Assembly: GCF_017983445.1 (NCBI RefSeq)
Contig: NZ_JAGOBJ010000001.1
Location: forward strand, 189,632-253,631
Origin: Halomonas sp.
GTDB taxonomy: Bacteria; Pseudomonadota; Gammaproteobacteria; Pseudomonadales; Halomonadaceae
Length of the DNA: 64,000 bases
Reading direction: 5' to 3'
The first letter of the stretch is position 1, and every line of letters starts with the position of its first letter. The notes beneath the pieces were generated by a model. The model saw nothing but the letters and a program-made list of their open reading frames with translations. It ran no database searches and was not told the origin of the DNA. Both the position numbers and the translations under genes were made by a program. Positions 1 through 64,000 of this stretch are shown here, piece by piece.

Positions 1-3
1 TCA

Positions 4-1503
4 TCAAAAGCGCGGTAGCTCTGGATGCGGCAATTCATTGTTATGGACATGCATGGCGCCGAATTCAGCACAGCGGGCAAGGGTGGGGATGTTTTTTCCA
101 GGGTTAAGCAGGCGCTTGGGATCAAACGCGGCTTTTAACGCATGAAAAACGCTGATCTCATCCGCCTGGAACTGGCTGCACATCTGATTGATCTTTTCGC
201 GCCCTACGCCATGCTCACCGGTAATCGAGCCACCAGCGGCCACACAGAGTTCCAGAATCTTGCCGCCGACCTCTTCAGCCAGTGCCAGCTCGCCCTGTTT
301 ATTGGCATCAAACAAAATCAAGGGATGCATGTTACCGTCACCGGCGTGAAAGACGTTGGCTACCGCCAGGCCGCTCTGCTCGGAAAGCGCCGCAATGCCC
401 TTTAGCACGCGGGGCAGTTCGCGGCGGGGAATCGTGCCGTCCATGCAGTAGTAATCAGGCGACATGCGGCCGACCGCCGGGAAAGCATTTTTGCGCCCGG
501 CCCAGAACTTGGCACGCTCAAGTTCGTCACGGGCCTGCTGAATCTGTGTGGCACCGGCTTTTTCGAGCACGTTGCGTACCGTCTCGCAGTCGTCATCCAC
601 ATCCGCTTCAACGCCATCGAGCTCGCACAGTAAAATCGCTTCAGCGTCTAGCGGGTAGCCCGCCTTGACAAAATCTTCTGCGGCCTGGATGGCAAGCTTG
701 TCCATCATTTCCAGACCGCCTGGGATAATGCCCGCCGCAATAATGTCGCCCACCGCCCGGCCAGCTTTTTCGACATCGTCAAAGCTTGCCATCAAGACCT
801 TGGCGGTTTCAGGTTTGGGCAGTAGCTTAACGGTGATTTCGGTGACCACACCCAGCATGCCTTCTGAACCGTTCATCAGCGCGAGCAGATCAAAACCTGG
901 GGCATCCAGCGATTCAGCGCCCAGCGTCATGCGCTCTCCTTCAATGGTCAGCACATCAACACGCATCACGTTGTGCACGGTCAAGCCGTATTTCAGACAG
1001 TGCACGCCGCCAGCGTTTTCCGCTACGTTACCCCCAATCGAGCAGGCAATTTGAGATGACGGGTCGGGGGCGTAGTAAAGTCCGTAGGGTGCTGCCGCCT
1101 CGGAAATGGCCAGATTACGTACCCCAGGCTGCACGCGGGCCATGCGCGCGTCAGGGTCAACGCTCACTATCTTGTTGAACCGTGACATTACAAGCAGTAC
1201 GCCCTGTTCAAGCGGCAGCGCACCGCCGGAAAGGCCGGTACCCGCGCCTCGCGTCACCACTGGTACGTCTAATGCGTGGCAACATTTTAATAAAGCTTCG
1301 ACCTGTTCAAGGTTTTCTGGCAGCGCTACCAGCATGGGCAATACCCGGTAAGCGGCCAAGCCATCGCATTCGAAGGGGCGTAGATCCTCTTCCCGGTGAA
1401 GCAGGGTCAGGGTAGGCACTGCCTGCTGTAGTTCGGTTAAAACCTCGGTTTTATCACGGCGTGCAAGCTCGCCATCAAGGCGCTCATCAAAAAGGATATT
1501 CAT
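4..1503 (-). CDS. glcD: Glycolate oxidase subunit GlcD (FAD-linked)
   Basis: FAD subunit of the GlcDEF glycolate oxidase, which oxidises glycolate to glyoxylate at the inner membrane face. The protein follows E. coli GlcD almost residue by residue: the FAD-binding segment with RGAGTGLSGGALP, the SSQIACSIGGNVAENAGG loop, the HAGDGNMHP metal/active-site motif and GEHGVG near the C-terminus. I start it at the ATG of MNILFDERLDG because that gives 499 residues, the same as E. coli GlcD. The frame stays open upstream to 1605 but that extension has no counterpart. Two TGA codons in tandem close the gene at the window edge; glcE and glcF would be expected just outside to the left. It is divergent from glcC, as in E. 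coli, with a GntR-type operator between them. Confidence 0.95.
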   Translation of the reverse strand: MNILFDERLDGELARRDKTEVLTELQQAVPTLTLLHREEDLRPFECDGLAAYRVLPMLVALPENLEQVEALLKCCHALDVPVVTRGAGTGLSGGALPLEQGVLLVMSRFNKIVSVDPDARMARVQPGVRNLAISEAAAPYGLYYAPDPSSQIACSIGGNVAENAGGVHCLKYGLTVHNVMRVDVLTIEGERMTLGAESLDAPGFDLLALMNGSEGMLGVVTEITVKLLPKPETAKVLMASFDDVEKAGRAVGDIIAAGIIPGGLEMMDKLAIQAAEDFVKAGYPLDAEAILLCELDGVEADVDDDCETVRNVLEKAGATQIQQARDELERAKFWAGRKNAFPAVGRMSPDYYCMDGTIPRRELPRVLKGIAALSEQSGLAVANVFHAGDGNMHPLILFDANKQGELALAEEVGGKILELCVAAGGSITGEHGVGREKINQMCSQFQADEISVFHALKAAFDPKRLLNPGKNIPTLARCAEFGAMHVHNNELPHPELPRF

Positions 1504-1605
1504 CGCAACATCCCAGGTTTTTTTATCGTTAATGGTAACCGCACGGTCAATCATGCATGGGTCAATCTGAGCTGTTTTTGTATGCCTGTCCAGAGTGTGG
1601 TGCAA

Positions 1606-1616
1606 TGGTCAGACCA
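1606..1616. promoter_or_regulatory. GntR/FadR-type operator, glcD-glcC intergenic
   Basis: The sequence TGGTCAGACCA is an inverted repeat matching the TGGTNNNACCA consensus of FadR-subfamily GntR regulators (PdhR, LldR, GlcC). It lies about 100 bases before both glcD and glcC. The same element (TGGTCTGACCA) recurs at 15898-15908 before the lactate/glycolate permease. Binding by GlcC is inferred. Confidence 0.65.
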
Positions 1617-1716
1617 GTAATTGGTCGATAATCATGCAAGTGCTTGGGCTTTATAGATACGGTGCGATGGGGCTTATGTTATGGATCATTTCGACGGGTT
1701 CTTGAGAGGAAAGAGC

Positions 1717-2493
1717 GTGGGCTTTTCCAGTGAAGACATGTCCATAGGCAGGCGTACGCCTGAAAACGTCGCGGCTCGGTTGGAGCGCTTGATTCTGGAT
1801 GGCGTTTTTCGCCCTGGCCAGCTGTTACCGTCAGAAAGACGACTGTGCGAGCGGCTCAAGGTGTCCCGCGCCTCGCTGCGTGAAGGTTTACGGATTTTGC
1901 GCAGCAGAGGGATGATCGAAACGCGCCAGGGCCACGGCTCAACTGTGGCGTCGCTGTTGCCTATGCATGATAAAAGCCCGCTGATGCATCTGTTTCATGA
2001 CCATCCGCGTACGCTGTTCGATTTACTCGAAGTGCGCGCTCTGCTGGAAGGCGAGTCGGCGTATTTGGCCGCCAGGCGAGGCACGTCCATGGATCGCGTG
2101 CTGATTACCCGGCGCTACCGAGAAATGGCGGATTATGCCGAGCATTCAGACCCCATTGATGTGGAGCGTCTGGCGCGGCTGGACCACGCGTTTCATTTGG
2201 CGGTTTCCCAGGCGTCCCACAATCCGGTGCTTGTGCATACGCTGCAAAGCCTGACCGATCTGCTGTTGAGTTCGGTTTTTGCCTCTGTCAAGCACCTTTA
2301 TCATCGCGAGGGCCCGCGCGAGATGATCAACCGCCAGCATGCAAAACTTCATGATGCTGTGGTATCCGGCGATGCCGATCAGGCACGCCAGGTCGCGCTT
2401 GAGCATCTCACCAGCATTACCGAGCTTTTGCGTGAGCTGGAGGCAGAAAGCGAGCGCCTTGAGCGCTCCGCCATGCGTATGGAGCCGTGGTAG
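1717..2493 (+). CDS. glcC: Glycolate-responsive GntR-family activator GlcC
   Basis: FadR-subfamily (FCD) transcription regulator of glycolate utilisation. The N-terminal winged helix contains PSERRLCERLKVSRASLREG, very close to E. coli GlcC. The C-terminal FCD ligand domain keeps LLEVRALLEGESA, LDHAFHLAVSQASHN and the HARI/HAKL helix. I chose the GTG at 1717 because GAGAGGA sits six bases before it, giving 258 residues (E. coli 254). An ATG at 1738 aligns equally well with E. coli GlcC, and an ATG at 1681 is possible but has no ribosome-binding site. It is divergent from glcD and convergent with the next gene, with five bases between the stop codons. Confidence 0.9.
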   Translation: MGFSSEDMSIGRRTPENVAARLERLILDGVFRPGQLLPSERRLCERLKVSRASLREGLRILRSRGMIETRQGHGSTVASLLPMHDKSPLMHLFHDHPRTLFDLLEVRALLEGESAYLAARRGTSMDRVLITRRYREMADYAEHSDPIDVERLARLDHAFHLAVSQASHNPVLVHTLQSLTDLLLSSVFASVKHLYHREGPREMINRQHAKLHDAVVSGDADQARQVALEHLTSITELLRELEAESERLERSAMRMEPW

Positions 2494-2498
2494 CACGC

Positions 2499-3191
2499 TT
2501 AAGCGTTAACGACGCTATGCCCTTCATTCGGCGCTTCATCTTCGATCACCCCGGCTAACGTTGCCACTTCAAGCTTATTGCACAGGTGGTCGCGCAGGGT
2601 CTGACCGAGCAGCTGGCTATCGCGTTTTTCCAGCGCGTTGATCATGTTTTCATGATCCTTGACCGCCTGATCCCAAAACGCCTGGGTCATCTTTTTCGAG
2701 TAGCGCACGCGCTTCACGCGCTGACTAAGATTGTTGTACATCTCTTGGAGCACTTCGTTTTGAGATGCGGCCAAAATGCCTTCGTGAATTTGTCGGTTAA
2801 GCTCGAAATAAGCTTTTAAATCATGTTGATGGTAGTGCTCAAGCATGCTGTTGTGCAGCGTGCGAATAGCGGCAATTTCCTTGTCGGTGATATGTTGGCA
2901 GGCCAGTTCGCCGGATAAACCTTCCAGCGCCGCCATAAGGTCGTATGTGTCCTTGACCTTCTTGAAGGTCAAGCGAACCACCCGAGCGCCACGGTTGGGC
3001 AGCAGCTCAATCAGACCTTCGGTTGCCAGCACCTTGAGTGCTTCTCTTAGGGGAGTACGCGAGACGCCAAATTTTTCACACAGCTGTTTTTCTGATATCC
3101 GTTCGCCGGGCGACAGCTCGCCATGCTCGATAAGATCGCCAATACGATCGGCGACTTCGCGGTACAAGTTACGCTGCAGTATTTTCGTCAT
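2499..3191 (-). CDS. GntR-family regulator, FCD subfamily
   Basis: 230-residue transcription regulator: winged-helix DNA-binding domain at residues 10-75 (ISEKQLCEKFGVSRTPLREA) followed by an all-helical FCD ligand domain with the NRQIHEGILAASQN metal/ligand helix. It is divergent from the DUF336 gene and the long catabolic run beginning at 3435, so it is probably their local regulator. A near-identical 14-base motif before the DUF336 gene and before the TRAP operon is a candidate operator. The effector is unknown; an organic acid is likely for this subfamily. Confidence 0.85.
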   Translation of the reverse strand: MTKILQRNLYREVADRIGDLIEHGELSPGERISEKQLCEKFGVSRTPLREALKVLATEGLIELLPNRGARVVRLTFKKVKDTYDLMAALEGLSGELACQHITDKEIAAIRTLHNSMLEHYHQHDLKAYFELNRQIHEGILAASQNEVLQEMYNNLSQRVKRVRYSKKMTQAFWDQAVKDHENMINALEKRDSQLLGQTLRDHLCNKLEVATLAGVIEDEAPNEGHSVVNA

Positions 3192-3323
3192 TGTTCTCTT
3201 CCTTCACGGTCATCCACCTGGCGATCCTACCAAGCTTTGTACAGTACTTTTGCATAGTGCTAATAAAATTTAGCCGACTTCCCGCTTGGTATAGTGGCGA
3301 GTCTACGCATGATCTGCAAAAGT

Positions 3324-3337
3324 AATTATGAATTCAA
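3324..3337. promoter_or_regulatory. Candidate GntR operator, copy 1
   Basis: AATTATGAATTCAA lies between the GntR gene (start 3191) and the DUF336 gene. It matches AATTTTGAATTCAA at 4062-4075, before the TRAP operon, at 13 of 14 positions. The core TGAATTCA is palindromic. Its role as an operator is inferred from position and repetition. Confidence 0.4.
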
Positions 3338-3434
3338 TATTAACCAGCGTATAAAAAAGTTGCTGGTAAGCGTATTGGTCCTCTCCTGTTTCCAGGAGAA
3401 CTTAGCAGCTAACAAGGATAATAAGGAGCAATCA

Positions 3435-3902
3435 ATGGCAGGTAACGTATATCTCGCAAGCGTGCAGCTGACCCGAGTTCAGGCCCGAGCAATGGTGGAA
3501 GGGGTCGTTACTCAGGCCCGGGAAGCTGGCCTGACACCCTTGACCATCGTGGTGCTGGATGGTGGTGGCCACGTGGTGGTGGCTGAGCGCGAAGACGGGT
3601 GCGCGCCTTTGCGCTACCCCGTAGCGCAAGGAAAAGCCTATGCCGCGCTAGGCATTGGCGTTGCCAGTGGTGTGACAGGGGAGCGCAATCAAGAGCGGCC
3701 GGCCTTTCTAGCGAGTGTAGCCGCCGCCTCTCAAGGTCATTTTATTCCCGTAGCGGGTGGTGTACTCATTCTTGATGAACAGAACTGCGTGATTGGTGCC
3801 GTAGGCGTAAGTGGCGCATCGTCAAGCGAAGATCAGCAGGCCGCTATTGCGGGTATTGAGGCCACCGGGTTCAAGTGGGGGCTTGACCCTACGCTTGATT
3901 AA
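3435..3902 (+). CDS. DUF336 / GlcG-HbpS family protein
   Basis: 155-residue protein of the haem-degrading/GlcG family (DUF336), recognised by VVLDGGGHVVVAERED, the central PVAQGKAYAALG helix and the C-terminal VAGGVLILDE...GAVGVSGASSSEDQ motif. Family members bind haem or small ligands and often sit in glycolate, diol or organic-acid operons; the reaction is usually unknown. Start chosen at the ATG preceded by AAGGAG (about 3423-3428); the reading frame extends further upstream but with no convincing signal. A rho-independent terminator follows, so this gene can be transcribed apart from the TRAP operon. Confidence 0.8.
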   Translation: MAGNVYLASVQLTRVQARAMVEGVVTQAREAGLTPLTIVVLDGGGHVVVAEREDGCAPLRYPVAQGKAYAALGIGVASGVTGERNQERPAFLASVAAASQGHFIPVAGGVLILDEQNCVIGAVGVSGASSSEDQQAAIAGIEATGFKWGLDPTLD

Positions 3903-3927
3903 CGCTCCTTTTGTAGAATTATCCACA

Positions 3928-3955
3928 AAAGCGCCTCAATGCAGGCGCTTTTTTT
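3928..3955 (+). terminator. Rho-independent terminator after DUF336 gene
   Basis: Stem AAAGCGCCT / AGGCGCTTT with a short loop, followed by a run of T. It lies 25 bases after the stop codon. Confidence 0.85.
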
Positions 3956-4061
3956 ATGGCTGAAAATTTTTACGCGTATCAACCTGGGGCTGATTGCTTG
4001 TAAATCAAACAGCTGTGAAGCAGGCCTTTCAATCAATACGAAAGTTTAATACCTAATTTTG

Positions 4062-4076
4062 AATTTTGAATTCAAA
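4062..4076. promoter_or_regulatory. Candidate GntR operator, copy 2
   Basis: AATTTTGAATTCAA with a perfect 12-base palindrome TTTGAATTCAAA (4065-4076), about 130 bases before the dctP start. It shares 13 of 14 bases with the site at 3324-3337. Confidence 0.4.
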
Positions 4077-4206
4077 TTGAATGAGTGCACAGGAGCGGTG
4101 TACGCGTCGCAGGGAAGCGACAACAAAATGAGCGTGCAAGGTTCATCGGTCTATAAACCCCCGATGGCGACGATCCAACAACAATAAGTTTCTCTTGGAG
4201 TGCTCT

Positions 4207-5184
4207 ATGAAATTTTTCAAAACAACGCTTTTGACCGTTGCCGTGGCGATTGGCTTACAGGCCTCTGCGGCGAATGCCAATACGGAAGTGCGGCTGGGCC
4301 ATGTGGGTGGTCCTGGTTCGCTGTTTGAAATTACCGCCAATCGCTTTGCCGAGCTTGCCAATGAGCGCCTGGAAGGCGTGGCTGAAGTGAATGTGTACGG
4401 TAATAGCCAGTTGGGAAGCGACGAGTCGATGATGCGACGCTTGCGGTTAGGGTCGCTTGATCTGTCGATCCCCTCGACGGTAATGAGTTCTGAATCCGAT
4501 CAGTTCGCGTTATTTGAAATGCCCTACCTGATTAAAGACCGTGAGCACATGAAGCGGGTTCGTGATGAAGTCGTTCGCGGGCCGCTTTATGAAGCAGCCG
4601 AGGCGCGCGGTTTCAAGATTATCGGCGTATGGGAAAACGGTTTCCGTCAGATCACTAACAACGTAAGACCTATCGTCGTGCCGGAGGATCTTGACGGCAT
4701 CAAGCTGCGTACGCCCAGCGGCGTATGGCGCATTGAGATGTTCAGAAGCTACGGTGCCGCTCCTTCGCCGATGTCGCTTTCTGAAGTGTTCGTGGCGCTG
4801 CAGACCGGCGCTATGGATGGACAGGAAAACCCCCTCATTCAGACCTATTCCTCACGCTTCCAGGAAGTGCAGGATTATCTATCCATGTCGAACCACGTCT
4901 ATACACCCGCTTATCTGACCGCGGGTGTCAGCTGGAATCGTCTGCCTGAAGAAGTGCGTACCGTGCTCGAGGAAGTCGCCCTGGAAATGGAAGACTTCGC
5001 GCTTGAAGAGGGCTTGCGCCTGGACGAAGAAACCTTGGTAAAAATGCGTGACGAAGGCATGGAAGTCAATGAAGTCGACTTCGATGCTTTTGTTGAAGCC
5101 TCCCAGACCATTTATGACAAGTTTGCCGATGAAGTCGATGGCGGTCAGGAATTAATCGATACGGTAGCCAGCCTGCGCGACTAA
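4207..5184 (+). CDS. dctP: TRAP transporter solute-binding protein, DctP family
   Basis: 325-residue periplasmic binding protein of a TRAP organic-acid importer. The signal peptide spans residues 1-24 and ends in ASAANA. The mature part has the DctP fold with LGSDESMMRRLRLGSLDLSI, then the ligand-anchor region GVWENGFRQITNNVRPI (with the family's conserved arginine) and GLDGIK-like LDGIKLRTP. QTGAMDGQENP is the usual family signature. Start chosen at the ATG 7-8 bases after TTGGAG. It is followed by small and large membrane subunit genes with a stem-loop between. A carboxylate substrate is expected; which one cannot be told. Confidence 0.92.
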   Translation: MKFFKTTLLTVAVAIGLQASAANANTEVRLGHVGGPGSLFEITANRFAELANERLEGVAEVNVYGNSQLGSDESMMRRLRLGSLDLSIPSTVMSSESDQFALFEMPYLIKDREHMKRVRDEVVRGPLYEAAEARGFKIIGVWENGFRQITNNVRPIVVPEDLDGIKLRTPSGVWRIEMFRSYGAAPSPMSLSEVFVALQTGAMDGQENPLIQTYSSRFQEVQDYLSMSNHVYTPAYLTAGVSWNRLPEEVRTVLEEVALEMEDFALEEGLRLDEETLVKMRDEGMEVNEVDFDAFVEASQTIYDKFADEVDGGQELIDTVASLRD

Positions 5185-5204
5185 AACCGGCAACGGTCTC
5201 TTCG

Positions 5205-5233
5205 AGGCGCATTGCCTGACGCAGGGTGCGCCT
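5205..5233 (+). promoter_or_regulatory. Stem-loop between dctP and dctQ
   Basis: Inverted repeat AGGCGCA / TGCGCCT with a 15-base loop, not followed by a T-run, so not a normal terminator. It occupies the gap between the binding-protein and small-permease genes. The other three tripartite transporter operons here have hairpins in the same place. Confidence 0.5.
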
Positions 5234-5252
5234 TATTGCTCTGGAGGTTTCA

Positions 5253-5813
5253 ATGAGTGCTTATACCAAGTTCAAGAACGCCTATTTCTCGTTTCTTGAG
5301 GGAATTGTGGTGGTCTTGGTTATTGCCCTGGCAGGCGTTGTCACTATCGGGTTCGTTACGCGCTATCTCGGCTTCCCATTGAGCTGGTATGACGAATTGG
5401 CGGCCGTGCTGCTGGCATGGGTGACGTACTACGGAACGGCCCTGGCGGCCGCGAGAGGGGCGCATATTACCTGTCCCAGCATATTGAACATGTGTCCGCC
5501 GTCGATTCGAGTGCCGATCGCATTGCTGGCAGAAGCCATCACCATCGGCTTTTTCGTATTTCTTGGCCTGGCCAGCTACCAGGTGATGCTGATTCTTGAG
5601 GGCGTCAATATGGTCAGCCTGCCCTCCATCTCCATGCAGCTTACCCAGTCGGCCATCCCCGTGGCTTCCGTACTGTTCATCATCGCTGAACTGCTGCGCT
5701 TGCCTGACGTGCTGAAAAGCGCACGTGGCAAAGGGTTTATCGATCATGAACTGGAAGAAGCCGGTATCGATGCCGAAGAAGTCGAAGCCGTCAGCACTCA
5801 ACAGCGAGGGTAA
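5253..5813 (+). CDS. dctQ: TRAP transporter small permease, DctQ family
   Basis: 186-residue membrane protein with four predicted transmembrane segments (roughly residues 12-35, 47-65, 88-108 and 130-150 by hydrophobicity). The family signature RYLGFPLSWYDELAAVLLAW is present. It is the small subunit that joins DctM in the TRAP carrier. Start chosen at the ATG after CTGGAGG; an in-frame upstream start lacks support. The C-terminal tail is acidic and cytoplasmic. The dctM gene begins nine bases after its stop. Confidence 0.9.
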   Translation: MSAYTKFKNAYFSFLEGIVVVLVIALAGVVTIGFVTRYLGFPLSWYDELAAVLLAWVTYYGTALAAARGAHITCPSILNMCPPSIRVPIALLAEAITIGFFVFLGLASYQVMLILEGVNMVSLPSISMQLTQSAIPVASVLFIIAELLRLPDVLKSARGKGFIDHELEEAGIDAEEVEAVSTQQRG

Positions 5814-5822
5814 GTAGCCAGC

Positions 5823-7106
5823 ATGACCATACTGTATATCTTCATCGCATTGATCGTGTTGATTATGATCAACGTGCCGGTGGCGGTTGCCCTGGCGCTA
5901 GTGGGTACCATTGCCACCTTTATGACCTACGGCAGCATGGCGATGCCGACAGTCGGCATGACCATGTTCGAAGGGGCGACGAACTTCCCTTTGATCGCTA
6001 TTCCGCTGTTTATTCTGGCCGGCGCGATCATGAACGCCTCCAGTATCTCGCGCCGCTTGATCGATCTGGCCATGGCCATGGTCGGGTTTATCAAGGGCGG
6101 GCTTTCCATGGTAACGATAGGCGCCTCGGTGTTTTTCGCTGAAATCTCCGGGTCATCGGTTGCCGGGGTGTCGGCGATCGGCAGTATCCTGATTCCGGCC
6201 ATGCGTAAAAAGGGCTACTCAAAAGAGTTTGCCGCTTCCATCTCTTCATCGGCTGCCAGCTTGGCGATCATCTTACCGCCTTCGATTCCCATGATCCTCT
6301 ACGCGGTGATGTCCGGCGAATCCGTGGTTCAGATGTTTGTGGCGGGTATCTTCCCCGGCCTGTTGGGCGCCATGGGGCTGGCCGCCATGTGTTACTACCT
6401 GGCTCGGAAATACAACTTTCCGTCTGAGGGGCGTTTTCAGCTTTCCAATCTGTGGAAAGCCTTCAAAGAGGCGATCTGGGCACTGCTGATTCCGGTCATT
6501 ATTCTGGGCGGTATCTTTGGCGGCTTTGTAACGGCAACTGAAGGCGCGGCCCTTGCCGTCTGCGTGGCAATCTTTATCAGTGCAGTGGTCTATCGCGAGT
6601 TTACGATCAGAAATTTTATCGACTCGTGCAAAAGCGCTGGCGTGCAAACGGCGGTAGTAATGCTACTGGTGGCGGCTTCTGCGGTGGTAGGCAGCTATCT
6701 CACTGAAACCCGCGTGCCCCAGGAAATCGCCATGCAGATCAGCGAACTGACGGATAACAAATACGTCATCCTGGCTCTGCTCAATATTATCTTCCTGATT
6801 CTAGGGGTCTTCCTGCACTCTGCCGCGGCCATCATTCTGGTCGTGCCTATCGTACTGCCGCTTGTTCTGGAAGTGGGTATCGACCCGCTGCACTTTGGCT
6901 TGATTGTTACGCTGAACCTGGCGATTGGCCAGCAGACACCGCCCGTGGCCAGTGTGCTGATTGCCGCGTGCTCGATTGCCAAATCGGATATCTGGGCGAC
7001 ATCCAAAACCAACCTGTGGTTTATCGCTGTGCTGTTCACGATTTTGATGATCAACACCTACATCCCCGCGTTTGCTCTGGCGCTGGTTAACTTTATCTAC
7101 GGCTGA
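5823..7106 (+). CDS. dctM: TRAP transporter large permease, DctM family
   Basis: 427-residue integral membrane protein, the sodium-driven transport subunit of the TRAP system. About twelve hydrophobic segments are visible. Family motifs are present: FPLIAIPLFILAGAIMN near residue 60, SGSSVAGVSAIGSILIP near 110, PPSIPMILYA near 155, and NLAIGQQTPPVASVL near 360, the usual C-terminal signature. It is followed 11 bases later by the crotonase gene, so transport and catabolism are cotranscribed. Confidence 0.93.
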   Translation: MTILYIFIALIVLIMINVPVAVALALVGTIATFMTYGSMAMPTVGMTMFEGATNFPLIAIPLFILAGAIMNASSISRRLIDLAMAMVGFIKGGLSMVTIGASVFFAEISGSSVAGVSAIGSILIPAMRKKGYSKEFAASISSSAASLAIILPPSIPMILYAVMSGESVVQMFVAGIFPGLLGAMGLAAMCYYLARKYNFPSEGRFQLSNLWKAFKEAIWALLIPVIILGGIFGGFVTATEGAALAVCVAIFISAVVYREFTIRNFIDSCKSAGVQTAVVMLLVAASAVVGSYLTETRVPQEIAMQISELTDNKYVILALLNIIFLILGVFLHSAAAIILVVPIVLPLVLEVGIDPLHFGLIVTLNLAIGQQTPPVASVLIAACSIAKSDIWATSKTNLWFIAVLFTILMINTYIPAFALALVNFIYG

Positions 7107-7117
7107 GGGAGTCATTT

Positions 7118-7924
7118 ATGAAAAACTCACATGATTCACCGCTAACCGAGAGCGTGCAGTTTGAAATACGCGAGGGGGTTGCCTGGATCGGTTTTAACCG
7201 CCCGCAAAGCCGCAATGCGATGACTTGGGAGATGTACAACGCCCTGGAACACTACTGCGATGTTCTGGCAGGTGACGACGAAGTTCACGCCGTGGTGCTT
7301 CACGGGGTAGGCGGCGAAGCGTTTGTCGCGGGCACGGATATCACCCAGTTTGCCAACTTCTCAAAGCCTGATGATGCCATCGGCTATGAGCGCCGGATCG
7401 ATCAGGTCGTTGGCAAGCTTGAACGCTTTCCCAAGCCAACCTTGGCGCTGATTGAAGGGGCCTGTGTGGGCGGCGGGGCCGCGCTTGCCCTGGTATGCGA
7501 CTTCCGTTACGCCACCTCGACCATGAAGTTCGGGGTGCCCATCGCCAAGACTCTGGGCAATACGCTATCGATCAATAATGTATCGCGTCTTATCGACATG
7601 ATAGGCGTGGCCCGTACCAAGGAGGTGCTGATGATGGCGAGGCTGTTTGGCGCCGAAGAGGCGCACGCAGCCGGGTTTGTGAACCACATCTTTGAGGCCG
7701 ACACCATTTATGCTGACGTCGCCAAGCTCGCGGCAGACTTTGCCAAGCGGGCACCGCTTACCCTGCAGGCCAGCAAAGCGTTGATCAACCGGGCGCTTGA
7801 GCAACGCAGGTTGGAAGCGGATGCCAGCGACGACTGGGTAACTACCTGCTATATGAGCCGCGACTTCGCCGCTGCCGTGGATAAGTTCGTCAATAAAACG
7901 TCGTTCGAGTGGACGGGCCGCTAA
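7118..7924 (+). CDS. Enoyl-CoA hydratase/isomerase (crotonase) family protein
   Basis: 268-residue crotonase-fold protein acting on an acyl-CoA. The first oxyanion-hole segment (AFVAGTDITQF) and the second (GACVGGGAALALVCDFRYA) are clear. Aligned by eye with mitochondrial enoyl-CoA hydratase, the position of the first catalytic glutamate is in FGVPIAKTLGNTLS, where no glutamate is present. A glutamate at the second position (TKEVLMM) is kept. So a simple hydratase role is uncertain; isomerase, dehydratase or lyase chemistry is possible. It sits between dctM and a class III CoA-transferase and is probably a partner of the latter. Confidence 0.82.
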   Translation: MKNSHDSPLTESVQFEIREGVAWIGFNRPQSRNAMTWEMYNALEHYCDVLAGDDEVHAVVLHGVGGEAFVAGTDITQFANFSKPDDAIGYERRIDQVVGKLERFPKPTLALIEGACVGGGAALALVCDFRYATSTMKFGVPIAKTLGNTLSINNVSRLIDMIGVARTKEVLMMARLFGAEEAHAAGFVNHIFEADTIYADVAKLAADFAKRAPLTLQASKALINRALEQRRLEADASDDWVTTCYMSRDFAAAVDKFVNKTSFEWTGR

Positions 7925-7943
7925 ACGAGAAGGAGGAGGGCGC

Positions 7944-9131
7944 ATGCTTCCCTTGCAGAATATAAAAGTGCTGGACGTCTCCCAAATCATGGCAGGCCCC
8001 TATTGCACCATGGTGCTAGCCGATATGGGCGCTGAGGTCATCAAGGTTGAAAAACTCAACGGGGGTGATGATAGCCGCCAGATGGGGCCTTATGTGAATG
8101 GCGAGTCCACCTGCTTTTCGCAGATCAATCGCAATAAAAAAAGCATTTCGCTCAATCTCAAGGACGAGCGGGCACGGCAGATCTTCTACCGTCTGGCGAG
8201 TGATGCCGATGTCATCGTCGAGAACTATCGGCCAGGCGTTACTAAATCGCTGGCAATCGATTACGACACCATCAAAGCCATCAACCCGGGTATCGTTTAC
8301 TGCTCGATCTCAGGCTATGGCCAGACCGGTCCTTACAGCCATAAAGGCGGTTTTGATCTGGTCGCCCAAGGCATGACCGGGCTGATGTCAATGACCGGCG
8401 AAGAAGGCAGGCGTCCGCTTAAAACCGGCATTGCGGTTTACGATATCGGCGCGGGCATCACCGCGGTCTACTCAATACTCGCGGCACATATCCATAAAAT
8501 GGCCACCGGCGAAGGCCAGCATATCGATATTGCGATTACCGAGTGCGGCCTGCCCTGGTTTACCTGGGAAGCAGCGGCGTACTTTTCTGAGGGCACGGTG
8601 CCAGGCCCAACCGGGTGGCGCCATCGGGTATCAGCCCCTTATCAGGCGGTAAAAGCCCGCGACGGGTATTTGATGCTGGGCTGTGCCAACCAGCGCACCT
8701 GGGAGCGGTTTTGTCGTGACGTATTAAAGCGCGACGCCTTGATGGAAGACCCGCGTTTTCTCACCAACCACGACCGCGGCCAGCACGTTGATGAGCTGGA
8801 AGCGCTGCTTGAAGAACTAATGGCCGAGGCAAGCGTGGATGAGTGGTTAACGCTTTGCGATAGCGCGGGTGTGCCTGCCGGGCCTATCAATAATTTCGCC
8901 GACGCCATGGCCGATGAACACTATCTGGCCCGCGGCATGGTGGAAGAGATGGAGCACCCGGTCATGGGAAAAATGAAAACCATCGGGTTTCCCAGCAAGT
9001 TCTCCCTGACGCCTTCGACAATACGCAGCGCGGCGCCGCTGTTTGCGCAGCATACCGATGAAGTGCTTGAAGGGCTGGGCTTTGCTGATGACGAGTTGAT
9101 CCACCTGCGGGCTGAGGGCTGCATCAAGTAG
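7944..9131 (+). CDS. Class III CoA-transferase (CaiB/BaiF family)
   Basis: 395-residue family III CoA-transferase, which moves CoA between carboxylic acids through an aspartyl-CoA thioester. The N-terminal VLDVSQIMAGPYCTMVLADMGAEVIKVE and the SISGYGQTGPY motif are typical. The catalytic aspartate is D167 in AVYDIGAG. Length matches the family (about 390-440). An AAGGAGGAGG ribosome site precedes the ATG. With the adjacent crotonase it probably activates the acid imported by the TRAP system. The substrate cannot be deduced from sequence alone; formyl-, carnitine-, succinyl- and mesaconyl-type enzymes are all in this family. Confidence 0.88.
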   Translation: MLPLQNIKVLDVSQIMAGPYCTMVLADMGAEVIKVEKLNGGDDSRQMGPYVNGESTCFSQINRNKKSISLNLKDERARQIFYRLASDADVIVENYRPGVTKSLAIDYDTIKAINPGIVYCSISGYGQTGPYSHKGGFDLVAQGMTGLMSMTGEEGRRPLKTGIAVYDIGAGITAVYSILAAHIHKMATGEGQHIDIAITECGLPWFTWEAAAYFSEGTVPGPTGWRHRVSAPYQAVKARDGYLMLGCANQRTWERFCRDVLKRDALMEDPRFLTNHDRGQHVDELEALLEELMAEASVDEWLTLCDSAGVPAGPINNFADAMADEHYLARGMVEEMEHPVMGKMKTIGFPSKFSLTPSTIRSAAPLFAQHTDEVLEGLGFADDELIHLRAEGCIK

Positions 9132-9209
9132 GTTTTTTTAAAACTCATAAATGCATTCATTATCCATTTTTTAGGTTTTAACCGGTAACAATAACAAGAG
9201 GCACATACC

Positions 9210-10427
9210 ATGCTGAAACTCGACTTTCACCCATCCGGCCGTCATTTCCTGCAGATCCCTGGCCCATCACCGGTGCCAGACCGTATATTGCGCGCGATGA
9301 GCCTGCCCACCATTGATCACCGTGGGCCTGAATTTGGTGCTCTGGGGCTTGAGCTATTGGCCAAGGTTAAAAAGGTCTTCAAGACAGAGCATCCGGTGAT
9401 TATTTATCCGGCCTCGGGTACCGGCGCCTGGGAGGCGGCACTTGCCAATACCATGTCGCCGGGCGATCAGGTGTTGATGTTCGAGACCGGCCACTTCGCC
9501 ACGCTATGGCAGAAAATGGCGCTTCGCCTGAGCCTAAAACCTGAGTTTATCGGCCTGCCGTATTATGAGGGCTGGCGTCAGGGCGTTCAGGCCGACATGA
9601 TTCAGGAGCGTCTCAACAATGACCCCGAACACGCTATTAAAGCGGTATGTGTGGTGCATAACGAAACTTCAACCGGAGTAACCAGCGATATCGCGGCGGT
9701 GCGTCGCGCTATCGATGCCACCGGGCACCCGGCGCTTCTTATCGTGGACACTATTTCCGGGCTTGCCAGTGCCGACTATCGCCATGATGAGTGGGGTGTG
9801 GATGTCACCGTGTCCGGCTCACAAAAGGGGCTGATGCTGCCGCCGGGGATTAGCTTTAACGCGCTTTCTCCCAAGGCGATCGAGGTCAGCCGGGAGGCCA
9901 AGCTCCCCAGAAGCTTCTGGGCCTGGGATGAGATTCTGGAAGCTAACCAGAAGGGTTACTGGCCCTATACGCCCAGCACCAATCTGCTGTACGGCCTCAA
10001 TGAAGCGCTGGATATGCTGTTGGACGAAGGCATTGATCATGTGCTGGCGCGTCATCAGCGCTGGGCTGCCGGTGTTCGCACGGCGGTCGAGGCCTGGGGG
10101 CTGGAAATCCAGTGTCAGGACCCGGCGCTTTATTCCCCTGTACTTACGGGTGTCGTGATGCCTGAAGGTGTGGATGCCGATGAGATTCGCAAGATTATCT
10201 ACGAGCGCTTTGATTTGTCGCTGGGGATGGGGCTTGGCAAGGCCAAGGGCAAGATGTTCCGCATCGGTCACTTGGGCGATTGTAACGATTTAACCCTGAT
10301 TGCCACGCTGGGCGGCTGTGAAGCCGGAATGAAGCTTGCGGGCGTCAACCTGCAGGGCAGTGGCGTCACCGCCGCCCTTGACTACTTTGCCAACAACCCG
10401 CTTAGCACAGGCACTTCAGAGCGTTAA
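9210..10427 (+). CDS. Class V aminotransferase, serine-glyoxylate type
   Basis: 405-residue PLP-dependent enzyme of the alanine/serine/aspartate-glyoxylate aminotransferase family. Features: GPSPVPDRILRAMS and the HRGPEF substrate-binding start, YPASGTGAWEAALAN phosphate-binding segment, VDTISGLAS with the PLP-ring aspartate, and the Schiff-base lysine K206 in SGSQKGLMLPPG. It uses glyoxylate as amino acceptor to give glycine. It lies 78 bases after the CoA-transferase gene and 16 bases before the FAD/Fe-S enzyme. Annotators usually call it serine-glyoxylate aminotransferase, but BhcA of the beta-hydroxyaspartate cycle is in the same family, so the amino donor is open. Confidence 0.85.
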   Translation: MLKLDFHPSGRHFLQIPGPSPVPDRILRAMSLPTIDHRGPEFGALGLELLAKVKKVFKTEHPVIIYPASGTGAWEAALANTMSPGDQVLMFETGHFATLWQKMALRLSLKPEFIGLPYYEGWRQGVQADMIQERLNNDPEHAIKAVCVVHNETSTGVTSDIAAVRRAIDATGHPALLIVDTISGLASADYRHDEWGVDVTVSGSQKGLMLPPGISFNALSPKAIEVSREAKLPRSFWAWDEILEANQKGYWPYTPSTNLLYGLNEALDMLLDEGIDHVLARHQRWAAGVRTAVEAWGLEIQCQDPALYSPVLTGVVMPEGVDADEIRKIIYERFDLSLGMGLGKAKGKMFRIGHLGDCNDLTLIATLGGCEAGMKLAGVNLQGSGVTAALDYFANNPLSTGTSER

Positions 10428-10443
10428 TGATGGGGAGAGGCAC

Positions 10444-13400
10444 ATGACATCACTGACGAAACAGCCCCAATTTCGCGACGCCAGAATAAAGCCCGTAGGG
10501 GAGCTGGCGGCGCGCTTAAGCCGGGAAATGGCAGGTGAGGTGTTGTTTGATCAGGCAACCCGGGGGCGCTATGCCACCGATGCCTCGATCTATCAGGTTA
10601 CTCCGGTGGGCGTGGTGATCCCTCGCCATCAGGAGGATCTCAAGGTCGCTCTGGATATCGCCCGTGATGCCCGTGTGCCGGTGCTGGCACGCGGGGCGGG
10701 TACCAGCCAGTGCGGCCAGACGGTCGGTGAGGCGCTGGTCATCGACACCACGCGCTGGCTCAACCAGATCATCGAGTTCGACGCTGAAGCGCAGACGGTG
10801 GTGGTAGAGCCTGGCATGGTGCTTGATCATCTCAACGCCTGGCTAAAGCCTTACGGGCTCTGGTATCCAGTGGATGTTTCGACCAGCGCCCAGTGCACTA
10901 TCGGCGGCATGGCCGGTAATAATTCCTGCGGGTCGCGCTCGATCTACTACGGCAATATGGTGCATAACGTAGTAGGTATCGACGCGATACTTGCCGATGG
11001 CTTTGAAGCGCGATTCAGCTTTGTGGACAGCCTTGCCGAAGGCTCGCAGGAGCAGCAGATCGCCCGGCAGGTCAAGGCGATTGCCGAGCGCGTCAGCCCT
11101 GAGATTCTTGAGCATTTTCCTAAAGTGCTGCGCCGTGTCGGGGGTTATAACCTGGATTTGTTCGACTGCCAGAACCCCATCCCTTATGACCCTGAGGGCC
11201 GGGTGAATTTAGCTCATTTGCTGATTGGCTCGGAGGGCACGCTGGGGGTAAGTAGCCGCATTAAGCTACGCCTTTCTCCGCTACCCAGTCAAAAGGTGCT
11301 GGGCGTGGTGAATTTCCCCACGTTCTATCAGGCGATGGATTTAACTCAGCATATCGTCAAGCTCGGCCCCATGGCGGTCGAGCTGGTCGATAGAACCATG
11401 ATCGAGCTTGCCCTTGAAAACCCGGCGTTTCGCCCGGTGATCGAGAAAGCCCTGATCGGTAAGCCTGAAGCCATTTTGCTGGTGGAGTTTGCAGGTCACG
11501 ATCACGCTGAGCAGTTGGCGTCACTGAATGCGCTTAACGAACTGATGGGCGATTTGGGCCTGCCGGGCAGCGTAGTAAATATGCCCGAAGCAAAAGAGCA
11601 GAAAGCGCTTTGGGATGTGCGCAAGGCGGGGCTCAATATCATGATGAGCATGAAGGGCGACGGCAAGCCGGTCTCGTTTATTGAAGACTGCGCCGTGCCC
11701 CTTGAGCATCTGGCCGAGTACACCACCAAACTCACCGACGTATTCAATCGCTACGGCACCGAAGGCACCTGGTACGCCCACGCCGGCGTAGGCACGCTGC
11801 ACGTGCGGCCCATTCTGGACATGCGCCGCGATGGCGCTGAAAAGATGCGCGAAATTGCCGAGCTGGCGTCATCTCTGGTGCGTGAATACAAAGGCGCTTA
11901 CTCCGGTGAACACGGCGACGGCATCTGCCGTGGCGAATGGGTCGCCTGGCAGTTTGGCGATACGCTTAACGACGCTTTTCGCGAGATAAAGCAGCTGTTT
12001 GATCCCCACAATCTGTTCAACCCCGGCAAGATCGTCGATACCCCGAAAATGGATGACGAGCGTTACTTCCGATTCCCCAAAGCGTACCAGACGATTCCGC
12101 TGACCCCGGTGTTCGACTGGTCAGCCTGGAACGTAAAGCGCGACCCGTTAACCGGCGAGCAGACGCCGCCCGGCACTGCAGGCGACCCTACCCACGGGCT
12201 CGCCATGGCGGTCGAAATGTGCAACAACAACGGCCACTGCCGCAAGTTTGATGCAGGCACCATGTGCCCAAGCTTTCGGGCGACCAGAGACGAACAGCAT
12301 TTAACCCGAGGACGGGCCAATACGCTGCGCCTGGTGCTCTCAGGCCAGCTCGGCGATGAGGGGCTTGCCAGCGACGCTGTTAAAGAAGCGCTCGACCTGT
12401 GCGTTTCCTGCAAGGGTTGTAAACGCGAATGCCCGACCGGCGTGGATATGGCCAAATTCAAGATTGAAGCGCGTACCGCACGCGCCAAAGCAAAAGGCCT
12501 GTCGCTGCGCGATCGCATGGTCGGTGAAATGCCCCGCTATGCGCCCTGGGCGAGCCGCTTTTCAGGTGTGATGAACTATGTAGAGCGCACCCCGTTTCTG
12601 GCCAACCGAATCAAAAAAGCGCTCAATCTTGCCCCGCAGCGGGCACTGCCTGCCTTTAAAGGCAACTTCCTGGCAGGTAGCCATAAAGCGGCAAGCCACG
12701 AATTCACCGAGCGCGAGGTACTGCTGTTCGTCGATACCTTCAATAATTATATGGAAGGCGATAATGCCAAAGCCGCTATGCGCGTGCTGGAAGCCGCCGG
12801 GTATCGAGTGCATCTCAACGTTACCAAGGGTCAGCGGCCGCTGTGCTGTGGGCGTACTTACCTCTCCTCCGGTCAGTTCGAGAAAGCCAAGGCAGAAGCC
12901 AAGCGTACGCTGGAGCACTTGATGCCGTTTGTCGACCGCGGCGTAGCAATTGTGGGGCTTGAGCCATCGTGTCTTTTAAGCATGCGCGATGAATTCCTGC
13001 AGTATGGATTTGGCGACGAGGCCCGGGCGCTCGCCGACTCTGCGTATCTATTCGAAGAATTTCTGGTGACTGCTCATGAGGCCGGGCAACTGCCGCTGGC
13101 GCTTAAGCACTCAGGCTACAAGCAGGCCCTGCTGCATGGTCACTGCCATCAAAAGGCCTTTGATGCGCTTCGCCCGGTTGAACAGGTGCTCGGTTGGGTA
13201 CCGGGGCTTGAGGTTAAAACCATTGAATCTTCCTGCTGCGGTATGGCAGGTAGCTTTGGCTATGAAGCCGAGCACTTTGATGCCTCGCTTAAAATGGCTG
13301 GGCTTTCACTTCTGCCAGCTATTCGCAAGGCAGATGATGACGCTGTCCTGGTTGCCGATGGTACTAGCTGCCGCCACCAGATCAAGGATGGCAGTGGCCG

Positions 13401-13446
13401 AGACGCTATTCATGTTGCCTGCCTGCTGGAACAGGCGTTAGCCTAA
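10444..13446 (+). CDS. FAD-linked oxidase / Fe-S / CCG-domain fusion dehydrogenase
   Basis: 1000-residue fusion of a GlcD-like flavin half and a GlcF-like iron-sulfur half, the same architecture as E. coli YdiJ (D-2-hydroxyglutarate dehydrogenase) and some D-lactate dehydrogenases. The FAD segment has PVLARGAGTSQCGQTVG and IGGMAGNNSCGSRS. The flavin half ends with GEHGDG and FNPGKIVDTP. Two Fe-S motifs follow (CNNNGHC...MCPSF and CVSCKGCKRECPTG), then two CCG modules (GQRPLCCGRTY and ESSCCGMAGSFG). It oxidises a 2-hydroxy acid and passes electrons to the respiratory chain. Start chosen at the ATG after GGGGAGAGGC; the frame is open further upstream inside the aminotransferase gene. The exact hydroxy acid is unknown. 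Confidence 0.87.
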   Translation: MTSLTKQPQFRDARIKPVGELAARLSREMAGEVLFDQATRGRYATDASIYQVTPVGVVIPRHQEDLKVALDIARDARVPVLARGAGTSQCGQTVGEALVIDTTRWLNQIIEFDAEAQTVVVEPGMVLDHLNAWLKPYGLWYPVDVSTSAQCTIGGMAGNNSCGSRSIYYGNMVHNVVGIDAILADGFEARFSFVDSLAEGSQEQQIARQVKAIAERVSPEILEHFPKVLRRVGGYNLDLFDCQNPIPYDPEGRVNLAHLLIGSEGTLGVSSRIKLRLSPLPSQKVLGVVNFPTFYQAMDLTQHIVKLGPMAVELVDRTMIELALENPAFRPVIEKALIGKPEAILLVEFAGHDHAEQLASLNALNELMGDLGLPGSVVNMPEAKEQKALWDVRKAGLNIMMSMKGDGKPVSFIEDCAVPLEHLAEYTTKLTDVFNRYGTEGTWYAHAGVGTLHVRPILDMRRDGAEKMREIAELASSLVREYKGAYSGEHGDGICRGEWVAWQFGDTLNDAFREIKQLFDPHNLFNPGKIVDTPKMDDERYFRFPKAYQTIPLTPVFDWSAWNVKRDPLTGEQTPPGTAGDPTHGLAMAVEMCNNNGHCRKFDAGTMCPSFRATRDEQHLTRGRANTLRLVLSGQLGDEGLASDAVKEALDLCVSCKGCKRECPTGVDMAKFKIEARTARAKAKGLSLRDRMVGEMPRYAPWASRFSGVMNYVERTPFLANRIKKALNLAPQRALPAFKGNFLAGSHKAASHEFTEREVLLFVDTFNNYMEGDNAKAAMRVLEAAGYRVHLNVTKGQRPLCCGRTYLSSGQFEKAKAEAKRTLEHLMPFVDRGVAIVGLEPSCLLSMRDEFLQYGFGDEARALADSAYLFEEFLVTAHEAGQLPLALKHSGYKQALLHGHCHQKAFDALRPVEQVLGWVPGLEVKTIESSCCGMAGSFGYEAEHFDASLKMAGLSLLPAIRKADDDAVLVADGTSCRHQIKDGSGRDAIHVACLLEQALA

Positions 13447-13484
13447 CCACGAAGGCTATTAATAATAATGATCAGGAGGTTGAT

Positions 13485-14009
13485 GTGGCTATTTACCAAT
13501 ATGGAGAGCACCGTCCAGCCATACATGATGACGTGTATGTCGCAGATACGGCGGATGTGATTGGGCAGGTGACCTTAAGCGCGCGTTCAAGCGTGTGGTA
13601 CCAAGCCGTGCTGCGCGGCGACAGCGACCATCTTGAAATAGGTGAAGAAAGCAATATTCAAGATGGCGCAGTACTGCATGCCGACCCCGGCTACCCGCTT
13701 AAAGTGGGTAAGGGCGTAACGGTAGGGCACCAAGCCATGCTACACGGGTGTACGGTGGGCGATGGCTGCCTGATCGGTATTCAGGCAGTAGTGCTCAATG
13801 GCGCGGTAATCGGTGAAAACAGCTTGGTAGGCGCCGGTGCGTTTATTAAAGAGGGCGCTACTTTTCCCCCCAACTCACTGATTGTTGGCTCGCCCGCTCG
13901 AGTGGTACGGGAACTCTCAGCGGATGCCGTAGAAGGCTTAAAGCTAAACGCGCAAAGCTATGTTATCCGTGGCCAGCAGCACGCCAAGGAGTTAAAACGA
14001 ATTGATTAG
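13485..14009 (+). CDS. Gamma-class carbonic anhydrase family protein
   Basis: 174-residue left-handed beta-helix protein of the gamma-carbonic anhydrase-like (YrdA/PaaY) family. Hexapeptide repeats run from about residue 20 to 140. The metal-site pattern is visible: RGDSDHLEIGEESNIQDGAVLH, VGHQAMLHGCTVGDGCLIG. The start is GTG, preceded by CAGGAGG. Members without proven anhydrase activity may hydrolyse CoA esters (PaaY) or have no known role, and the operon position next to CoA chemistry makes a thioesterase-like role conceivable. It is the last gene of the plus-strand run, ahead of a strong bidirectional terminator. Confidence 0.85.
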   Translation: MAIYQYGEHRPAIHDDVYVADTADVIGQVTLSARSSVWYQAVLRGDSDHLEIGEESNIQDGAVLHADPGYPLKVGKGVTVGHQAMLHGCTVGDGCLIGIQAVVLNGAVIGENSLVGAGAFIKEGATFPPNSLIVGSPARVVRELSADAVEGLKLNAQSYVIRGQQHAKELKRID

Positions 14010-14035
14010 CCGTGTGCCATGAACAGGCGCCCAAT

Positions 14036-14066
14036 AAAAACCCCAGACAGTGTCTGGGGTTTTTTA
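14036..14066. terminator. Bidirectional terminator
   Basis: Stem CCCCAGAC / GTCTGGGG flanked by an A-run before and a T-run after. It lies between the convergent ends of the gamma-carbonic anhydrase gene and the permease gene. Confidence 0.88.
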
Positions 14067-14085
14067 TGCCAATAGCTTGTTAGGG

Positions 14086-15777
14086 CTACATCAGCGTATC
14101 GGTAATCCCAATCACATAAAAAGCGATTAACGCGATAATGCCTGTAAACACCAGATAGTAGATGGTCGGGATAATCGTTTTACGGATCGTTGCGCCTTCG
14201 CGGCCAAGTAAGCCTACGGTCGCCGAGGCCGCGACCACGTTATGAATCGCGATCATATTACCTGCTGCCGCACCGACGGCCTGAAGCGCGACCATCATGG
14301 CGGTAGAAAGCCCCAGGGTTTGAGCAACGTTAAACTGGAACTCTGCCAACATCAGATTGGAAACCGTGTTGGAGCCGGCGATAAAGGCACCCATAGCACC
14401 TACGGCCGGGGCAAAGAACGGGTAGATGTCGCCAACACCGCTGGCCACGGCCTGAGCCATCATTACCGGCATGGAGACCAGGTCAGCCCCGTTAACGCCG
14501 GAGTTAATCAGGATACGTACCATGGGAACCGTGAACACCAGCACGAAACCTGCCCCAAAAATTGTCTTGGTGGATTCGGATACCGCCGCGCTTAGCTTCT
14601 GTGGATTCATACGGTGCAGGAAATAAGTGATCAATACCACCGCAATAATGATGCCGCCCGGCAGATACAGCGGCTGAACGCCACCGCTGACACCGGCTTC
14701 GCCAAGAATATCATTCCAGCTCAGGTTGATAGAGGTTAACGCTACGCGCAGCGGTTCAATGGTCCGCGAGGCAACCAGGAACAGGGCGAGCAGTACGTAA
14801 GGAATCCAACCCTTAAGCGTGGACATGGGTGCTTTTCCAGCCACATCATCCAGCTTGATCTGCAGGTTGCCGATCCACTCATCCGGCCAGGCGGTTGATT
14901 CAGGGAAGTCCCAGGTATCCTTGGGCAGCAGGAAACCTTTACGCGCTGCAGGGACGACAATTGCCAGGCCAACCATGGCACCAATCATGGACGGGAATTC
15001 AGGTCCCAAGAGCACGCCTACCAGCATGTAGGGTACAACGAAGCAGATACCGGTAAAAATGGCGAACGGCGTAATCGACAGGCCCTCTTTCCAGGAACGG
15101 TTTGCCCCGAAAAAGCGCACCATCATGATTACCAGTATCAAGGGCATCAGGATACCCACGATGCCGTGAGTAATCGCGACCTCGCTGGTGATCAGGCGAA
15201 AAAATGCCTCCCACGTCGAGCCATTTGCTTCAAGCTGAGCAGTAATACCGGCGCGATCCAGACCGCTGCCTACCCCCACCACGATTGGCGTACCCACAGC
15301 ACCAAACGAAACCGGTGTTGACTGGATCATCATACCCACGACGACCGCTGCCAGTGCCGGGAAACCCAGCGCAACCATCAAGGGGGCAGCGACCGCGGCA
15401 GGAGTACCAAAGCCAGAAGCCCCTTCAATAAAGCAGCCGAACAGCCACGCAACAATGAGTGCTTGCACCCGGCGGTCAGGGCTAATGCCTGAAAAACCGT
15501 TGCGGATAGCCGTAATGCCGCCCGAGTGTTTAAGCGTATTCAGCAGCAGAATGGCACCGAAAATAATCCATAGAAGCCCTGCCGTCTGGATAAGCCCTTG
15601 AATAGTAGAAGCAACTACACGGGTAAATGACATATCCCAAACGGTCAGACCAATGATCGCTGCAGTAAAAAAGACGATGGGCATGGCTATTTTGGCAGGT
15701 ACTTTAAACCCAACGAGCAAAATACCTGCTAGCAATAGTGGCAGGAAAGCCAAGAGAGCAAGTGCTGTTTCATTCAT
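14086..15777 (-). CDS. L-lactate/glycolate permease, LctP family
   Basis: 563-residue membrane transporter of the lactate permease (LctP) family, to which both LldP and GlcA belong. Many hydrophobic segments are present together with the signatures [36 protein letters not shown] and the C-terminal [17 protein letters not shown]. It takes up 2-hydroxy monocarboxylates with protons. E. coli GlcA is part of the glc operon. Here the gene stands alone but has the same TGGT-N3-ACCA operator as glcD/glcC 120 bases before its start, so glycolate uptake under GlcC is a reasonable reading. Lactate uptake is the alternative. Confidence 0.88.
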
Positions 15778-16131
15778 AGGAGAAAATCGACCCTGTTATT
15801 TTTTAGGTATGTGCCGCCGTCGCTCAACGGTTCCAAGCGTTAAATGCGATAGGATGAAAGATACGACTCGGTTCAGGAAATAACACTATTGGAAAATTGG
15901 TCTGACCAGATGGACGGCCATTCAGGTGCTTTGGAAAGCCAAGGTAAGAATGTTTAAGTTATTGTTTTAAATATTATTTATAAATCTTTCTGGAAGGCCT
16001 TTGAGACGGTGTTCATTAGACTAAAAGACAGGGTCGGAAAGCGTCTCTTGTACAGCCAGTGCATTAAGCTCAAAGTCTATTAACCTGCTTGGCTTTAGCC
16101 ACATCTGTGCATTAACAGTAAGGATAAAAAA
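15778..16131. other. Divergent intergenic region, permease / GST gene
   Basis: About 350 bases. It holds the GntR-type operator (15898-15908) and must contain promoters for both flanking genes. The part from 15955 to 16000 is very AT-rich. Nothing else was recognised. Confidence 0.5.
15898..15908. promoter_or_regulatory. GntR/FadR-type operator before the permease
   Basis: TGGTCTGACCA, an inverted repeat matching TGGTNNNACCA and the site at 1606-1616 before glcD/glcC except at the central base. GlcC is the likely binder; an LldR-type protein encoded elsewhere is the alternative. Confidence 0.6.
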
Positions 16132-16827
16132 ATGACACGAACGCTTTATGACCTGTGTGGGCGTGATGAACGATTACGCTTTTCCCCTTACTGCTGGCGC
16201 GTGCGTATGGCGCTGGCCCATAAAGGGCTTGAATTCGATACCATTGCCTGGCGGTTTGAAGACAAGGAAGCGCTGGCATTCGCTGACTACGATAAAGTCC
16301 CTGTGCTATGTGATAACGAGCAGGTAATTACCGATAGCTTCGAGATCATGCGCTACCTGGATAAAACCTATCCGGAGTCGCCCGTGCTTGGCGAGGGCGT
16401 AAGCTATCAGCGCGCGCTATTTTTCAAATACTTTGTCGAGCGTAGCGTAACGCCAGGGCTTTTCCGTATTGTTGCGCTGGATCTGTTAGCCGCCATTCAC
16501 CCTGATGACCATGACTATTTCCGAAAAACCCGTGAAGCCCGGTTTGGTATGTCCTTGGAAGAGGTTCATAACCTCGAGCAGGGCAGACAGCAGCTAACCC
16601 AGGTGCTGGCCCCCGTGCGTGATCAGTTGCGCGGCAGTCCTTTTATCGACGGTGACGCCCCGGGTGGTGCTGACTATTTATTGTTTGGCAGCATGATGTG
16701 GGCGCATACCGTATCGCTTGAGGCACTTGCCGAGCCAAACGACCCGGTGGATGAGTGGTTTAACCGTATGCTGAAGATCCACGGAGGCGTAGCAGGCAAA
16801 GCCTTTACTATTCGTGATTTAAGTTAA
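16132..16827 (+). CDS. Glutathione S-transferase family protein
   Basis: 231-residue protein with an N-terminal thioredoxin-like GST domain (FSPYCWRVRMALAHKGLEF; the PVL-x(7)-TDSFEIMRYLD glutathione-binding segment near residues 63-80) and a helical C-terminal domain. The FSPYCWRVR start resembles the LigE/LigF beta-etherase-like subgroup. The SPYC motif places Ser and Cys near the glutathione thiol. It stands alone with no clear functional partner; the substrate is unknown. Confidence 0.8.
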   Translation: MTRTLYDLCGRDERLRFSPYCWRVRMALAHKGLEFDTIAWRFEDKEALAFADYDKVPVLCDNEQVITDSFEIMRYLDKTYPESPVLGEGVSYQRALFFKYFVERSVTPGLFRIVALDLLAAIHPDDHDYFRKTREARFGMSLEEVHNLEQGRQQLTQVLAPVRDQLRGSPFIDGDAPGGADYLLFGSMMWAHTVSLEALAEPNDPVDEWFNRMLKIHGGVAGKAFTIRDLS

Positions 16828-16903
16828 AAATAAATAACACGATGATTATTATCGACTTTATCAAGATGCCTGACGACAGGGAGGAAGTTTAAAAAAAATC
16901 ATG

Positions 16904-16916
16904 TTGCGCTGCACAA
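16904..16916. promoter_or_regulatory. Imperfect palindrome before the phasin gene
   Basis: TTGCGCTGCACAA is close to its own reverse complement (two mismatched pairs) and lies about 105 bases before the phasin start. TGC/GCA-type palindromes are known targets of PHA regulators such as PhaR in other genera. The assignment is only a guess from position. Confidence 0.25.
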
Positions 16917-17021
16917 AAGGCGCTGTTAGCTTGGGTGAAGCAGCGGCAAATGCCAATGCATCAGCATCGCCTCCACCACTAACGGGCGGCGACCTGCTAG
17001 TTAATCCAAGGAGATGTCGTG

Positions 17022-17444
17022 ATGATGAACACTGCAGAGAACACCACTCAACAGTTTGAGTCTGCTTTTGTATCGCCTATGCGTTCTTACACGCTGGCAG
17101 CACTCGATTATTACGAAAAAATGATGAGTGCCCAGATCGACGCTGCCCGAGCCTACTCGGATATGAGCATTTCTCAAGCCCGCACCTGGCTTGATGTTAA
17201 AGATGCTGACAGCTTCAAAAAAGCTTTGGAAAGCCAGCAGCGCGTTGCCGGTGATTTCATGGAGCGTGTAAAAGGCGATTCTGAAAAAGTATCTTCTATC
17301 GGCCAGGGTTTCATGCAGGAAAGCCAGAAAATGGCTGAAGAAAACACCCAGAAAGCGGCCGATAACACTCAAAAAGCGGCTGACAACATTCAGCAAAAAG
17401 CTTCTGACAACCTTCAAAAGTCAGCAGATGCAGCAAAGCGGTAA
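17022..17444 (+). CDS. Phasin family protein (PHA granule-associated)
   Basis: 140-residue, highly helical phasin-domain protein that coats polyhydroxyalkanoate granules. Residues 15-95 form the phasin helix pair (YYEKMMSAQIDAARAYSDMSISQARTW and the central FMERVKGDSEKV segment). The last 35 residues are a degenerate seven-residue repeat of TQKAADN type, rich in Ala, Lys, Asn and Gln. AAGGAG lies eight bases before the chosen ATG; a GTG and another ATG flank it. A terminator follows directly, so it is a single-gene transcript. Confidence 0.85.
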   Translation: MMNTAENTTQQFESAFVSPMRSYTLAALDYYEKMMSAQIDAARAYSDMSISQARTWLDVKDADSFKKALESQQRVAGDFMERVKGDSEKVSSIGQGFMQESQKMAEENTQKAADNTQKAADNIQQKASDNLQKSADAAKR

Positions 17445-17474
17445 ATCTCTTTAAGCCGCTCCCCCCTGGCGGTG

Positions 17475-17508
17475 AAAAACGTTGCGCCCTTAAGCGCAGC
17501 GTTTTTTT
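17475..17508 (+). terminator. Terminator after phasin gene
   Basis: Stem AACGTTGCGC / GCGCAGCGTT (one G-T pair) followed by seven T. It may also serve the convergent uraD gene. Confidence 0.8.
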
Positions 17509-17531
17509 ATGGTTCCAGTAATGTGGACGAC

Positions 17532-18071
17532 TTACTCACTCATGGCCCGCGCTGTTAAGCGAAAACAGGCAATGCGGATGATTTGTTCAATGGCCGTTTC
17601 GCGTTCGGCTGCCACATCGTTATTCAGGCGCTCTTCAAACGCCGCCAAAATGACATGCCGGTCCAGGCCCTTTACTGCGATAACGAACGGGAAGCCGAAC
17701 TTGTTCTTGTACGCTTCGTTCAGCGCTTCAAAGCGGGAAAGTTCCTCTTTAGAACATTGATCTAGTCCCGCACCTGCCTGTTCGCGAGTGGAGTCTTGGG
17801 TCAACGCCCCCGCAAGCGCTGCTTTCCCGGCAAGATCCGGGTGGGCCTGAATAACGGCCACCTGCTGTTCAGCGGGGGCCTCTTGCAACATTTTGCCCAT
17901 CAGTACTGCAAGCGCTCCCGGGGAATCATGCTTTTCACGCAGCCCTTTCTGCCAAGCCGCTTCGGCAACCCAGGGCGAGTGCTCATATATATCGCCGTAA
18001 TGATCAACAAAGGCGCTTAGCGATAGCTCGCTGGGGCGTGGGTGAAGTATTGATGTGGTTTCGGAAGACAT
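17532..18071 (-). CDS. uraD: 2-oxo-4-hydroxy-4-carboxy-5-ureidoimidazoline (OHCU) decarboxylase
   Basis: 179-residue OHCU decarboxylase, the step that turns OHCU into S-allantoin in urate breakdown. The catalytic histidine is H77 in QAHPDLAG. The family segments TREQAGAGLDQCS and NEAYKNKFGFPFVIAVKGL are intact. Start supported by AAGGAAT before the ATG. It is divergent from uraH, the preceding enzyme of the pathway, with a TGTATACA palindrome between them. No urate oxidase gene is in the window. Confidence 0.93.
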   Translation of the reverse strand: MSSETTSILHPRPSELSLSAFVDHYGDIYEHSPWVAEAAWQKGLREKHDSPGALAVLMGKMLQEAPAEQQVAVIQAHPDLAGKAALAGALTQDSTREQAGAGLDQCSKEELSRFEALNEAYKNKFGFPFVIAVKGLDRHVILAAFEERLNNDVAAERETAIEQIIRIACFRLTARAMSE

Positions 18072-18104
18072 GAAGATTCCTTAAGCGTGTTCTGATGCCA
18101 ATCA

Positions 18105-18112
18105 TGTATACA
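18105..18112. promoter_or_regulatory. TGTATACA operator, uraD-uraH intergenic
   Basis: Palindrome TGTATACA (in context ATGTATACAAT) midway between the divergent uraD and uraH starts. The same core occurs twice between the racemase and puuE genes (39014-39023 and 39177-39186). TTGTATACAA-like sites are typical of FCD-type GntR regulators; the adjacent GntR gene at 18643 is the obvious candidate. Confidence 0.55.
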
Positions 18113-18189
18113 ATATAAACACCACGCAGGTAATCTAGATTGATGACTTTATTCGAGTCGCGATCACTCACCAGTAACAAGGAGTTGTT

Positions 18190-18543
18190 ATGGGCCGTTT
18201 AACTACCCACGTATTGGATACAGCAAAAGGTCAGCCGGGCAACGGGATTACCGTTCAGATATTTCGCCTGGCCGCTGGTCATCGCGAGCATGTGGGTGAA
18301 GCGGTAACTAACATGGATGGCCGCTGCGACGCGCCGCTGCTGGAAGGCGAGGCATTTACGCCCGGTGAGTATGAACTGGTATTTCACGCTGGAGACTATC
18401 TGCGCGTACAGGGCGTTGAAGCCGAAGAGCCGCGCTTTTTAGACGTTATCCCTTTGCGTTTTGGCGTAGTCGATTCAAGTCAGCACTACCATGTGCCGCT
18501 TCTTTTATCTCCCTATGGCTATTCCACCTACCGTGGCAGCTGA
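18190..18543 (+). CDS. uraH: 5-hydroxyisourate hydrolase
   Basis: 117-residue transthyretin-like protein that hydrolyses 5-hydroxyisourate to OHCU. The N-terminal LTTHVLDTAKGQPG motif with the catalytic His, the RFLDVIPLRFGV segment and the diagnostic C-terminal YRGS tetrapeptide are all present. AAGGAG lies seven bases before the ATG. It works directly ahead of UraD, encoded divergently. Confidence 0.95.
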   Translation: MGRLTTHVLDTAKGQPGNGITVQIFRLAAGHREHVGEAVTNMDGRCDAPLLEGEAFTPGEYELVFHAGDYLRVQGVEAEEPRFLDVIPLRFGVVDSSQHYHVPLLLSPYGYSTYRGS

Positions 18544-18642
18544 TAGCCATACCACCATTTGTCGACACCTCATAAAGCAACGCTAAGCACGGTATGATGG
18601 TGTCCTAAAAGATGCCAGAAGGTAGGGGAAAGGGAGAAGTAC

Positions 18643-19359
18643 ATGAGTGATGCGCAGGCGGCCGCGAAGCGGGTTGCTCTGGAAAAAGAGGGCGATGAGC
18701 GCCACGAGGCTATTTATCGCGCGGTAAGCGATGCGATTGTTGAGCAACGCTTAAAGCCCGGCGCTCGGCTGCGTGAAGATGCGCTTGCCGAGGTATTCAG
18801 TATTAGCCGCACCGGCATTCGCAAAATTCTGCAGCGCCTTGCGCTAGAGCAACTGGTAACCCTGACGCCGCGTCGTGGAGCGAGCGTAACACGGCCCACC
18901 GCCGAAGAAGCCAAGGATGTTTTCGACGCCCGCCAGCTTATCGAATGCGGGTTAATGCCCGATGTGGCAAAGCGGATCAGTGAAAAAGAAGCCACGGAAC
19001 TGCGCGATATGGCCCGCCAAGAGCGCCAGGCGCTGCGCAGCGGCCAACAGAGCATCGCCATTCGCCTGTCAGCAGACTTTCATGTGCGCCTGGCCCAGCT
19101 ATCCGGCAACGCAACGCTTGCCGAGTTTGTCGAAAGGCTCTGCTCGCGTTCTTCCCTTATTCTCGCGGTATATGGTCATCGTGGTCATCTAGGCTGCGAA
19201 TCTCATGACCACGATGACCTGATCGGCTATCTCGAAGCCGGCAACGGCGAGCGCGCCAAGGCGTTTATGAGCCGCCACTTGAAAGCTATCGAAGCATCGC
19301 TTTCCATGGTTGAAGGCGAGGAGAGCGCGCCGGATCTACAGCAGATATTTGGGGCATGA
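18643..19359 (+). CDS. GntR-family regulator, probable purine-catabolism repressor
   Basis: 238-residue FCD-type GntR regulator. Winged helix at residues 20-90 (LREDALAEVFSISRTGIRKILQRL), then a helical ligand domain with LSADFHVRLAQLSGN and the C-terminal metal-site histidines (SHDHDDLIGYLEAGN, SRHLKAIEASL). It follows uraH on the same strand by about 100 bases. The shared TGTATACA sites in both purine promoters suggest it controls uraD, uraH, the racemase gene and puuE. The effector is presumably a ureide; this is inferred. Confidence 0.85.
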   Translation: MSDAQAAAKRVALEKEGDERHEAIYRAVSDAIVEQRLKPGARLREDALAEVFSISRTGIRKILQRLALEQLVTLTPRRGASVTRPTAEEAKDVFDARQLIECGLMPDVAKRISEKEATELRDMARQERQALRSGQQSIAIRLSADFHVRLAQLSGNATLAEFVERLCSRSSLILAVYGHRGHLGCESHDHDDLIGYLEAGNGERAKAFMSRHLKAIEASLSMVEGEESAPDLQQIFGA

Positions 19360-19393
19360 CGGTTGGCGCCTTCGCTAAAACGGCGTGCAGGGA

Positions 19394-20272
19394 TTACATC
19401 AAGCGCCAGAACGCCTCGACCAGCGGATTTTTCAGGTTCTTCTTCAGAGTAAACAGGCCGATATCGTAGGGCGCAAGCGTCGGCGCTACATTGAGCACGC
19501 GAATACGGTCCATTAACGGGCTGTTGTCGAGGACGATCTTCGGCACCACGCCAATACCAAACCCCAGGCTCACCATGCTGACGATCGCCTCATTACCAGT
19601 GACCTGGGCATAGATACGCGGCGAGATGTCCTGCTTGCGAAACCATTCATCCACGCGCGCTCTTGAAACGCCGCTTTCTGACAGGATCATGGGAATATCC
19701 GCCCATTGCGCTGATGTAACCGGCGTACTCGCCGGTGCATTCGGCACCTGCTGCTCCAATGGGGCAATGAACAGCAAGGGTGAGGTGGCGATGGGCTTGA
19801 AGGCCAGCCCCCGGGGAAGATGGGCGGGCTTTGCCGCGATGCTGAGCTCTTCCTTGCCCTCCAGTACGTGGGCGATGGCGTGTTCCGGGTCACCGGTGCG
19901 CAGCTTGATCTCGATGGCGGGGTAGGCGATACGAAAGCGGCGCAGCAGCTCGTGCAAAAAGCTGTAGCTTGCCGTCACCGAGCCATACAGGCTGATTTCG
20001 CCGCTTAATTGCCCCGGGTTGTCGGTCAGCTCGTGACGAATCAGGTTCCACTGGCTGCTGGCCTCGCGGGCGTACTCAAGAAATTTCTGGCCTTGCTGAG
20101 TCAACACCACGGTCCGGTTGTCGCGGTTGAACAGCGCCACACCCAGCTCGTCTTCCAGATGACGGATGTTGCGCGAAAGCGCAGAAATGCTGACGTAGCA
20201 CTCTTCGCTGGCACGGCCGAAATGCAGCGTTTCGGCCAACGCGAGGAATTGTTTCAAGAGTTTGAAGTTCAT
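19394..20272 (-). CDS. ilvY: LysR-family activator IlvY
   Basis: Positive regulator of ilvC, responding to acetolactate/acetohydroxybutyrate. It matches E. coli IlvY along its length: HFGRASEECYVSISALSRNIRHLE in the winged helix, DNRTVVLTQQG, and the C-terminal GNEAIVSMVSLGFGIGVVPKIVLDNSP. The start MNFKLLKQF aligns with the E. coli N-terminus and gives 292 residues. An upstream in-frame ATG at 20311 is possible but has no ribosome site. It is divergent from ilvC, the classical ilvY-ilvC arrangement. Confidence 0.9.
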   Translation of the reverse strand: MNFKLLKQFLALAETLHFGRASEECYVSISALSRNIRHLEDELGVALFNRDNRTVVLTQQGQKFLEYAREASSQWNLIRHELTDNPGQLSGEISLYGSVTASYSFLHELLRRFRIAYPAIEIKLRTGDPEHAIAHVLEGKEELSIAAKPAHLPRGLAFKPIATSPLLFIAPLEQQVPNAPASTPVTSAQWADIPMILSESGVSRARVDEWFRKQDISPRIYAQVTGNEAIVSMVSLGFGIGVVPKIVLDNSPLMDRIRVLNVAPTLAPYDIGLFTLKKNLKNPLVEAFWRLM

Positions 20273-20315
20273 GCGCGCCATCATAATCGTGTTTTGTGAA
20301 AAAAGGGACATGCTG

Positions 20316-20330
20316 TTGCAAATATATCAA
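20316..20330. promoter_or_regulatory. Candidate IlvY operator
   Basis: TTGCAAATATATCAA, an interrupted dyad TTG-N9-CAA with the AT-rich centre typical of LysR sites and reminiscent of the TTGCAA operators in the E. coli ilvY-ilvC spacer. It lies in the divergent region, 133 bases before ilvC. Confidence 0.4.
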
Positions 20331-20462
20331 TTTAAGAAAGAGTCGTTTTTAGGTAGATTGGCTTTATTCACGCGGCGCTGAAGTTTGTATCAAGCAGCCG
20401 TGTCACTTTTTTCGTGTCGGTGTGCTGCATCGATCGTACGATCACCCATCAGGATGTTAACC

Positions 20463-21935
20463 ATGGCTAACTATTTCAATACTTTGGCACTGCGCGAACA
20501 GCTGGAACAGCTGGCGAAATGTCGCTTCATGTACAGCTCTGAATTCGCTGATGGCGTCGACGCCCTGAAAGGCAAGAAAATGGTCGTGATCGGCTGTGGC
20601 GCCCAGGGCCTTAACCAGGGCTTGAACCTGCGCGACAGCGGCCTGGACGTTTCCTACGCACTACGTCCTGAAGCCATTGCGCAAAAGCGTCAGTCCTGGA
20701 AGAACGCCTCTGAAAATGGTTTCGTGGTAGGTACCTATGAAGAGCTGATCCCGAAGGCAGATGTGGTCTTGAACCTGACGCCAGACAAGCAGCACACCTC
20801 GGTGGTGAACGCCGTCATGCCTCTCATGAAGGAAGGCGCTTGCCTCTCCTACTCGCACGGTTTCAATATCGTCGAAGAAGGCATGAAGGTTCGTGATGAC
20901 CTGACCGTCATCATGGTGGCGCCCAAGTGCCCGGGCTCCGAGGTACGTGCCGAATACGTGCGTGGTTTCGGCGTTCCCACCTTGATCGCTGTTCACGAAG
21001 CCAACGACCCCAAAGGCGAAGGGCTTGCCCTGGCGAAAGCTTATGCGGTGGGCACCGGCGGCCATAAGGCTGGCGTGCTGATGTCCTCTTTCATCGCGGA
21101 AGTAAAATCCGACCTGATGGGCGAGCAGACGATTCTTTGCGGCATGCTGCAAACCGGTTCTATCCTCTGCTTCGACAAGATGATCGAAGAGGGCGTCGAG
21201 CCGGGCTACGCCTCTAAACTGATCCAGTACGGCTGGGAAAACATTACCGAAGCGCTCAAGTACGGCGGCGTGACCAACATGCTGGACCGTCTTTCCAATC
21301 CGGCCAAGATCAAGGCTTTTGATCTGGCCGAAGAGCTGAAGGACATCATGCGTCCGCTCTACAACAAGCACCAGGACGACATCATGAGCGGGCACTTCTC
21401 GCGTACCATGATGGAAGACTGGGCGAACGACGATGCCAACCTGCTCAAATGGCGTGCAGAAACCGCGGAAACCAACTTCGAGAAGACGCCCGCCGGCGAC
21501 GTCAAGATTTCCGAACAGGAGTACTTCGACAACGGCATCCTGATGGTCGCCATGGTGAAAGCAGGTGTGGAACTTGCGTTCGAAACCATGACTGCAGCGG
21601 GCATCATCGCCGAGTCCGCGTACTACGAATCGCTGCACGAAACCCCGCTCATCGCCAACACCATCGCGCGCAAGAAACTCTACGAGATGAACGCGACGAT
21701 CTCCGATACTGCGGAATACGGCTGCTATCTGTACAACCATGCCTGCGTGCCGCTGCTGGCGGACTTCATGAAGAACATCAAGTCCGATGTCATCGGTAAA
21801 GGTCTGGCAGTAGACGACAACGGCGTAGACAACGCGCGACTGATCGAGGTCAACGATGCGCTGCGCGCGCACCCGGTAGAAGCCGTCGGCGCCGTACTGC
21901 GTGGCCACATGGCCGATATGAAGAAGATCGTTTAA
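20463..21935 (+). CDS. ilvC: Ketol-acid reductoisomerase, class II (long form)
   Basis: 490-residue NADPH- and Mg-dependent enzyme of isoleucine/valine synthesis. It matches E. coli IlvC from MANYFNTL onward: nucleotide motif [10 protein letters not shown], the [13 protein letters not shown] segment, and the duplicated C-terminal knotted domain that marks the long class ([32 protein letters not shown]). The frame is open upstream to 20385 but the ATG at 20463 aligns exactly with E. coli. Divergent from ilvY, followed by a strong terminator. Confidence 0.97.
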
Positions 21936-21965
21936 CCCACGGGTTGAGCGTTAGCTAGTCAAATG

Positions 21966-22003
21966 AAAGCCGAGATATCCCACACGATATGCTCGGCTTT
22001 TTT
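21966..22003 (+). terminator. Terminator after ilvC
   Basis: Stem AAAGCCGAG-ATATC / GATAT-CTCGGCTTT followed by T-run, 30 bases after the stop codon. Confidence 0.88.
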
Positions 22004-22038
22004 GCCTCTCTTGTTTTCAATCCACAAGGAGCACGTTC

Positions 22039-23571
22039 ATGGTGCCCCCGACCCGTCTGGCGAGTATCCAGTTAAACAATGCGACGATCAGCTTCGAGGA
22101 TCGCTTCACTCTGAGCGAGATTGACTGGACCATCGAACCCGACCAGCACTGGGTGATCACCGGCGCTAACGGATCCGGCAAGTCGGCGCTGGCGGCGGCG
22201 CTGGCCGGTATAGGTAAGCTTGAAGCGGGCACCGTCGAAGGGCTACCCGAGCGCGTCGGGCTGGTCTCTTTCGAAGCGCAGGCTGAACTTATCGCCGCCG
22301 AGCTTAAAAAGGACGATGCCGATATCATGGATGTGGTATCGCTCGGCACCCCGGTCAGGGAAATGATTTTTGAGTACTGTCGGGATGCCGAGCTTGCCAA
22401 TGATCTGGTCGAAAAGTTCGGGATCACTAAACTGCTTGATCGCGCTTTTCGCAAGCTTTCCACGGGCGAAACCCGCAAGGTCATGCTGATTCGCGCACTG
22501 GCCAACCAGCCGGATCTGCTGATTCTTGACGAGCCGTTCGATGGCCTGGATGCCGATACGCTCGCCATGCTGCAGGCGCATCTCGCCGCTATCGTCGGCC
22601 ATGTCCCTATGGTGCTGGTGCTCAACCGCTTCGACGAAATGCCGGATTTCATCACTCACGTGGCCTACCTGGACAAGGAGCTTTTGGGTGCGGCGCGGGA
22701 AGATAAAAAAGAAGAGGATAAAAAGCGAGGCAATCAAAAGCACAGCAATAAAAAGCATAGAGAAGGAGGGCGTCTGACGTTCACGGTAGACCGACAGGAC
22801 GAGGCCGCCTTCAACGAGCTTTACCAGCTGCTGCATTTGAAGACCACTGACCTGCGCGTGCCCGAAGCCGACCCTGCAAGCAGGCTGCACGCGCTCGACC
22901 CGAGCCAGCCGCTGGTGAAGCTTACCCAGGCGACGATCCGCTACGGCGATACCCTGATTGTCGATAGGCTCGACTGGACGATCGAGCGCGGCCAGCACTG
23001 GCAGCTGAGCGGACCGAACGGCAGTGGCAAGACCTGCGTGCTGTCCCTGATCACGGGAGATCATCCGCAGTGCTACACCAACGATATTTTTGTGTTTGGA
23101 TTTCAGCGCGGTAACGGGGAAAGTATCTGGCAGATCAAGCAGTTCATCGGCTACGTTTCCACGGCCCTTCAGTGGGAGTATCGCGTCAGCACCAGCTGCA
23201 GAAACGTCATCATCTCGGGCTTTTATGACAGCATCGGCGTGTACACCAAGTCCACCGATCAACAAAAGAAGATCGCAGACGAGTGGCTTGCGCTTCTGGG
23301 CATGCAGGCGCGTGCCGACCAGCCGTTCAACAAGCTCTCCTACGGCGACCAGCGGCTTTTACTGATTGCCCGTGCCATGGTAAAGCACCCGCCGCTTCTG
23401 ATACTCGATGAGCCCTGCCTGGGCCTTGACGACATGAACCGCCAGCTCGTGCTCGCGCTTATCGAGAAGATCTGTGAAGGCCGCGAGACCACGGTGCTTT
23501 ACGTCAACCACCACACCGAAGACAAGATAAAAGAAATAGATAATCATTTGGCGCTGGAGAAAAATCATTAG
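22039..23571 (+). CDS. modF: Tandem ABC ATPase, ModF-like
   Basis: 510-residue protein with two ABC ATPase domains and no membrane segment, matching E. coli ModF (490 residues; molybdate-related, exact role unclear). Domain 1: Walker A GANGSGKSAL (about residue 47), LSTGETRKVM, LLILDEPFDGLD. Domain 2: GPNGSGKTCVLSL, the characteristic GDHPQCYTNDIFVFG, LSYGDQRLLLIARAM, LLILDEPCLGLDD. Between them at about residues 215-243 is a strongly basic Lys/His/Glu-rich stretch not present in E. coli ModF. AAGGAG precedes the ATG. It stands alone before the decayed region, with no modABC genes nearby. Confidence 0.85.
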   Translation: MVPPTRLASIQLNNATISFEDRFTLSEIDWTIEPDQHWVITGANGSGKSALAAALAGIGKLEAGTVEGLPERVGLVSFEAQAELIAAELKKDDADIMDVVSLGTPVREMIFEYCRDAELANDLVEKFGITKLLDRAFRKLSTGETRKVMLIRALANQPDLLILDEPFDGLDADTLAMLQAHLAAIVGHVPMVLVLNRFDEMPDFITHVAYLDKELLGAAREDKKEEDKKRGNQKHSNKKHREGGRLTFTVDRQDEAAFNELYQLLHLKTTDLRVPEADPASRLHALDPSQPLVKLTQATIRYGDTLIVDRLDWTIERGQHWQLSGPNGSGKTCVLSLITGDHPQCYTNDIFVFGFQRGNGESIWQIKQFIGYVSTALQWEYRVSTSCRNVIISGFYDSIGVYTKSTDQQKKIADEWLALLGMQARADQPFNKLSYGDQRLLLIARAMVKHPPLLILDEPCLGLDDMNRQLVLALIEKICEGRETTVLYVNHHTEDKIKEIDNHLALEKNH

Positions 23572-23616
23572 TTGTAACCTCCGCTTTCGAAATGCACCGA
23601 AAGGAGAGGGCTGTGT

Positions 23617-23733
23617 ATGAGCAAGTTAAAAAAGATGCCTGAGTTTAAAACCTAAGGCGTAAGAACGAGAGTGCTAGGAAACCCATGATTTCTAAGACTA
23701 TTTGGACTGTAGCAAAGCAAAATGGCCTCTTTA
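23617..23733 (+). pseudogene. Decayed CopG/BrnA-type antitoxin gene
   Basis: An AGGAGAGGG ribosome site and ATG begin MSKLKKMPEFKT, then a TAA. One base out of frame the sequence continues as the rest of the usual N-terminus of CopG-type antitoxins: RE-C-stop-ETHD, then stop-DYLD-C-SKAK. The family pattern is EREFWETHDS.DYLDWSKAK, so both tryptophan codons have mutated (TGG to TAG and to TGT). The frame is broken by one inserted base and several stops. Recognised by eye from memory of the family; no ribbon-helix-helix C-terminal part remains. Confidence 0.55.
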
Positions 23734-23758
23734 TCGAAGCTGAAGCCCTCAACCACGG

Positions 23759-23809
23759 CTATCTAACTCCGCTTGCCGGAAACTTTGGATGAAAACTCAG
23801 CTCAGCCAT
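23759..23809 (-). pseudogene. Truncated RelE/ParE-type toxin gene
   Basis: The ATG overlaps the antitoxin stop (ATGGCTGA) and reads MAELSFHPKFP, the usual N-terminus of RelE/ParE toxins paired with TIGR02574-type antitoxins. After about 11 family-like residues it runs into unrelated sequence and a stop. The rest of the gene has been lost. Confidence 0.5.
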
Positions 23810-24031
23810 TACGAGGCTTAAGTTGGCCTTTAATCTCTTCCCATGACAGCCTTTGAACATTTCCAGTTTCAAGCTCATCAAGCCGCTGTTCAGCAAGAGA
23901 GAGCCAAGCAGCATCGACCCCTTCCCTTCATCGTGCTGAGTTTCAAGGCTAGAAATCAGCCAATGGTCAAGTAAAGCTCGATCATTGGCTGAAAGCTCTT
24001 TTGTCTCTTGAATGACTTGTTCGAGTCTCAT
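23802..24031 (-). pseudogene. Frameshifted addiction-module antitoxin gene (TIGR02574-like)
   Basis: Starts MRLEQVIQETKELSANDRAL, the typical N-terminus of the putative addiction-module component family. It breaks after HDEG and resumes in another frame as VDAAWLSLAEQRLDELETGN then VQRLSWEEIKGQLK and a stop at 23802. The break coincides with a five-base tandem duplication (GAAGG GAAGG G); removing one copy would restore a 74-codon gene. So this is a young inactivation. The paired toxin remnant overlaps its end by eight bases. Confidence 0.65.
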
Positions 24032-24150
24032 GATCGTGGAACCTCTTCGCATTAGCAGATTTACTCTTTAATTCTAACATGCCGGAGACCGGGGAGACGG
24101 CTTAAAGCAAAGCACACGGGCGACGAGCTGCGTAGTGGGTTGGCTTCTTA

Positions 24151-24368
24151 GTGTGTACACCCAGCATGGGCATGAACTAATGAGGTGAAAGTCCTCTGTA
24201 GGAAGATCACCGCTTGCTGGGCTGAATCAGCTTAGTAAACGACAACTACTAGCATATGGCAAAGGCAAGCCGCGAGACCTTGTCTGGAGGAAGCCCTAGC
24301 AAAACTGTGAGCTGACGAATAAGAAGATCATACGAGGCGTAGGCTGATGGCGAGTTGGCACAAGTGAA
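24151..24368 (+). mobile_element. Group II intron 5' fragment (domain I)
   Basis: Begins with the GTGTG 5' splice-site signature and continues with elements typical of bacterial group II intron domain I: the CCAGCATGGGC stem, AGGTGAAAGTCCTC, CGACAACTACTAGC and a GGCGTAGGCTGATGGC segment. There is no reverse transcriptase reading frame and no domain V/VI; the copy stops where the IS1380-like fragment begins. Called from pattern memory; the exact class was not determined. Confidence 0.55.
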
Positions 24369-24516
24369 TCGCCCCGGGTATTCTAGACACCCTGTAGGCT
24401 CTTTGGTCTGCCCATAGCAGAAGCAACCCAGCATCAGAGGTGATGTGGCCGCCGGAGAAGTCGGCTTCAACTTGGCAGCGCAAGAGTGGCGAGAAGGCCT
24501 GTTTTTCAGGTATCAT
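24369..24516 (-). mobile_element. IS1380-family transposase N-terminal fragment
   Basis: Minus-strand reading frame starting MIPEKQAFSPLLRCQVEADF then SGGHITSDAGLLLL, which matches the N-terminal signature of IS1380-type transposases (ADFSGG.ITSDAG.LLL). Only about 50 residues remain before fusion with the intron fragment. No inverted repeat or catalytic part is visible. Confidence 0.6.
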
Positions 24517-24629
24517 TTTGCAAGCGGCTGTTCGTGCTTGGTGTGTTGGTTAAGATATTGAAATAATAGATTTTTTATCCGATTTCTTTTATGCTCCGTG
24601 AAAAGTTCGGCTAGTGGTGCTTCAAATTT

Positions 24630-27383
24630 CTACTGTTTTCCTTCACTCCAACCAGACATCATCAATTCAGTAAAGTCGCGGCGTGATAGTACATTCGAAC
24701 AGTCACGCCAATCTTTCTCCGATGGAGACATGGTTTCTGTGTAACGAAGGTCGAATCCGTTGGCTCGCTTCTGAGCGTTAATGTACTCGTCTATTTTTTC
24801 GCCCATGGTTTCGATATCCTCAATCCATTCATCGCGAATGGTGTCGGGTAGTGAACCAAACAGGTTGTAACGGTCTTGCATACGCTCTGAAAGCTTGACG
24901 TAAACTTTCTCATCTACGGTTTGTTCGTTAACGAGATTCAGCATATCGACTTTTTCACGGACCTGTCCAAAGCGTTTGATGCGACCAATGCGCTGCTCTA
25001 AGCGAGTCGGGTTCCAAGGCAGGTCGATATTGATCAGAGTGCCCAGCGTCTGAAGGTTAAGGCCTTCGCAGGCTGCATCGGTGGCTACCATGATTTCGAG
25101 CTGATGCTCGGCCACCATGAGTTTAAGTGTTTCGCGCTCGATATTTACGCTGTCACCTTTCTGATAAAGGCGGCTTCGACCGGCTCCGGCATACAGACCA
25201 ACCGCCTGGTTGGGATAGCGTTCTGCGAGTGAATCAGCAACCCATTTCGCAGTGTCGTAATACTGACTGAAAATAATGACGCCAAATTTCAGCCACTTTT
25301 CCTTTTCCAGGTAATGAATTACAGCGTTGAGTTTGGGGTCTTCTTCAATGCGCTCAAGCCGGGCGATCATTCGTTCCAGAACGGCAATTTCATCCGGGCT
25401 TTCGGCCTTAACTTCTATGATTTGCTCGTCACTTTCTTCACGAACAGTTCGGCCTTCCAGCAGCATTCGAGCCGTGTTTAATCCGGCAGCAATACTTGAG
25501 CAAATTCGTTGCTCCATCAGGTTCTTCATAAACCCGCTGCCTTTGCCACTTTGGGCAAGGGCTTTACCGAAGTGTCTCGCTTCGGCGTAGGCTTGCCTGA
25601 AGTCTTCGCTTGTCCGCAGCGCTTTGCCCTCGAACAAGCTGTTAAATTGGTGAACCTCCTTCGATAATTCCCGGTCGGGATGCAAGTCGACGCCTATGCG
25701 AGGCAGAAGCCCGGCATCCTCAAGCGTTACACGTTTACGTAAGACGACATGACGGATAAAGGGATTTTCACGCTGAAAAAAACTTGCACCCGAGATATTT
25801 CTATCCAATTCATCTTCAAGGTATTCCAGGGAGTCATCTGACAGATCAGAGAGCGAGTTATTAATGTCCCACTTGTCATTCTGATTAATTAGTCCAAGAT
25901 CCTGACGAAGCGAACTGAATAAGCGCCGTGCATACTGATCGTTGGTGGAATCGACGACTGGCAGTGGTGAGCGAAGCAGTTCCCAGGCGAAGCTCGGCTC
26001 GGTAACGCGCTGTTCACCTGATAAAATGGGCAGCACTTCTTGTGGGCGATGCCATTTAGCAAAGTCGTTACCAAGCACGAAATTACCGCTGCCCTGGTGC
26101 AAAATGCCAATTAAATCCCACAAATCCTCGGACTGGGTTTGAATAGGTGTTGCCGTACCTAAAATTACATGGTCTGATCGCGCAGCGATTTCCCGCATGA
26201 AGGTGAGTAATTCATTTTGTGTGCCAGCATTTTTACCGAAGCCTTGCCGGCTTCTCGCTTTATGTGCTTCATCCAAAATTGTCACGCCAAAGCGCAACCC
26301 CAAAAGATACTGCTTTTCCAATGAGTCACGCATCATCAGGCCGGTAGATACAATCCCCACGCGAAGCGGGCACTTTGCAATGTGCTCTTGTCCAGCAGGA
26401 GAGATAACTCGTCCTTCAGAATCCAGCCAGGCTTTTTTTTGGGTTTGCCAGCGGGCACAGGGAATTCCCAGCTTATCAATCATTTCAACTTGCCACTGCT
26501 CGCAGAGCGTGGCAGGGGTAAAAATAATGACGGGCTTGCGCCTCTTGTTCCCTCTGTCGCTTAGCAAGCACAGCGAAAGCGCTGCAGTGGCCATCGACAG
26601 GGTTTTGCCAAGGCCTACCTCATCGGCAATCAATAAACGCACGATACCGTGATTGTGGTAGTGGCGAATGCATTCAGTGACAAATCCTTGTTGCCAGGGC
26701 TGCAAGGAAAAGCCTTGGCGATAAAGCGGCGATTCAATCAACGCGGCGGGTGCAATGTCATCGTCTTCGACAATATCTTCAAACAGAACCTCTCTGCGAT
26801 AGCCACGGCGCTTCACCTCGCGGATCACCGCTTCAGGCAGTGGACGTGCAGCGTTCCACAAAAAGTCGAATTCCTGCTCAATCCACTGCACACCTTCCGG
26901 CGATTCGTCTTCCCACAAGATTTCATAGTGACGCTGCCAGCCACTGCTGGTTTCGTTCATGGAGCCAATGAAGCCTATTTTCCTTCCCTCTGCCAGCTCA
27001 ATAACGCCTGCTTTGCCGTGCAGAAAGCCACAAATGCTGTCGGGTGCGACACGGATGACCTGGCCATGTTTAGCAAGGAAGCTGTCCAAGCTGCGATAGC
27101 GGTCACGGTTGAGCAGGCTTTCGGCTTCAATATCGCGTTCATTCCAACGGCCGATCATCTTGGATTCGCGTAACTGAGCCACCTTCAGATCGTCGGGATG
27201 GATATCCACATTGCAGACGATCTTTACATCCGGGATAGACTCAATCAGCTCGTTGGCTACTTCAAACAACGAGCTGGTAAAGTAACCGGCAATGCGCTTA
27301 TAACTGCGAGCACCTTTAAGGTGCTCCAACAAGAAGCTACTGTCGAGCCTGTGGGTGCGCGATGAAAGTCGACGAATGCTCAT
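24630..27383 (-). CDS. PLD-SNF2 family helicase of a defence operon
   Basis: 917-residue protein. The N-terminal part (about residues 1-200) is a phospholipase D-like domain with one HxK motif (HGK, H122-K124, with Glu at 129 in place of the usual Asp) and GFIGSMNET. Then comes an SF2/SNF2 helicase: Walker A ADEVGLGKT (K260), DEAH box at 371-374, GTATPIQ motif III, ATDAACEGLNLQ and the motif VI LEQRIGRIKRFGQ. This combination occurs in phage-defence loci as the DNA-translocating, possibly DNA-cutting subunit. It is the last gene of the minus-strand operon, 75 bases after the DUF1156 gene. Its target and nuclease activity are untested here. Confidence 0.85.
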   Translation of the reverse strand: MSIRRLSSRTHRLDSSFLLEHLKGARSYKRIAGYFTSSLFEVANELIESIPDVKIVCNVDIHPDDLKVAQLRESKMIGRWNERDIEAESLLNRDRYRSLDSFLAKHGQVIRVAPDSICGFLHGKAGVIELAEGRKIGFIGSMNETSSGWQRHYEILWEDESPEGVQWIEQEFDFLWNAARPLPEAVIREVKRRGYRREVLFEDIVEDDDIAPAALIESPLYRQGFSLQPWQQGFVTECIRHYHNHGIVRLLIADEVGLGKTLSMATAALSLCLLSDRGNKRRKPVIIFTPATLCEQWQVEMIDKLGIPCARWQTQKKAWLDSEGRVISPAGQEHIAKCPLRVGIVSTGLMMRDSLEKQYLLGLRFGVTILDEAHKARSRQGFGKNAGTQNELLTFMREIAARSDHVILGTATPIQTQSEDLWDLIGILHQGSGNFVLGNDFAKWHRPQEVLPILSGEQRVTEPSFAWELLRSPLPVVDSTNDQYARRLFSSLRQDLGLINQNDKWDINNSLSDLSDDSLEYLEDELDRNISGASFFQRENPFIRHVVLRKRVTLEDAGLLPRIGVDLHPDRELSKEVHQFNSLFEGKALRTSEDFRQAYAEARHFGKALAQSGKGSGFMKNLMEQRICSSIAAGLNTARMLLEGRTVREESDEQIIEVKAESPDEIAVLERMIARLERIEEDPKLNAVIHYLEKEKWLKFGVIIFSQYYDTAKWVADSLAERYPNQAVGLYAGAGRSRLYQKGDSVNIERETLKLMVAEHQLEIMVATDAACEGLNLQTLGTLINIDLPWNPTRLEQRIGRIKRFGQVREKVDMLNLVNEQTVDEKVYVKLSERMQDRYNLFGSLPDTIRDEWIEDIETMGEKIDEYINAQKRANGFDLRYTETMSPSEKDWRDCSNVLSRRDFTELMMSGWSEGKQ

Positions 27384-27458
27384 TGCTGCGGAATCTCCAT
27401 CCTTGGTTGCTACTCAACTGATCGTTTCATTGGCTTCTCATCTTTATTGAAACTTTTT

Positions 27459-30400
27459 TTACTGGCCAAGGGCACGCATATTCTTCAGGCGCGCACCTAA
27501 CACTTCAGCAGCGTCGCGAGTGGCCTTTTCTGGCGCCTTCTTCTCAATAAATGTCAGCATGTCGATCAGTATCGGTCGCACTTCCATAAAGTCTGGCAAG
27601 TCCGCCTGCAACTGACTGATGACAGTCTGTGGCTCTTTCTCATTGAGTATTTGCTGCAAACCAATAACTAGGTGGCCAAGCCAGGTGGAGCCGATTTCCG
27701 TGCTATCTGTCAGGTCACGAGAGGCAAACTCGGGGATCCATTTCAGCTGCGCCTTGTTGGCCGTCATATTGCTCATTACCCGGCCGTAGTCTTCAACTCG
27801 GAAGGCTTTTGCAAAGTTCTGGTAATTATCGAGCTTCGAGGCACCAGTGGTTTCGATATCCAGCATGCGCAAATAAAAGCGCTGAATACCATTTATTTTT
27901 TGCCAGGTATCAACCGACAAACCTTCCGGTACCAGCAAGCTGTTGGCGGCTTCAGCAGCTTGTTGCACGATTTCATCCACAACCGTTACTTCGCCTTTGG
28001 TGCGTGGCCTCAGAGCAAAACTTGTGACGTCCTCACCGCCAATATGGGTATAAGAGGTCAGCACCTTAAGAGCTGCTGCGTAACCAGCCATTTGCAGATC
28101 TGAATCGTTAAAGACGGGCTCACCCAGTTTGTCTTTCACCTCATCGTTCAGGTGCATCATGGTTTCGATTTGGCGTTTAACCTCAGCGCGGACAGCAGGT
28201 AACAGCCGCTGCTTAAAGCCTGCGTTGTCACCGGCAGGCCGCTTGCGCAACATTAAAATGACCGTGCCTTGTACGTAGCCGCCTTTTTTCAGCTCGGTGC
28301 TGGTCTCCGTAGCGATGTACCAGGCACCTACGACTTGCAGTCCAGCAGCCCAGAAAATACCGATCATGTCTGACCAAACGCCGGTATCCTGATGGGTGAA
28401 CATCACGCATTGCATGCCGTTGTCAGGCATATGGTCGGCCATAGCTTTATAGGCGCTAACCATACCTTTTCGGAAGCCTTCATCCGAGCCCTTGATGGCT
28501 AACGCGCGGCGGGAATCCCAGGTCCATTCATCGAATGGCTTTGGCGGATTTCTACGCAGCCAGGCAATGAAGTACTCGGTGATTTCATGATAATGAACCG
28601 CATCGGCATAAGGTGGGTCAGTTATGTATATGTCGTTATTTTCGGTTACTTTATCGCTACTCTTTGTTTCAACGGCAGCGTCTGCATAAATTGGATGGTT
28701 TTGATAGCTCTGAACAAACTCATGATCAAAAAATGACCTGTTTGCCCAGTTGTAGAGCGTATTTAAGGCCTGATTAGAAAAGACGTTTGACGTGAAATCA
28801 CTTCCACCTCCGGAAGAGAACCTAACAATCCATCTAGACAATTTTGAACAGAAGTCTAATGTGCCACAGAATTCAGGGACAAGAGATGGATCATCAATTT
28901 CTTGGCGTATGAGAGCTAAAACCAATAAGTCCCGAGGGGAAAAAAACTGGTGCCAGTATCCCCAACCTCTTTCTCGAATTGGCTGATCGGTGTTGTATCC
29001 GCTCTCTATTGCCATGTCGGGAATGATTCCCGATCTCTGCCATTCTCCTATATTGTCGCAGAGGATCTTGTCGATGATTTTTTCACGCTCAAGATCTTCT
29101 TGTCTGACGGAGGTATAGAATGTGCCTTTTCTTGAGCTATCTATAGTGTTTTTCGTGATCCACTGAATGGCGTAAAGCCGTTCTTGAAATATGTCTGTAT
29201 CTCTAGGCTTAAATTCGCCTTTTTCCCATCGCCTCAATTTGTTCTTATAAGAGCCATCACTATCTCTGTAATCACCTCTCAGAGTCTTAATGGGCGTTCT
29301 GTATACCTTTTCATTTAGCTCATATACCATTTTCCCGTCTTGAACTGAGCCAACTTTTGCAGCCTCAACTTCTGCGTCTGAAACGCCCGATACAACTTCA
29401 ATATCAAACGACTTAAATTCATTGTTCGGTATGAGCTTTGCGACTGTATTCTGCCTCGGCGAAATGACCCAAGTGGAAGACAACGGAACCAGCCATCCCG
29501 TTTCGGGGCAGCGAGCCTCAATACAATATAAGAAAGCTTTTGCTCTGTTGCCTTCGGAATCGTGTTCGATTCCTAGGTCAGCTATTTTCTTTTCTACCTT
29601 GTTTTTGACAGTCAATTGCTTATTTATTATCGATTTATAGGCATCAGGTTTGGCACCAATAATATTAAACGTGCCCCAGGTAAGCATGCACGCGATTGGG
29701 TTCAAGTCAGACGCGTATACCTCACAACCTAATCTTGCTGCTTCAAATGGAATTGATCCGCCACCACTGAATGTATCGGCTACCTTTGGGCGATGTCCGT
29801 AGCGAAGCTGGCCAAGTTGCTCAACCAGCTCTTGATGGGACTCTGCTTTAATTCCAAGGTTTTGATAACGTCGATTAACGCTGGACCAAATATGCGCGTA
29901 AAGCCAATCCTGCTTTACTTCCTCTGGCCTTTTGCACAGCCTGGCCTTTGCCTCATAGCCATCAAGAGTGTCCAGGTATTGGTGATAAATTGTTAGCTTT
30001 TCGCTTTCTTCAATATCACGACGCCAGCGCAGCTTTAAGCCCATAGCATCGCTGTTAATCGGAAATTGAAGGGCGTCTACATCACTAAAATTTGCATCTG
30101 TCGCTTTGACATTATGGCTAAAATAATCCCAAGGATTATGCAGCTGAATGCAACTAGCGATTTCTGCGGGCTTAATGTCATTTTGAATGAGCGCGCGCTT
30201 GGCAAGGCTTTCAATATCAAAGCCCATCAGCATTTCGAATATTTCGAGATCTTTTTCAATGTCTTCGGTTTGAGGCAGGAGTGTGCCTAACACTACTGAT
30301 CGAACGAGGATAAGAGGCTTTCTGCCTTTCCAATAAGAGCCAAGTGAAGTCAGCGTTTGACCAGGGCCGGCTTTTCGTTCTTTTTGCGCTTCAAATGAAA

Positions 30401-30473
30401 TTTTTTGTGCAGGATATACCGCTTCAATGAGTGCGGGCGCATCCTTCAGCGCGAGTGGAGTTAATTCTACCAT
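27459..30473 (-). CDS. DUF1156-type DNA methyltransferase of a defence operon
   Basis: 1004-residue putative adenine DNA methylase. The S-adenosylmethionine motif is VADTFSGGGSIPFEA (231-245) followed by ASDLNP, and the catalytic motif IV is DPPY at 619-622. About 360 residues lie between motifs I and IV. A Cys-ribbon-like stretch (CIEARCPETGWLVPL, 317-331) retains part of a zinc-binding pattern. In this family the enzyme presumably marks host DNA. Its ATG follows directly on the TAA of the DUF3780 gene, so the two are translationally coupled. By eye, the middle of the gene (about 28.6-30.3 kb) is clearly richer in AT than either end. Confidence 0.85.
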   Translation of the reverse strand: MVELTPLALKDAPALIEAVYPAQKISFEAQKERKAGPGQTLTSLGSYWKGRKPLILVRSVVLGTLLPQTEDIEKDLEIFEMLMGFDIESLAKRALIQNDIKPAEIASCIQLHNPWDYFSHNVKATDANFSDVDALQFPINSDAMGLKLRWRRDIEESEKLTIYHQYLDTLDGYEAKARLCKRPEEVKQDWLYAHIWSSVNRRYQNLGIKAESHQELVEQLGQLRYGHRPKVADTFSGGGSIPFEAARLGCEVYASDLNPIACMLTWGTFNIIGAKPDAYKSIINKQLTVKNKVEKKIADLGIEHDSEGNRAKAFLYCIEARCPETGWLVPLSSTWVISPRQNTVAKLIPNNEFKSFDIEVVSGVSDAEVEAAKVGSVQDGKMVYELNEKVYRTPIKTLRGDYRDSDGSYKNKLRRWEKGEFKPRDTDIFQERLYAIQWITKNTIDSSRKGTFYTSVRQEDLEREKIIDKILCDNIGEWQRSGIIPDMAIESGYNTDQPIRERGWGYWHQFFSPRDLLVLALIRQEIDDPSLVPEFCGTLDFCSKLSRWIVRFSSGGGSDFTSNVFSNQALNTLYNWANRSFFDHEFVQSYQNHPIYADAAVETKSSDKVTENNDIYITDPPYADAVHYHEITEYFIAWLRRNPPKPFDEWTWDSRRALAIKGSDEGFRKGMVSAYKAMADHMPDNGMQCVMFTHQDTGVWSDMIGIFWAAGLQVVGAWYIATETSTELKKGGYVQGTVILMLRKRPAGDNAGFKQRLLPAVRAEVKRQIETMMHLNDEVKDKLGEPVFNDSDLQMAGYAAALKVLTSYTHIGGEDVTSFALRPRTKGEVTVVDEIVQQAAEAANSLLVPEGLSVDTWQKINGIQRFYLRMLDIETTGASKLDNYQNFAKAFRVEDYGRVMSNMTANKAQLKWIPEFASRDLTDSTEIGSTWLGHLVIGLQQILNEKEPQTVISQLQADLPDFMEVRPILIDMLTFIEKKAPEKATRDAAEVLGARLKNMRALGQ

Positions 30474-31094
30474 TTAATATTTGTCTCCAAATAGGTCCAA
30501 ATAATGAACATCCGGCTCCTGTATTTGATTGCGCACAATTTTGCGTTCGCGGGGTTTTAGCTGCTCGCTTTGTGCAACATCACCCAGCGCATGACGCAAG
30601 GCGAGGCGCCAACCTTTTTCACCATCGTTAATGCCGCCGGTGCTCATGGCGGTCATACCAAATAACCACCATCTTTCTTCAGGCCTGAGGGCCAGCCAGT
30701 TGCGCACAGCCACCGGTATTTTTTCCATATCCATGCCTTCCACGGCCCAAGCCAATATGCACAGCTCTTTACCCAGCAGCCGATCCACAACGTTTTCACC
30801 GACTTTCCAGGAGGCGGTTTTTACATCGTGGTTTTTGAGCCGGGCATTAAAGGTGCGTTGTACCTCTGCGCGGATATCTGTCCAGCGCGGACGATCTAAC
30901 AGCACGCGATCAATCACGGCGAATTCGTCGCTGTGTGCCTGTAGGCCAAGGTACTCACTGATTTGTACCTTGCCGGTGTTGGCCTTCGGAATAATCACTT
31001 TAAAATGGTGAGGGTCGCTGGTGGCAGGCACACCAAAGCCCAGCGTTGCATAGTTCACCGCTGTTTTGGTTGTCTTTGATGGTGCCTTTGCCAT
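30474..31094 (-). CDS. DUF3780 protein of a defence operon
   Basis: 206-residue soluble protein of unknown function. The family feature I recognise is RPEERWWLFGMTAMSTGG at about residues 136-153, followed by GEKGWRLALRHAL. No catalytic motif, signal peptide or membrane segment is visible. Proteins of this family are found almost only beside DUF1156 methylases and DUF499 ATPases, so it is probably a structural or specificity subunit. It lies 29 bases after the DUF499 gene and touches the DUF1156 gene. Confidence 0.75.
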   Translation of the reverse strand: MAKAPSKTTKTAVNYATLGFGVPATSDPHHFKVIIPKANTGKVQISEYLGLQAHSDEFAVIDRVLLDRPRWTDIRAEVQRTFNARLKNHDVKTASWKVGENVVDRLLGKELCILAWAVEGMDMEKIPVAVRNWLALRPEERWWLFGMTAMSTGGINDGEKGWRLALRHALGDVAQSEQLKPRERKIVRNQIQEPDVHYLDLFGDKY

Positions 31095-31123
31095 ATTTCT
31101 TGCCTCTTGCTTGAAAGCATCGC

Positions 31124-34100
31124 TTACTCGTCTTGAACGATATCGCCAGATTTCAACTCAATGCCAACTAATTTGGCGAACTCTTTGGCTTCAAAGCCAT
31201 TTTCAAAGTCGATACCGTCTCTGACTGCAATCGAGACATTGGCATCTGCTTCGTTCAACACATCCCGCAGGCTATTTACCGTGGCTTCGATCATCGCGGC
31301 GGTAATCTGACGCTCGCCGAAGCGAATCCCCACGGTGTTTTCACCTTCGCCAATCTCAATGCGTACACCTTTAAAGCGGGTGTTTGCCTGGTCTTTGAAA
31401 CGGTTAATGACCGTGAAGACCTTTTCCGTGGTATCGAGTGGAACACGTTTGCCGCTGTTTAGTCGCGCGGGCTTGGTGTCATCAATCTGAACGGTCTTGT
31501 CGCTGCTATGCGGTATCTGGAAGTCGGCGGTCTTGGTTGCTTCGCCCGATTTTGCATAAACCAGCAAACGAGCGGCTTCGGAGCCTACCTCGAACGACGC
31601 CGTATAGGGTTGACCGTCTTTTGGATTCGAGCCATCCAGCGTGTAATACATCTCGGCTTTCGGTGTGCAGTGCAACGTGACCTTGCGCTTATCGGCAGAA
31701 GGTTCAATCTGGTGTCTGACTTTAAGGTCAGCCACCCAGCGTGTGGCGGGGCCAGTCTCGTATTTGCCCGTAGGATCCGCCACCTTGAAATAAAGAGTAC
31801 CCTCCGCTGTGTTGAAGTTTTCCAGATCATCAATTTTCGGATCTGTCTCAAGTACTTCCGGTTTAGTCGAGTAATAAATAACCGGGCTATCGCCAGCGTT
31901 ACGTGGCGTCAGGCTAATCTGTGATTCACCCGTATCTGGACTGGTACTCAACAGCGAAACGTTGACGCTAGTTTTCTCTTTCGGGAACGGGCCTTTTTCA
32001 ATGTACCCGTCTTCACCCAAACGCCAGCGGCCTTGTTTCAGGGCTTCAGTTTTCAATGTGTCCATGCCGCCGCTGCCCGGCATCCAAGGCCAGCCTGGAT
32101 TGCATTTGGCACGGTTAACGACATCCTTCCATGGGGTGCGACGATTACTTACACCGGAAGGCCACAGCTCAGATTCGGCCATGGCAAAATACTGGCCGCA
32201 GTCATCTTTCAGGTCGGCCGCCAGTTTGTAGTTGGCTCTTGGGTCGGCCATGAGGCTTTCAATTTGAGCCTCTGCCGATTGGTCGCCTTCGCCCACTTTC
32301 AAACCATTGTCGATGGTGACTTTGAGCAGCCGCTCAGAGCCGTCAAGTTCATCGATGCCGGGGAAAAGAATGGTGTTGTAGGCGGCAGACAGCGCTTTGG
32401 TAAAGCGGCCTTCTGCTTCTTCCAGTCGGTCGCGGGCTTCCTCAAACAAGGTGTCACCCGCTTTGAGACGCTTTTCAATTTGTTCGATGGCATAGAGCTC
32501 ACGCAGGCGGTCTTCCACGGCGTCAGCCATGATGCTGTCTTGCCCGGTGAGAACCAGCAGGTTGTTTTTCTCCTGCTGGAATTCAAAGAAGTTGTTGAGC
32601 TCGCTTGGAGGCACCTTGCCATCGGGCTTGATCACGATTAAGACGCGAGGACCGCTCAATTTGAGTTCATCCATGCGTGGCAGTACCTGTAATTCCTGAT
32701 AGACGTTACGACGATTTGGCTGAAGGATTCCCTTGAGCCGATTAATCAACGCCTGATCAATTTTTGGCTGCGGTATTTCTTTCGCGTTGCGGTCAATCTG
32801 GCGCGACAGGTTTTCGGTTTCTTTAATGAAGAAACGCTGGTCTTCGCGGTGCAAATACCAGGCTTGTTCGCGCAGCTTCTGAAGCGCATCAAGGAATTCA
32901 TCCGCTTTGCGGTTGGGCGCAGCCAAGAATTCAATCACTTCGCTTTCTGACAGGCCTATACGCCCACCCACTGCACGCGAGAGTGACGATGCCAGGAGCA
33001 AGATCATTAGTTGACTGGCTGCATCGTTGCTTTGCTCGGCATCAATACTTTCCGAAATAGCATCTCCCTTATCGGCGATGTCTCGGGTGACTGCAGGAAT
33101 AAGTTTTGGCGAGATCCGTTCAATCTCATCCTTCACCTGTTCATCATTGAGGTCGAGGTGCTGTGTGCCGACTAGGAATACATCATCTGTCTGGCGTTGT
33201 TCGACGCTTTTCAGAAGGCGAGCGGTAAACTGCATCAAACCCCGCGTCTGACGGAAGCCTTCGTTTTCTTTAAACAGGGCAACTAAGTGTTTAAACGACG
33301 GGTGAAAGGGGTAGGTTTCTCTAACCTGCTCGGCGATTTGCTCCATACTTGATGCAATAATGTATCCGCCATCTTCCGCCTTTTTGATTTGCTGGGCATA
33401 CTCTTCGGCGACATCGCTGATGGTTTGCTGATCGGGCAGCTCATCAATCAGTCTCTTTTTGAGGATTTCATAGATTTCATTTCCCGATAGCTGCACCGGG
33501 GTAATGGTCATCGACTGTCTGCGGGTCTCCTGCTGCAGGTTAGAAATGGCTTCTTTCAGAGCTTTTGTTTGGGCACCATAACTGCTAGTCAAGTTGGCAA
33601 TGATGATACAGCAGTTCGGGAGTTCAAGTGCCGCACTCATTAAGGTACTTAGGCTGTATACAACCATATTAGCCAATGTGCCGGAACCATAGATTTGGGT
33701 GCTGGCGTTATCTAAATACGGTGGCAATTCGTCGATCATAATCAGCGTTGGAGTGTTGCCGATAATTTCTTTCCATTTTTGCTGGTCAACAGCTTTGGGG
33801 CCGTTGATCCAGTGCGTCTTAATTTTCTCGGCCTCGTCAAGCTGCGTGGCAATTTCTCCCCAGATGTAATTGTCGGGGTTGTTGCGGCCGTTAAAGGCAG
33901 CAATTCGAGCATTGCCAAAGTCCAGGCGCGCATTTAAATCAGCAGGCAAAACCTCAGGACGCAAATGGGCATATTTGGCGAGCAGGCCCAGCGCGATCAT
34001 CATGTGGGTTTTACCGCCCCCCATGGCTTGGGTGAGTTCAAACACCGCCTGGTCTGACTTGCCGGAAAGGCGAAGCATGCCTTCGCGGAAAAGCTGCTCC

Positions 34101-34249
34101 ATGCCGTGGGTAACATAGTTGCGAGAGAAGAAGTCTTTGCCGTCACCTGCGTCGTTAATGAGATCAGCCAGGCTCTCAACCCCTTGGCTCATCCGGTAGT
34201 CCTGAATGACAGGATTAAAACGACACGCCTGCTTAACTGTCTTGATCAT
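31124..34249 (-). CDS. DUF499 AAA-like ATPase of a defence operon
   Basis: 1041-residue P-loop ATPase. Walker A is TQAMGGGKTHM (GGGKTH, residues 77-82) and Walker B is TLIMIDELPPYLD (about 167-179). A sensor-like NCCIIIANLTSS follows. The long middle part is helical with charged coiled stretches (about 590-640). The C-terminal third contains beta-rich segments, one with YYTLDGSNP (868-876), like the chitobiase C-terminal/Ig-like fold. This is the large ATPase of DUF499-DUF1156 loci and probably powers or gates the system. Its ATG overlaps the stop of the ribbon-helix-helix gene by ATGA, so the two are coupled. Confidence 0.85.
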   Translation of the reverse strand: MIKTVKQACRFNPVIQDYRMSQGVESLADLINDAGDGKDFFSRNYVTHGMEQLFREGMLRLSGKSDQAVFELTQAMGGGKTHMMIALGLLAKYAHLRPEVLPADLNARLDFGNARIAAFNGRNNPDNYIWGEIATQLDEAEKIKTHWINGPKAVDQQKWKEIIGNTPTLIMIDELPPYLDNASTQIYGSGTLANMVVYSLSTLMSAALELPNCCIIIANLTSSYGAQTKALKEAISNLQQETRRQSMTITPVQLSGNEIYEILKKRLIDELPDQQTISDVAEEYAQQIKKAEDGGYIIASSMEQIAEQVRETYPFHPSFKHLVALFKENEGFRQTRGLMQFTARLLKSVEQRQTDDVFLVGTQHLDLNDEQVKDEIERISPKLIPAVTRDIADKGDAISESIDAEQSNDAASQLMILLLASSLSRAVGGRIGLSESEVIEFLAAPNRKADEFLDALQKLREQAWYLHREDQRFFIKETENLSRQIDRNAKEIPQPKIDQALINRLKGILQPNRRNVYQELQVLPRMDELKLSGPRVLIVIKPDGKVPPSELNNFFEFQQEKNNLLVLTGQDSIMADAVEDRLRELYAIEQIEKRLKAGDTLFEEARDRLEEAEGRFTKALSAAYNTILFPGIDELDGSERLLKVTIDNGLKVGEGDQSAEAQIESLMADPRANYKLAADLKDDCGQYFAMAESELWPSGVSNRRTPWKDVVNRAKCNPGWPWMPGSGGMDTLKTEALKQGRWRLGEDGYIEKGPFPKEKTSVNVSLLSTSPDTGESQISLTPRNAGDSPVIYYSTKPEVLETDPKIDDLENFNTAEGTLYFKVADPTGKYETGPATRWVADLKVRHQIEPSADKRKVTLHCTPKAEMYYTLDGSNPKDGQPYTASFEVGSEAARLLVYAKSGEATKTADFQIPHSSDKTVQIDDTKPARLNSGKRVPLDTTEKVFTVINRFKDQANTRFKGVRIEIGEGENTVGIRFGERQITAAMIEATVNSLRDVLNEADANVSIAVRDGIDFENGFEAKEFAKLVGIELKSGDIVQDE

Positions 34250-34443
34250 ACTTTACGCTCTTCAGGTTGATCTGATTCTTGGGTTTGCTCTATGGCTATA
34301 CCGTTTTTCTCGCAATGACCCCGAATCATCACTTCTATCATGTTGGCGATAGAACGGTGCTCCGCTTGCGCAGCAGCTCGCAGCGCTTCCTTTAAGCCAG
34401 GATCGACTCGGATGGTAAGCGTCGCAGTTTTGGTGGTAGCCAT
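34246..34443 (-). CDS. Small ribbon-helix-helix regulator, first gene of the defence operon
   Basis: 65-residue protein MATTKTATLTIRVDPGLKEA then LRAAAQAEHRSIANMIEVMI, a clear Arc/MetJ/CopG ribbon-helix-helix pattern (TLTIRVDP strand, then two helices). The C-terminal tail is charged. ATG chosen after GGGAGAG; the frame extends eight codons further up without support. It overlaps the DUF499 start by ATGA. Directly before it are direct repeats of TGTACTG ten bases apart, overlapping a possible -10 box. It is therefore probably an autorepressor that controls the entire defence operon. Confidence 0.75.
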   Translation of the reverse strand: MATTKTATLTIRVDPGLKEALRAAAQAEHRSIANMIEVMIRGHCEKNGIAIEQTQESDQPEERKV

Positions 34444-34468
34444 TACACTCTCCCAAGATGACTGCAAA

Positions 34469-34509
34469 TGTACTGCACTGTACTGTATTGCGCTTTATAG
34501 CTCAATCAA
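34469..34509 (-). promoter_or_regulatory. Defence-operon promoter with TGTACTG repeats
   Basis: Two direct TGTACTG repeats (34469-34475, 34479-34485), ten bases apart, and a degenerate third copy TGTATTG at 34484-34490. Ten-base spacing is one helical turn, as expected for ribbon-helix-helix dimers. On the minus strand a possible -35 TTGATT (34504-34509) and -10 TACAGT (34482-34487) are separated by 16 bases, so bound repressor would cover the -10 box. Confidence 0.45.
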
Positions 34510-34621
34510 GGGAACGTCGTCTAGTACCACTTGATTCGCTCACTAGAACAGATCATCTAGCGGCGAGACCATATAGCTGTGATTTGTTTGGGCAGTGGGT
34601 AGAGATATATTTCTCAATTAC

Positions 34622-34887
34622 TAGGGCCTGTTGAAGTTTCACTCACGGCCGCGCTGGTGCCCGTTTTTATTCGCGGCAAGGCAGGAGGAGAGACGTTTGG
34701 TTATTCCAAATGAACGACGGCTAACGCCGCCGCGGATAAACACGGGCCCTGCCCTACGGGTTGCACCACAAAGCGCGCCATAAGGCGTTGCAAAGCTTGA
34801 AAAGGGGGCCACTCTTACCCGCGTTTTGCGCCCTGTCTGGCGCTTTATGTTGTAACGCGGTTTGCTATGAAACGTTAACAGATCCTA
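34622..34887. mobile_element. MITE-like element with 19-base inverted ends
   Basis: The ends AGGGCCTGTTGAAGTTTCA and AGGATCTGTTAACGTTTCA (read inward) match at 15 of 19 positions and are each bordered by TA. The element is about 265 bases and has no gene. Inside is a second, longer hairpin: GCCCGTTTTTATTCGCGGC near 34663 pairs with a near-complementary copy near 34730-34750. The TA borders suggest an IS630/Tc1- or IS5-type parent. Confidence 0.5.
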
Positions 34888-35058
34888 ATGAAATGCTATC
34901 CAGAAAAATAAGCACATGGCCCCTTGAGCCTACCAGAAAAACGCGCACTACAGGTCGAAATGTCTTATTTTGCTGAGTTTTGATACCGCAAAATACGCTG
35001 CTTGGGAAAGCTATGGGAGGATGTCAGCAGGTTCCAAGATGTCGTCAGACCGCGGCCT

Positions 35059-35093
35059 AAAAAAGCGCCATCGGCTTTGTGCCGATGGCGCTT
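35059..35093 (-). terminator. Terminator of the first NCS1 permease gene
   Basis: Perfect 13-base stem AAGCGCCATCGGC / GCCGATGGCGCTT; the T-run is on the minus strand. It lies 40 bases after the minus-strand stop codon at 35132. Confidence 0.9.
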
Positions 35094-35131
35094 GTAGGAA
35101 AGGCTGAAACGTTAACTACGGCTAATTCGTC

Positions 35132-36610
35132 TCAACTTACCTTCTGTTCAGCAAACGTTGGCGCTGCCTTAAACTGGCGCATTAAACCGTAGTAGAACAG
35201 CCCGCCAAGGCCTGCACCGATCAGCCAGCCATAACCGCCCAGGCTTGCAAGCGCGGGTACCAGCACGGTTGAAAGCGAGAACAGTGCCGCCACGGCAAAG
35301 GCAATCAGCGCACGAGTATTCCAGCCGTTGGTGTAGTAGTAGGTGCTGCCCGGTTTTGATGAGAACAGCGCCTGAATGTCCAGGTGCTGGCGTTTAATCA
35401 GGTAATAGTCCACCACGATAATGCCGTAGAAAGGGGCGACGATGGCGCCTAGCGCATTTACAAAACCGGGAATGCCGATCTGGCTGATAAACGATATCCA
35501 GAAGGCGCCCACGAAGAAGGCAATCACCGCAGTGATCAGGCCGCCCATCTTGAAGCTGATCTTACTGGGAAACAGGTTGGCCAAGTCATAGGCAGGCGGG
35601 ATAAAGTTGGCGACCAGATTGATACCCACGGTGGCGGCAAAGAAGGTGAGAGCGGCCACAATGGTGAGCGGCAGAGAGTCGACCCGTTCCACGATATCGG
35701 CCGGGTTGGTCAGCGCCTCACCAAACAGCACCAGCGTACCTGCGGTAATCATCAGCGCAATAAAGGAAAAGAACGCCACGTTAAGCGGCAGGCCCAGCAG
35801 GTTGCCAAGCTTCATCTGACGCTCGGTTTTAACGAAGCGGGTAAAGTCGCCAAAGTTGATCACCACGGCGGCAAAGTAGGCTACCATGGTGCCTACAATG
35901 GCCAGGAACGCGCCAACGGCGGTGCCGCTGGATTCTCCTGCGCCGCTAAAAATCGAGCCAACTGCCGGTAAGAGCTCATCGCCTGCCTGAACCCAGACGA
36001 TCACCATCAGCACCAGCATGACGACATAGACCAGCGGGCCCGCCCAGTTGAGGAAGTGTTTGATGCGCTCAATACCCTGCCAGAAGATCGCAATCTGAAA
36101 CAGCCACACGATCACGAACGACATCCAGGCCACGCCCGAAAGCCCCAGGTAGGTAGTGCCATCGCCCCCGCCAATCAAAGCGGTGATCAAGAGTGTGACT
36201 GCCGTGGAGGCGAAGTAGGTCTGCACCCCGTACCAGAAGATACCGACAATCGCGCGAAGCAAGGCGGGAAAGTTGGCGCCGCGAACGCCCATGCTTGCGC
36301 GCACCATTACCGGAAACGGTATGCCATATTTAACGCTGGGCTTGCCGGTTAAATTGACCAGGAACATCACGATTATTCCGGCCAAAATAATCGCCGCCAT
36401 CACCGCCCAACCATTCAGGCCGTAGGAGAGAAACAGCGACGCCGCCAGGGTATAGCCAAACAGACTTTGAATATCGTTCGACCAGACGTTAAATATCTCG
36501 AAGGCGCCCCAGTTGCGGGCCTCGGGTTTTACCGGCGCCAAGTCTTCGTTATATAGCGTCGGGTCGATATGTTTTATGTCCAGATCGCTCAGGGTTTCAT
36601 GCTCTTTCAT
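35132..36610 (-). CDS. NCS1-family permease (allantoin/hydantoin/pyrimidine type)
   Basis: 492-residue, 12-segment NCS1 transporter. Family motifs: LAPVKPEARNWGAFEIFNVW before the first membrane segment, GIPFPVMVRASMGVRGANFPALLRA in segment 3, and NFGDFTRFVKT and ANFIPPAYDLANL in the later segments. It imports a nucleobase or ureide with sodium or protons. Its place beside a second NCS1 gene, an allantoin racemase-like gene and allantoinase favours allantoin, hydantoin or a purine, but uracil or cytosine cannot be excluded. It follows the second NCS1 gene by 62 bases on the same strand. Confidence 0.85.
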   Translation of the reverse strand: MKEHETLSDLDIKHIDPTLYNEDLAPVKPEARNWGAFEIFNVWSNDIQSLFGYTLAASLFLSYGLNGWAVMAAIILAGIIVMFLVNLTGKPSVKYGIPFPVMVRASMGVRGANFPALLRAIVGIFWYGVQTYFASTAVTLLITALIGGGDGTTYLGLSGVAWMSFVIVWLFQIAIFWQGIERIKHFLNWAGPLVYVVMLVLMVIVWVQAGDELLPAVGSIFSGAGESSGTAVGAFLAIVGTMVAYFAAVVINFGDFTRFVKTERQMKLGNLLGLPLNVAFFSFIALMITAGTLVLFGEALTNPADIVERVDSLPLTIVAALTFFAATVGINLVANFIPPAYDLANLFPSKISFKMGGLITAVIAFFVGAFWISFISQIGIPGFVNALGAIVAPFYGIIVVDYYLIKRQHLDIQALFSSKPGSTYYYTNGWNTRALIAFAVAALFSLSTVLVPALASLGGYGWLIGAGLGGLFYYGLMRQFKAAPTFAEQKVS

Positions 36611-36672
36611 TACGAACTCTCATGGTGAGGTGTGGGTTAGCCGTGCATTTGGCGCGGTAAATGACGTCACAC

Positions 36673-38043
36673 TTATTGAGCGAAACGCTGGCAAGGCGCC
36701 CAGTGTTTCATTAGCAGGTAATAGCTCACCCCGGCGGGTATCAAGCTTGCATACCAAGAGACCGTCGAGAACGAGAGCGCTGCCACGATACCCACGGCAG
36801 TGGCGATAAGCGCCGCTTTATTGACTCCCTGATAAGGTCCGGTGGGGTCATAGAGTTTGTCGATATCCAGAGTGCGGCGGCGAATGAAGTAATAATCCAC
36901 TACCAGGATGGCGAAGATGGGCCCAAGAAACGCCGAGTAGGTTTGCACAAAAATCTGTAAACCAGCCGCTGAGCCTGGCTGAACCAGCTTCCAGGGGAAG
37001 GTGGCAAAGGCGAGTAATCCCACGATCACGGTGGCAACCGGGAATTTAATCTTGAACACGTCCATGAGTACGTAAGTGGGTGGCACCACGTTGTTAAGCA
37101 CATTGGTGGTCACCTGAGCGAAGGCGATAAACAGCAGCGTCATCATCAAAAGCGGAGTGTTATCGACCGCGTTGGCAAAGACCTGGATAGGGTCGGCAGT
37201 GCCCGTGGCCTCTGACACCATATAGCCGATCAGGCCCATAAATAGCGTGCAGGGTAGAATCGACATGGCATAAATAGTGGTAAGCAGACCTTTTCCAGTG
37301 CCTTTCTTGTGCTCGCGAGAGTAGTCGCTAACGTTGAGCATCATGGTGCTGTAGATGCCCAGAAACAGCATGGTGGCGCTCCAGAACGGCATGCCCCACG
37401 AGCCTTCCATGGTGAAGAGACTGGTGGATAGCTCATCGCCGTAGCGCTGCACCGTGGCGTAGAACATGTACACCAGTGAACACAGGATAAACGCGCTGCC
37501 GATATTCTCCAGCCATTTGATACCCTGAAAGCCCATGACGGAAAGGCCGATCTGCAGGAATTGGAAGGCAATAAAGTAGAACACCAGATTATCAAAGCCG
37601 AACAGGGTGGCCGACACCATGTTCAGTGCCCCCGCGCCAATCCAGCTTTGAAAGCCGTACCACACCACGGCAGGTACCGCGCGAACCAGACCAGGGATGC
37701 GGGTGCCGGTAAACCCAAAGGCGCTGCGCGCCTGCACCATAAACGGTATGCCATACTTGTAGCCCGCCGCGCCGTTGATCGCCAGCGCAATGCCAATCAC
37801 AAAACAGCCAATCGCAATGGCAAGCGTCGCCTGCAACAGGTTTAACGTACCCACCACGCTTGAGCCCATGGCGAAGGTGCCAATGGATACGCAACCGCCA
37901 AACCAGGCCAGAAAATAGGAGCCTCGCCCCATTATCCGAGTATGTTGCGGAGCCAGACTTTCCGCTCCCAGGCTTTTCGTATCCAACCCTGTGTGCACAG
38001 TGGATGGGTCTTCTGACGGTTGAGCAGGTGCTGAAATGCTCAT
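36673..38043 (-). CDS. NCS1-family permease (purine-cytosine type)
   Basis: 456-residue NCS1 transporter distinct from its downstream neighbour. Motifs: GYKYGIPFMVQARSAFGFTGT then RIPGLVRAVPAVVWYGFQSW, MLNVSDYSREHKKG, and NNVVPPTYVLMDVFKIKFP. The N-terminal 40 residues are hydrophilic. It heads a two-gene minus-strand transcript with the other NCS1 permease. The two proteins probably have different substrates of the same ureide/purine pathway; this is inferred only from location. Confidence 0.85.
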   Translation of the reverse strand: MSISAPAQPSEDPSTVHTGLDTKSLGAESLAPQHTRIMGRGSYFLAWFGGCVSIGTFAMGSSVVGTLNLLQATLAIAIGCFVIGIALAINGAAGYKYGIPFMVQARSAFGFTGTRIPGLVRAVPAVVWYGFQSWIGAGALNMVSATLFGFDNLVFYFIAFQFLQIGLSVMGFQGIKWLENIGSAFILCSLVYMFYATVQRYGDELSTSLFTMEGSWGMPFWSATMLFLGIYSTMMLNVSDYSREHKKGTGKGLLTTIYAMSILPCTLFMGLIGYMVSEATGTADPIQVFANAVDNTPLLMMTLLFIAFAQVTTNVLNNVVPPTYVLMDVFKIKFPVATVIVGLLAFATFPWKLVQPGSAAGLQIFVQTYSAFLGPIFAILVVDYYFIRRRTLDIDKLYDPTGPYQGVNKAALIATAVGIVAALSFSTVSWYASLIPAGVSYYLLMKHWAPCQRFAQ

Positions 38044-38225
38044 GATGTCGTCCTCGCAAGATTATGAGTATTGTTGGTATCCCAGGTTGTTACCTGAAAA
38101 ACGCTTGCGGCATGGCGTGCTACTGGACGTGCTTGATTCTGCTGCTTTTATATTTTTTTAATCAATGCGTTACATCGTTATGGCGCTACTGTGTACTGCA
38201 AATAAAACGTGTTGCGATTAAGGCG

Positions 38226-38978
38226 TTATTTAGGCGGCAAATGAAGATCGGAAAACGCTGCAAACTGACCGGTAAACGGTTTGGGTCGTGGATAGGCAAG
38301 GTCGCCGTGCTTGCTGGTATAAAGCCCCAGACCCACCAAGGATTCGGCAAGCTTTAACGCAGCGCTGACGCCTTCAACGACAGGAATGCCCACTTCGTGG
38401 CTAATTTCCTGGGTAAGATTTGCCATCCCTCCGCATCCCAAAACAATCGCGCCGATATCATCTTCATCCCGGGCGCGGCAGCACTCTTTTACAATACGTT
38501 TAAAGGCAGCGTCAGGATGATGCTCAAGGTCGAGTACCGGAATTTCGGCGGCACGAATACGCCGACAGTGGTGTCGAAAGCCGTACTGTTCAAGCAAGTG
38601 TTCGGCAATAATCCCGGTGCGGCTTAACGTCGTTACAATCGAAAACCGCGTGCTGATAAGGGTTGCCAGATGAAAAGCGGCTTCTGCGATGCCGATTACC
38701 GGCGCGCGGGTTAGCTCACGAGCAGCAAGTAGCCCCGGGTCCCCAAAGCAGGCCACGATATAGGCATCAATGCCTCCTTCACTTTCGCCTTTCAATACCT
38801 CTTGGGCTACGCCTACCGCACTGACGACTTCATCAAAGTGGCTTTCGATTGAGACAGGGCCAGACTCGGGTTGGGAAGCGCTTATGCGAACCCCTTTTGA
38901 GGCTTGGTGCTCAGCAGCCCGATGAATGGCTTGAGTCATCGATGCTGTGGTGTTGGGATTGATAATATGTATGTGCAC
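38226..38978 (-). CDS. Asp/Glu/hydantoin racemase family, probable allantoin racemase
   Basis: 250-residue racemase of the HyuE/HpxA type. The start IHIINPNTTASMT is the typical N-terminus. The two catalytic cysteines are in VACFGDPGL and LGCGGMA. I chose the GTG immediately before HIHIINPN because homologues begin there; ATG at 39023 is in frame but would add 15 unlike residues. It is divergent from puuE with two TTGTATACAA operators between. Interconversion of R- and S-allantoin is the most likely role given this pairing; other hydantoins are possible. Confidence 0.82.
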   Translation of the reverse strand: MHIHIINPNTTASMTQAIHRAAEHQASKGVRISASQPESGPVSIESHFDEVVSAVGVAQEVLKGESEGGIDAYIVACFGDPGLLAARELTRAPVIGIAEAAFHLATLISTRFSIVTTLSRTGIIAEHLLEQYGFRHHCRRIRAAEIPVLDLEHHPDAAFKRIVKECCRARDEDDIGAIVLGCGGMANLTQEISHEVGIPVVEGVSAALKLAESLVGLGLYTSKHGDLAYPRPKPFTGQFAAFSDLHLPPK

Positions 38979-39013
38979 GATGAGCGATCCACAGTTAAGC
39001 AAACTAAAGTATC

Positions 39014-39023
39014 TTGTATACAA
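39014..39023. promoter_or_regulatory. TTGTATACAA operator, copy 1
   Basis: Perfect ten-base palindrome 36 bases before the racemase start. The same core lies before puuE and between uraD and uraH. Typical of FCD-type GntR regulators. Confidence 0.6.
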
Positions 39024-39176
39024 AAATAGGTTGATTTATCACCAAGGGCAAGGCCTTTACGCTTATTAAATCGGTCAATGAGCTTGACCATTCGTTCAGG
39101 TTTACGCGATTAACGGCTTATAAGCCAGTCTGCGTTGTATATGGCCGTATTGCGGTTAGTCATTAATATGGCTATT

Positions 39177-39186
39177 TTGTATACAA
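39177..39186. promoter_or_regulatory. TTGTATACAA operator, copy 2
   Basis: Second perfect copy in the same divergent region (context TTTGTATACAAAT), 58 bases before the puuE start. Confidence 0.6.
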
Positions 39187-39243
39187 ATATTAATGGCATT
39201 CTTGGGCTTACACGCTTAACGATTACTGGTAAGGATCTGCTCC

Positions 39244-40179
39244 ATGACGTTGACGAATCACTCTCCCTACCCCCGCGACTTGATAGGCTACGGGCGCACG
39301 CCGCCTCACGCCAACTGGCCGGGCAAGGCTAAAATTGCCGTTCAGTTTGTACTTAACTATGAAGAGGGCGGTGAAAATAGCGTACTCCACGGGGATAACG
39401 CGTCAGAGCAGTTCTTGTCGGAGATTATTGGCGCCGCCGCCTACCCAGACCGCCACTTGAGCATGGAGTCGATTTATGAGTACGGCTCCCGATCGGGCGT
39501 ATGGCGAATTTTGCGCGAGTTTGAGCGGCGCGGGCTGCCCCTGACGATCTTTGGGGTGGCAATGGCCTTGGAGCGTAACCCTGGCGTCGCCCAGGCGTTC
39601 AAGGAGCTTGGCCATGAAATTGCCTGCCATGGCTACCGCTGGATTCACTACCAGGAAGTGCCTGAGCATATTGAGCGGGAGCATCTGCAAAAAGCGTTAG
39701 AGATTTTTCAACGTCTTTACGGCGAAAAGCCCCAAGGCTGGTATACCGGCCGTGATAGTCCCAACACCCGCAAGCTACTGCTGGATGAAGGCGGCTTTTT
39801 ATATGACAGCGATTATTATGGGGATGATTTACCGTTCTGGACGCAAGTGACCGATAGTCAGGGCAGCGAACACCCGCACCTTATCGTGCCCTATACGCTG
39901 GATACCAACGACATGCGCTTCGCCGCGCCGCAAGGCTTTAACACAGCCGACCACTTTTTTACCTACCTGCGCGATGCCTTCGATGTGTTGTATGCAGAAG
40001 GTGACGAGGCACCCAAGATGCTCTCCATCGGTATGCACTGCCGTTTACTTGGCCGCCCAGGGCGTTTTCGCGCCCTGCAGCGCTTTTTAGACTATATCGA
40101 AACCCATGACCGGGTATGGGTGGCCCGCCGAGTGGATATTGCCCGCCACTGGGCGGAGCATCATCCGGCACCCGTTTAA
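39244..40179 (+). CDS. puuE: Allantoinase, PuuE (polysaccharide-deacetylase-like) type
   Basis: 311-residue metal-independent allantoinase with a NodB/polysaccharide-deacetylase fold; it opens allantoin to allantoate. It matches PuuE from YPRDLIGYGRTPPHANWPG onward: FVLNYEEGGENSVLHGD, ACHGYRWIHYQ, GWYTGRDSPNTRKLL and SIGMHCRLLGRPGR. The family normally lacks full metal ligands, consistent with cofactor-independent activity. It is divergent from the racemase gene, and a strong hairpin lies after the stop. Confidence 0.93.
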   Translation: MTLTNHSPYPRDLIGYGRTPPHANWPGKAKIAVQFVLNYEEGGENSVLHGDNASEQFLSEIIGAAAYPDRHLSMESIYEYGSRSGVWRILREFERRGLPLTIFGVAMALERNPGVAQAFKELGHEIACHGYRWIHYQEVPEHIEREHLQKALEIFQRLYGEKPQGWYTGRDSPNTRKLLLDEGGFLYDSDYYGDDLPFWTQVTDSQGSEHPHLIVPYTLDTNDMRFAAPQGFNTADHFFTYLRDAFDVLYAEGDEAPKMLSIGMHCRLLGRPGRFRALQRFLDYIETHDRVWVARRVDIARHWAEHHPAPV

Positions 40180-40181
40180 TC

Positions 40182-40219
40182 TTTAATCTCCCTTCTTTAT
40201 ACAAGGAAGGGAGATTAAA
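40182..40219. terminator. Bidirectional terminator, puuE / YfcC gene
   Basis: Stem TTTAATCTCCCTTC / GAAGGGAGATTAAA, perfect over 14 bases, between the convergent stops of puuE and the YfcC-family gene. Confidence 0.85.
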
Positions 40220-40233
40220 ACAGGCTCAGCCTT

Positions 40234-41682
40234 TCAGCCTACCCACTGTACCGCCTGGGCAAAGATGAGAAAGCCTAGCGCGATTAATACCCAAACGCAG
40301 AAGAGCGGGAAAAAGAACTTCACCCACTTTTGCCAGGAGACGCCGGCAAGCGCCAGCGTGGCCATGAAATAGCCTGACGTGGGATAAAGAATATTGCCCA
40401 TGCCGTCGCCAAGCTGGAACGCCAGCACGGCGGTTTGACGAGTAACGCCAATAATATCGGAAAGTGGTGCCATGATGGGCATGGTGACCAGTGCCTGGCC
40501 GCTACCCGAAGGAATCACGAAATTGAACAGCAGCTGGGCGAAGTACATGCCAATAGCTGAAAGAATCGTCGGCAGCTCGCCGACCAGATTGCCCAGGCCA
40601 TAAACGAGCGTATCCATGATCTGGCCTTGCTCTAGCATGACCGCAACGCCTCGGGCGATCCCCGCAATCATGGCGCCGACAAGAACGTCTCGAAAGCCCT
40701 TGTTAAAGCCTTCACAGATATCATCGGTGGTAAGGCCCGCAATCAAGCCTACGACCACGCCCATAATGATAAACAGGCCGGCCATTTCGAGCATGAACCA
40801 GCCTTGTCGAAGAACGCCGTAAACCAGGATGCCAAAGAAGATAAACGTGGCCAGTGAGGCGAGTTTCTGGCGCGTATTGGCAACAAGCGCTGACTCCGTA
40901 ACGCTATGCTGATAACTTGAGCGTTTGTCGGCTTCTGCTTCATCATGTTGCATCAGGCTAAGGGCAGGATTTTGGCGCACTTGATGTGCATAGCGCATGA
41001 CAAAAAAGATAGCCGCGCCTAATACCGCAATGAACGCCGCTACCCGCAAACCAAATCCGGAATATAACGGTAAGTCAGAAAGCTGCTGCCCCAGGCCCGT
41101 GTTGATCGGGTTCAAGATACCGGTAGAAAAACCGGCCGTCGTGGCGCATAGGGCTACCGCTGCCGCCGTGACTGAATCAAAGCGCAAGGCAATCATCAGC
41201 GGCAGAATAACCGGCACGTAGACCAATGCCAGCTCTTGGGTGCCTATGATGGTGGCGATTAGCGCAAATACCGTCATTAAAACCGGAATCATGAGCAGGC
41301 TGTGGTTGGCAAAGCGTCGCGTTAATTTATCAACGCCAATTTCAATAATGCCGGTGCGTCGCAGCACCATGAACATGCCGCCAATCATGAAGGTGAAAAA
41401 TACAACCTCGCCTGCGCTGATCAGTCCATGAGGGATAGCCAGCATAAAGTCGGTGATGCCAGCGGGGGAGGCGTCTACAAATTGAAAGGAGTTAGGGTCA
41501 ATCGTTGTACGACCTGCGGGGCCCGGAACACGCTCAAACTGACCGGCGGGAACAAAGTGTGTGGCAATCGCCGCTATTGCGATAAAGATAAAGAGAATGA
41601 CGTAGATATCGGGAACTCTACACCAGCCCCGCTTGATTTTGGGGGGTGAGGGAGGAGTGGAGCGCTGAATTGGGTGGGACAT
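40234..41682 (-). CDS. YfcC-family transporter
   Basis: 482-residue membrane protein of the YfcC/ArcD-like family with about 11-12 hydrophobic segments. Recognisable parts are KIKRGWCRVPDIYVILFIF, FVPAGQFERV, the TGILNPINTGLGQQLS loop and NFVIPSGSGQALVTMPIMAPL, which is the family signature. Substrates are usually basic amino acids, peptides or dicarboxylates; none can be assigned here. It is divergent from an RpiR-type regulator gene, which may control it. Confidence 0.82.
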   Translation of the reverse strand: MSHPIQRSTPPSPPKIKRGWCRVPDIYVILFIFIAIAAIATHFVPAGQFERVPGPAGRTTIDPNSFQFVDASPAGITDFMLAIPHGLISAGEVVFFTFMIGGMFMVLRRTGIIEIGVDKLTRRFANHSLLMIPVLMTVFALIATIIGTQELALVYVPVILPLMIALRFDSVTAAAVALCATTAGFSTGILNPINTGLGQQLSDLPLYSGFGLRVAAFIAVLGAAIFFVMRYAHQVRQNPALSLMQHDEAEADKRSSYQHSVTESALVANTRQKLASLATFIFFGILVYGVLRQGWFMLEMAGLFIIMGVVVGLIAGLTTDDICEGFNKGFRDVLVGAMIAGIARGVAVMLEQGQIMDTLVYGLGNLVGELPTILSAIGMYFAQLLFNFVIPSGSGQALVTMPIMAPLSDIIGVTRQTAVLAFQLGDGMGNILYPTSGYFMATLALAGVSWQKWVKFFFPLFCVWVLIALGFLIFAQAVQWVG

Positions 41683-41903
41683 AAAGTGCCTCGCGTTGTG
41701 GGCGTTATCGTTATATGAGCGTTGTGGCGGCTTACCTTAAAGCGTTTTTGTAAGGGCGGTTTTGCATTGCGTGAATCTCGATTTCTAGTGGTTTTCACTA
41801 CAAGTAAGAGGATCGCGCTATGCTAATTAGCGTTATTGCCCATTGGTATTGTTCTTCGTTTCTTAATGACATTGCGTGTTATCTAGGCGCTAAAGGAGTT
41901 TTT

Positions 41904-42764
41904 TTGGATACGCAGTCCTCCTCTTCTATTCCCCATATTGGCCAGCGAATTGCCGCACAGTTTGCTGAGCTGAGCGCTCAGGAACAGCGTGTCGCCACTT
42001 TCATACTTGATCATTTTGATGATCTGGCGACCTTCAGTGCCGCCGATTTGGCACGTTTGACCGGCGTGTCTAAGTCCACCGTCAGCCGTCTGTTCAGAAA
42101 GCTGGGTTTTGAAAGCTTTCAAGTGGTCAAGCAGCATGCAAGGCAACTGCGTAGTATGGGGGTACCACTGGTAACGGGGGATGAACGACCGGACGAAAAG
42201 CGCTTTAAGCATCACCTGATGCGCGAGAATGACAACTTGCACCAGACGTTTGCCAATATAGACCTTGAGACGTTCGAATCGGTGATAAACGCTCTCGATA
42301 ATGCAAACCGTGTCGTGCTGATAGGGTTTCGTAACAGCTATCCTCTGGCGGTGCATTTTCGACAGCAGCTGATACAGACCCGCGATAATGTGAGCCTTGC
42401 GCCGCAACCCAACCAAAGCCTGAGTGAAGAGTTGGTCTCGCTTGGGGAAAACGATGTCGTTGTGCTGTTCGGGTTTCGGCGTCGCCCCACGATCTTTAAC
42501 AGTCTGCTGACATCGCTTATCGCTAAAGACTGCCGGGTGTTGCTGTTCGGCGACGCCACCGTAAAACATCATATGCCCTACGTTGACTGGTGGCTTGAGT
42601 GCCCATTGGATAGCATTTCTGCCTTTGACAGCTATGCCAGCGCAATGAGCCTGATCAGCCTGGTGTCGAATAGCTTGCTCCATCAGCGGCTTGCCAAGGG
42701 GCGAGTGCGTATCAACGCTATTAGCGAGCTTTACCAGGAACTTGATGAGCTTGAACTCCGCTAG
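41904..42764 (+). CDS. MurR/RpiR-family regulator
   Basis: 286-residue regulator with an N-terminal helix-turn-helix (LSAQEQRVATFILDHFDDLA, then DLARLTGVSKSTVSRLFRKLGF) and a C-terminal SIS sugar-isomerase-like domain (VVLIGFRNSYPLAVHFRQQL, ENDVVVLFGFRRRP). I choose the TTG at 41904 because AAAGGAG lies five bases before it and homologues begin near there. An ATG at 41820 with AGAGGA is also possible and would add 28 hydrophobic residues without a known counterpart. It is divergent from the YfcC gene and upstream of allE, either of which could be its target. Confidence 0.83.
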   Translation: MDTQSSSSIPHIGQRIAAQFAELSAQEQRVATFILDHFDDLATFSAADLARLTGVSKSTVSRLFRKLGFESFQVVKQHARQLRSMGVPLVTGDERPDEKRFKHHLMRENDNLHQTFANIDLETFESVINALDNANRVVLIGFRNSYPLAVHFRQQLIQTRDNVSLAPQPNQSLSEELVSLGENDVVVLFGFRRRPTIFNSLLTSLIAKDCRVLLFGDATVKHHMPYVDWWLECPLDSISAFDSYASAMSLISLVSNSLLHQRLAKGRVRINAISELYQELDELELR

Positions 42765-43109
42765 TACGGATAAGCGCACTTTTTCCCTACGGGCTATGCG
42801 AAGGGCAGTGTGAAAAACTGATCGAAATGCTATGCGAAATGCTTCGGTATTAAGTGCCATCTTTCGTATAGTTTGTTAGATTTTGGAACGAAGGTTTCTG
42901 AAGACGTTACTATTGGGACTAACGTTGCACAAGCTCAATCGTTACCCATGCCGCATGCAAGCTATAAATTTTCTCGACCCAAAGGCATAATTATTGTTAG
43001 TCGATTAAAAAATGCTAGCTAAAATAAAAGCTTAGGGTTGTTTAAGGTTTTATGAGTTGCCGTGCACTGTAGTTATGGCTTCACATATCAATGGTCTAAA
43101 GGAGAAACA
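42765..43109. other. Intergenic region before allE
   Basis: About 345 bases with no gene. Near 42823-42846 there is a short direct repeat (CGAAATGCTATG / CGAAATGCTTCG). The part nearest allE is AT-rich and probably holds its promoter. No TGTATACA operator is present, unlike the other purine genes. Confidence 0.45.
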
Positions 43110-43943
43110 ATGCCAACAACAAACGTACCTACTTACTATGCCTCTATGGGCGGACATCCGCCGCAGACCCAGCTAACCGCTGACCGTGCAGTATTTACCG
43201 AAGCCTATGCGCTGATTCCCAAAGGCGTAATGCGCGATATTGTGACGAGTAACCTGCCATTTTGGGAAGGCACTCGCGCATGGGTGCTGGCACGACCACT
43301 CTCAGGCTTTGCCGAGACGTTTTCCCAATACATCATGGAAGTGCAGCCGGGCGGGGGGAGCGACAAGCCCGAGCCGGAAGCGGATGCTGAGGGCGTGCTG
43401 TTCGTGGTCGACGGCGAGCTTACCCTGACCCTTGACGGGGTGCGCCATACCCTGGTGTCGGGCGGCTATGCGTTCATTCCGCCTGGTTGTGAGTGGCGGG
43501 TTCGCAACGACGCGCAAGCGCCGGTGCGCTTTCACTGGATTCGTAAGGCTTTCGAGTATGTGGACGGCCTTGAAGTGCCTGAAGCTTTCGTTACCAACGA
43601 ACAGGCGATCACTCCCAGTGAAATGCCGGGTACCGAAGGCCGCTGGTCAACCACCCGCTTTGTCGACCCCAACGACGTGCGCCACGATATGCACGTTACT
43701 ATCGTCAATTTCCAGCCGGGTGGCGTGATCCCGTTTGATGAAACCCACGTCATGGAGCACGGCCTCTATGTACTGGAAGGTAAGGCGGTGTATCACCTGA
43801 ACCAGCAGTGGGTGGAAGTAGAGGCGGGTGACTTTATGTGGCTACGCGCTTTCTGCCCCCAGGCGTGCTATGCCGGTGGCCCAGGGCCGTTCCGCTACCT
43901 GCTTTATAAAGACGTCAACCGCCACGCGGCGCTAAAACTTTAA
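43110..43943 (+). CDS. allE: (S)-ureidoglycine aminohydrolase
   Basis: 277-residue bicupin enzyme converting S-ureidoglycine to S-ureidoglycolate and ammonia. The second cupin carries the manganese-ligand pattern seen in E. coli AllE/YlbA: DETHVMEHGLYVLEG, then YHLNQQW and GDFMWLRAFCPQACY. The first cupin is degenerate. Start at the ATG after AAAGGAG; the frame is open to 43062 but unsupported. The name bifunctional allantoicase/aminohydrolase is often given to this family, but allantoicase activity is doubtful. allA follows after 53 bases. Confidence 0.88.
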   Translation: MPTTNVPTYYASMGGHPPQTQLTADRAVFTEAYALIPKGVMRDIVTSNLPFWEGTRAWVLARPLSGFAETFSQYIMEVQPGGGSDKPEPEADAEGVLFVVDGELTLTLDGVRHTLVSGGYAFIPPGCEWRVRNDAQAPVRFHWIRKAFEYVDGLEVPEAFVTNEQAITPSEMPGTEGRWSTTRFVDPNDVRHDMHVTIVNFQPGGVIPFDETHVMEHGLYVLEGKAVYHLNQQWVEVEAGDFMWLRAFCPQACYAGGPGPFRYLLYKDVNRHAALKL

Positions 43944-43996
43944 TGCCGACGGCTTCGCTGCTGACGGCAGCGAAGCCGACACGTCAGGAGCTCATC

Positions 43997-44488
43997 ATGC
44001 TTACATTGACTGCCCAGCCGCTAACGCCGGAAGCCTTCGCGTCGTTTGGCGATGTCATCGATGCACGTACTTCGGCGTCGTTTCCGATCAATGCCGGGCG
44101 CACCCAGCGCCATCACGATTTAGCCAAGGTCGAAACCCTGGGCGAAAACGGCCATACGCTGATCAATATCTTTGTCAGTCAGCCGGTTTCATTGCCGCTT
44201 GAATTAACCTTTTTAGAGCGTCATCCCCAAGGCAGTCAGGCATTTATGCCGCTGCATCAGGAGCGCTTTATTGTGGTGGTGGCTCCGCCGGGTGAGCAGA
44301 TCCATTCGCAGGATGTCAGAGCATTCGTCACCGATGGTCGGCAAGGGGTGAATTATCGCGCGGGTACCTGGCATGCCGTTCAATCGGTGCTGGAGCACGA
44401 GGGCGAGTTTTTAGTGGTTGATCGTGGCGGCGAAGGCAATAACTGCGAAGAGTATCCGCTGGAAATCACGGTAGATTTAAGCGAATAA
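43997..44488 (+). CDS. allA: Ureidoglycolate lyase
   Basis: 163-residue ureidoglycolate lyase releasing glyoxylate and urea, the last ureide step. It matches E. coli AllA (160 residues): LTPEAFASFGDVID, FVSQPVSLPLELTFLERHP, the GVNYRAGTWHAVQSVL motif and the C-terminal DRGGEGNNCEEY. CAGGAG precedes the chosen ATG; the frame continues up into the allE stop but is unsupported. Its product glyoxylate could feed the class V aminotransferase or reductive routes. Confidence 0.92.
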   Translation: MLTLTAQPLTPEAFASFGDVIDARTSASFPINAGRTQRHHDLAKVETLGENGHTLINIFVSQPVSLPLELTFLERHPQGSQAFMPLHQERFIVVVAPPGEQIHSQDVRAFVTDGRQGVNYRAGTWHAVQSVLEHEGEFLVVDRGGEGNNCEEYPLEITVDLSE

Positions 44489-44572
44489 CTTGTGCGCGCG
44501 GCTTACGGTTGTCATCTTGGTCGTCTTATACTGATAAGCTAAAGACACACCTCGCGATTGCTTAGGAAAATT

Positions 44573-46033
44573 ATGAACGCACAGACACATATCCCGCTTC
44601 GTCGTACCAAAATTGTTGCTACCTTGGGCCCTGCCAGTGATCGTGAGGGCGTTTTGGAGGCGATGCTCAAAGCGGGGGTGGATGTCGTACGTTTGAACTT
44701 CTCCCACGGCACGGCAGACGACCATCGCCGCCGCCTGGTACAGGTTCGTGAAATAGCCGCCAAGCTGGGGCGTAGCGTAGCCGCTCTAGGCGACCTTCAA
44801 GGGCCGAAAATTCGCATTGCGCGTTTTAAAGAGGGCGCGGTAAACCTTAAAGAAGGCCTGCCGTTCGTACTCGATATGGCGATGGATAGCGATTCAGGCG
44901 ACGTTCATCAAGTGGGCTGCGACTACAAAACCCTTGCTCAGGATGTAGGCGCCGGTGACCGGCTGCTGCTGGACGATGGCCGTGTCGTGCTGGACGTTAC
45001 CCGTGTCGAAGGCCAGCAGGTTCATACCCAAGTAGTGGTAGGCGGCAAGCTCTCCAACCACAAAGGTATCAACAAGCAGGGCGGCGGGCTGTCGGCGCCA
45101 GCGCTGACGGATAAAGATAAGCAGGATCTCAAAACTGCCGTTGAGATTGGTGTCGACTATCTGGCTATTTCTTTCCCGCGCCACGCCGAAGACATGCTTG
45201 AAGCGCGTCGCCTGCTGGGTGAAGAGGGCAAAGAGATTGGCCTGGTAGCCAAAGTAGAGCGCGCTGAAGCCGTTGCTGATGAGGCGACGCTCGACGGTAT
45301 TATTGAAGCCTCTGAAGCGGTCATGGTGGCACGCGGCGACTTGGGCGTTGAGATTGGTGACGCTAAGCTGGTGGGTGTGCAAAAGCGCATGATCAAACGT
45401 GCTCGCTCGCTTAACCGCGCAGTGATTACGGCCACCCAGATGATGGAAAGCATGATCTCGGCGCCGTTGCCTACCCGCGCTGAGGTGTTTGATGTGGCCA
45501 ATGCCGTACTGGATAGCAGTGACGCCGTGATGCTGTCAGCCGAAACCGCCGCCGGCGATTACCCGGTGGAAACCGTGCAAGCCATGGCGCGTATCTGCCT
45601 GGGCGCCGAGCGTGAAAAAGTGGCGCAAGAGTCCGGTCACCGGATTCATGAAGGCTTTACCCGCCCCGATGAAACCATCGCTCTTTCTGCAATGTACGCC
45701 GCCAACCATATGACTGGTGTGGCCGCGATTGCCTGCATGACCGCATCCGGCTATACGCCACTGATTGCGTCGCGCATTCGTTCCGGTTTGCCTATTGTCG
45801 GCCTTGCCCATAACCCGATCGCCCAACGGCGTATGGCGCTTTATCGTGGGGTGGTGTCGCTACCTTTTGATACCTCGGAAATGAGCGCTACCGAGCTTAA
45901 TGATCGTGCGTTAGAACTGCTGGTGCAGCATAAGCTTGCCGAGCCTGGCGACCACGTGATTCTGACCCGGGGTGATCATATGAATGCCCACGGCGGCACC
46001 AATACGATGAAAGTCATGACCATCGCCGAATAG
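44573..46033 (+). CDS. pyk: Pyruvate kinase
   Basis: 486-residue glycolytic enzyme making pyruvate and ATP from phosphoenolpyruvate. Characteristic segments are [30 protein letters not shown], the signature around [13 protein letters not shown] and [14 protein letters not shown]. The length suits the PykA/type II group. The ATG at 44573 follows AGGA. It lies 84 bases after allA on the same strand but is probably not functionally linked. Confidence 0.95.
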
Positions 46034-46057
46034 CTGATCGATTAAAGGAACGCCTTT

Positions 46058-46591
46058 ATGAACCTGACTCGCCGTCAGATGCTTAACGCTTCGCTGGGTT
46101 TGTCGCTGGCCGCCTTGTTGCCGAGTACGTTACTGGGAGCACTCGCATGGGCCGGGGCTGACAATGGCAGTATCGACAAGCTTTCATTGGCCATTCATAG
46201 CGAAAGTGGGCCGCATCGTCTGGATGTTGAGGTAGCTCAAACTCCCGCCCAGCGTCAGCAGGGGTTAATGGAGCGGGAACATTTACCCGAGCAACAAGGC
46301 ATGTTGTTTCGTTTCGAGAACGAACAGCCTGCCGGCAACGCCTTCTGGATGTACCGTACGTTAATCCCCTTGGATATCGCGTTTATGGATAAAGAGGGCC
46401 GCATCGTCGCGATTAACACGATGCCGCCCTGTGAGTCCGATAACCCAGGTGCCTGCCCTACTTATCCTGCCGGGGCGGCATATTATTCGGCACTTGAAGC
46501 CAACGCTGGCTATTTCGCTGCACGGGGTATCAAGGTAGGCGATTGTGTATCAGTGCCCGGTGAGGCCGGATTTTGCCAGCCCGCTGATTAA
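46058..46591 (+). CDS. DUF192 family exported protein
   Basis: 177-residue protein of the DUF192 family (function unknown). The N-terminus MNLTRRQMLNASLGLSLAAL has twin arginines followed by a hydrophobic stretch, so Tat export is possible. The family core is QRQQGLMEREHLPEQQGMLF then FWMYRTLIPLDIAFMD, with NTMPPCE and AYYSALEANAGYFAARGIKVGD. Related to archaeal proteins of the same fold with no known activity. It follows pyk by 24 bases and may share its transcript. Confidence 0.8.
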   Translation: MNLTRRQMLNASLGLSLAALLPSTLLGALAWAGADNGSIDKLSLAIHSESGPHRLDVEVAQTPAQRQQGLMEREHLPEQQGMLFRFENEQPAGNAFWMYRTLIPLDIAFMDKEGRIVAINTMPPCESDNPGACPTYPAGAAYYSALEANAGYFAARGIKVGDCVSVPGEAGFCQPAD

Positions 46592-46600
46592 TAGAAACAT

Positions 46601-47461
46601 CTACAACACCGGGCGGCGTTTGCGAAAACGGATCAGAATCAAGCCGATCCCTGCGACCACCAAGCCGCCGCCCGCAAGCTTATGGATACCCAGGCTATCG
46701 CCCATCAGCAGCGCGCCCAGCCCCACGGCCAGCACGGGAACCAGCAGCGTCATCGGTACTACTCGATTGACCGGATGGCGGCGCAGTAGGGCATACCAGA
46801 TGCCGTAGGCAACAATGGATGACATCACCGCGGTGTAAAAAACCGCCCCCCAGCCTATCCAGCTGGCCGCCTTGATTGCCTGCCACTGACCGTTTTCAAA
46901 CAGCCAGGAGCCAATGGCCACCTGCGGTACTGCCAGTAACGCAACCCACCCGGCCAGCGCCAACGGCGCAATAGCCGGACCGCGCTTGATCAGAAGCTGC
47001 GATACTGCCCAGCCAAACGCACTCAGCAGCAGAATGGACAGTGGAAGCGGCGAGGGCAGCGTAGGTCCTCCGGCTAGCACGATCACTCCGGCAAATGACA
47101 GCAGCAGGCCCACCAACCGTTTGGGGCCCAGCTTTTCCTTGAGAAATATGACCGCCAGTAGGGTGGCGAAGGGCGTTCCCATCTGCACCAGAAGTGCTCC
47201 AGTACCTGCCTCGGCCTGCCCCAGACCAATAAACAGCAAGGCAAAGTGCAACGTACCAAAGGTTAGGGAAAGTAAAAAAAGAAACGGTAGTTGGGAGCGC
47301 GTAATGGGGTAAAAAGGCACCAACAGAATGGCCACCAGCATAAAGCGCAGTGTCGTCATTAAGAGAGGCGGAAGCTCAATAACCCCCATCTTGATAACAA
47401 TAATATTGAGTGCCCAGATGGCAATTACCAACAGGCCAAGCAGCAGATCACGAAGGGGCAC
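46601..47461 (-). CDS. EamA-family (DMT superfamily) exporter
   Basis: 286-residue membrane protein with ten predicted segments in two EamA repeats. The start LLGLLVIAIWALNIIVIKMG and PPLLMTTLRFMLVA resemble E. coli EamA, an O-acetylserine/cysteine exporter. The second repeat has VAYGIWYALLRRHPVNRV and LLVPVLAVGLGALLMGDS. It is convergent with the DUF192 gene with nine bases between stops. Amino-acid or metabolite export is likely; the substrate is unassigned. Confidence 0.83.
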   Translation of the reverse strand: MPLRDLLLGLLVIAIWALNIIVIKMGVIELPPLLMTTLRFMLVAILLVPFYPITRSQLPFLFLLSLTFGTLHFALLFIGLGQAEAGTGALLVQMGTPFATLLAVIFLKEKLGPKRLVGLLLSFAGVIVLAGGPTLPSPLPLSILLLSAFGWAVSQLLIKRGPAIAPLALAGWVALLAVPQVAIGSWLFENGQWQAIKAASWIGWGAVFYTAVMSSIVAYGIWYALLRRHPVNRVVPMTLLVPVLAVGLGALLMGDSLGIHKLAGGGLVVAGIGLILIRFRKRRPVL

Positions 47462-47608
47462 GGCAGTATCCGGTCAGAATGAAAAGTTCTGCACATCATA
47501 TCAGCTTGTGTGTCTTCCCTTCGTCCTTTAAGTCCCTACAATAGAACGGGGAAGCCGCCTAAAAACGGCGGCGGCCCGACCATAAAAATAGATAATAAAG
47601 GAATCATC

Positions 47609-48619
47609 ATGACGCTGACACGCTACATGACTCACGCAACGATTGGCCTTACTGGGGCGGCGCTGCTTACGCTGTCCGTTTCTGCCCAGGCCCGCGAACT
47701 ATCGGTTTCTACCGTGCTTTCAGAAGCCTTTCCCTGGGGGCAGGCCGCCGAAAAATGGGCGGAACTTGTCGAAGAGCGCAGTGGCGGTGAGCTTACGCTA
47801 CGCGTTTACCCCAATTCTCAGCTGGTTTCAGGCGACCAGACCCGCGAATTTTCGGCCATGCGCTCGGGGCTCATCGACGCCGCTGTGGGTTCGACCATCA
47901 ACTGGTCACCGCAGGTGCCGGAACTCAACCTGTTCTCACTACCCTTTTTTGTCCCTGATGAAGCCGCCGTTGATGCAGTGACAGGTGGTGAAGCTGGCGA
48001 GATGGTCTTTGAAGCGATTGAATCACGCGGCGTGATTCCGCTGGCATGGGGTGAAAACGGTTTTCGCCAGATATCGAACTCGCGTGGTCCCATTGCAGAG
48101 CCGGACGACCTTGATGGTTTAAAAATCCGCGTGGTGGGCTCACCGCTTTTCCAGGACACGTTTAATGCCTTGGGGGCCGATCCCACACAGATGAGCTGGA
48201 CCGATGCCCAGCCAGCACTTACCACTGGAGCCGTCGATGGGCAGGAAAATCCGCTTTCAGTGTTTGACGTGGCGCGTATCGATCAAGTGGGTCAGAAGCA
48301 CCTGACGCTTTGGAACTACATGAACGATCCGCTGATTTTTGCGGTGAACCAGCAGGTCTGGCAGACGTTGAGCGAAGAGCAGCAAACTCTGCTGCTCGAA
48401 ACGGCGCTTGAGGCAGGCGAGTGGGAAACCGCAATGACCCGTGAACAGGAGAGCGAACGCTTGGCCGCGATCCAGGAGCGCGGCGTAACGGTGACCGAGC
48501 TTACCGATGAGCAGTACCAGACATTCGTGGATGCTACTCAATCGGTTTACGAAAAATGGGCACCGCGCATCGGCGAGTCACTGGTTGAAGCTGCGCAAAC
48601 GGCTATCGACGGGCGTTAA
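47609..48619 (+). CDS. TRAP transporter solute-binding protein, DctP family
   Basis: 336-residue periplasmic binding protein. Signal peptide about residues 1-28 ending in VSAQA. DctP motifs: QAAEKWAELVEERSGGELTL, RSGLIDAAVGS, PLAWGENGFRQISNSRGPI (ligand arginine region) and TTGAVDGQENPL. The ATG follows AAAGGAAT; the frame extends upstream without support. It heads the second TRAP operon (PQM), separated from the small-permease gene by a hairpin. It is only distantly like the first TRAP binding protein at 4207. Confidence 0.92.
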   Translation: MTLTRYMTHATIGLTGAALLTLSVSAQARELSVSTVLSEAFPWGQAAEKWAELVEERSGGELTLRVYPNSQLVSGDQTREFSAMRSGLIDAAVGSTINWSPQVPELNLFSLPFFVPDEAAVDAVTGGEAGEMVFEAIESRGVIPLAWGENGFRQISNSRGPIAEPDDLDGLKIRVVGSPLFQDTFNALGADPTQMSWTDAQPALTTGAVDGQENPLSVFDVARIDQVGQKHLTLWNYMNDPLIFAVNQQVWQTLSEEQQTLLLETALEAGEWETAMTREQESERLAAIQERGVTVTELTDEQYQTFVDATQSVYEKWAPRIGESLVEAAQTAIDGR

Positions 48620-48640
48620 CCGCTGACTTTGATGAAACAG

Positions 48641-48665
48641 CTACCGGTCCCCTTGAGGCCGGTAG
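48641..48665 (+). promoter_or_regulatory. Stem-loop between dctP and dctQ genes (second TRAP operon)
   Basis: Inverted repeat CTACCGG / CCGGTAG with an 11-base loop and no T-run. Same position as the hairpin at 5205 in the first TRAP operon. Confidence 0.55.
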
Positions 48666-48687
48666 ATTTGGTTGTGACGAGGCTTTT

Positions 48688-49167
48688 ATGAAAGGCTATC
48701 CTGATGCGCGCCCAGAGCGCTGGGTAGGTGCGCTGGCGCTTATCGTGATTTCGTTGATTAGCCTGGGGAATGTAGTCACGCGCTATATTACCGGCGGCTC
48801 ATTTTCGTTTACTGAAGAATTTTCCGTGTTCTTACTGGTAGTGTTGACGTTTGCGGGCGCATCGGTGGCGCTGCGCCGTAACCGGCATATCCGTATTAGT
48901 TTTCTGGAGCGGGCGTTGCCTGTGCGCTTTCGCCAGCCGTTGATTGTCTTTCAGGCGTTATGCGGTATCGCCGTGCTGGGCCTGATTACATGGTATGGCG
49001 GCAAGCTCGCCTGGCAGGAATACCAATGGCAGTCGCTATCCCCAGGGCTTGGCTTACCGCAGTGGTGGTATCTGGTCTGGCTTCCGGTACTGACACTTGC
49101 CATGCTGTGGCGGCTACTGCAGCAAACCCGTGACCGTTTAACCGGGGAGCTTTCCGATGACACCTGA
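48688..49167 (+). CDS. TRAP transporter small permease, DctQ family
   Basis: 159-residue four-segment membrane protein. The DctQ signature SFSFTEEFSVFLLVVLTFAG is present, followed by RRNRHIRISFLE. It pairs with the DctM subunit encoded next; the reading frames overlap by 11 bases. The N-terminus starts with few hydrophilic residues (MKGYPDARPERW). Confidence 0.88.
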   Translation: MKGYPDARPERWVGALALIVISLISLGNVVTRYITGGSFSFTEEFSVFLLVVLTFAGASVALRRNRHIRISFLERALPVRFRQPLIVFQALCGIAVLGLITWYGGKLAWQEYQWQSLSPGLGLPQWWYLVWLPVLTLAMLWRLLQQTRDRLTGELSDDT

Positions 49168-50461
49168 TGTCTGGATGATCCTGGCCTTTGCAGGGTTGCT
49201 GATTGCCGGTGTGCCCGTGGCCTTTTCGCTAGCTCTTTCGGGCGCCGTAGGTATCGTGCTTGGCTTGTCGCCCGATATGCTGGCAACGCTGGGTACCAAT
49301 ACCTATAACAGCATTGCCAAATACCCTCTGATTGCAATTCCGCTGTTTATTCTTACTGGGCTTATTTTTGAACGCTCGGGCGTCGCCCTGCGTCTGGTAC
49401 GTTTTGCCCAGGCGCTGATTGGTCCGCGTCACGGCGGCCTGGCGCTGGTAGCGGTGCTGGTTTGCATGATCATGGGTGGGATGAGCGGCTCAGGCCCCGC
49501 CGACGCGGCCGCTGTTGCAATGGTAATGCTGCCCAGTATGACCAAGGCGGGCTACCCCAAGCCGTTTTCGGCCACGCTGATTGCGGCCTCTGCTTCGACT
49601 GCCATTCTGATTCCGCCTTCGGTGGCGTTAATTCTGTACTCCATTGTGGTGCCGGGAGTCGATCTGCGTGCACTATTTGCAGCTGGCCTGTTCCCCGGTA
49701 TTTTGGCAGGGCTGGCACTGTTGGTACCCGCGTTGATTTTTGCCAAACGCAACGGTTGGGAAGGGGGCACGCTCACCGCAGACAATCCCCGTTTGAGCGT
49801 TCGGGCCACGTTTAAAGAGGCGTTGCCTGCGCTGTTCGCGCCCATCCTGATTCTGGGCGGCTTGCGTTCGGGATTATTTACACCCACTGAAGCCGCCGTG
49901 GTTGCCGTGGCCTATGGAACCCTAGTGGGGCTTTTTTTAACCCGCGAGCTTTCCCTGCGCGATTTATGGGAACTGCTCGGTGAGGCGGCAATTATTTCTG
50001 GTGTGGTGATGTTGATTATCGCCCTGGCGGGCATTTTTGCCTGGGCCGGTACGATGCTGGGCACCTTCCGGCATCTGGCGGAATGGATCATTGGGCTGAC
50101 TGATAATGGCGTTGTGCTACTGATACTGGTAATGCTGGCGGTGCTGGTCGCGGGCATGTTGCTGGATGCGATTTCCATCTATCTGATCATGATGCCGATC
50201 TTGATTCCAGTGATGCAGCATTTTGAGTGGAACCCGGTGTGGTTTGGGATATTGCTGGCGATGAACATCGCGATCGGTCAGTTTACGCCGCCCGTGGCGG
50301 TCAATTTGATGGTCACCACGGAAATCGCCAAAATTCGCCTTGAACACACGATTGGTTGGGCGCTGGTATTTGTGGTTGCCATGGGCTGTGCGCTTGCCCT
50401 GGTAGGTATATTTCCCGAGATTGCGCTTTGGCTGCCACGACTGCTGGGCTACAACGTGTAA
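49157..50461 (+). CDS. TRAP transporter large permease, DctM family
   Basis: 434-residue transport subunit. Motifs: YPLIAIPLFILTGLIFERSG, GMSGSGPADAAAVAMVMLPS, PPSVALILYS and the C-terminal NIAIGQFTPPVAVNL. It starts inside the dctQ reading frame, giving tight coupling. With the two preceding genes it forms a complete sodium-driven carboxylate importer. No catabolic gene follows, so the substrate cannot be guessed from context. Confidence 0.92.
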   Translation: MTPDVWMILAFAGLLIAGVPVAFSLALSGAVGIVLGLSPDMLATLGTNTYNSIAKYPLIAIPLFILTGLIFERSGVALRLVRFAQALIGPRHGGLALVAVLVCMIMGGMSGSGPADAAAVAMVMLPSMTKAGYPKPFSATLIAASASTAILIPPSVALILYSIVVPGVDLRALFAAGLFPGILAGLALLVPALIFAKRNGWEGGTLTADNPRLSVRATFKEALPALFAPILILGGLRSGLFTPTEAAVVAVAYGTLVGLFLTRELSLRDLWELLGEAAIISGVVMLIIALAGIFAWAGTMLGTFRHLAEWIIGLTDNGVVLLILVMLAVLVAGMLLDAISIYLIMMPILIPVMQHFEWNPVWFGILLAMNIAIGQFTPPVAVNLMVTTEIAKIRLEHTIGWALVFVVAMGCALALVGIFPEIALWLPRLLGYNV

Positions 50462-50798
50462 GTAGTAAAAAAGTTAAATGACGCTAATATAAGATAGATC
50501 GTCTAATGCTCTGCTAATAACGACCCATGCAAAATTTGCATAGCCATTAACGGTGACTAAACGTTACGTGTGGTTAAACTCGTGTTTCAATAGGCCGTGC
50601 AAGGGTTTACCCGGCATAGAGGTAGCTACTTCGCCAAGCGACGTTTTTTTCGCTAAAGTAGGGACAGTCGGTACAACCCATGCCGGGCTATAACAGTTTG
50701 TCTTGAAAACGTTTTGGAACAAATTTCACCTGAGGGAACGGATCGACAGGTGGTTTCAAAGCGCATAACGCTCACAACATCAAGATAGAGGTGTGTCC
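50462..50798. other. Intergenic region before the TAXI operon
   Basis: About 337 bases. It contains a perfect palindrome at 50527-50541, a small hairpin AGCGA / TCGCT around 50637-50654 with a T-rich loop, and presumably the promoter of the TAXI operon. No obvious terminator for the preceding dctM gene. Confidence 0.45.
50527..50541. promoter_or_regulatory. Perfect 15-base palindrome
   Basis: ATGCAAAATTTGCAT, seven bases on each side of a single central A. It may be an operator for the TAXI operon, whose start is 258 bases downstream, or part of a weak terminator of the TRAP operon. The binder is unknown. Confidence 0.35.
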
Positions 50799-51779
50799 AT
50801 GAATCGTCATGTATTTTCTACTGCCGCTTTTTCGGGTGCGTTGATTGCAGCGGCCACGTTTGCCGCGCCAGCCGTCGCCCAGGAACGCTATATTACTATT
50901 GGTACCGGAGGCCAAACCGGCGTTTACTACGTCGTAGGTCAGTCGGTATGCCGTATGGTGAACCGCGGTAGTGAAGAGCACAATATTCGCTGTAACGCGC
51001 CTTCAACCGGTGGCTCTGTTGCTAACGTTAACGGCATGAAGAGCGGTGAGCTGGACATGGGCGTTGTTCAGTCTGATGTTCAATTCCGCGCCTATAACGG
51101 CGAAGCCAACTTCGAAGAAGAAGGTCCGTGGGAAGATATGCGTTCTGTCTTCACCATGCATGGCGAGCCGCTGACAGTGGTTGCCCGTGCAGATTCCGGT
51201 ATCGAGAACATCAGCGATTTCCCCGGCAAGCGCGTTAACATCGGTAACCCAGGTTCTGGCCAGCGCAATACCATGGACGTTGTCATGGAAGCGTTCGGTT
51301 GGGATGAGGACACTTTTGCGCTGGCATCTCAGCTAGACGCAGCAGAGCAGGCTTCTGCGCTGTCTGACAACAACATTGATGCCATGGTGTACGTGGTAGG
51401 CCATCCCAATGGTTCTATCCAGGAAGCGACCACCACGATTGATGCGCGCCTGGTGTCTGTCACCGGCGACGAGATCGACAGCCTGATCGAAGAGTACCCC
51501 TACTACACGCGTTCGGTGATTCCGGGCGGCCTGTACCGTGGTAACGATGAAGACGTTGAAACCTTCGGCGTTGCGGCAACGTTCGTGTCCTCTGCTGATG
51601 TAGACGAAGATATCGTTTACGAAACCGTTAAAGCCGTCTTTGAAAACTTCGATCGTTTCAAGCGCCTGCACCCGGCATTTGAAAACCTTAACGAAGAAGA
51701 CATGATCTCTGATGGTTTGACCGCACCGCTGCATGACGGCGCTGCGCGTTACTACCGCGAGCGTGGCTGGATCGAGTAA
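50799..51779 (+). CDS. TAXI-family TRAP solute-binding protein
   Basis: 326-residue periplasmic binding protein of the TAXI (TRAP-associated extracytoplasmic immunogenic) family. Signal peptide about residues 1-26 ending in PAVAQ. The family start ITIGTGGQTGVYYVVGQSVC and the GEPLTVVARADSGI and GNPGSGQRNTM segments are typical. ATG chosen with GAGGTG before it; a GTG two codons earlier is possible. Partner of the fused permease downstream, separated by three hairpins. The ligand may be glutamate or another dicarboxylate, as for characterised relatives. Confidence 0.9.
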   Translation: MNRHVFSTAAFSGALIAAATFAAPAVAQERYITIGTGGQTGVYYVVGQSVCRMVNRGSEEHNIRCNAPSTGGSVANVNGMKSGELDMGVVQSDVQFRAYNGEANFEEEGPWEDMRSVFTMHGEPLTVVARADSGIENISDFPGKRVNIGNPGSGQRNTMDVVMEAFGWDEDTFALASQLDAAEQASALSDNNIDAMVYVVGHPNGSIQEATTTIDARLVSVTGDEIDSLIEEYPYYTRSVIPGGLYRGNDEDVETFGVAATFVSSADVDEDIVYETVKAVFENFDRFKRLHPAFENLNEEDMISDGLTAPLHDGAARYYRERGWIE

Positions 51780-51795
51780 GGCATAAGCATGACGT

Positions 51796-51890
51796 TATTG
51801 GCCAAGGCCAATAGCGATCGTTTTTGAAGTGCAAAGCGCGGGCACCTGGAGTGTCCGCGCTTCTTGTTGAAAGCGCTGACAATCAGCGCT
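51796..51890 (+). promoter_or_regulatory. Three consecutive stem-loops between TAXI and fused-permease genes
   Basis: 51796-51813: TATTGGCC / GGCCAATA, perfect 8-base stem. 51834-51862: AAGCGCGGGCAC / GTGTCCGCGCTT, a 12-base stem with one G-U pair. 51872-51890: AGCGCTGA / TCAGCGCT, perfect 8-base stem. Only the first is followed, at a distance, by five T. The array fills the gap between binding-protein and permease genes. Confidence 0.6.
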
Positions 51891-51912
51891 GACCATTAGG
51901 CAGGGCAAGCGT

Positions 51913-54513
51913 ATGCGTGATGACAAACAATCCTCGGCAGTCACTGAGAACGGCCTGGATGATATGGTCGCCTCCAGTGACACAGGGGCAAGGAAACCTG
52001 ACGGCGTACCCGGTAAGCTGCTGGTAAGTATTGCAGCTGTGTGGTCGCTGTTTCAGCTATGGATTGCATCGCCACTTCCTTATATTGTCGGTTTCGGCGT
52101 TTTTAGTGCTACTGAAGCACGTTCCATTCACTTAGCGTTCGCGCTCTTTTTGGCCTTTATGGCCTATCCTGCGTTAAAGCGTTCACCGCGTGATCGCATC
52201 CCTTTACAAGACTGGGCGTTTGCAGCGGTCGCCGCATTCTGCGGTGCGTATCTGTTTATTTTTTATTCGGACCTGGCGCAACGCCCGGGACGACCCATTA
52301 CCCAGGATATCGTGATTGGGATACTGGGCATTGTGATGCTGCTTGAAGCCACGCGGCGCGCGCTCGGCCCGCCGTTAACGGTCGTTGCCGCCATCTTTAT
52401 TGCCTACTCTCTGTTTGGCCCTTATATGCCGGGCATTCTGGCTCATCGCGGGGTTAGCCTGGGTGGCTTGATCAACCACCAGTGGCTGGGAACGCAAGGG
52501 GTCTTCGGTATCGCGCTGGGGGTATCAACAAGTTTTGTATTCCTGTTTGTATTGTTTGGTGCTCTGCTTGATAAGGCTGGTGCTGGCAACTATTTTATTA
52601 AGTTGGCTTTTTCAATGCTGGGTCACCTTAAAGGCGGGCCAGCAAAGGCAGCGGTAGTTGCCTCGGGAATGACAGGGTTGATTTCGGGATCGTCGATCGC
52701 CAATACGGTGACGACAGGTACCTTTACTATTCCTATGATGAAGCGTGTCGGCTTTAGTGCTGAAAAAGCCGGGGCAGTTGAGGTTTCGGCATCTGTTAAT
52801 GGTCAGATCATGCCGCCCGTCATGGGGGCCGCCGCTTTTTTAATGGTCGAGTATGTTGGCATTCCCTATGTTGAAGTGATTAAACACGCTTTCTTGCCAG
52901 CCGTTATTTCCTATATCGCGCTAATGTATATCGTTCATTTGGAAGCTCTCAAAGCCAATATGAAAGGGTTACCCTCAAGTAATCCAGCGCGCCCGTTACT
53001 CAACAAGATCATTGGTTTTTTAACCGGTCTGTTGCTTCTCATGGGGCTTTCGGTAGCGGTTTACTATGGCCTTGGATGGCTCAAGCCTTTACTGGGCGAT
53101 GCTACACCATGGGTAATTGCGGTGGGCTTGACTGTTATGTATGTGGGGTTACTGAAAGTTGGTTCTAACTATCCCGAATTAGAACTCGATGACCCCAGCT
53201 CTAGGGTTATCAAACTGCCTCAGACGCGTCCAACTTTGATGGTGGGTTTGCACTTTATCTTGCCGGTCATCGTGCTGGTCTGGTGTCTGATGGTTGAGCG
53301 TCTTTCGCCTGGTCTTTCAGCATTTTGGGCCACTATGTTCATGATCTTTATCATGGTAACGCAACGCCCTATTATCGCGATTTTCCGCGGACGTAGCCAA
53401 ATGTCGGCCGATATTAAAGAGGGCTTTCTAGACTTATGGGACGGCTTAGTAACCGGTGCTCGTAATATGATTGGTATCGGTATCGCGACTGCCACGGCGG
53501 GTATCGTGGTGGGCGCCGTATCGCAAACCGGTGTAGGCTTAGTGCTGGCCGATGTGGTGGAGCTGTTGTCAGGCGGTAACCTGATGATGATCCTGCTGCT
53601 TACCGCGCTGCTGAGCTTAATTTTGGGTATGGGCTTGCCGACAACGGCCAACTACATCGTGGTGTCGGCATTGATGGCACCGGTTATCGTGATGCTGGGT
53701 CAGCAAAACGGACTGATTGTGCCGCTCATCGCTGTTCACCTGTTCGTCTTCTACTTCGGCATTATGGCGGATGTCACCCCACCGGTGGGCTTGGCTTCCT
53801 TTGCCGCCGCAGCGATCTCGGGAGGCGACCCGATACGCACAGGCTTCCAGGCGTTCTACTACAGTCTGCGTACGGCAGCACTGCCATTCTTGTTCATCTT
53901 TAACACGGATCTTCTGTTAATTGATGTCACGGTCATACAGGGCGTCGTGGTATTTATTGTGGCAACGATCGCCATGCTGATTTTTGCCGCCGGTACCCAG
54001 GGCTATATGCTGACGCGTAACCGCTGGTACGAATCACTGCTGTTACTGCTGGTCGCCTTTACGCTTTTCCGCCCCGGCTTTTGGATGGACAAGATTCATG
54101 ATCCGTATGAGTCGGTGCCCCCAGCACAGCTTGCCGAGGCGTTAGAGCGTGTAGAAGACGGCAGTAATCTTCGCGTACAGATTGCCGGTGAAGATGCTTT
54201 TGGCGCCCCTTTGTCGACCTACATTCTGGTGCCGGTGCCCAATGGTGAAACCGGAGCAGAACGGTTGGAAAATCTGGGTATCGAGCTTTATGTCGATGGT
54301 GATCAAACGCTGGTTGACTTCGTCGAGTTTGGTAGCCCGGCGGCAGAATTAGGCTTTGATTTCGACCAGGAAATTACCGAAGTGCTCGCGCCCGTCAACC
54401 GTTGGACGAAAGAGTGGATGTGGCTGCCTGCATTGCTGCTCTTTGGCTTGGTAGTCCTCATGCAGCGCCGTCGGCGTCTTCAAGAACCTGATGACACGCT
54501 GGCCAAAGCATAA
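51913..54513 (+). CDS. TRAP transporter fused permease (4TM-12TM), TAXI type
   Basis: 866-residue fusion of the small and large TRAP subunits. The first 45 residues are hydrophilic. Then come the DctQ-like segments, followed by the DctM-like core with GMTGLISGSSIANTVTTGTF, NGQIMPPVMGAAAFLMVEY and LGMGLPTTANYIVVSALMAP. The last 150 residues hold a periplasmic-looking insert (about 720-840) of DUF3394 type with a PDZ-like GSPAAELGFDFDQEIT, and a final membrane helix. Cotranscribed with the TAXI gene and uspA. Confidence 0.9.
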   Translation: MRDDKQSSAVTENGLDDMVASSDTGARKPDGVPGKLLVSIAAVWSLFQLWIASPLPYIVGFGVFSATEARSIHLAFALFLAFMAYPALKRSPRDRIPLQDWAFAAVAAFCGAYLFIFYSDLAQRPGRPITQDIVIGILGIVMLLEATRRALGPPLTVVAAIFIAYSLFGPYMPGILAHRGVSLGGLINHQWLGTQGVFGIALGVSTSFVFLFVLFGALLDKAGAGNYFIKLAFSMLGHLKGGPAKAAVVASGMTGLISGSSIANTVTTGTFTIPMMKRVGFSAEKAGAVEVSASVNGQIMPPVMGAAAFLMVEYVGIPYVEVIKHAFLPAVISYIALMYIVHLEALKANMKGLPSSNPARPLLNKIIGFLTGLLLLMGLSVAVYYGLGWLKPLLGDATPWVIAVGLTVMYVGLLKVGSNYPELELDDPSSRVIKLPQTRPTLMVGLHFILPVIVLVWCLMVERLSPGLSAFWATMFMIFIMVTQRPIIAIFRGRSQMSADIKEGFLDLWDGLVTGARNMIGIGIATATAGIVVGAVSQTGVGLVLADVVELLSGGNLMMILLLTALLSLILGMGLPTTANYIVVSALMAPVIVMLGQQNGLIVPLIAVHLFVFYFGIMADVTPPVGLASFAAAAISGGDPIRTGFQAFYYSLRTAALPFLFIFNTDLLLIDVTVIQGVVVFIVATIAMLIFAAGTQGYMLTRNRWYESLLLLLVAFTLFRPGFWMDKIHDPYESVPPAQLAEALERVEDGSNLRVQIAGEDAFGAPLSTYILVPVPNGETGAERLENLGIELYVDGDQTLVDFVEFGSPAAELGFDFDQEITEVLAPVNRWTKEWMWLPALLLFGLVVLMQRRRRLQEPDDTLAKA

Positions 54514-54524
54514 CGGAGGTTGCT

Positions 54525-54953
54525 ATGTACCAGAAAGTACTGCTACCCGTTGATTTGAATGAGGAGGCCTCCTGGAAAAAAGCGTTGCCCACGGCGGTAA
54601 CGCTTTGCCAGACCTTCGGTGCATCGCTGCATATTGTCAGCGTGCTACCTGAATTTAAGATGCCCATGGTGGGCGCTTATTTTCCCAAGAATTTTTCAGA
54701 AAAGGCGAATGCGGCCATGAAAGAGGCGCAGCATACGTTTATTCAGGAAAATGTACCGGAGGACATTCAAACCCAGAGCATCATTGTCGATGGATCGCCT
54801 TGGGAGGCGATTATCAAGGTCGGTAAAGAGGTAGATGCTGACCTCATCGTGATGGCCTCGCATACCAAGCATAAGTTTGTAGACTATGTGCTGGGGCCTA
54901 ATGCCGAGCATGTGGTTCACCACGCCAAGGTGTCGGTCATGATTGTGCGTTAA
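54525..54953 (+). CDS. Universal stress protein (UspA family)
   Basis: 142-residue UspA-domain protein. It starts YQKVLLPVDLNEEASWKKAL and ends with the ATP-binding pattern HTKHKFVDYVLGPNAEHVVH then KVSVMIVR; G-2x-G-9x-S/T is approximated by VLGPNAEHVVHHAKVS. Eleven bases after the permease stop, so part of the TAXI operon. In Halomonas elongata the UspA protein TeaD, encoded next to the TeaABC TRAP carrier, modulates transport; a similar role is inferred here. Confidence 0.88.
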   Translation: MYQKVLLPVDLNEEASWKKALPTAVTLCQTFGASLHIVSVLPEFKMPMVGAYFPKNFSEKANAAMKEAQHTFIQENVPEDIQTQSIIVDGSPWEAIIKVGKEVDADLIVMASHTKHKFVDYVLGPNAEHVVHHAKVSVMIVR

Positions 54954-54985
54954 GCACTTACCCATTTTTGATGGCAGGCACTTTG

Positions 54986-55018
54986 AAAACCCCAGCTTAC
55001 CCAGGCTGGGGTTTTTTT
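54986..55018 (+). terminator. Terminator of the TAXI operon
   Basis: Stem AACCCCAGC / GCTGGGGTT followed by seven T, 33 bases after the uspA stop. Confidence 0.9.
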
Positions 55019-55201
55019 ATCGATAGGTGATGCTTTACGGTTAAAGTAAATTTTTATACATAACAATCACCTACCTTTCTGCCTGTGGGTATTAAAAAAG
55101 TCGTGTTTCGCCTGACCTGAATAGTGAGATCGCGTACTCTTATAGAGTCTCTATCAATGGCTCTCTAGCAACGTTTTAGAGTCAGGCTCTATGAGGAAAT
55201 A

Positions 55202-55720
55202 ATGATGAAAGCCTTATTAATGGGAGGGCTGCTGCTGGCTTTGTGCATCCCCCAAATGGGAATGGCTGGTGAATCAGAAGCTTTAGACGCGCCCAAAGGC
55301 GCAGTACTGCTAGAAATTAGAGGCAATATTACCCATGAAAATGCAGTTGAAGGCGCGCACTTTGATTTTGAGATGTTGAAAGATCTTCCCCAGTTTGGTT
55401 TTGATACCGGTACGCCCTGGACCAGTGGTGTGAGCTATTACTCTGGCCCATTGATGCGTGATCTGATGGAGCGTGTCGGCGCCAACAGTGAAGTGATAAG
55501 GGTATCGGCGCTCAATGGCTACGAAGCGGAAATTCCAGTAAGTGATTTTTACGAGTATGACGTGATACTCGCGCTTGAGCGTGATAACGAACAAATGCCT
55601 ATTCGGGAGTATGGGCCTCTATGGGTACTGTATCCATTTGATAATAATGAAACCCTGTTAAGTGAGAAAATACGTTTTAGAGCGGTGTGGCAGGTGATGC
55701 GTATAGATGCGTTTAAGTAA
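55202..55720 (+). CDS. Exported molybdopterin-domain protein, sensor-kinase partner
   Basis: 172-residue protein with a signal peptide (about residues 1-22, ending GMAG) and a small oxidoreductase-molybdopterin-like fold: [44 protein letters not shown] and [11 protein letters not shown]. It lacks most of a full sulfite-oxidase domain, so it may bind a ligand and not be an enzyme. Its end overlaps the histidine kinase gene by 14 bases, suggesting a periplasmic partner that presents a signal to the kinase. Start 55202 or the next ATG codon. Confidence 0.75.
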
Positions 55721-57950
55721 CTCTGTAACGCGGCCTCCCAGCATGCTGCGTTATCCTCGCCGCCTTAAGCTAGTGGCCATAATTACCGTACTGTTGTTTG
55801 CTGCAGCACTGGTCGTTGCCGCGCTTGCCTCATGGCGGCAGGATAATCTTACCCAAAGCCTTCGTGAAGATACCTCTTGGGTGGTATACAAGCTTGATCG
55901 TGATGCGGTGCAGCTTCTTAACCACTTTCTTGCCACAGCCCGTACAGAAATTACCCCGTCGGCTCAAAACGAGCTGAACATGCGCTTTGAGCTTTTATAC
56001 AGTCGCCTTACGTTGCTTCAGAATGGTGAGGTCAGCTCGCTGCTGCATACCATTGATGGTGCCAGTGGACTGATGGCGAACATACAGCTGCAGATGCAAG
56101 CACTGGATGCCATGTTTGCGCCGTATGGCGAACTTGAATCGCTGCCGGTTGACGCGCTTGAAACCACATTGGATAGGCTGGCGCGATTAACTGAACGGTT
56201 TGTGATTACGATTAACGGCTATTTGGCGGAGTCAGCCACTGAAGAGCGTATTTTGCTGAGTACGCTCTATAAGCTTTTGATGACGCTGCTGCTGGGTATG
56301 AGTCTTGCCGTACTGTTAGTGATTGGTTTTTTGCTGCGTGAAATGCGTGAAAGCGCTGCCGCCAGGCGTGAGCAGGAGCAGCTAAGTCGGCAACTGGAAG
56401 TCACTGCCGAGCAGGCGCAGGCTGCTAACCATGCTAAATCGGACTTTCTGGCCATGGTGAGTCATGAAATTCGCACGCCGCTTAACGGCGTGATTGGCAT
56501 GAGCGAGCTGCTGCGCGAACCGGCAAGTCCGACCCAGGTGGAAGATTACGCTCGGACTATTCACGATAGCGCCAACCAACTGCTAGCCATGATCAATGAA
56601 ATTCTCGATTTCTCTAAAATTGAAGCTGGCCACTTAACCCTTGAAACCACACCAACGGCGTTAAAGCCCTTGATTGATAGCGTGGTGGCGCTCTTTGAGC
56701 CGCGTGCGCAGGCGAAAGGCCTGGCATTAAAGGTCAATATCGACGCGCTGGTGCCCCCCTGGATCATGATTGATGCCGGTCGTTTTAGGCAGATACTGCT
56801 TAACCTGGTGGCCAATGCGACGAAGTTCACCGACCACGGAGAGGTGCGCATTTGTGTCTCTTCGACGGTTGATAAGCTGCTGCTCGAAGTCATTGATACC
56901 GGCTGTGGGCTCAGCGAGGAGCAGCAGGGCATCTTGTTTGAACCCTTCCAACAGGCAAACTCATCCATTGCCCGCCGTTTTGGCGGAACCGGGCTTGGGC
57001 TTGCGATCTGCAAGCGGTTGAGCGAGGCCATGCAGGGGCGTTTGGGTGTGCAGAGCCAGCCAGGGCAGGGCAGTATCTTTTGGTGTGAATTACCGTTGGT
57101 CAAGGCTAGCCCGGCGACCGCCTCCTTACCTCATGACCCGACGGGTGACTTTGCGGGTACCTCGCTACTGCTGGTCGAAGATAACGCAGTCAATCGCAAA
57201 GTGGCGACGAGCCTTTTATCACGCTTGGGGTGTGACGTTATCTGTGCAGAGAATGGCGAGGATGCGCTAAGCATGGCGAAATCCCTGCAGATTCATTTAA
57301 TCTTCATGGATATTCAGCTACCGGATATGGATGGCCTGATGGTCACCCAACGTCTGCGCGAGCAGGGCGGCTCGCTGGCTCAGGTGCCGATTGTGGCCAT
57401 GACCGCTGGTGGCAATGATCGCCAGCGCTGCCTTGCCGCGGGTATGAATGACTACATTACCAAGCCGCTTTCCTTATTGGCGCTGAGTAACGTGCTTACG
57501 CTGCACCTCTTGTCGTCAAGGCAAGATTTACGGCTACCCCCGCTCAATTCGCCCAATGACGATGCATCAGAGCACGGATTACTCAATATCAGCACACTGC
57601 ATATGCTGCTGGAAAACCTGGGAAGTGGACGCTTAATCCAGCTTATGGTGCTTTATCAACAGCAGGTAAGCGATTATCTCTTACAGCTAGCGGCCTACCT
57701 GGCGGCAACCGAAGGGCTGTTTGATGAACAGCTGCAACAGGTCGCACGGGTAGCGCACCAGCTACGCGGTGAATCATTGAGCATGGGCGCGGAGCAACTA
57801 GCGGATGACGCCCGGCGTCTCGAGCTATTGGTTTATGAAGAGGCGCGCACCGCGTGCCAGCTGGACAGCACGTTTAGTGAATTACGCCATAACGCTGCCC
57901 GAACGCTCACCGAGCTTGAAAGGTGGCAGCGCGACTTTCTGCAAAGCTAG
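55707..57950 (+). CDS. Hybrid histidine kinase (HisKA-HATPase-REC-HPt)
   Basis: 747-residue membrane sensor. Membrane helices at about 21-41 and 188-210 enclose a helical periplasmic region. HisKA has the phosphorylated H253 in [14 protein letters not shown]. The ATPase domain has [24 protein letters not shown] and [13 protein letters not shown]. The receiver domain (about 490-610) has [11 protein letters not shown] and the phospho-acceptor Asp in [11 protein letters not shown]. The C-terminal HPt domain carries AHQLRGES. This is the ArcB/BarA-like layout. It overlaps the preceding exported-protein gene and no output regulator is adjacent, so phosphate must be passed to a regulator elsewhere. 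Start could also be the ATG at 55743. Confidence 0.9.
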
Positions 57951-57978
57951 TTTCTGAAAAAAAGCTAGTTTCTGAAAA
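57943..57978 (+). repeat. 18-base tandem duplication across the kinase stop codon
   Basis: AAAGCTAGTTTCTGAAAA occurs twice head to tail (57943-57960 and 57961-57978) without mismatch. The first copy contains the TAG stop of the kinase gene, so the protein is not changed. Confidence 0.9.
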
Positions 57979-58146
57979 GTTAGCGACAGTGGAAGCTGAC
58001 TGATAATGCCGGTGTTATGGGGGACGGCCGATTATCTTCTACCAAGGGATGATGATTAATCCCGTCCTCGTGCCCTATCGTCGTAGCCAATAATAAACAA
58101 TACTGTCAAAGCACGTTTAATAATCATAATACTCAGGAGCCTTGTC

Positions 58147-59667
<1,521 letters not shown>

Positions 59668-59703
59668 GGCATCGTCGTGCTTTAAATGAAGGGATGCATA
59701 CGG

Positions 59704-59732
59704 AAAACCCCGGCCATTAGGCCGGGGTTTTT
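59704..59732 (+). terminator. Terminator after aldehyde dehydrogenase gene
   Basis: Stem AACCCCGGCC / GGCCGGGGTT with a four-base loop and T-run. Confidence 0.9.
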
Positions 59733-59784
59733 ATTTACAACGCGAGCGTCTGTTTAAAGCCGAGCGTTTAGCGCTGAAGTACAC

Positions 59785-60198
59785 TTATTGCGTGATGGCT
59801 TCTTCATCGTCTTCATGTTGGTCAGGAGCGCCGTGTCTACCGTGGCCTTTACCTTCACCGCGGTGTTCGTCACGCACTTCTTTCATGGCATTTTTCAGGG
59901 CTTCGCGCTCTTCTTCAGAAAGAATGTCCGCTACTTTTTCCTGATGCTCTTCACGCAGTGCCTGCATGGCCTGGTAATGTTCTGCGTTAAGCTCGTTGAG
60001 GGCGGCTTGCTGCTCTTCGTTTAGCCCGGCGCGCTCATACACTTCCTGGCGGCGTTCTTCCATGCGCTGGTGGAAGGCTTCGCGATCAACGTCTGAACCA
60101 TGCTCAGCGTGCTGGTTTGCCTGCGCTGCAAAAGCCAGCGGCGTTAGTACGAACGCGAGCAGAGCTGGAGCAAAAATTTGGCGTAATGACATTTTCAT
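59785..60198 (-). CDS. Spy/CpxP-like periplasmic protein
   Basis: 137-residue exported protein. Signal peptide about residues 1-25 (ending AFAAQA). The mature part is highly charged and helical with two LTxxQ-like repeats (AGLNEEQQAAL and ILSEEEREAL), as in Spy/CpxP chaperones and metal-resistance proteins. The His/Asp/Glu-rich C-terminus (HGRHGAPDQHEDDEE) might bind metal. AGGAGG lies just before the ATG. Divergent from the lipoprotein-esterase gene. The family acts in envelope stress; the exact ligand is not known. Confidence 0.8.
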   Translation of the reverse strand: MKMSLRQIFAPALLAFVLTPLAFAAQANQHAEHGSDVDREAFHQRMEERRQEVYERAGLNEEQQAALNELNAEHYQAMQALREEHQEKVADILSEEEREALKNAMKEVRDEHRGEGKGHGRHGAPDQHEDDEEAITQ

Positions 60199-60255
60199 AA
60201 CGTACCTCCTGGTAAGTTGACGATGTCAGTATCAGGCGGGGGAGTGCAAACCGTA

Positions 60256-60270
60256 TGCACAGAGTGTGCA
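60256..60270. promoter_or_regulatory. Inverted repeat in the Spy-like gene promoter region
   Basis: TGCACA-GAG-TGTGCA, perfect six-base arms, about 58 bases before the Spy-like start. Possible operator; binder unknown. Confidence 0.3.
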
Positions 60271-60383
60271 ACAAAAGTGATGTTGGAGGACTATGGGTAT
60301 TTTGCTAAATACTGTTTGCTCATAAGCACTGTCTTCTCGTAAGTACTCACTGAACATAAGCACTTTCTTCGAAGGAACTATAA

Positions 60384-61322
60384 ATGCCAGACGCCCGCTT
60401 TGTTCGCCACTACCTTGGCCTGGGCACGCTTGCTCTGCTGCTTAGTGGATGTACAGCAACGCACTATGCCAATAACGTTGTCAATAACGAAACCCATAAT
60501 GGTGAAACGGCTATTGAACAGCGTATATCACAGCGCGATGCGGTTACCTTTACGCGTCTTGATTCGCAGCCGTATACCCCGGTGGATTGGCCGCAAACAC
60601 TGAATGCTCAGGTACTGCTCCCCAACACTCCAGGCGTGGAGCTGCGTCCGGCGGCGTTGATTGTCCATGGTGGCGGCTGGCGCAATCGTGGCCCAAACGA
60701 TATGCAGGGGATTGCCGAGCAGCTGGCGCGGCAGGGCTATGTCACCGTCAACATCGAGTATCGCTTTGCGCCTGAGTATCAGTTCCCAGCCCAGCTTTAT
60801 GATCTCCAGCAAGCCATGGCCTGGATTCATGCCCATGCTGAAGAGTGGCGCGTGGATACCGACAGAGTGGTAGGGGTTGGCTACTCCTCTGGGGCGCATC
60901 TGGTAAGCCTGTTAGCCTTGGCGGGGGCTGAAGGTCCTCTCGTGATGCCTTATGGCGGCGAGCATGCCCGGCTCGCCGCCGTGGTGGCAGGCGGGCTACC
61001 CAGTGACTTGCTGAAATTCGATGATGGCCCGCTGGTGGTCGACTTTATAGGCGGCACGCGCGCCGAAAAAACCGACGCTTACACGCTTGCCTCCCCCGCT
61101 CGCCAGCTAACCCTTCAAGCGCCGCCTTTTTTCCTGTTCCATGGTAAGTGGGACAGGCTGGTACCCGTCGTCCATGCCATCGATTTCTATCAGGCTCTGC
61201 AAGCACAAGGGACACCGAGCGAGCTTTACCTCCAGCCCTGGCGCGGCCATTTAGCCAGCTTTATATTTCGCAAAAGCGCCATGAAAGCGGCCGTTGCCTT
61301 TTTGAATCGGCAGGTTGAATAA
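60384..61322 (+). CDS. Alpha/beta-hydrolase lipoprotein (carboxylesterase-like)
   Basis: 312-residue hydrolase anchored as a lipoprotein: signal peptide with lipobox LSGC, lipidated C23. Oxyanion motif HGGGW at 95-99, nucleophile S168 in GYSSGAH, acid D257 in GKWDRLVP and H289 in WRGHLASF form a plausible catalytic triad of the BD-FAE/hormone-sensitive-lipase-like group. Acts on an ester at the membrane surface. ATG at 60384 with GAAGGAAC before. Standing alone; substrate unknown. Confidence 0.85.
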   Translation: MPDARFVRHYLGLGTLALLLSGCTATHYANNVVNNETHNGETAIEQRISQRDAVTFTRLDSQPYTPVDWPQTLNAQVLLPNTPGVELRPAALIVHGGGWRNRGPNDMQGIAEQLARQGYVTVNIEYRFAPEYQFPAQLYDLQQAMAWIHAHAEEWRVDTDRVVGVGYSSGAHLVSLLALAGAEGPLVMPYGGEHARLAAVVAGGLPSDLLKFDDGPLVVDFIGGTRAEKTDAYTLASPARQLTLQAPPFFLFHGKWDRLVPVVHAIDFYQALQAQGTPSELYLQPWRGHLASFIFRKSAMKAAVAFLNRQVE

Positions 61323-61450
61323 GACGGTTAGACTTTAGTCGGTTTTTAAACCATGCAAGGCTAGTGACAGTTTCATGGGGTAGCGTTTCAGGCTAGCAGG
61401 TGAATGCCTGTTTCCAATAGTAAATCATCTTATAAAAAAGCGAGCCCGCT

Positions 61451-62464
61451 ATGCCTAACACTTATAGTACCTCTTTGTTGCTTCGTATTAAGCCCTTACT
61501 GGCAGGCGCAACGGTCGCGATTGCTTCATTAGCGATTGCGCTTCCTGCTGCGGCTGAAGATTTTCCCACTCGCCCGCTCAATATGGTCGTAGGGTTTGGT
61601 ACCGGTGGCAGTGCGGATCGTTTAGCCCGCATTATGTCGGGGCCGATCTCAGAAGAGATAGGTGTGCCAATACAAGTCACTAATCGTCCAGGTGCGGGAA
61701 CGCAAGTCGCCTCTAACTACGTCTTGAACGTTCCTGATGATGGCTATACTGTCTACGCATCAACGTTTGCACCTTACTTAACTAATTCGATTCTTATCGG
61801 TGGTGCGGAGTTTAGTGTCGACGATTTTTCGTATATCAACTTTCAGTGGTTCGATTTAGATCTAATCGCTGCGAATAAAGACAGCGGTTATGAAGATCTG
61901 CCAAGCCTACTGGAAGCCATTCGCGACGAGAATACCCAGGTTCGTGGCGCTGTGGTGCAGGGTTCGGCTGGTCATTTAATGGTGCGCTTGCTGCTTGATG
62001 AAGCAGGTATCCCCCAAGACAATCTCAATTTAGTGACCTATAACAGTGGCGGTGAAGCACGCTCAGCCGTGGCGGGTGGTCAGGTGGATTTCGTTTCTAT
62101 TAGTGCACAGGGTAGCGAGGGCATCCGTGAGTTTCTTACCCCGCTGGCCATTGTGAATGATAAGCGCATTGAACAGTGGGATGCGCTTCCTATCAATGAA
62201 GCGCTGGCCCCAATGGAACTTGAAGTACCTGTGCTACAGGGTTCTATGCGTGGCTTTGCTGTGACCAATGAAGTCGAGAGGCAGCATCCAGAGCGATTTG
62301 AGAAGCTATCATCAGCCATTCAAAGTGCTCTTGCGCGCAAAGATGTACAAGAGCAACTTGAGCGCAACGAAATGGGTGGTGTATGGGTTGGCCCAGAGCG
62401 CTCCAATGAGTTGATGCGCGAAAACCATCAAGTATTCGAAAGTTATGCTCACCTACTGAACTGA
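61451..62464 (+). CDS. tctC: Tripartite tricarboxylate transporter binding protein, TctC (Bug) family
   Basis: 337-residue periplasmic binding protein of the TctC/Bug family. Signal peptide about residues 1-36 ending LPAAAE. Motifs: FPTRPLNMVVGFGTGGSADR and NRPGAGTQVASNYV, which form the carboxylate-binding loops. First gene of a tctCBA operon, separated from tctB by a strong hairpin. Substrate may be citrate or another carboxylate; the family is broad. Confidence 0.88.
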   Translation: MPNTYSTSLLLRIKPLLAGATVAIASLAIALPAAAEDFPTRPLNMVVGFGTGGSADRLARIMSGPISEEIGVPIQVTNRPGAGTQVASNYVLNVPDDGYTVYASTFAPYLTNSILIGGAEFSVDDFSYINFQWFDLDLIAANKDSGYEDLPSLLEAIRDENTQVRGAVVQGSAGHLMVRLLLDEAGIPQDNLNLVTYNSGGEARSAVAGGQVDFVSISAQGSEGIREFLTPLAIVNDKRIEQWDALPINEALAPMELEVPVLQGSMRGFAVTNEVERQHPERFEKLSSAIQSALARKDVQEQLERNEMGGVWVGPERSNELMRENHQVFESYAHLLN

Positions 62465-62490
62465 TTTTCCGAAATAATCCTTCCATGATA

Positions 62491-62519
62491 GCTGGCCTCT
62501 CCTGTTAAAAGAGGCCAGC
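62491..62519 (+). promoter_or_regulatory. Stem-loop between tctC and tctB
   Basis: Perfect ten-base stem GCTGGCCTCT / AGAGGCCAGC with a nine-base loop, followed by ATAGGGC and no T-run. Fourth case of a hairpin after a binding-protein gene in this window. Confidence 0.6.
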
Positions 62520-62532
62520 ATAGGGCTTTACC

Positions 62533-62982
62533 ATGTCTGAATATAAACGTGACTATGGGGATTTCTTAGTTCTCATGGGTCTGGCGAGCTTTACGCTATG
62601 GTATCTATTAGACGCCATTCGCGTATCTGCTACTCCGCAAAATCTGCTGCTCATACTGCCTCTTGCCATCATCGTATTGGCAATTATTACGCTTGAATTA
62701 ATCTTGCGTATAAAGCACGGCTCGCTATTTAGGTCTTTAGAGGAAGAGCCGCTTCATAAGACATTGCCCGTAGTGGGATTATTTGCCGCCTATGTCCTGT
62801 CGCTTGAAATTTTAGGATTTGATATTGCCACAGTGATTTTTTTGGCGCTTTTTTTGATTCTTAAAGGTGAGCGCAATTGGCTGTTATTGGGGGGCTATAG
62901 CGTCGCATTTGGGCTCGGTGTTGCGTTCTTTTTCTCGCAAATGCTGCCGTATCCTATGGCATTACTGCTGTTACCCAACTGA
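62533..62982 (+). CDS. tctB: Tripartite tricarboxylate transporter small subunit, TctB family
   Basis: 149-residue membrane protein with four hydrophobic segments (about 12-30, 38-60, 80-98 and 106-140). Weakly conserved as usual for TctB; identified by size, topology and its place between tctC and tctA. Its stop is nine bases before the tctA ATG, with GAGGAGA between. Confidence 0.85.
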   Translation: MSEYKRDYGDFLVLMGLASFTLWYLLDAIRVSATPQNLLLILPLAIIVLAIITLELILRIKHGSLFRSLEEEPLHKTLPVVGLFAAYVLSLEILGFDIATVIFLALFLILKGERNWLLLGGYSVAFGLGVAFFFSQMLPYPMALLLLPN

Positions 62983-62991
62983 GGAGACACC

Positions 62992-64000
62992 ATGATTGAT
63001 TTCGGCGCGGTTGGGCAGAGCTTGGGCCTACTTTTTTCCAGCTTTGGACCTTGGTTGGTAGTTGTTCCCGGTATCGTACTAGGACTGATTTTTGGTGCCA
63101 CTCCAGGCCTACAAATTTCTGTGGTCATGGCAATTTTCCTACCCATGACCCTGTACATGGACTTTATTCAAGCGATTTTATTTCTTACTGCTATTTTTAC
63201 CGGTGGCTCCTTTGGTGCCGGTATTCCGGCAATTTTAATGAATATACCCGGCAGCTCTTCTGCGATAGCTACCGCGTTTGATGGTTACCCAATGGCGCGT
63301 AAGGGCCAGCATAACCAAGCACTAGGTGTCGCGTTAGCAGCATCAGTGATTGGTTCATTAATGGGGTACGTCGTGCTGTTCTTCATGATTCAGCCGCTAT
63401 CGTACATGGTGCTGAGGCTAGGGCCTGCAGAGATGTTTGTGGTTATTTTATGGGGTATGACACTGATCGCTAGTTTAAAGGGGGAACAGGTACTTAAAGG
63501 GTTAATAGCCGGGTTTATTGGCCTGTTAGTCGGTACAATTGGGTTTAGCGAAATCGGCTTGGCGCGCGGCACGATGGGGCAAACTTATCTACTGGATGGC
63601 GTGCCCGTTATTCCTGCCATGATGGGCATGTTTGCTGCTTCTGAGCTATTTAAGCTAGCGAACAAAGGTTTCATCGTTGAATCTGCTGACCACCGTAAAG
63701 TGAAGATTGGCGAAATATTCGAAGGCTGCAAAATGGCGATGCGCTACCCTGTGGTGATGATTCGTGGGGGGTTGATAGGGGTACTGGTAGGAGCGGTGCC
63801 AGGCGTAGGCTCATCCGTTTCCAATCTGCTTTCCTATATTGAAACCAAGCGCCGTGATCGCGACCCTGACTCATTTGGTAAGGGAAATCCGAAAGGTGTA
63901 GTGGCATCCGAAGCCGCTAATAGCAGTTCTGAAGGTGGCTCGATGGCAACGCTGTTGGCATTGGGAATTCCTGGAGGGGGGGCGACAGCCGTTATGTTGG
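62992..64000 (+). CDS. tctA: Tripartite tricarboxylate transporter large subunit, TctA family (partial)
   Basis: The frame is open from the ATG to the window end, giving the first 336 of about 500 residues. TctA signatures: PGIVLGLIFGATPGLQISVV, FTGGSFGAGIPAILMNIPGSSSAIATAFDG and the second-half ASEAANSSSEGGSMATLLALGIPGGG. It is the transport channel of the TctCBA system. The gene is truncated only by the window edge. Confidence 0.93.
   Translation, partial: MIDFGAVGQSLGLLFSSFGPWLVVVPGIVLGLIFGATPGLQISVVMAIFLPMTLYMDFIQAILFLTAIFTGGSFGAGIPAILMNIPGSSSAIATAFDGYPMARKGQHNQALGVALAASVIGSLMGYVVLFFMIQPLSYMVLRLGPAEMFVVILWGMTLIASLKGEQVLKGLIAGFIGLLVGTIGFSEIGLARGTMGQTYLLDGVPVIPAMMGMFAASELFKLANKGFIVESADHRKVKIGEIFEGCKMAMRYPVVMIRGGLIGVLVGAVPGVGSSVSNLLSYIETKRRDRDPDSFGKGNPKGVVASEAANSSSEGGSMATLLALGIPGGGATAVML

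What the first reader, a model, noticed from the sequence alone, without database searches (positions are those of the whole stretch)
24630..34443. Five-gene putative phage-defence operon: RHH, DUF499 ATPase, DUF3780, DUF1156 methylase, PLD-SNF2 helicase
The sequence shows a compact minus-strand operon: ATGA overlap between genes 1 and 2, a 29-base gap, a TAA-ATG junction, then a 75-base gap. The products are a ribbon-helix-helix protein, a large P-loop ATPase, an unknown 206-residue protein, a DPPY DNA methylase and a PLD-SNF2 helicase. It sits between decayed mobile elements and a MITE-like element, in sequence that looks less GC-rich than the flanks. From memory, DUF499/DUF1156/DUF3780 genes cluster in defence islands, and a helicase-methylase-ATPase (Hma) system has been predicted computationally. 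How these parts act together is not known to me. No REase, PglZ or DUF1998 gene is present, so it is neither a normal restriction system nor BREX or DISARM.
Basis: partly seen in the sequence, partly recalled or inferred. Interest (0 to 1): 0.85.

Follow-up and report, generated by a model that had tools for sequence, protein, structure and literature searches.

The report
BREX-related phage-defence operon with swappable targeting
A horizontally acquired five-gene operon predicted to protect a bacterium from viruses belongs to a recently described restriction-like family; comparison with relatives suggests that its DNA targeting sits in one exchangeable part of its methylase and that it carries its own small gene switch.

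Summary
The operon is real and at the stated coordinates. All four large proteins pass the NCBIfam 'anti-phage' equivalog cut-offs. The set DUF499 ATPase / DUF3780 / DUF1156 N6-methylase / HKD(PLD)-SNF2 helicase is the 'Type-2 BREX-Related (BR)' system published in January 2026 (PMC12839542): a new member of a known kind, not Hma, BREX or DISARM. 'No REase' misleads: the PLD/HKD domain is the predicted nuclease.

Comparison adds three points not in that paper's main text. (1) The methylase centre is exchanged between otherwise near-identical operons (38% identity in TRD-b against 97% in the helicase for one pair); trees from this segment and from the methylase C-terminus conflict. This points to the methylase as specificity subunit. 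(2) The RHH gene is kept in 52 of 68 testable loci, and a 16-bp site about 33 bp before it, with at most 1 mismatch, in 46 of 54: a dedicated repressor-operator switch is likely. (3) The DUF3780/methylase junction is a cargo slot, with DarTG in 22 of 76 loci; the window's slots are empty.

The operon lies in an 11.5-kb stretch absent from a same-genus genome. No function was tested.

The parts
24630..27383 (-). PLD(HKD)-SNF2 helicase, 917 aa; predicted nuclease-translocase effector (PLDc_2 at aa 19-176, about 26856-27329)
   Evidence: NF042964 1203 bits, cut-off 1100; Pfam PLDc_2, SNF2, Helicase_C; HxK..G[S/T]xN in 47 of 47 intact homologues
27459..30473 (-). DUF1156 N6-adenine methylase, 1004 aa; motif I FSGGGS at aa 235, DPPY at aa 619
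   Evidence: NF042963 1335.8 bits, cut-off 1000; motif positions; DPPY in 58 of 58 intact homologues
28641..29648 (-). Exchangeable segment of the methylase (aa about 276-611; edges not mapped exactly), inferred target recognition domain
   Evidence: Identity collapse against near-identical operons; incongruent trees on aa 430-612; bimodal identities on aa 480-611
30474..31094 (-). DUF3780 protein, 206 aa; four strands and five helices in the model; suggested modification reader
   Evidence: PF12635 257.9 bits; NF042961 285.2 bits, cut-off 200; model pLDDT 71.7; reader role is the published suggestion
31124..34249 (-). DUF499 AAA+ ATPase, 1041 aa, with FnIII-like segment near aa 854-898
   Evidence: NF042962 1528.8 bits, cut-off 1200; CHB_HEX_C_1/Fn3_assoc; Walker A pattern in 67 of 68 intact homologues
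34246..34443 (-). Ribbon-helix-helix protein, 65 aa, overlapping DUF499 by 4 bp; inferred autorepressor
   Evidence: RHH_1 22.5 bits, cut-off 20.5; present in 52 of 68 eligible loci
34462..34477 (-). Candidate RHH operator TGCAGTACATTTGCAG, 34 bp upstream of the RHH ATG
   Evidence: At most 1 mismatch in 46 of 54 loci, against 0.15 of 54 expected from random windows; only exact copy in the own genome
34477..34505 (-). Weak candidate promoter TTGAGC-17-TACAGT whose -10 touches the operator
   Evidence: Read by eye; NOT found by the consensus scan; inference
24266..24487 (+). Group II intron fragment flanking the operon
   Evidence: RF02001, 37.1 bits, gathering 32
34622..34887. MITE-like element upstream of the operon; ends look partly inverted by eye (sequence)
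   Evidence: Recurs in same-genus genomes at up to 90% in full length
23572..35056 (.). Stretch holding the operon; 29 bp stand in its place in the same-genus genome G417
   Evidence: Alignment to L093; its first 68-218 bp are shared with two other same-genus genomes (L087, L088), so the exact left edge is open

Best explanation
A restriction-modification-like defence system of the Type-2 BREX-Related kind, carried on an acquired chromosomal stretch. The DUF1156 methylase marks host DNA at one N6-adenine motif chosen by its central TRD. On unmarked DNA the same methylase acts as the specificity subunit of a complex with the DUF499 ATPase, probably with DUF3780 as modification reader; the SNF2 motor with its N-terminal HKD nuclease then translocates and cuts. 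Sequence identity is changed by swapping the TRD while the other parts stay fixed. The first gene, an RHH protein whose frame overlaps that of the ATPase, represses the operon through an operator at the promoter, keeping the nuclease low until needed. Shown here: gene set, intact motifs, TRD exchange, conserved RHH and site, presence/absence at the locus. Inferred: methylation, cutting, the shared specificity subunit, the role of DUF3780, repression, phage defence.
For: All four large proteins exceed the NCBIfam equivalog cut-offs. Published family description and R-M-like model. Catalytic motifs kept in homologues. TRD exchange: between window and L004, L005, L006, 40-aa windows of the methylase fall to 21, 35 and 26%, while full 40-aa windows stay at 88% or more in the helicase and 78% or more in DUF499; over 58 methylases, rank correlation with helicase identity is 0.845 for the methylase C-terminus and 0.222 for TRD-b; TRD data (aa 430-612) reject the clade window+L004+L005+L006 (p-AU 1.7e-77) that C-terminal data support at 98, and C-terminal data reject window+L035+L064+L071 (p-AU 1.1e-7) that TRD data support at 99. 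If the effector read sequence by itself, such swaps would leave the host unprotected (inference). RHH and site conservation. [quoted passage not shown] RptR, a small first-gene repressor of a Type I R-M island with embedded DarTG2, binds repeats overlapping -10 (PMC12255303, passages, outline and discussion).
Against: No activity has been measured; no methylation motif or phage effect is known for this operon. The D of the HKD motif is not kept (E 26, T 16, D 3, A 1, K 1 of 47). No strict sigma-70 promoter was found. 16 of 68 loci lack the window-type RHH, so it cannot be essential to the family. The TRD tree has long branches (L004, L006, L028; the tool warns of L004 meeting L028) and both trees are quick searches. 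The methylase N-terminus and TRD-a are also partly decoupled from the helicase (rank correlations 0.533 and 0.254), so the exchanged segment may be wider than the TRD. The published model lets the variable C-terminal RRM of DUF499 share in recognition; I did not test that. Structure searches gave no confident match for the methylase or DUF3780 models.
Confidence: 0.7

Rival explanations
1. BREX-like exclusion without cutting: the complex blocks phage replication at unmethylated sites and the PLD domain binds DNA without cleaving.
For: Domain-level kinship with Type-3 BREX is published; the Asp of the HKD motif is variable.
Against: His, Lys and G[S/T]xN kept in 47 of 47 intact homologues; 83% of published Type-2 BR taxa keep the HKD fusion.
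Confidence: 0.15
2. Modification-dependent (Type IV-like) defence: DUF3780 recognises modified phage DNA and the methylase is only a decoy or regulator.
For: DUF3780 is fused to reader-type domains in some published loci and to DUF4357 in the E. coli locus opened here, with an Mrr-type REase downstream.
Against: Repeated exchange of methylase TRDs in otherwise constant operons points to target choice by the methylase.
Confidence: 0.08
3. The RHH protein is the antitoxin of a toxin-antitoxin pair rather than a dedicated operon repressor.
For: Weak, mostly sub-threshold matches to ParD-like, TacA and FitA-type antitoxins.
Against: No small toxin gene recognised next to it in the ORF lists of the window; the overlapping partner is the DUF499 ATPase; conserved site just upstream.
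Confidence: 0.06

Closest known systems
Type-2 BREX-Related (BR) system (Rakesh and Krishnan, NAR 2026, PMC12839542; outline, passages and sections 30 and 35 part 1 seen)
   Same: Same four core proteins: DUF499 ATPase, DUF1156 N6-methylase with nested TRD, standalone DUF3780, HKD-SNF2 helicase; FnIII-like domain in the ATPase.
   Different: RHH gene with operator, TRD exchange by recombination and DarTG cargo are not in its main text (0 occurrences of RHH, ribbon-helix-helix, DarT, recombination); it does note that TRDs in general diverge fast. Supplements not seen.
Hma / Type-1 BR system (PADLOC, PMC8565338; passages seen)
   Same: Helicase, methylase and ATPase, later equated with DUF499-centred BR systems.
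   Different: Hma is a three-gene operon; window proteins score far lower on Hma profiles and the window carries PLD and DUF3780.
BREX with PglX (PMC11341690; passages seen)
   Same: Methylase as shared specificity factor for marking and defence; ATPase, methylase and helicase kinship with Type-3 BREX.
   Different: No PglZ in the operon; HKD helicase instead.
RptR-controlled Type I R-M island with embedded DarTG2 (PMC12255303; outline, passages and discussion seen)
   Same: Small first-gene regulator, conserved site near the promoter, DarTG2 inside an R-M operon.
   Different: RptR is all-helical and binds TAGCTA; here RHH family and another site; the R-M type differs; the window has no DarTG.

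Membership tests
Type-2 BR system | DUF499 AAA+ ATPase | tested here: met
   NF042962 1528.8 bits, cut-off 1200
Type-2 BR system | DUF1156 N6-methylase with TRD nested between motif I and DPPY | tested here: met
   NF042963 above cut-off; motif I at 235, DPPY at 619, variable segment between
Type-2 BR system | Standalone DUF3780 gene in the locus | tested here: met
   PF12635 257.9 bits
Type-2 BR system | N-terminal HKD nuclease on the SNF2 helicase, in place of TUDOR | tested here: met
   PLDc_2 at aa 19-176; no TUDOR hit at E 0.1
Type-2 BR system | FnIII-like domains (53% of taxa) and RRM at the C-terminus of DUF499 | tested here: inconclusive
   One FnIII-like stretch found; RRM not modelled
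Type-2 BR system | DUF499 in the Type-2 clade of the published tree | not tested
   Published alignment not held
Type-2 BR system | Anti-phage activity with self-methylation | not testable with these tools
   Needs experiments
Hma / Type-1 BR | HmaA, HmaB and HmaC as best-matching families | tested here: not met
   HmaA 117.8, HmaB 72.4, HmaC 155.6 bits against 1500.7, 1503.2, 1570.7 for the own families
BREX | PglZ in the operon | tested here: not met
   No PglZ match among listed hits of the four proteins; the rest of the genome was not scanned for it
DISARM | DrmB (DUF1998) in the operon | tested here: not met
   No DUF1998 match; DrmD matches far below cut-off (187.1 against 610)

The most novel reading that the evidence does not exclude
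Type-2 BR systems are a regulated, re-targetable restriction platform. Specificity resides only in an exchangeable TRD of the methylase, which also guides the HKD-helicase effector. A dedicated RHH repressor with its own operator times expression. Intergenic slots let toxin and defence modules such as DarTG be loaded under the same switch.
Probability: 0.5. Interest if true: 0.62.

Novelty: new member of a known kind. Interest (0 to 1): 0.45.

Why it matters
The family has been described from gene neighbourhoods and domain analysis. The natural TRD exchanges give ready-made comparisons: operons that are nearly identical apart from target choice. One experiment can then test whether the methylase guides the effector. 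The RHH-site pair gives a handle on how such systems might avoid self-damage on entering a new host. The cargo slots parallel DarTG2 embedded in Type I R-M, suggesting a general architecture for layered defence.
Full report
OBSERVATION. The minus-strand operon exists as described: RHH, DUF499, DUF3780, DUF1156 methylase, PLD-SNF2 helicase, all frames intact, with the stated junctions. Family matches are strong, that of the RHH protein just over its cut-off. The DNA around it is mobile: a group II intron fragment and a MITE-like element that recurs in other genomes of the genus. In the same-genus genome G417 the two flanks are separated by 29 bp instead of the 11,485 bp of 23572-35056; two other genomes of the genus share the first 68 and 218 bp of that stretch, so its left edge is not settled. 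DUF499 relatives at E 1e-30 occur in 4 of 82 genomes searched in the genus (own included); the other three are 57, 54 and 26% identical. DUF3780 occurs in 2 of 398 genomes sampled from the phylum, own included. The genus is probably Halomonas in the wide sense: a match in G473 has nearly the same coordinates as DUF499 on the Halomonas sp. KO116 plasmid; this is inference.

WHAT IT IS. Only one paper in the library holds 'DUF3780': PMC12839542. I saw its outline, passages and sections 30 and 35 part 1. It defines the Type-2 BREX-Related system with these four core proteins, in 1120 taxa, DUF3780 in 98%, HKD-helicase in 83%, FnIII domains in 53%, and proposes an R-M-like mechanism. The window operon meets the features that I could test, the FnIII/RRM feature being inconclusive. 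Elsewhere: the RHH-DUF499-DUF3780 segment matches in 17 of 5426 E. coli genomes, and the one opened has all five genes, next to tRNA-Phe with an integrase; a DUF3780 relative lies on 20 of 72,556 plasmid records, in 1 of 50,697 phage records and in five viral contigs, all five with methylase, helicase and DUF499.

TARGETING. Eighty related loci from named genomes, the best of 112, were compared. Against L004, L005 and L006 the window shares 92.6-94.5% in DUF499, 91.7-95.6% in DUF3780, 96.0-96.5% in the helicase, but 72.1-76.2% in the methylase, where most of the loss lies between motif I and DPPY. In 58 intact methylases of 76 hits, TRD-b (aa 480-611) averages 39.9% pairwise identity against 77.2% for the C-terminal part. 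TRD-b identities are bimodal: of 1653 pairs 1451 lie below 45%, 48 at 45-50%, 4 at 50-55%, 150 at 55% or more; 21 groups at 60% single linkage. The window's TRD-b is nearest L035 (72%; helicase 76%) and L064 (67%; helicase 71%), and is 38% identical to L005 (helicase 97%). Trees on 20 loci conflict with strong support both ways, with long-branch warnings in the TRD tree. This is exchange of discrete recognition modules. The N-terminal part is partly decoupled too, so the exchanged unit may be larger. An effector with its own fixed sequence specificity would be self-destructive after each exchange, so the simplest reading is that the effector follows the methylase, as PglX guides BREX (passages). 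That step is inference, and the paper's view that the DUF499 RRM helps recognition is not excluded.

REGULATION. Of 68 loci with the DUF499 start and at least 260 bp upstream, 52 have the RHH gene, 47 of these with a 4-bp overlap. Sixteen lack it; three of these (Pseudomonas L063, L064, L067) and, outside this set, the KO116 plasmid have another small gene there; of three tested, two show weak ParD similarity below cut-off and one (KO116) none. The site TGCAGTACATTTGCAG lies about 33 bp upstream of the RHH ATG, within 1 mismatch in 46 of 54 loci and within 4 in 54 of 54; random windows of the same loci give 0.15 and 0.4 of 54. It occurs exactly once in the own genome, with one further match at 2 mismatches. 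The best promoter reading is below the scan's threshold. RptR is a functional precedent with a different fold and site.

CARGO. Between DUF3780 and the methylase, 27 of 76 loci (window included) have 200 bp or less; 22 hold DarT and DarG, 1 DarG alone, 8 an AlbA/Schlafen-type protein, 7 MazF-, PIN- or Uma2-type genes, 11 other content. DarT and DarG pass the NCBIfam cut-offs in the one representative tested, L023. Between methylase and helicase, 49 of 60 have 200 bp or less, 7 hold the three-gene PADLOC candidate PDC-M28, 1 an AlbA-type gene, 3 other content. The NAR paper reports nuclease backup effectors but its main text does not mention DarT.

VERDICT. A sound first-stage observation of an operon that is now a known kind. 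The added value is comparative evidence on targeting, regulation and modular cargo. Mechanism confidence 0.7; none of it is tested at the bench.

Noticed in passing
L097:5383-6516 (Proteus phage vB_PvuS_Pm34, KY420199.1): A phage record carries a contiguous piece of such an operon: DUF499 residues 852-1041 (95% identical to the window) and DUF3780 residues 1-170 (79%), beside lysis genes. It may be a captured remnant or a decoy against the system.
   Followed up: partly
L023:8532-10256 and 21 further loci: DarT and DarG genes sit between DUF3780 and the methylase in 22 of 76 loci, parallel to DarTG2 in Type I R-M.
   Followed up: yes
L081:15221-18371: Three-gene PADLOC candidate PDC-M28 between methylase and helicase in 7 of 60 loci.
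   Followed up: partly
L096:17365-25282 (E. coli ECCRA-119): DUF3780 is fused to DUF4357 and an Mrr-type REase gene overlaps the end of the helicase gene.
   Followed up: partly
window 34622-34887: MITE-like element of about 266 bp, with copies across the genus, one in the own genome.
   Followed up: partly
L003 (Methylophaga lonarensis): Methylase and DUF499 reading frames are interrupted in this contig; decay or draft sequence error.
   Followed up: no
L105:5623-5811 and L063:6640-6822: A second type of small protein occupies the RHH position; no confident Pfam match.
   Followed up: partly
window 23759-24052: 97-aa ORF beside the operon that looks to me like an addiction-module antitoxin remnant (recalled resemblance); no NCBIfam match.
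   Followed up: no
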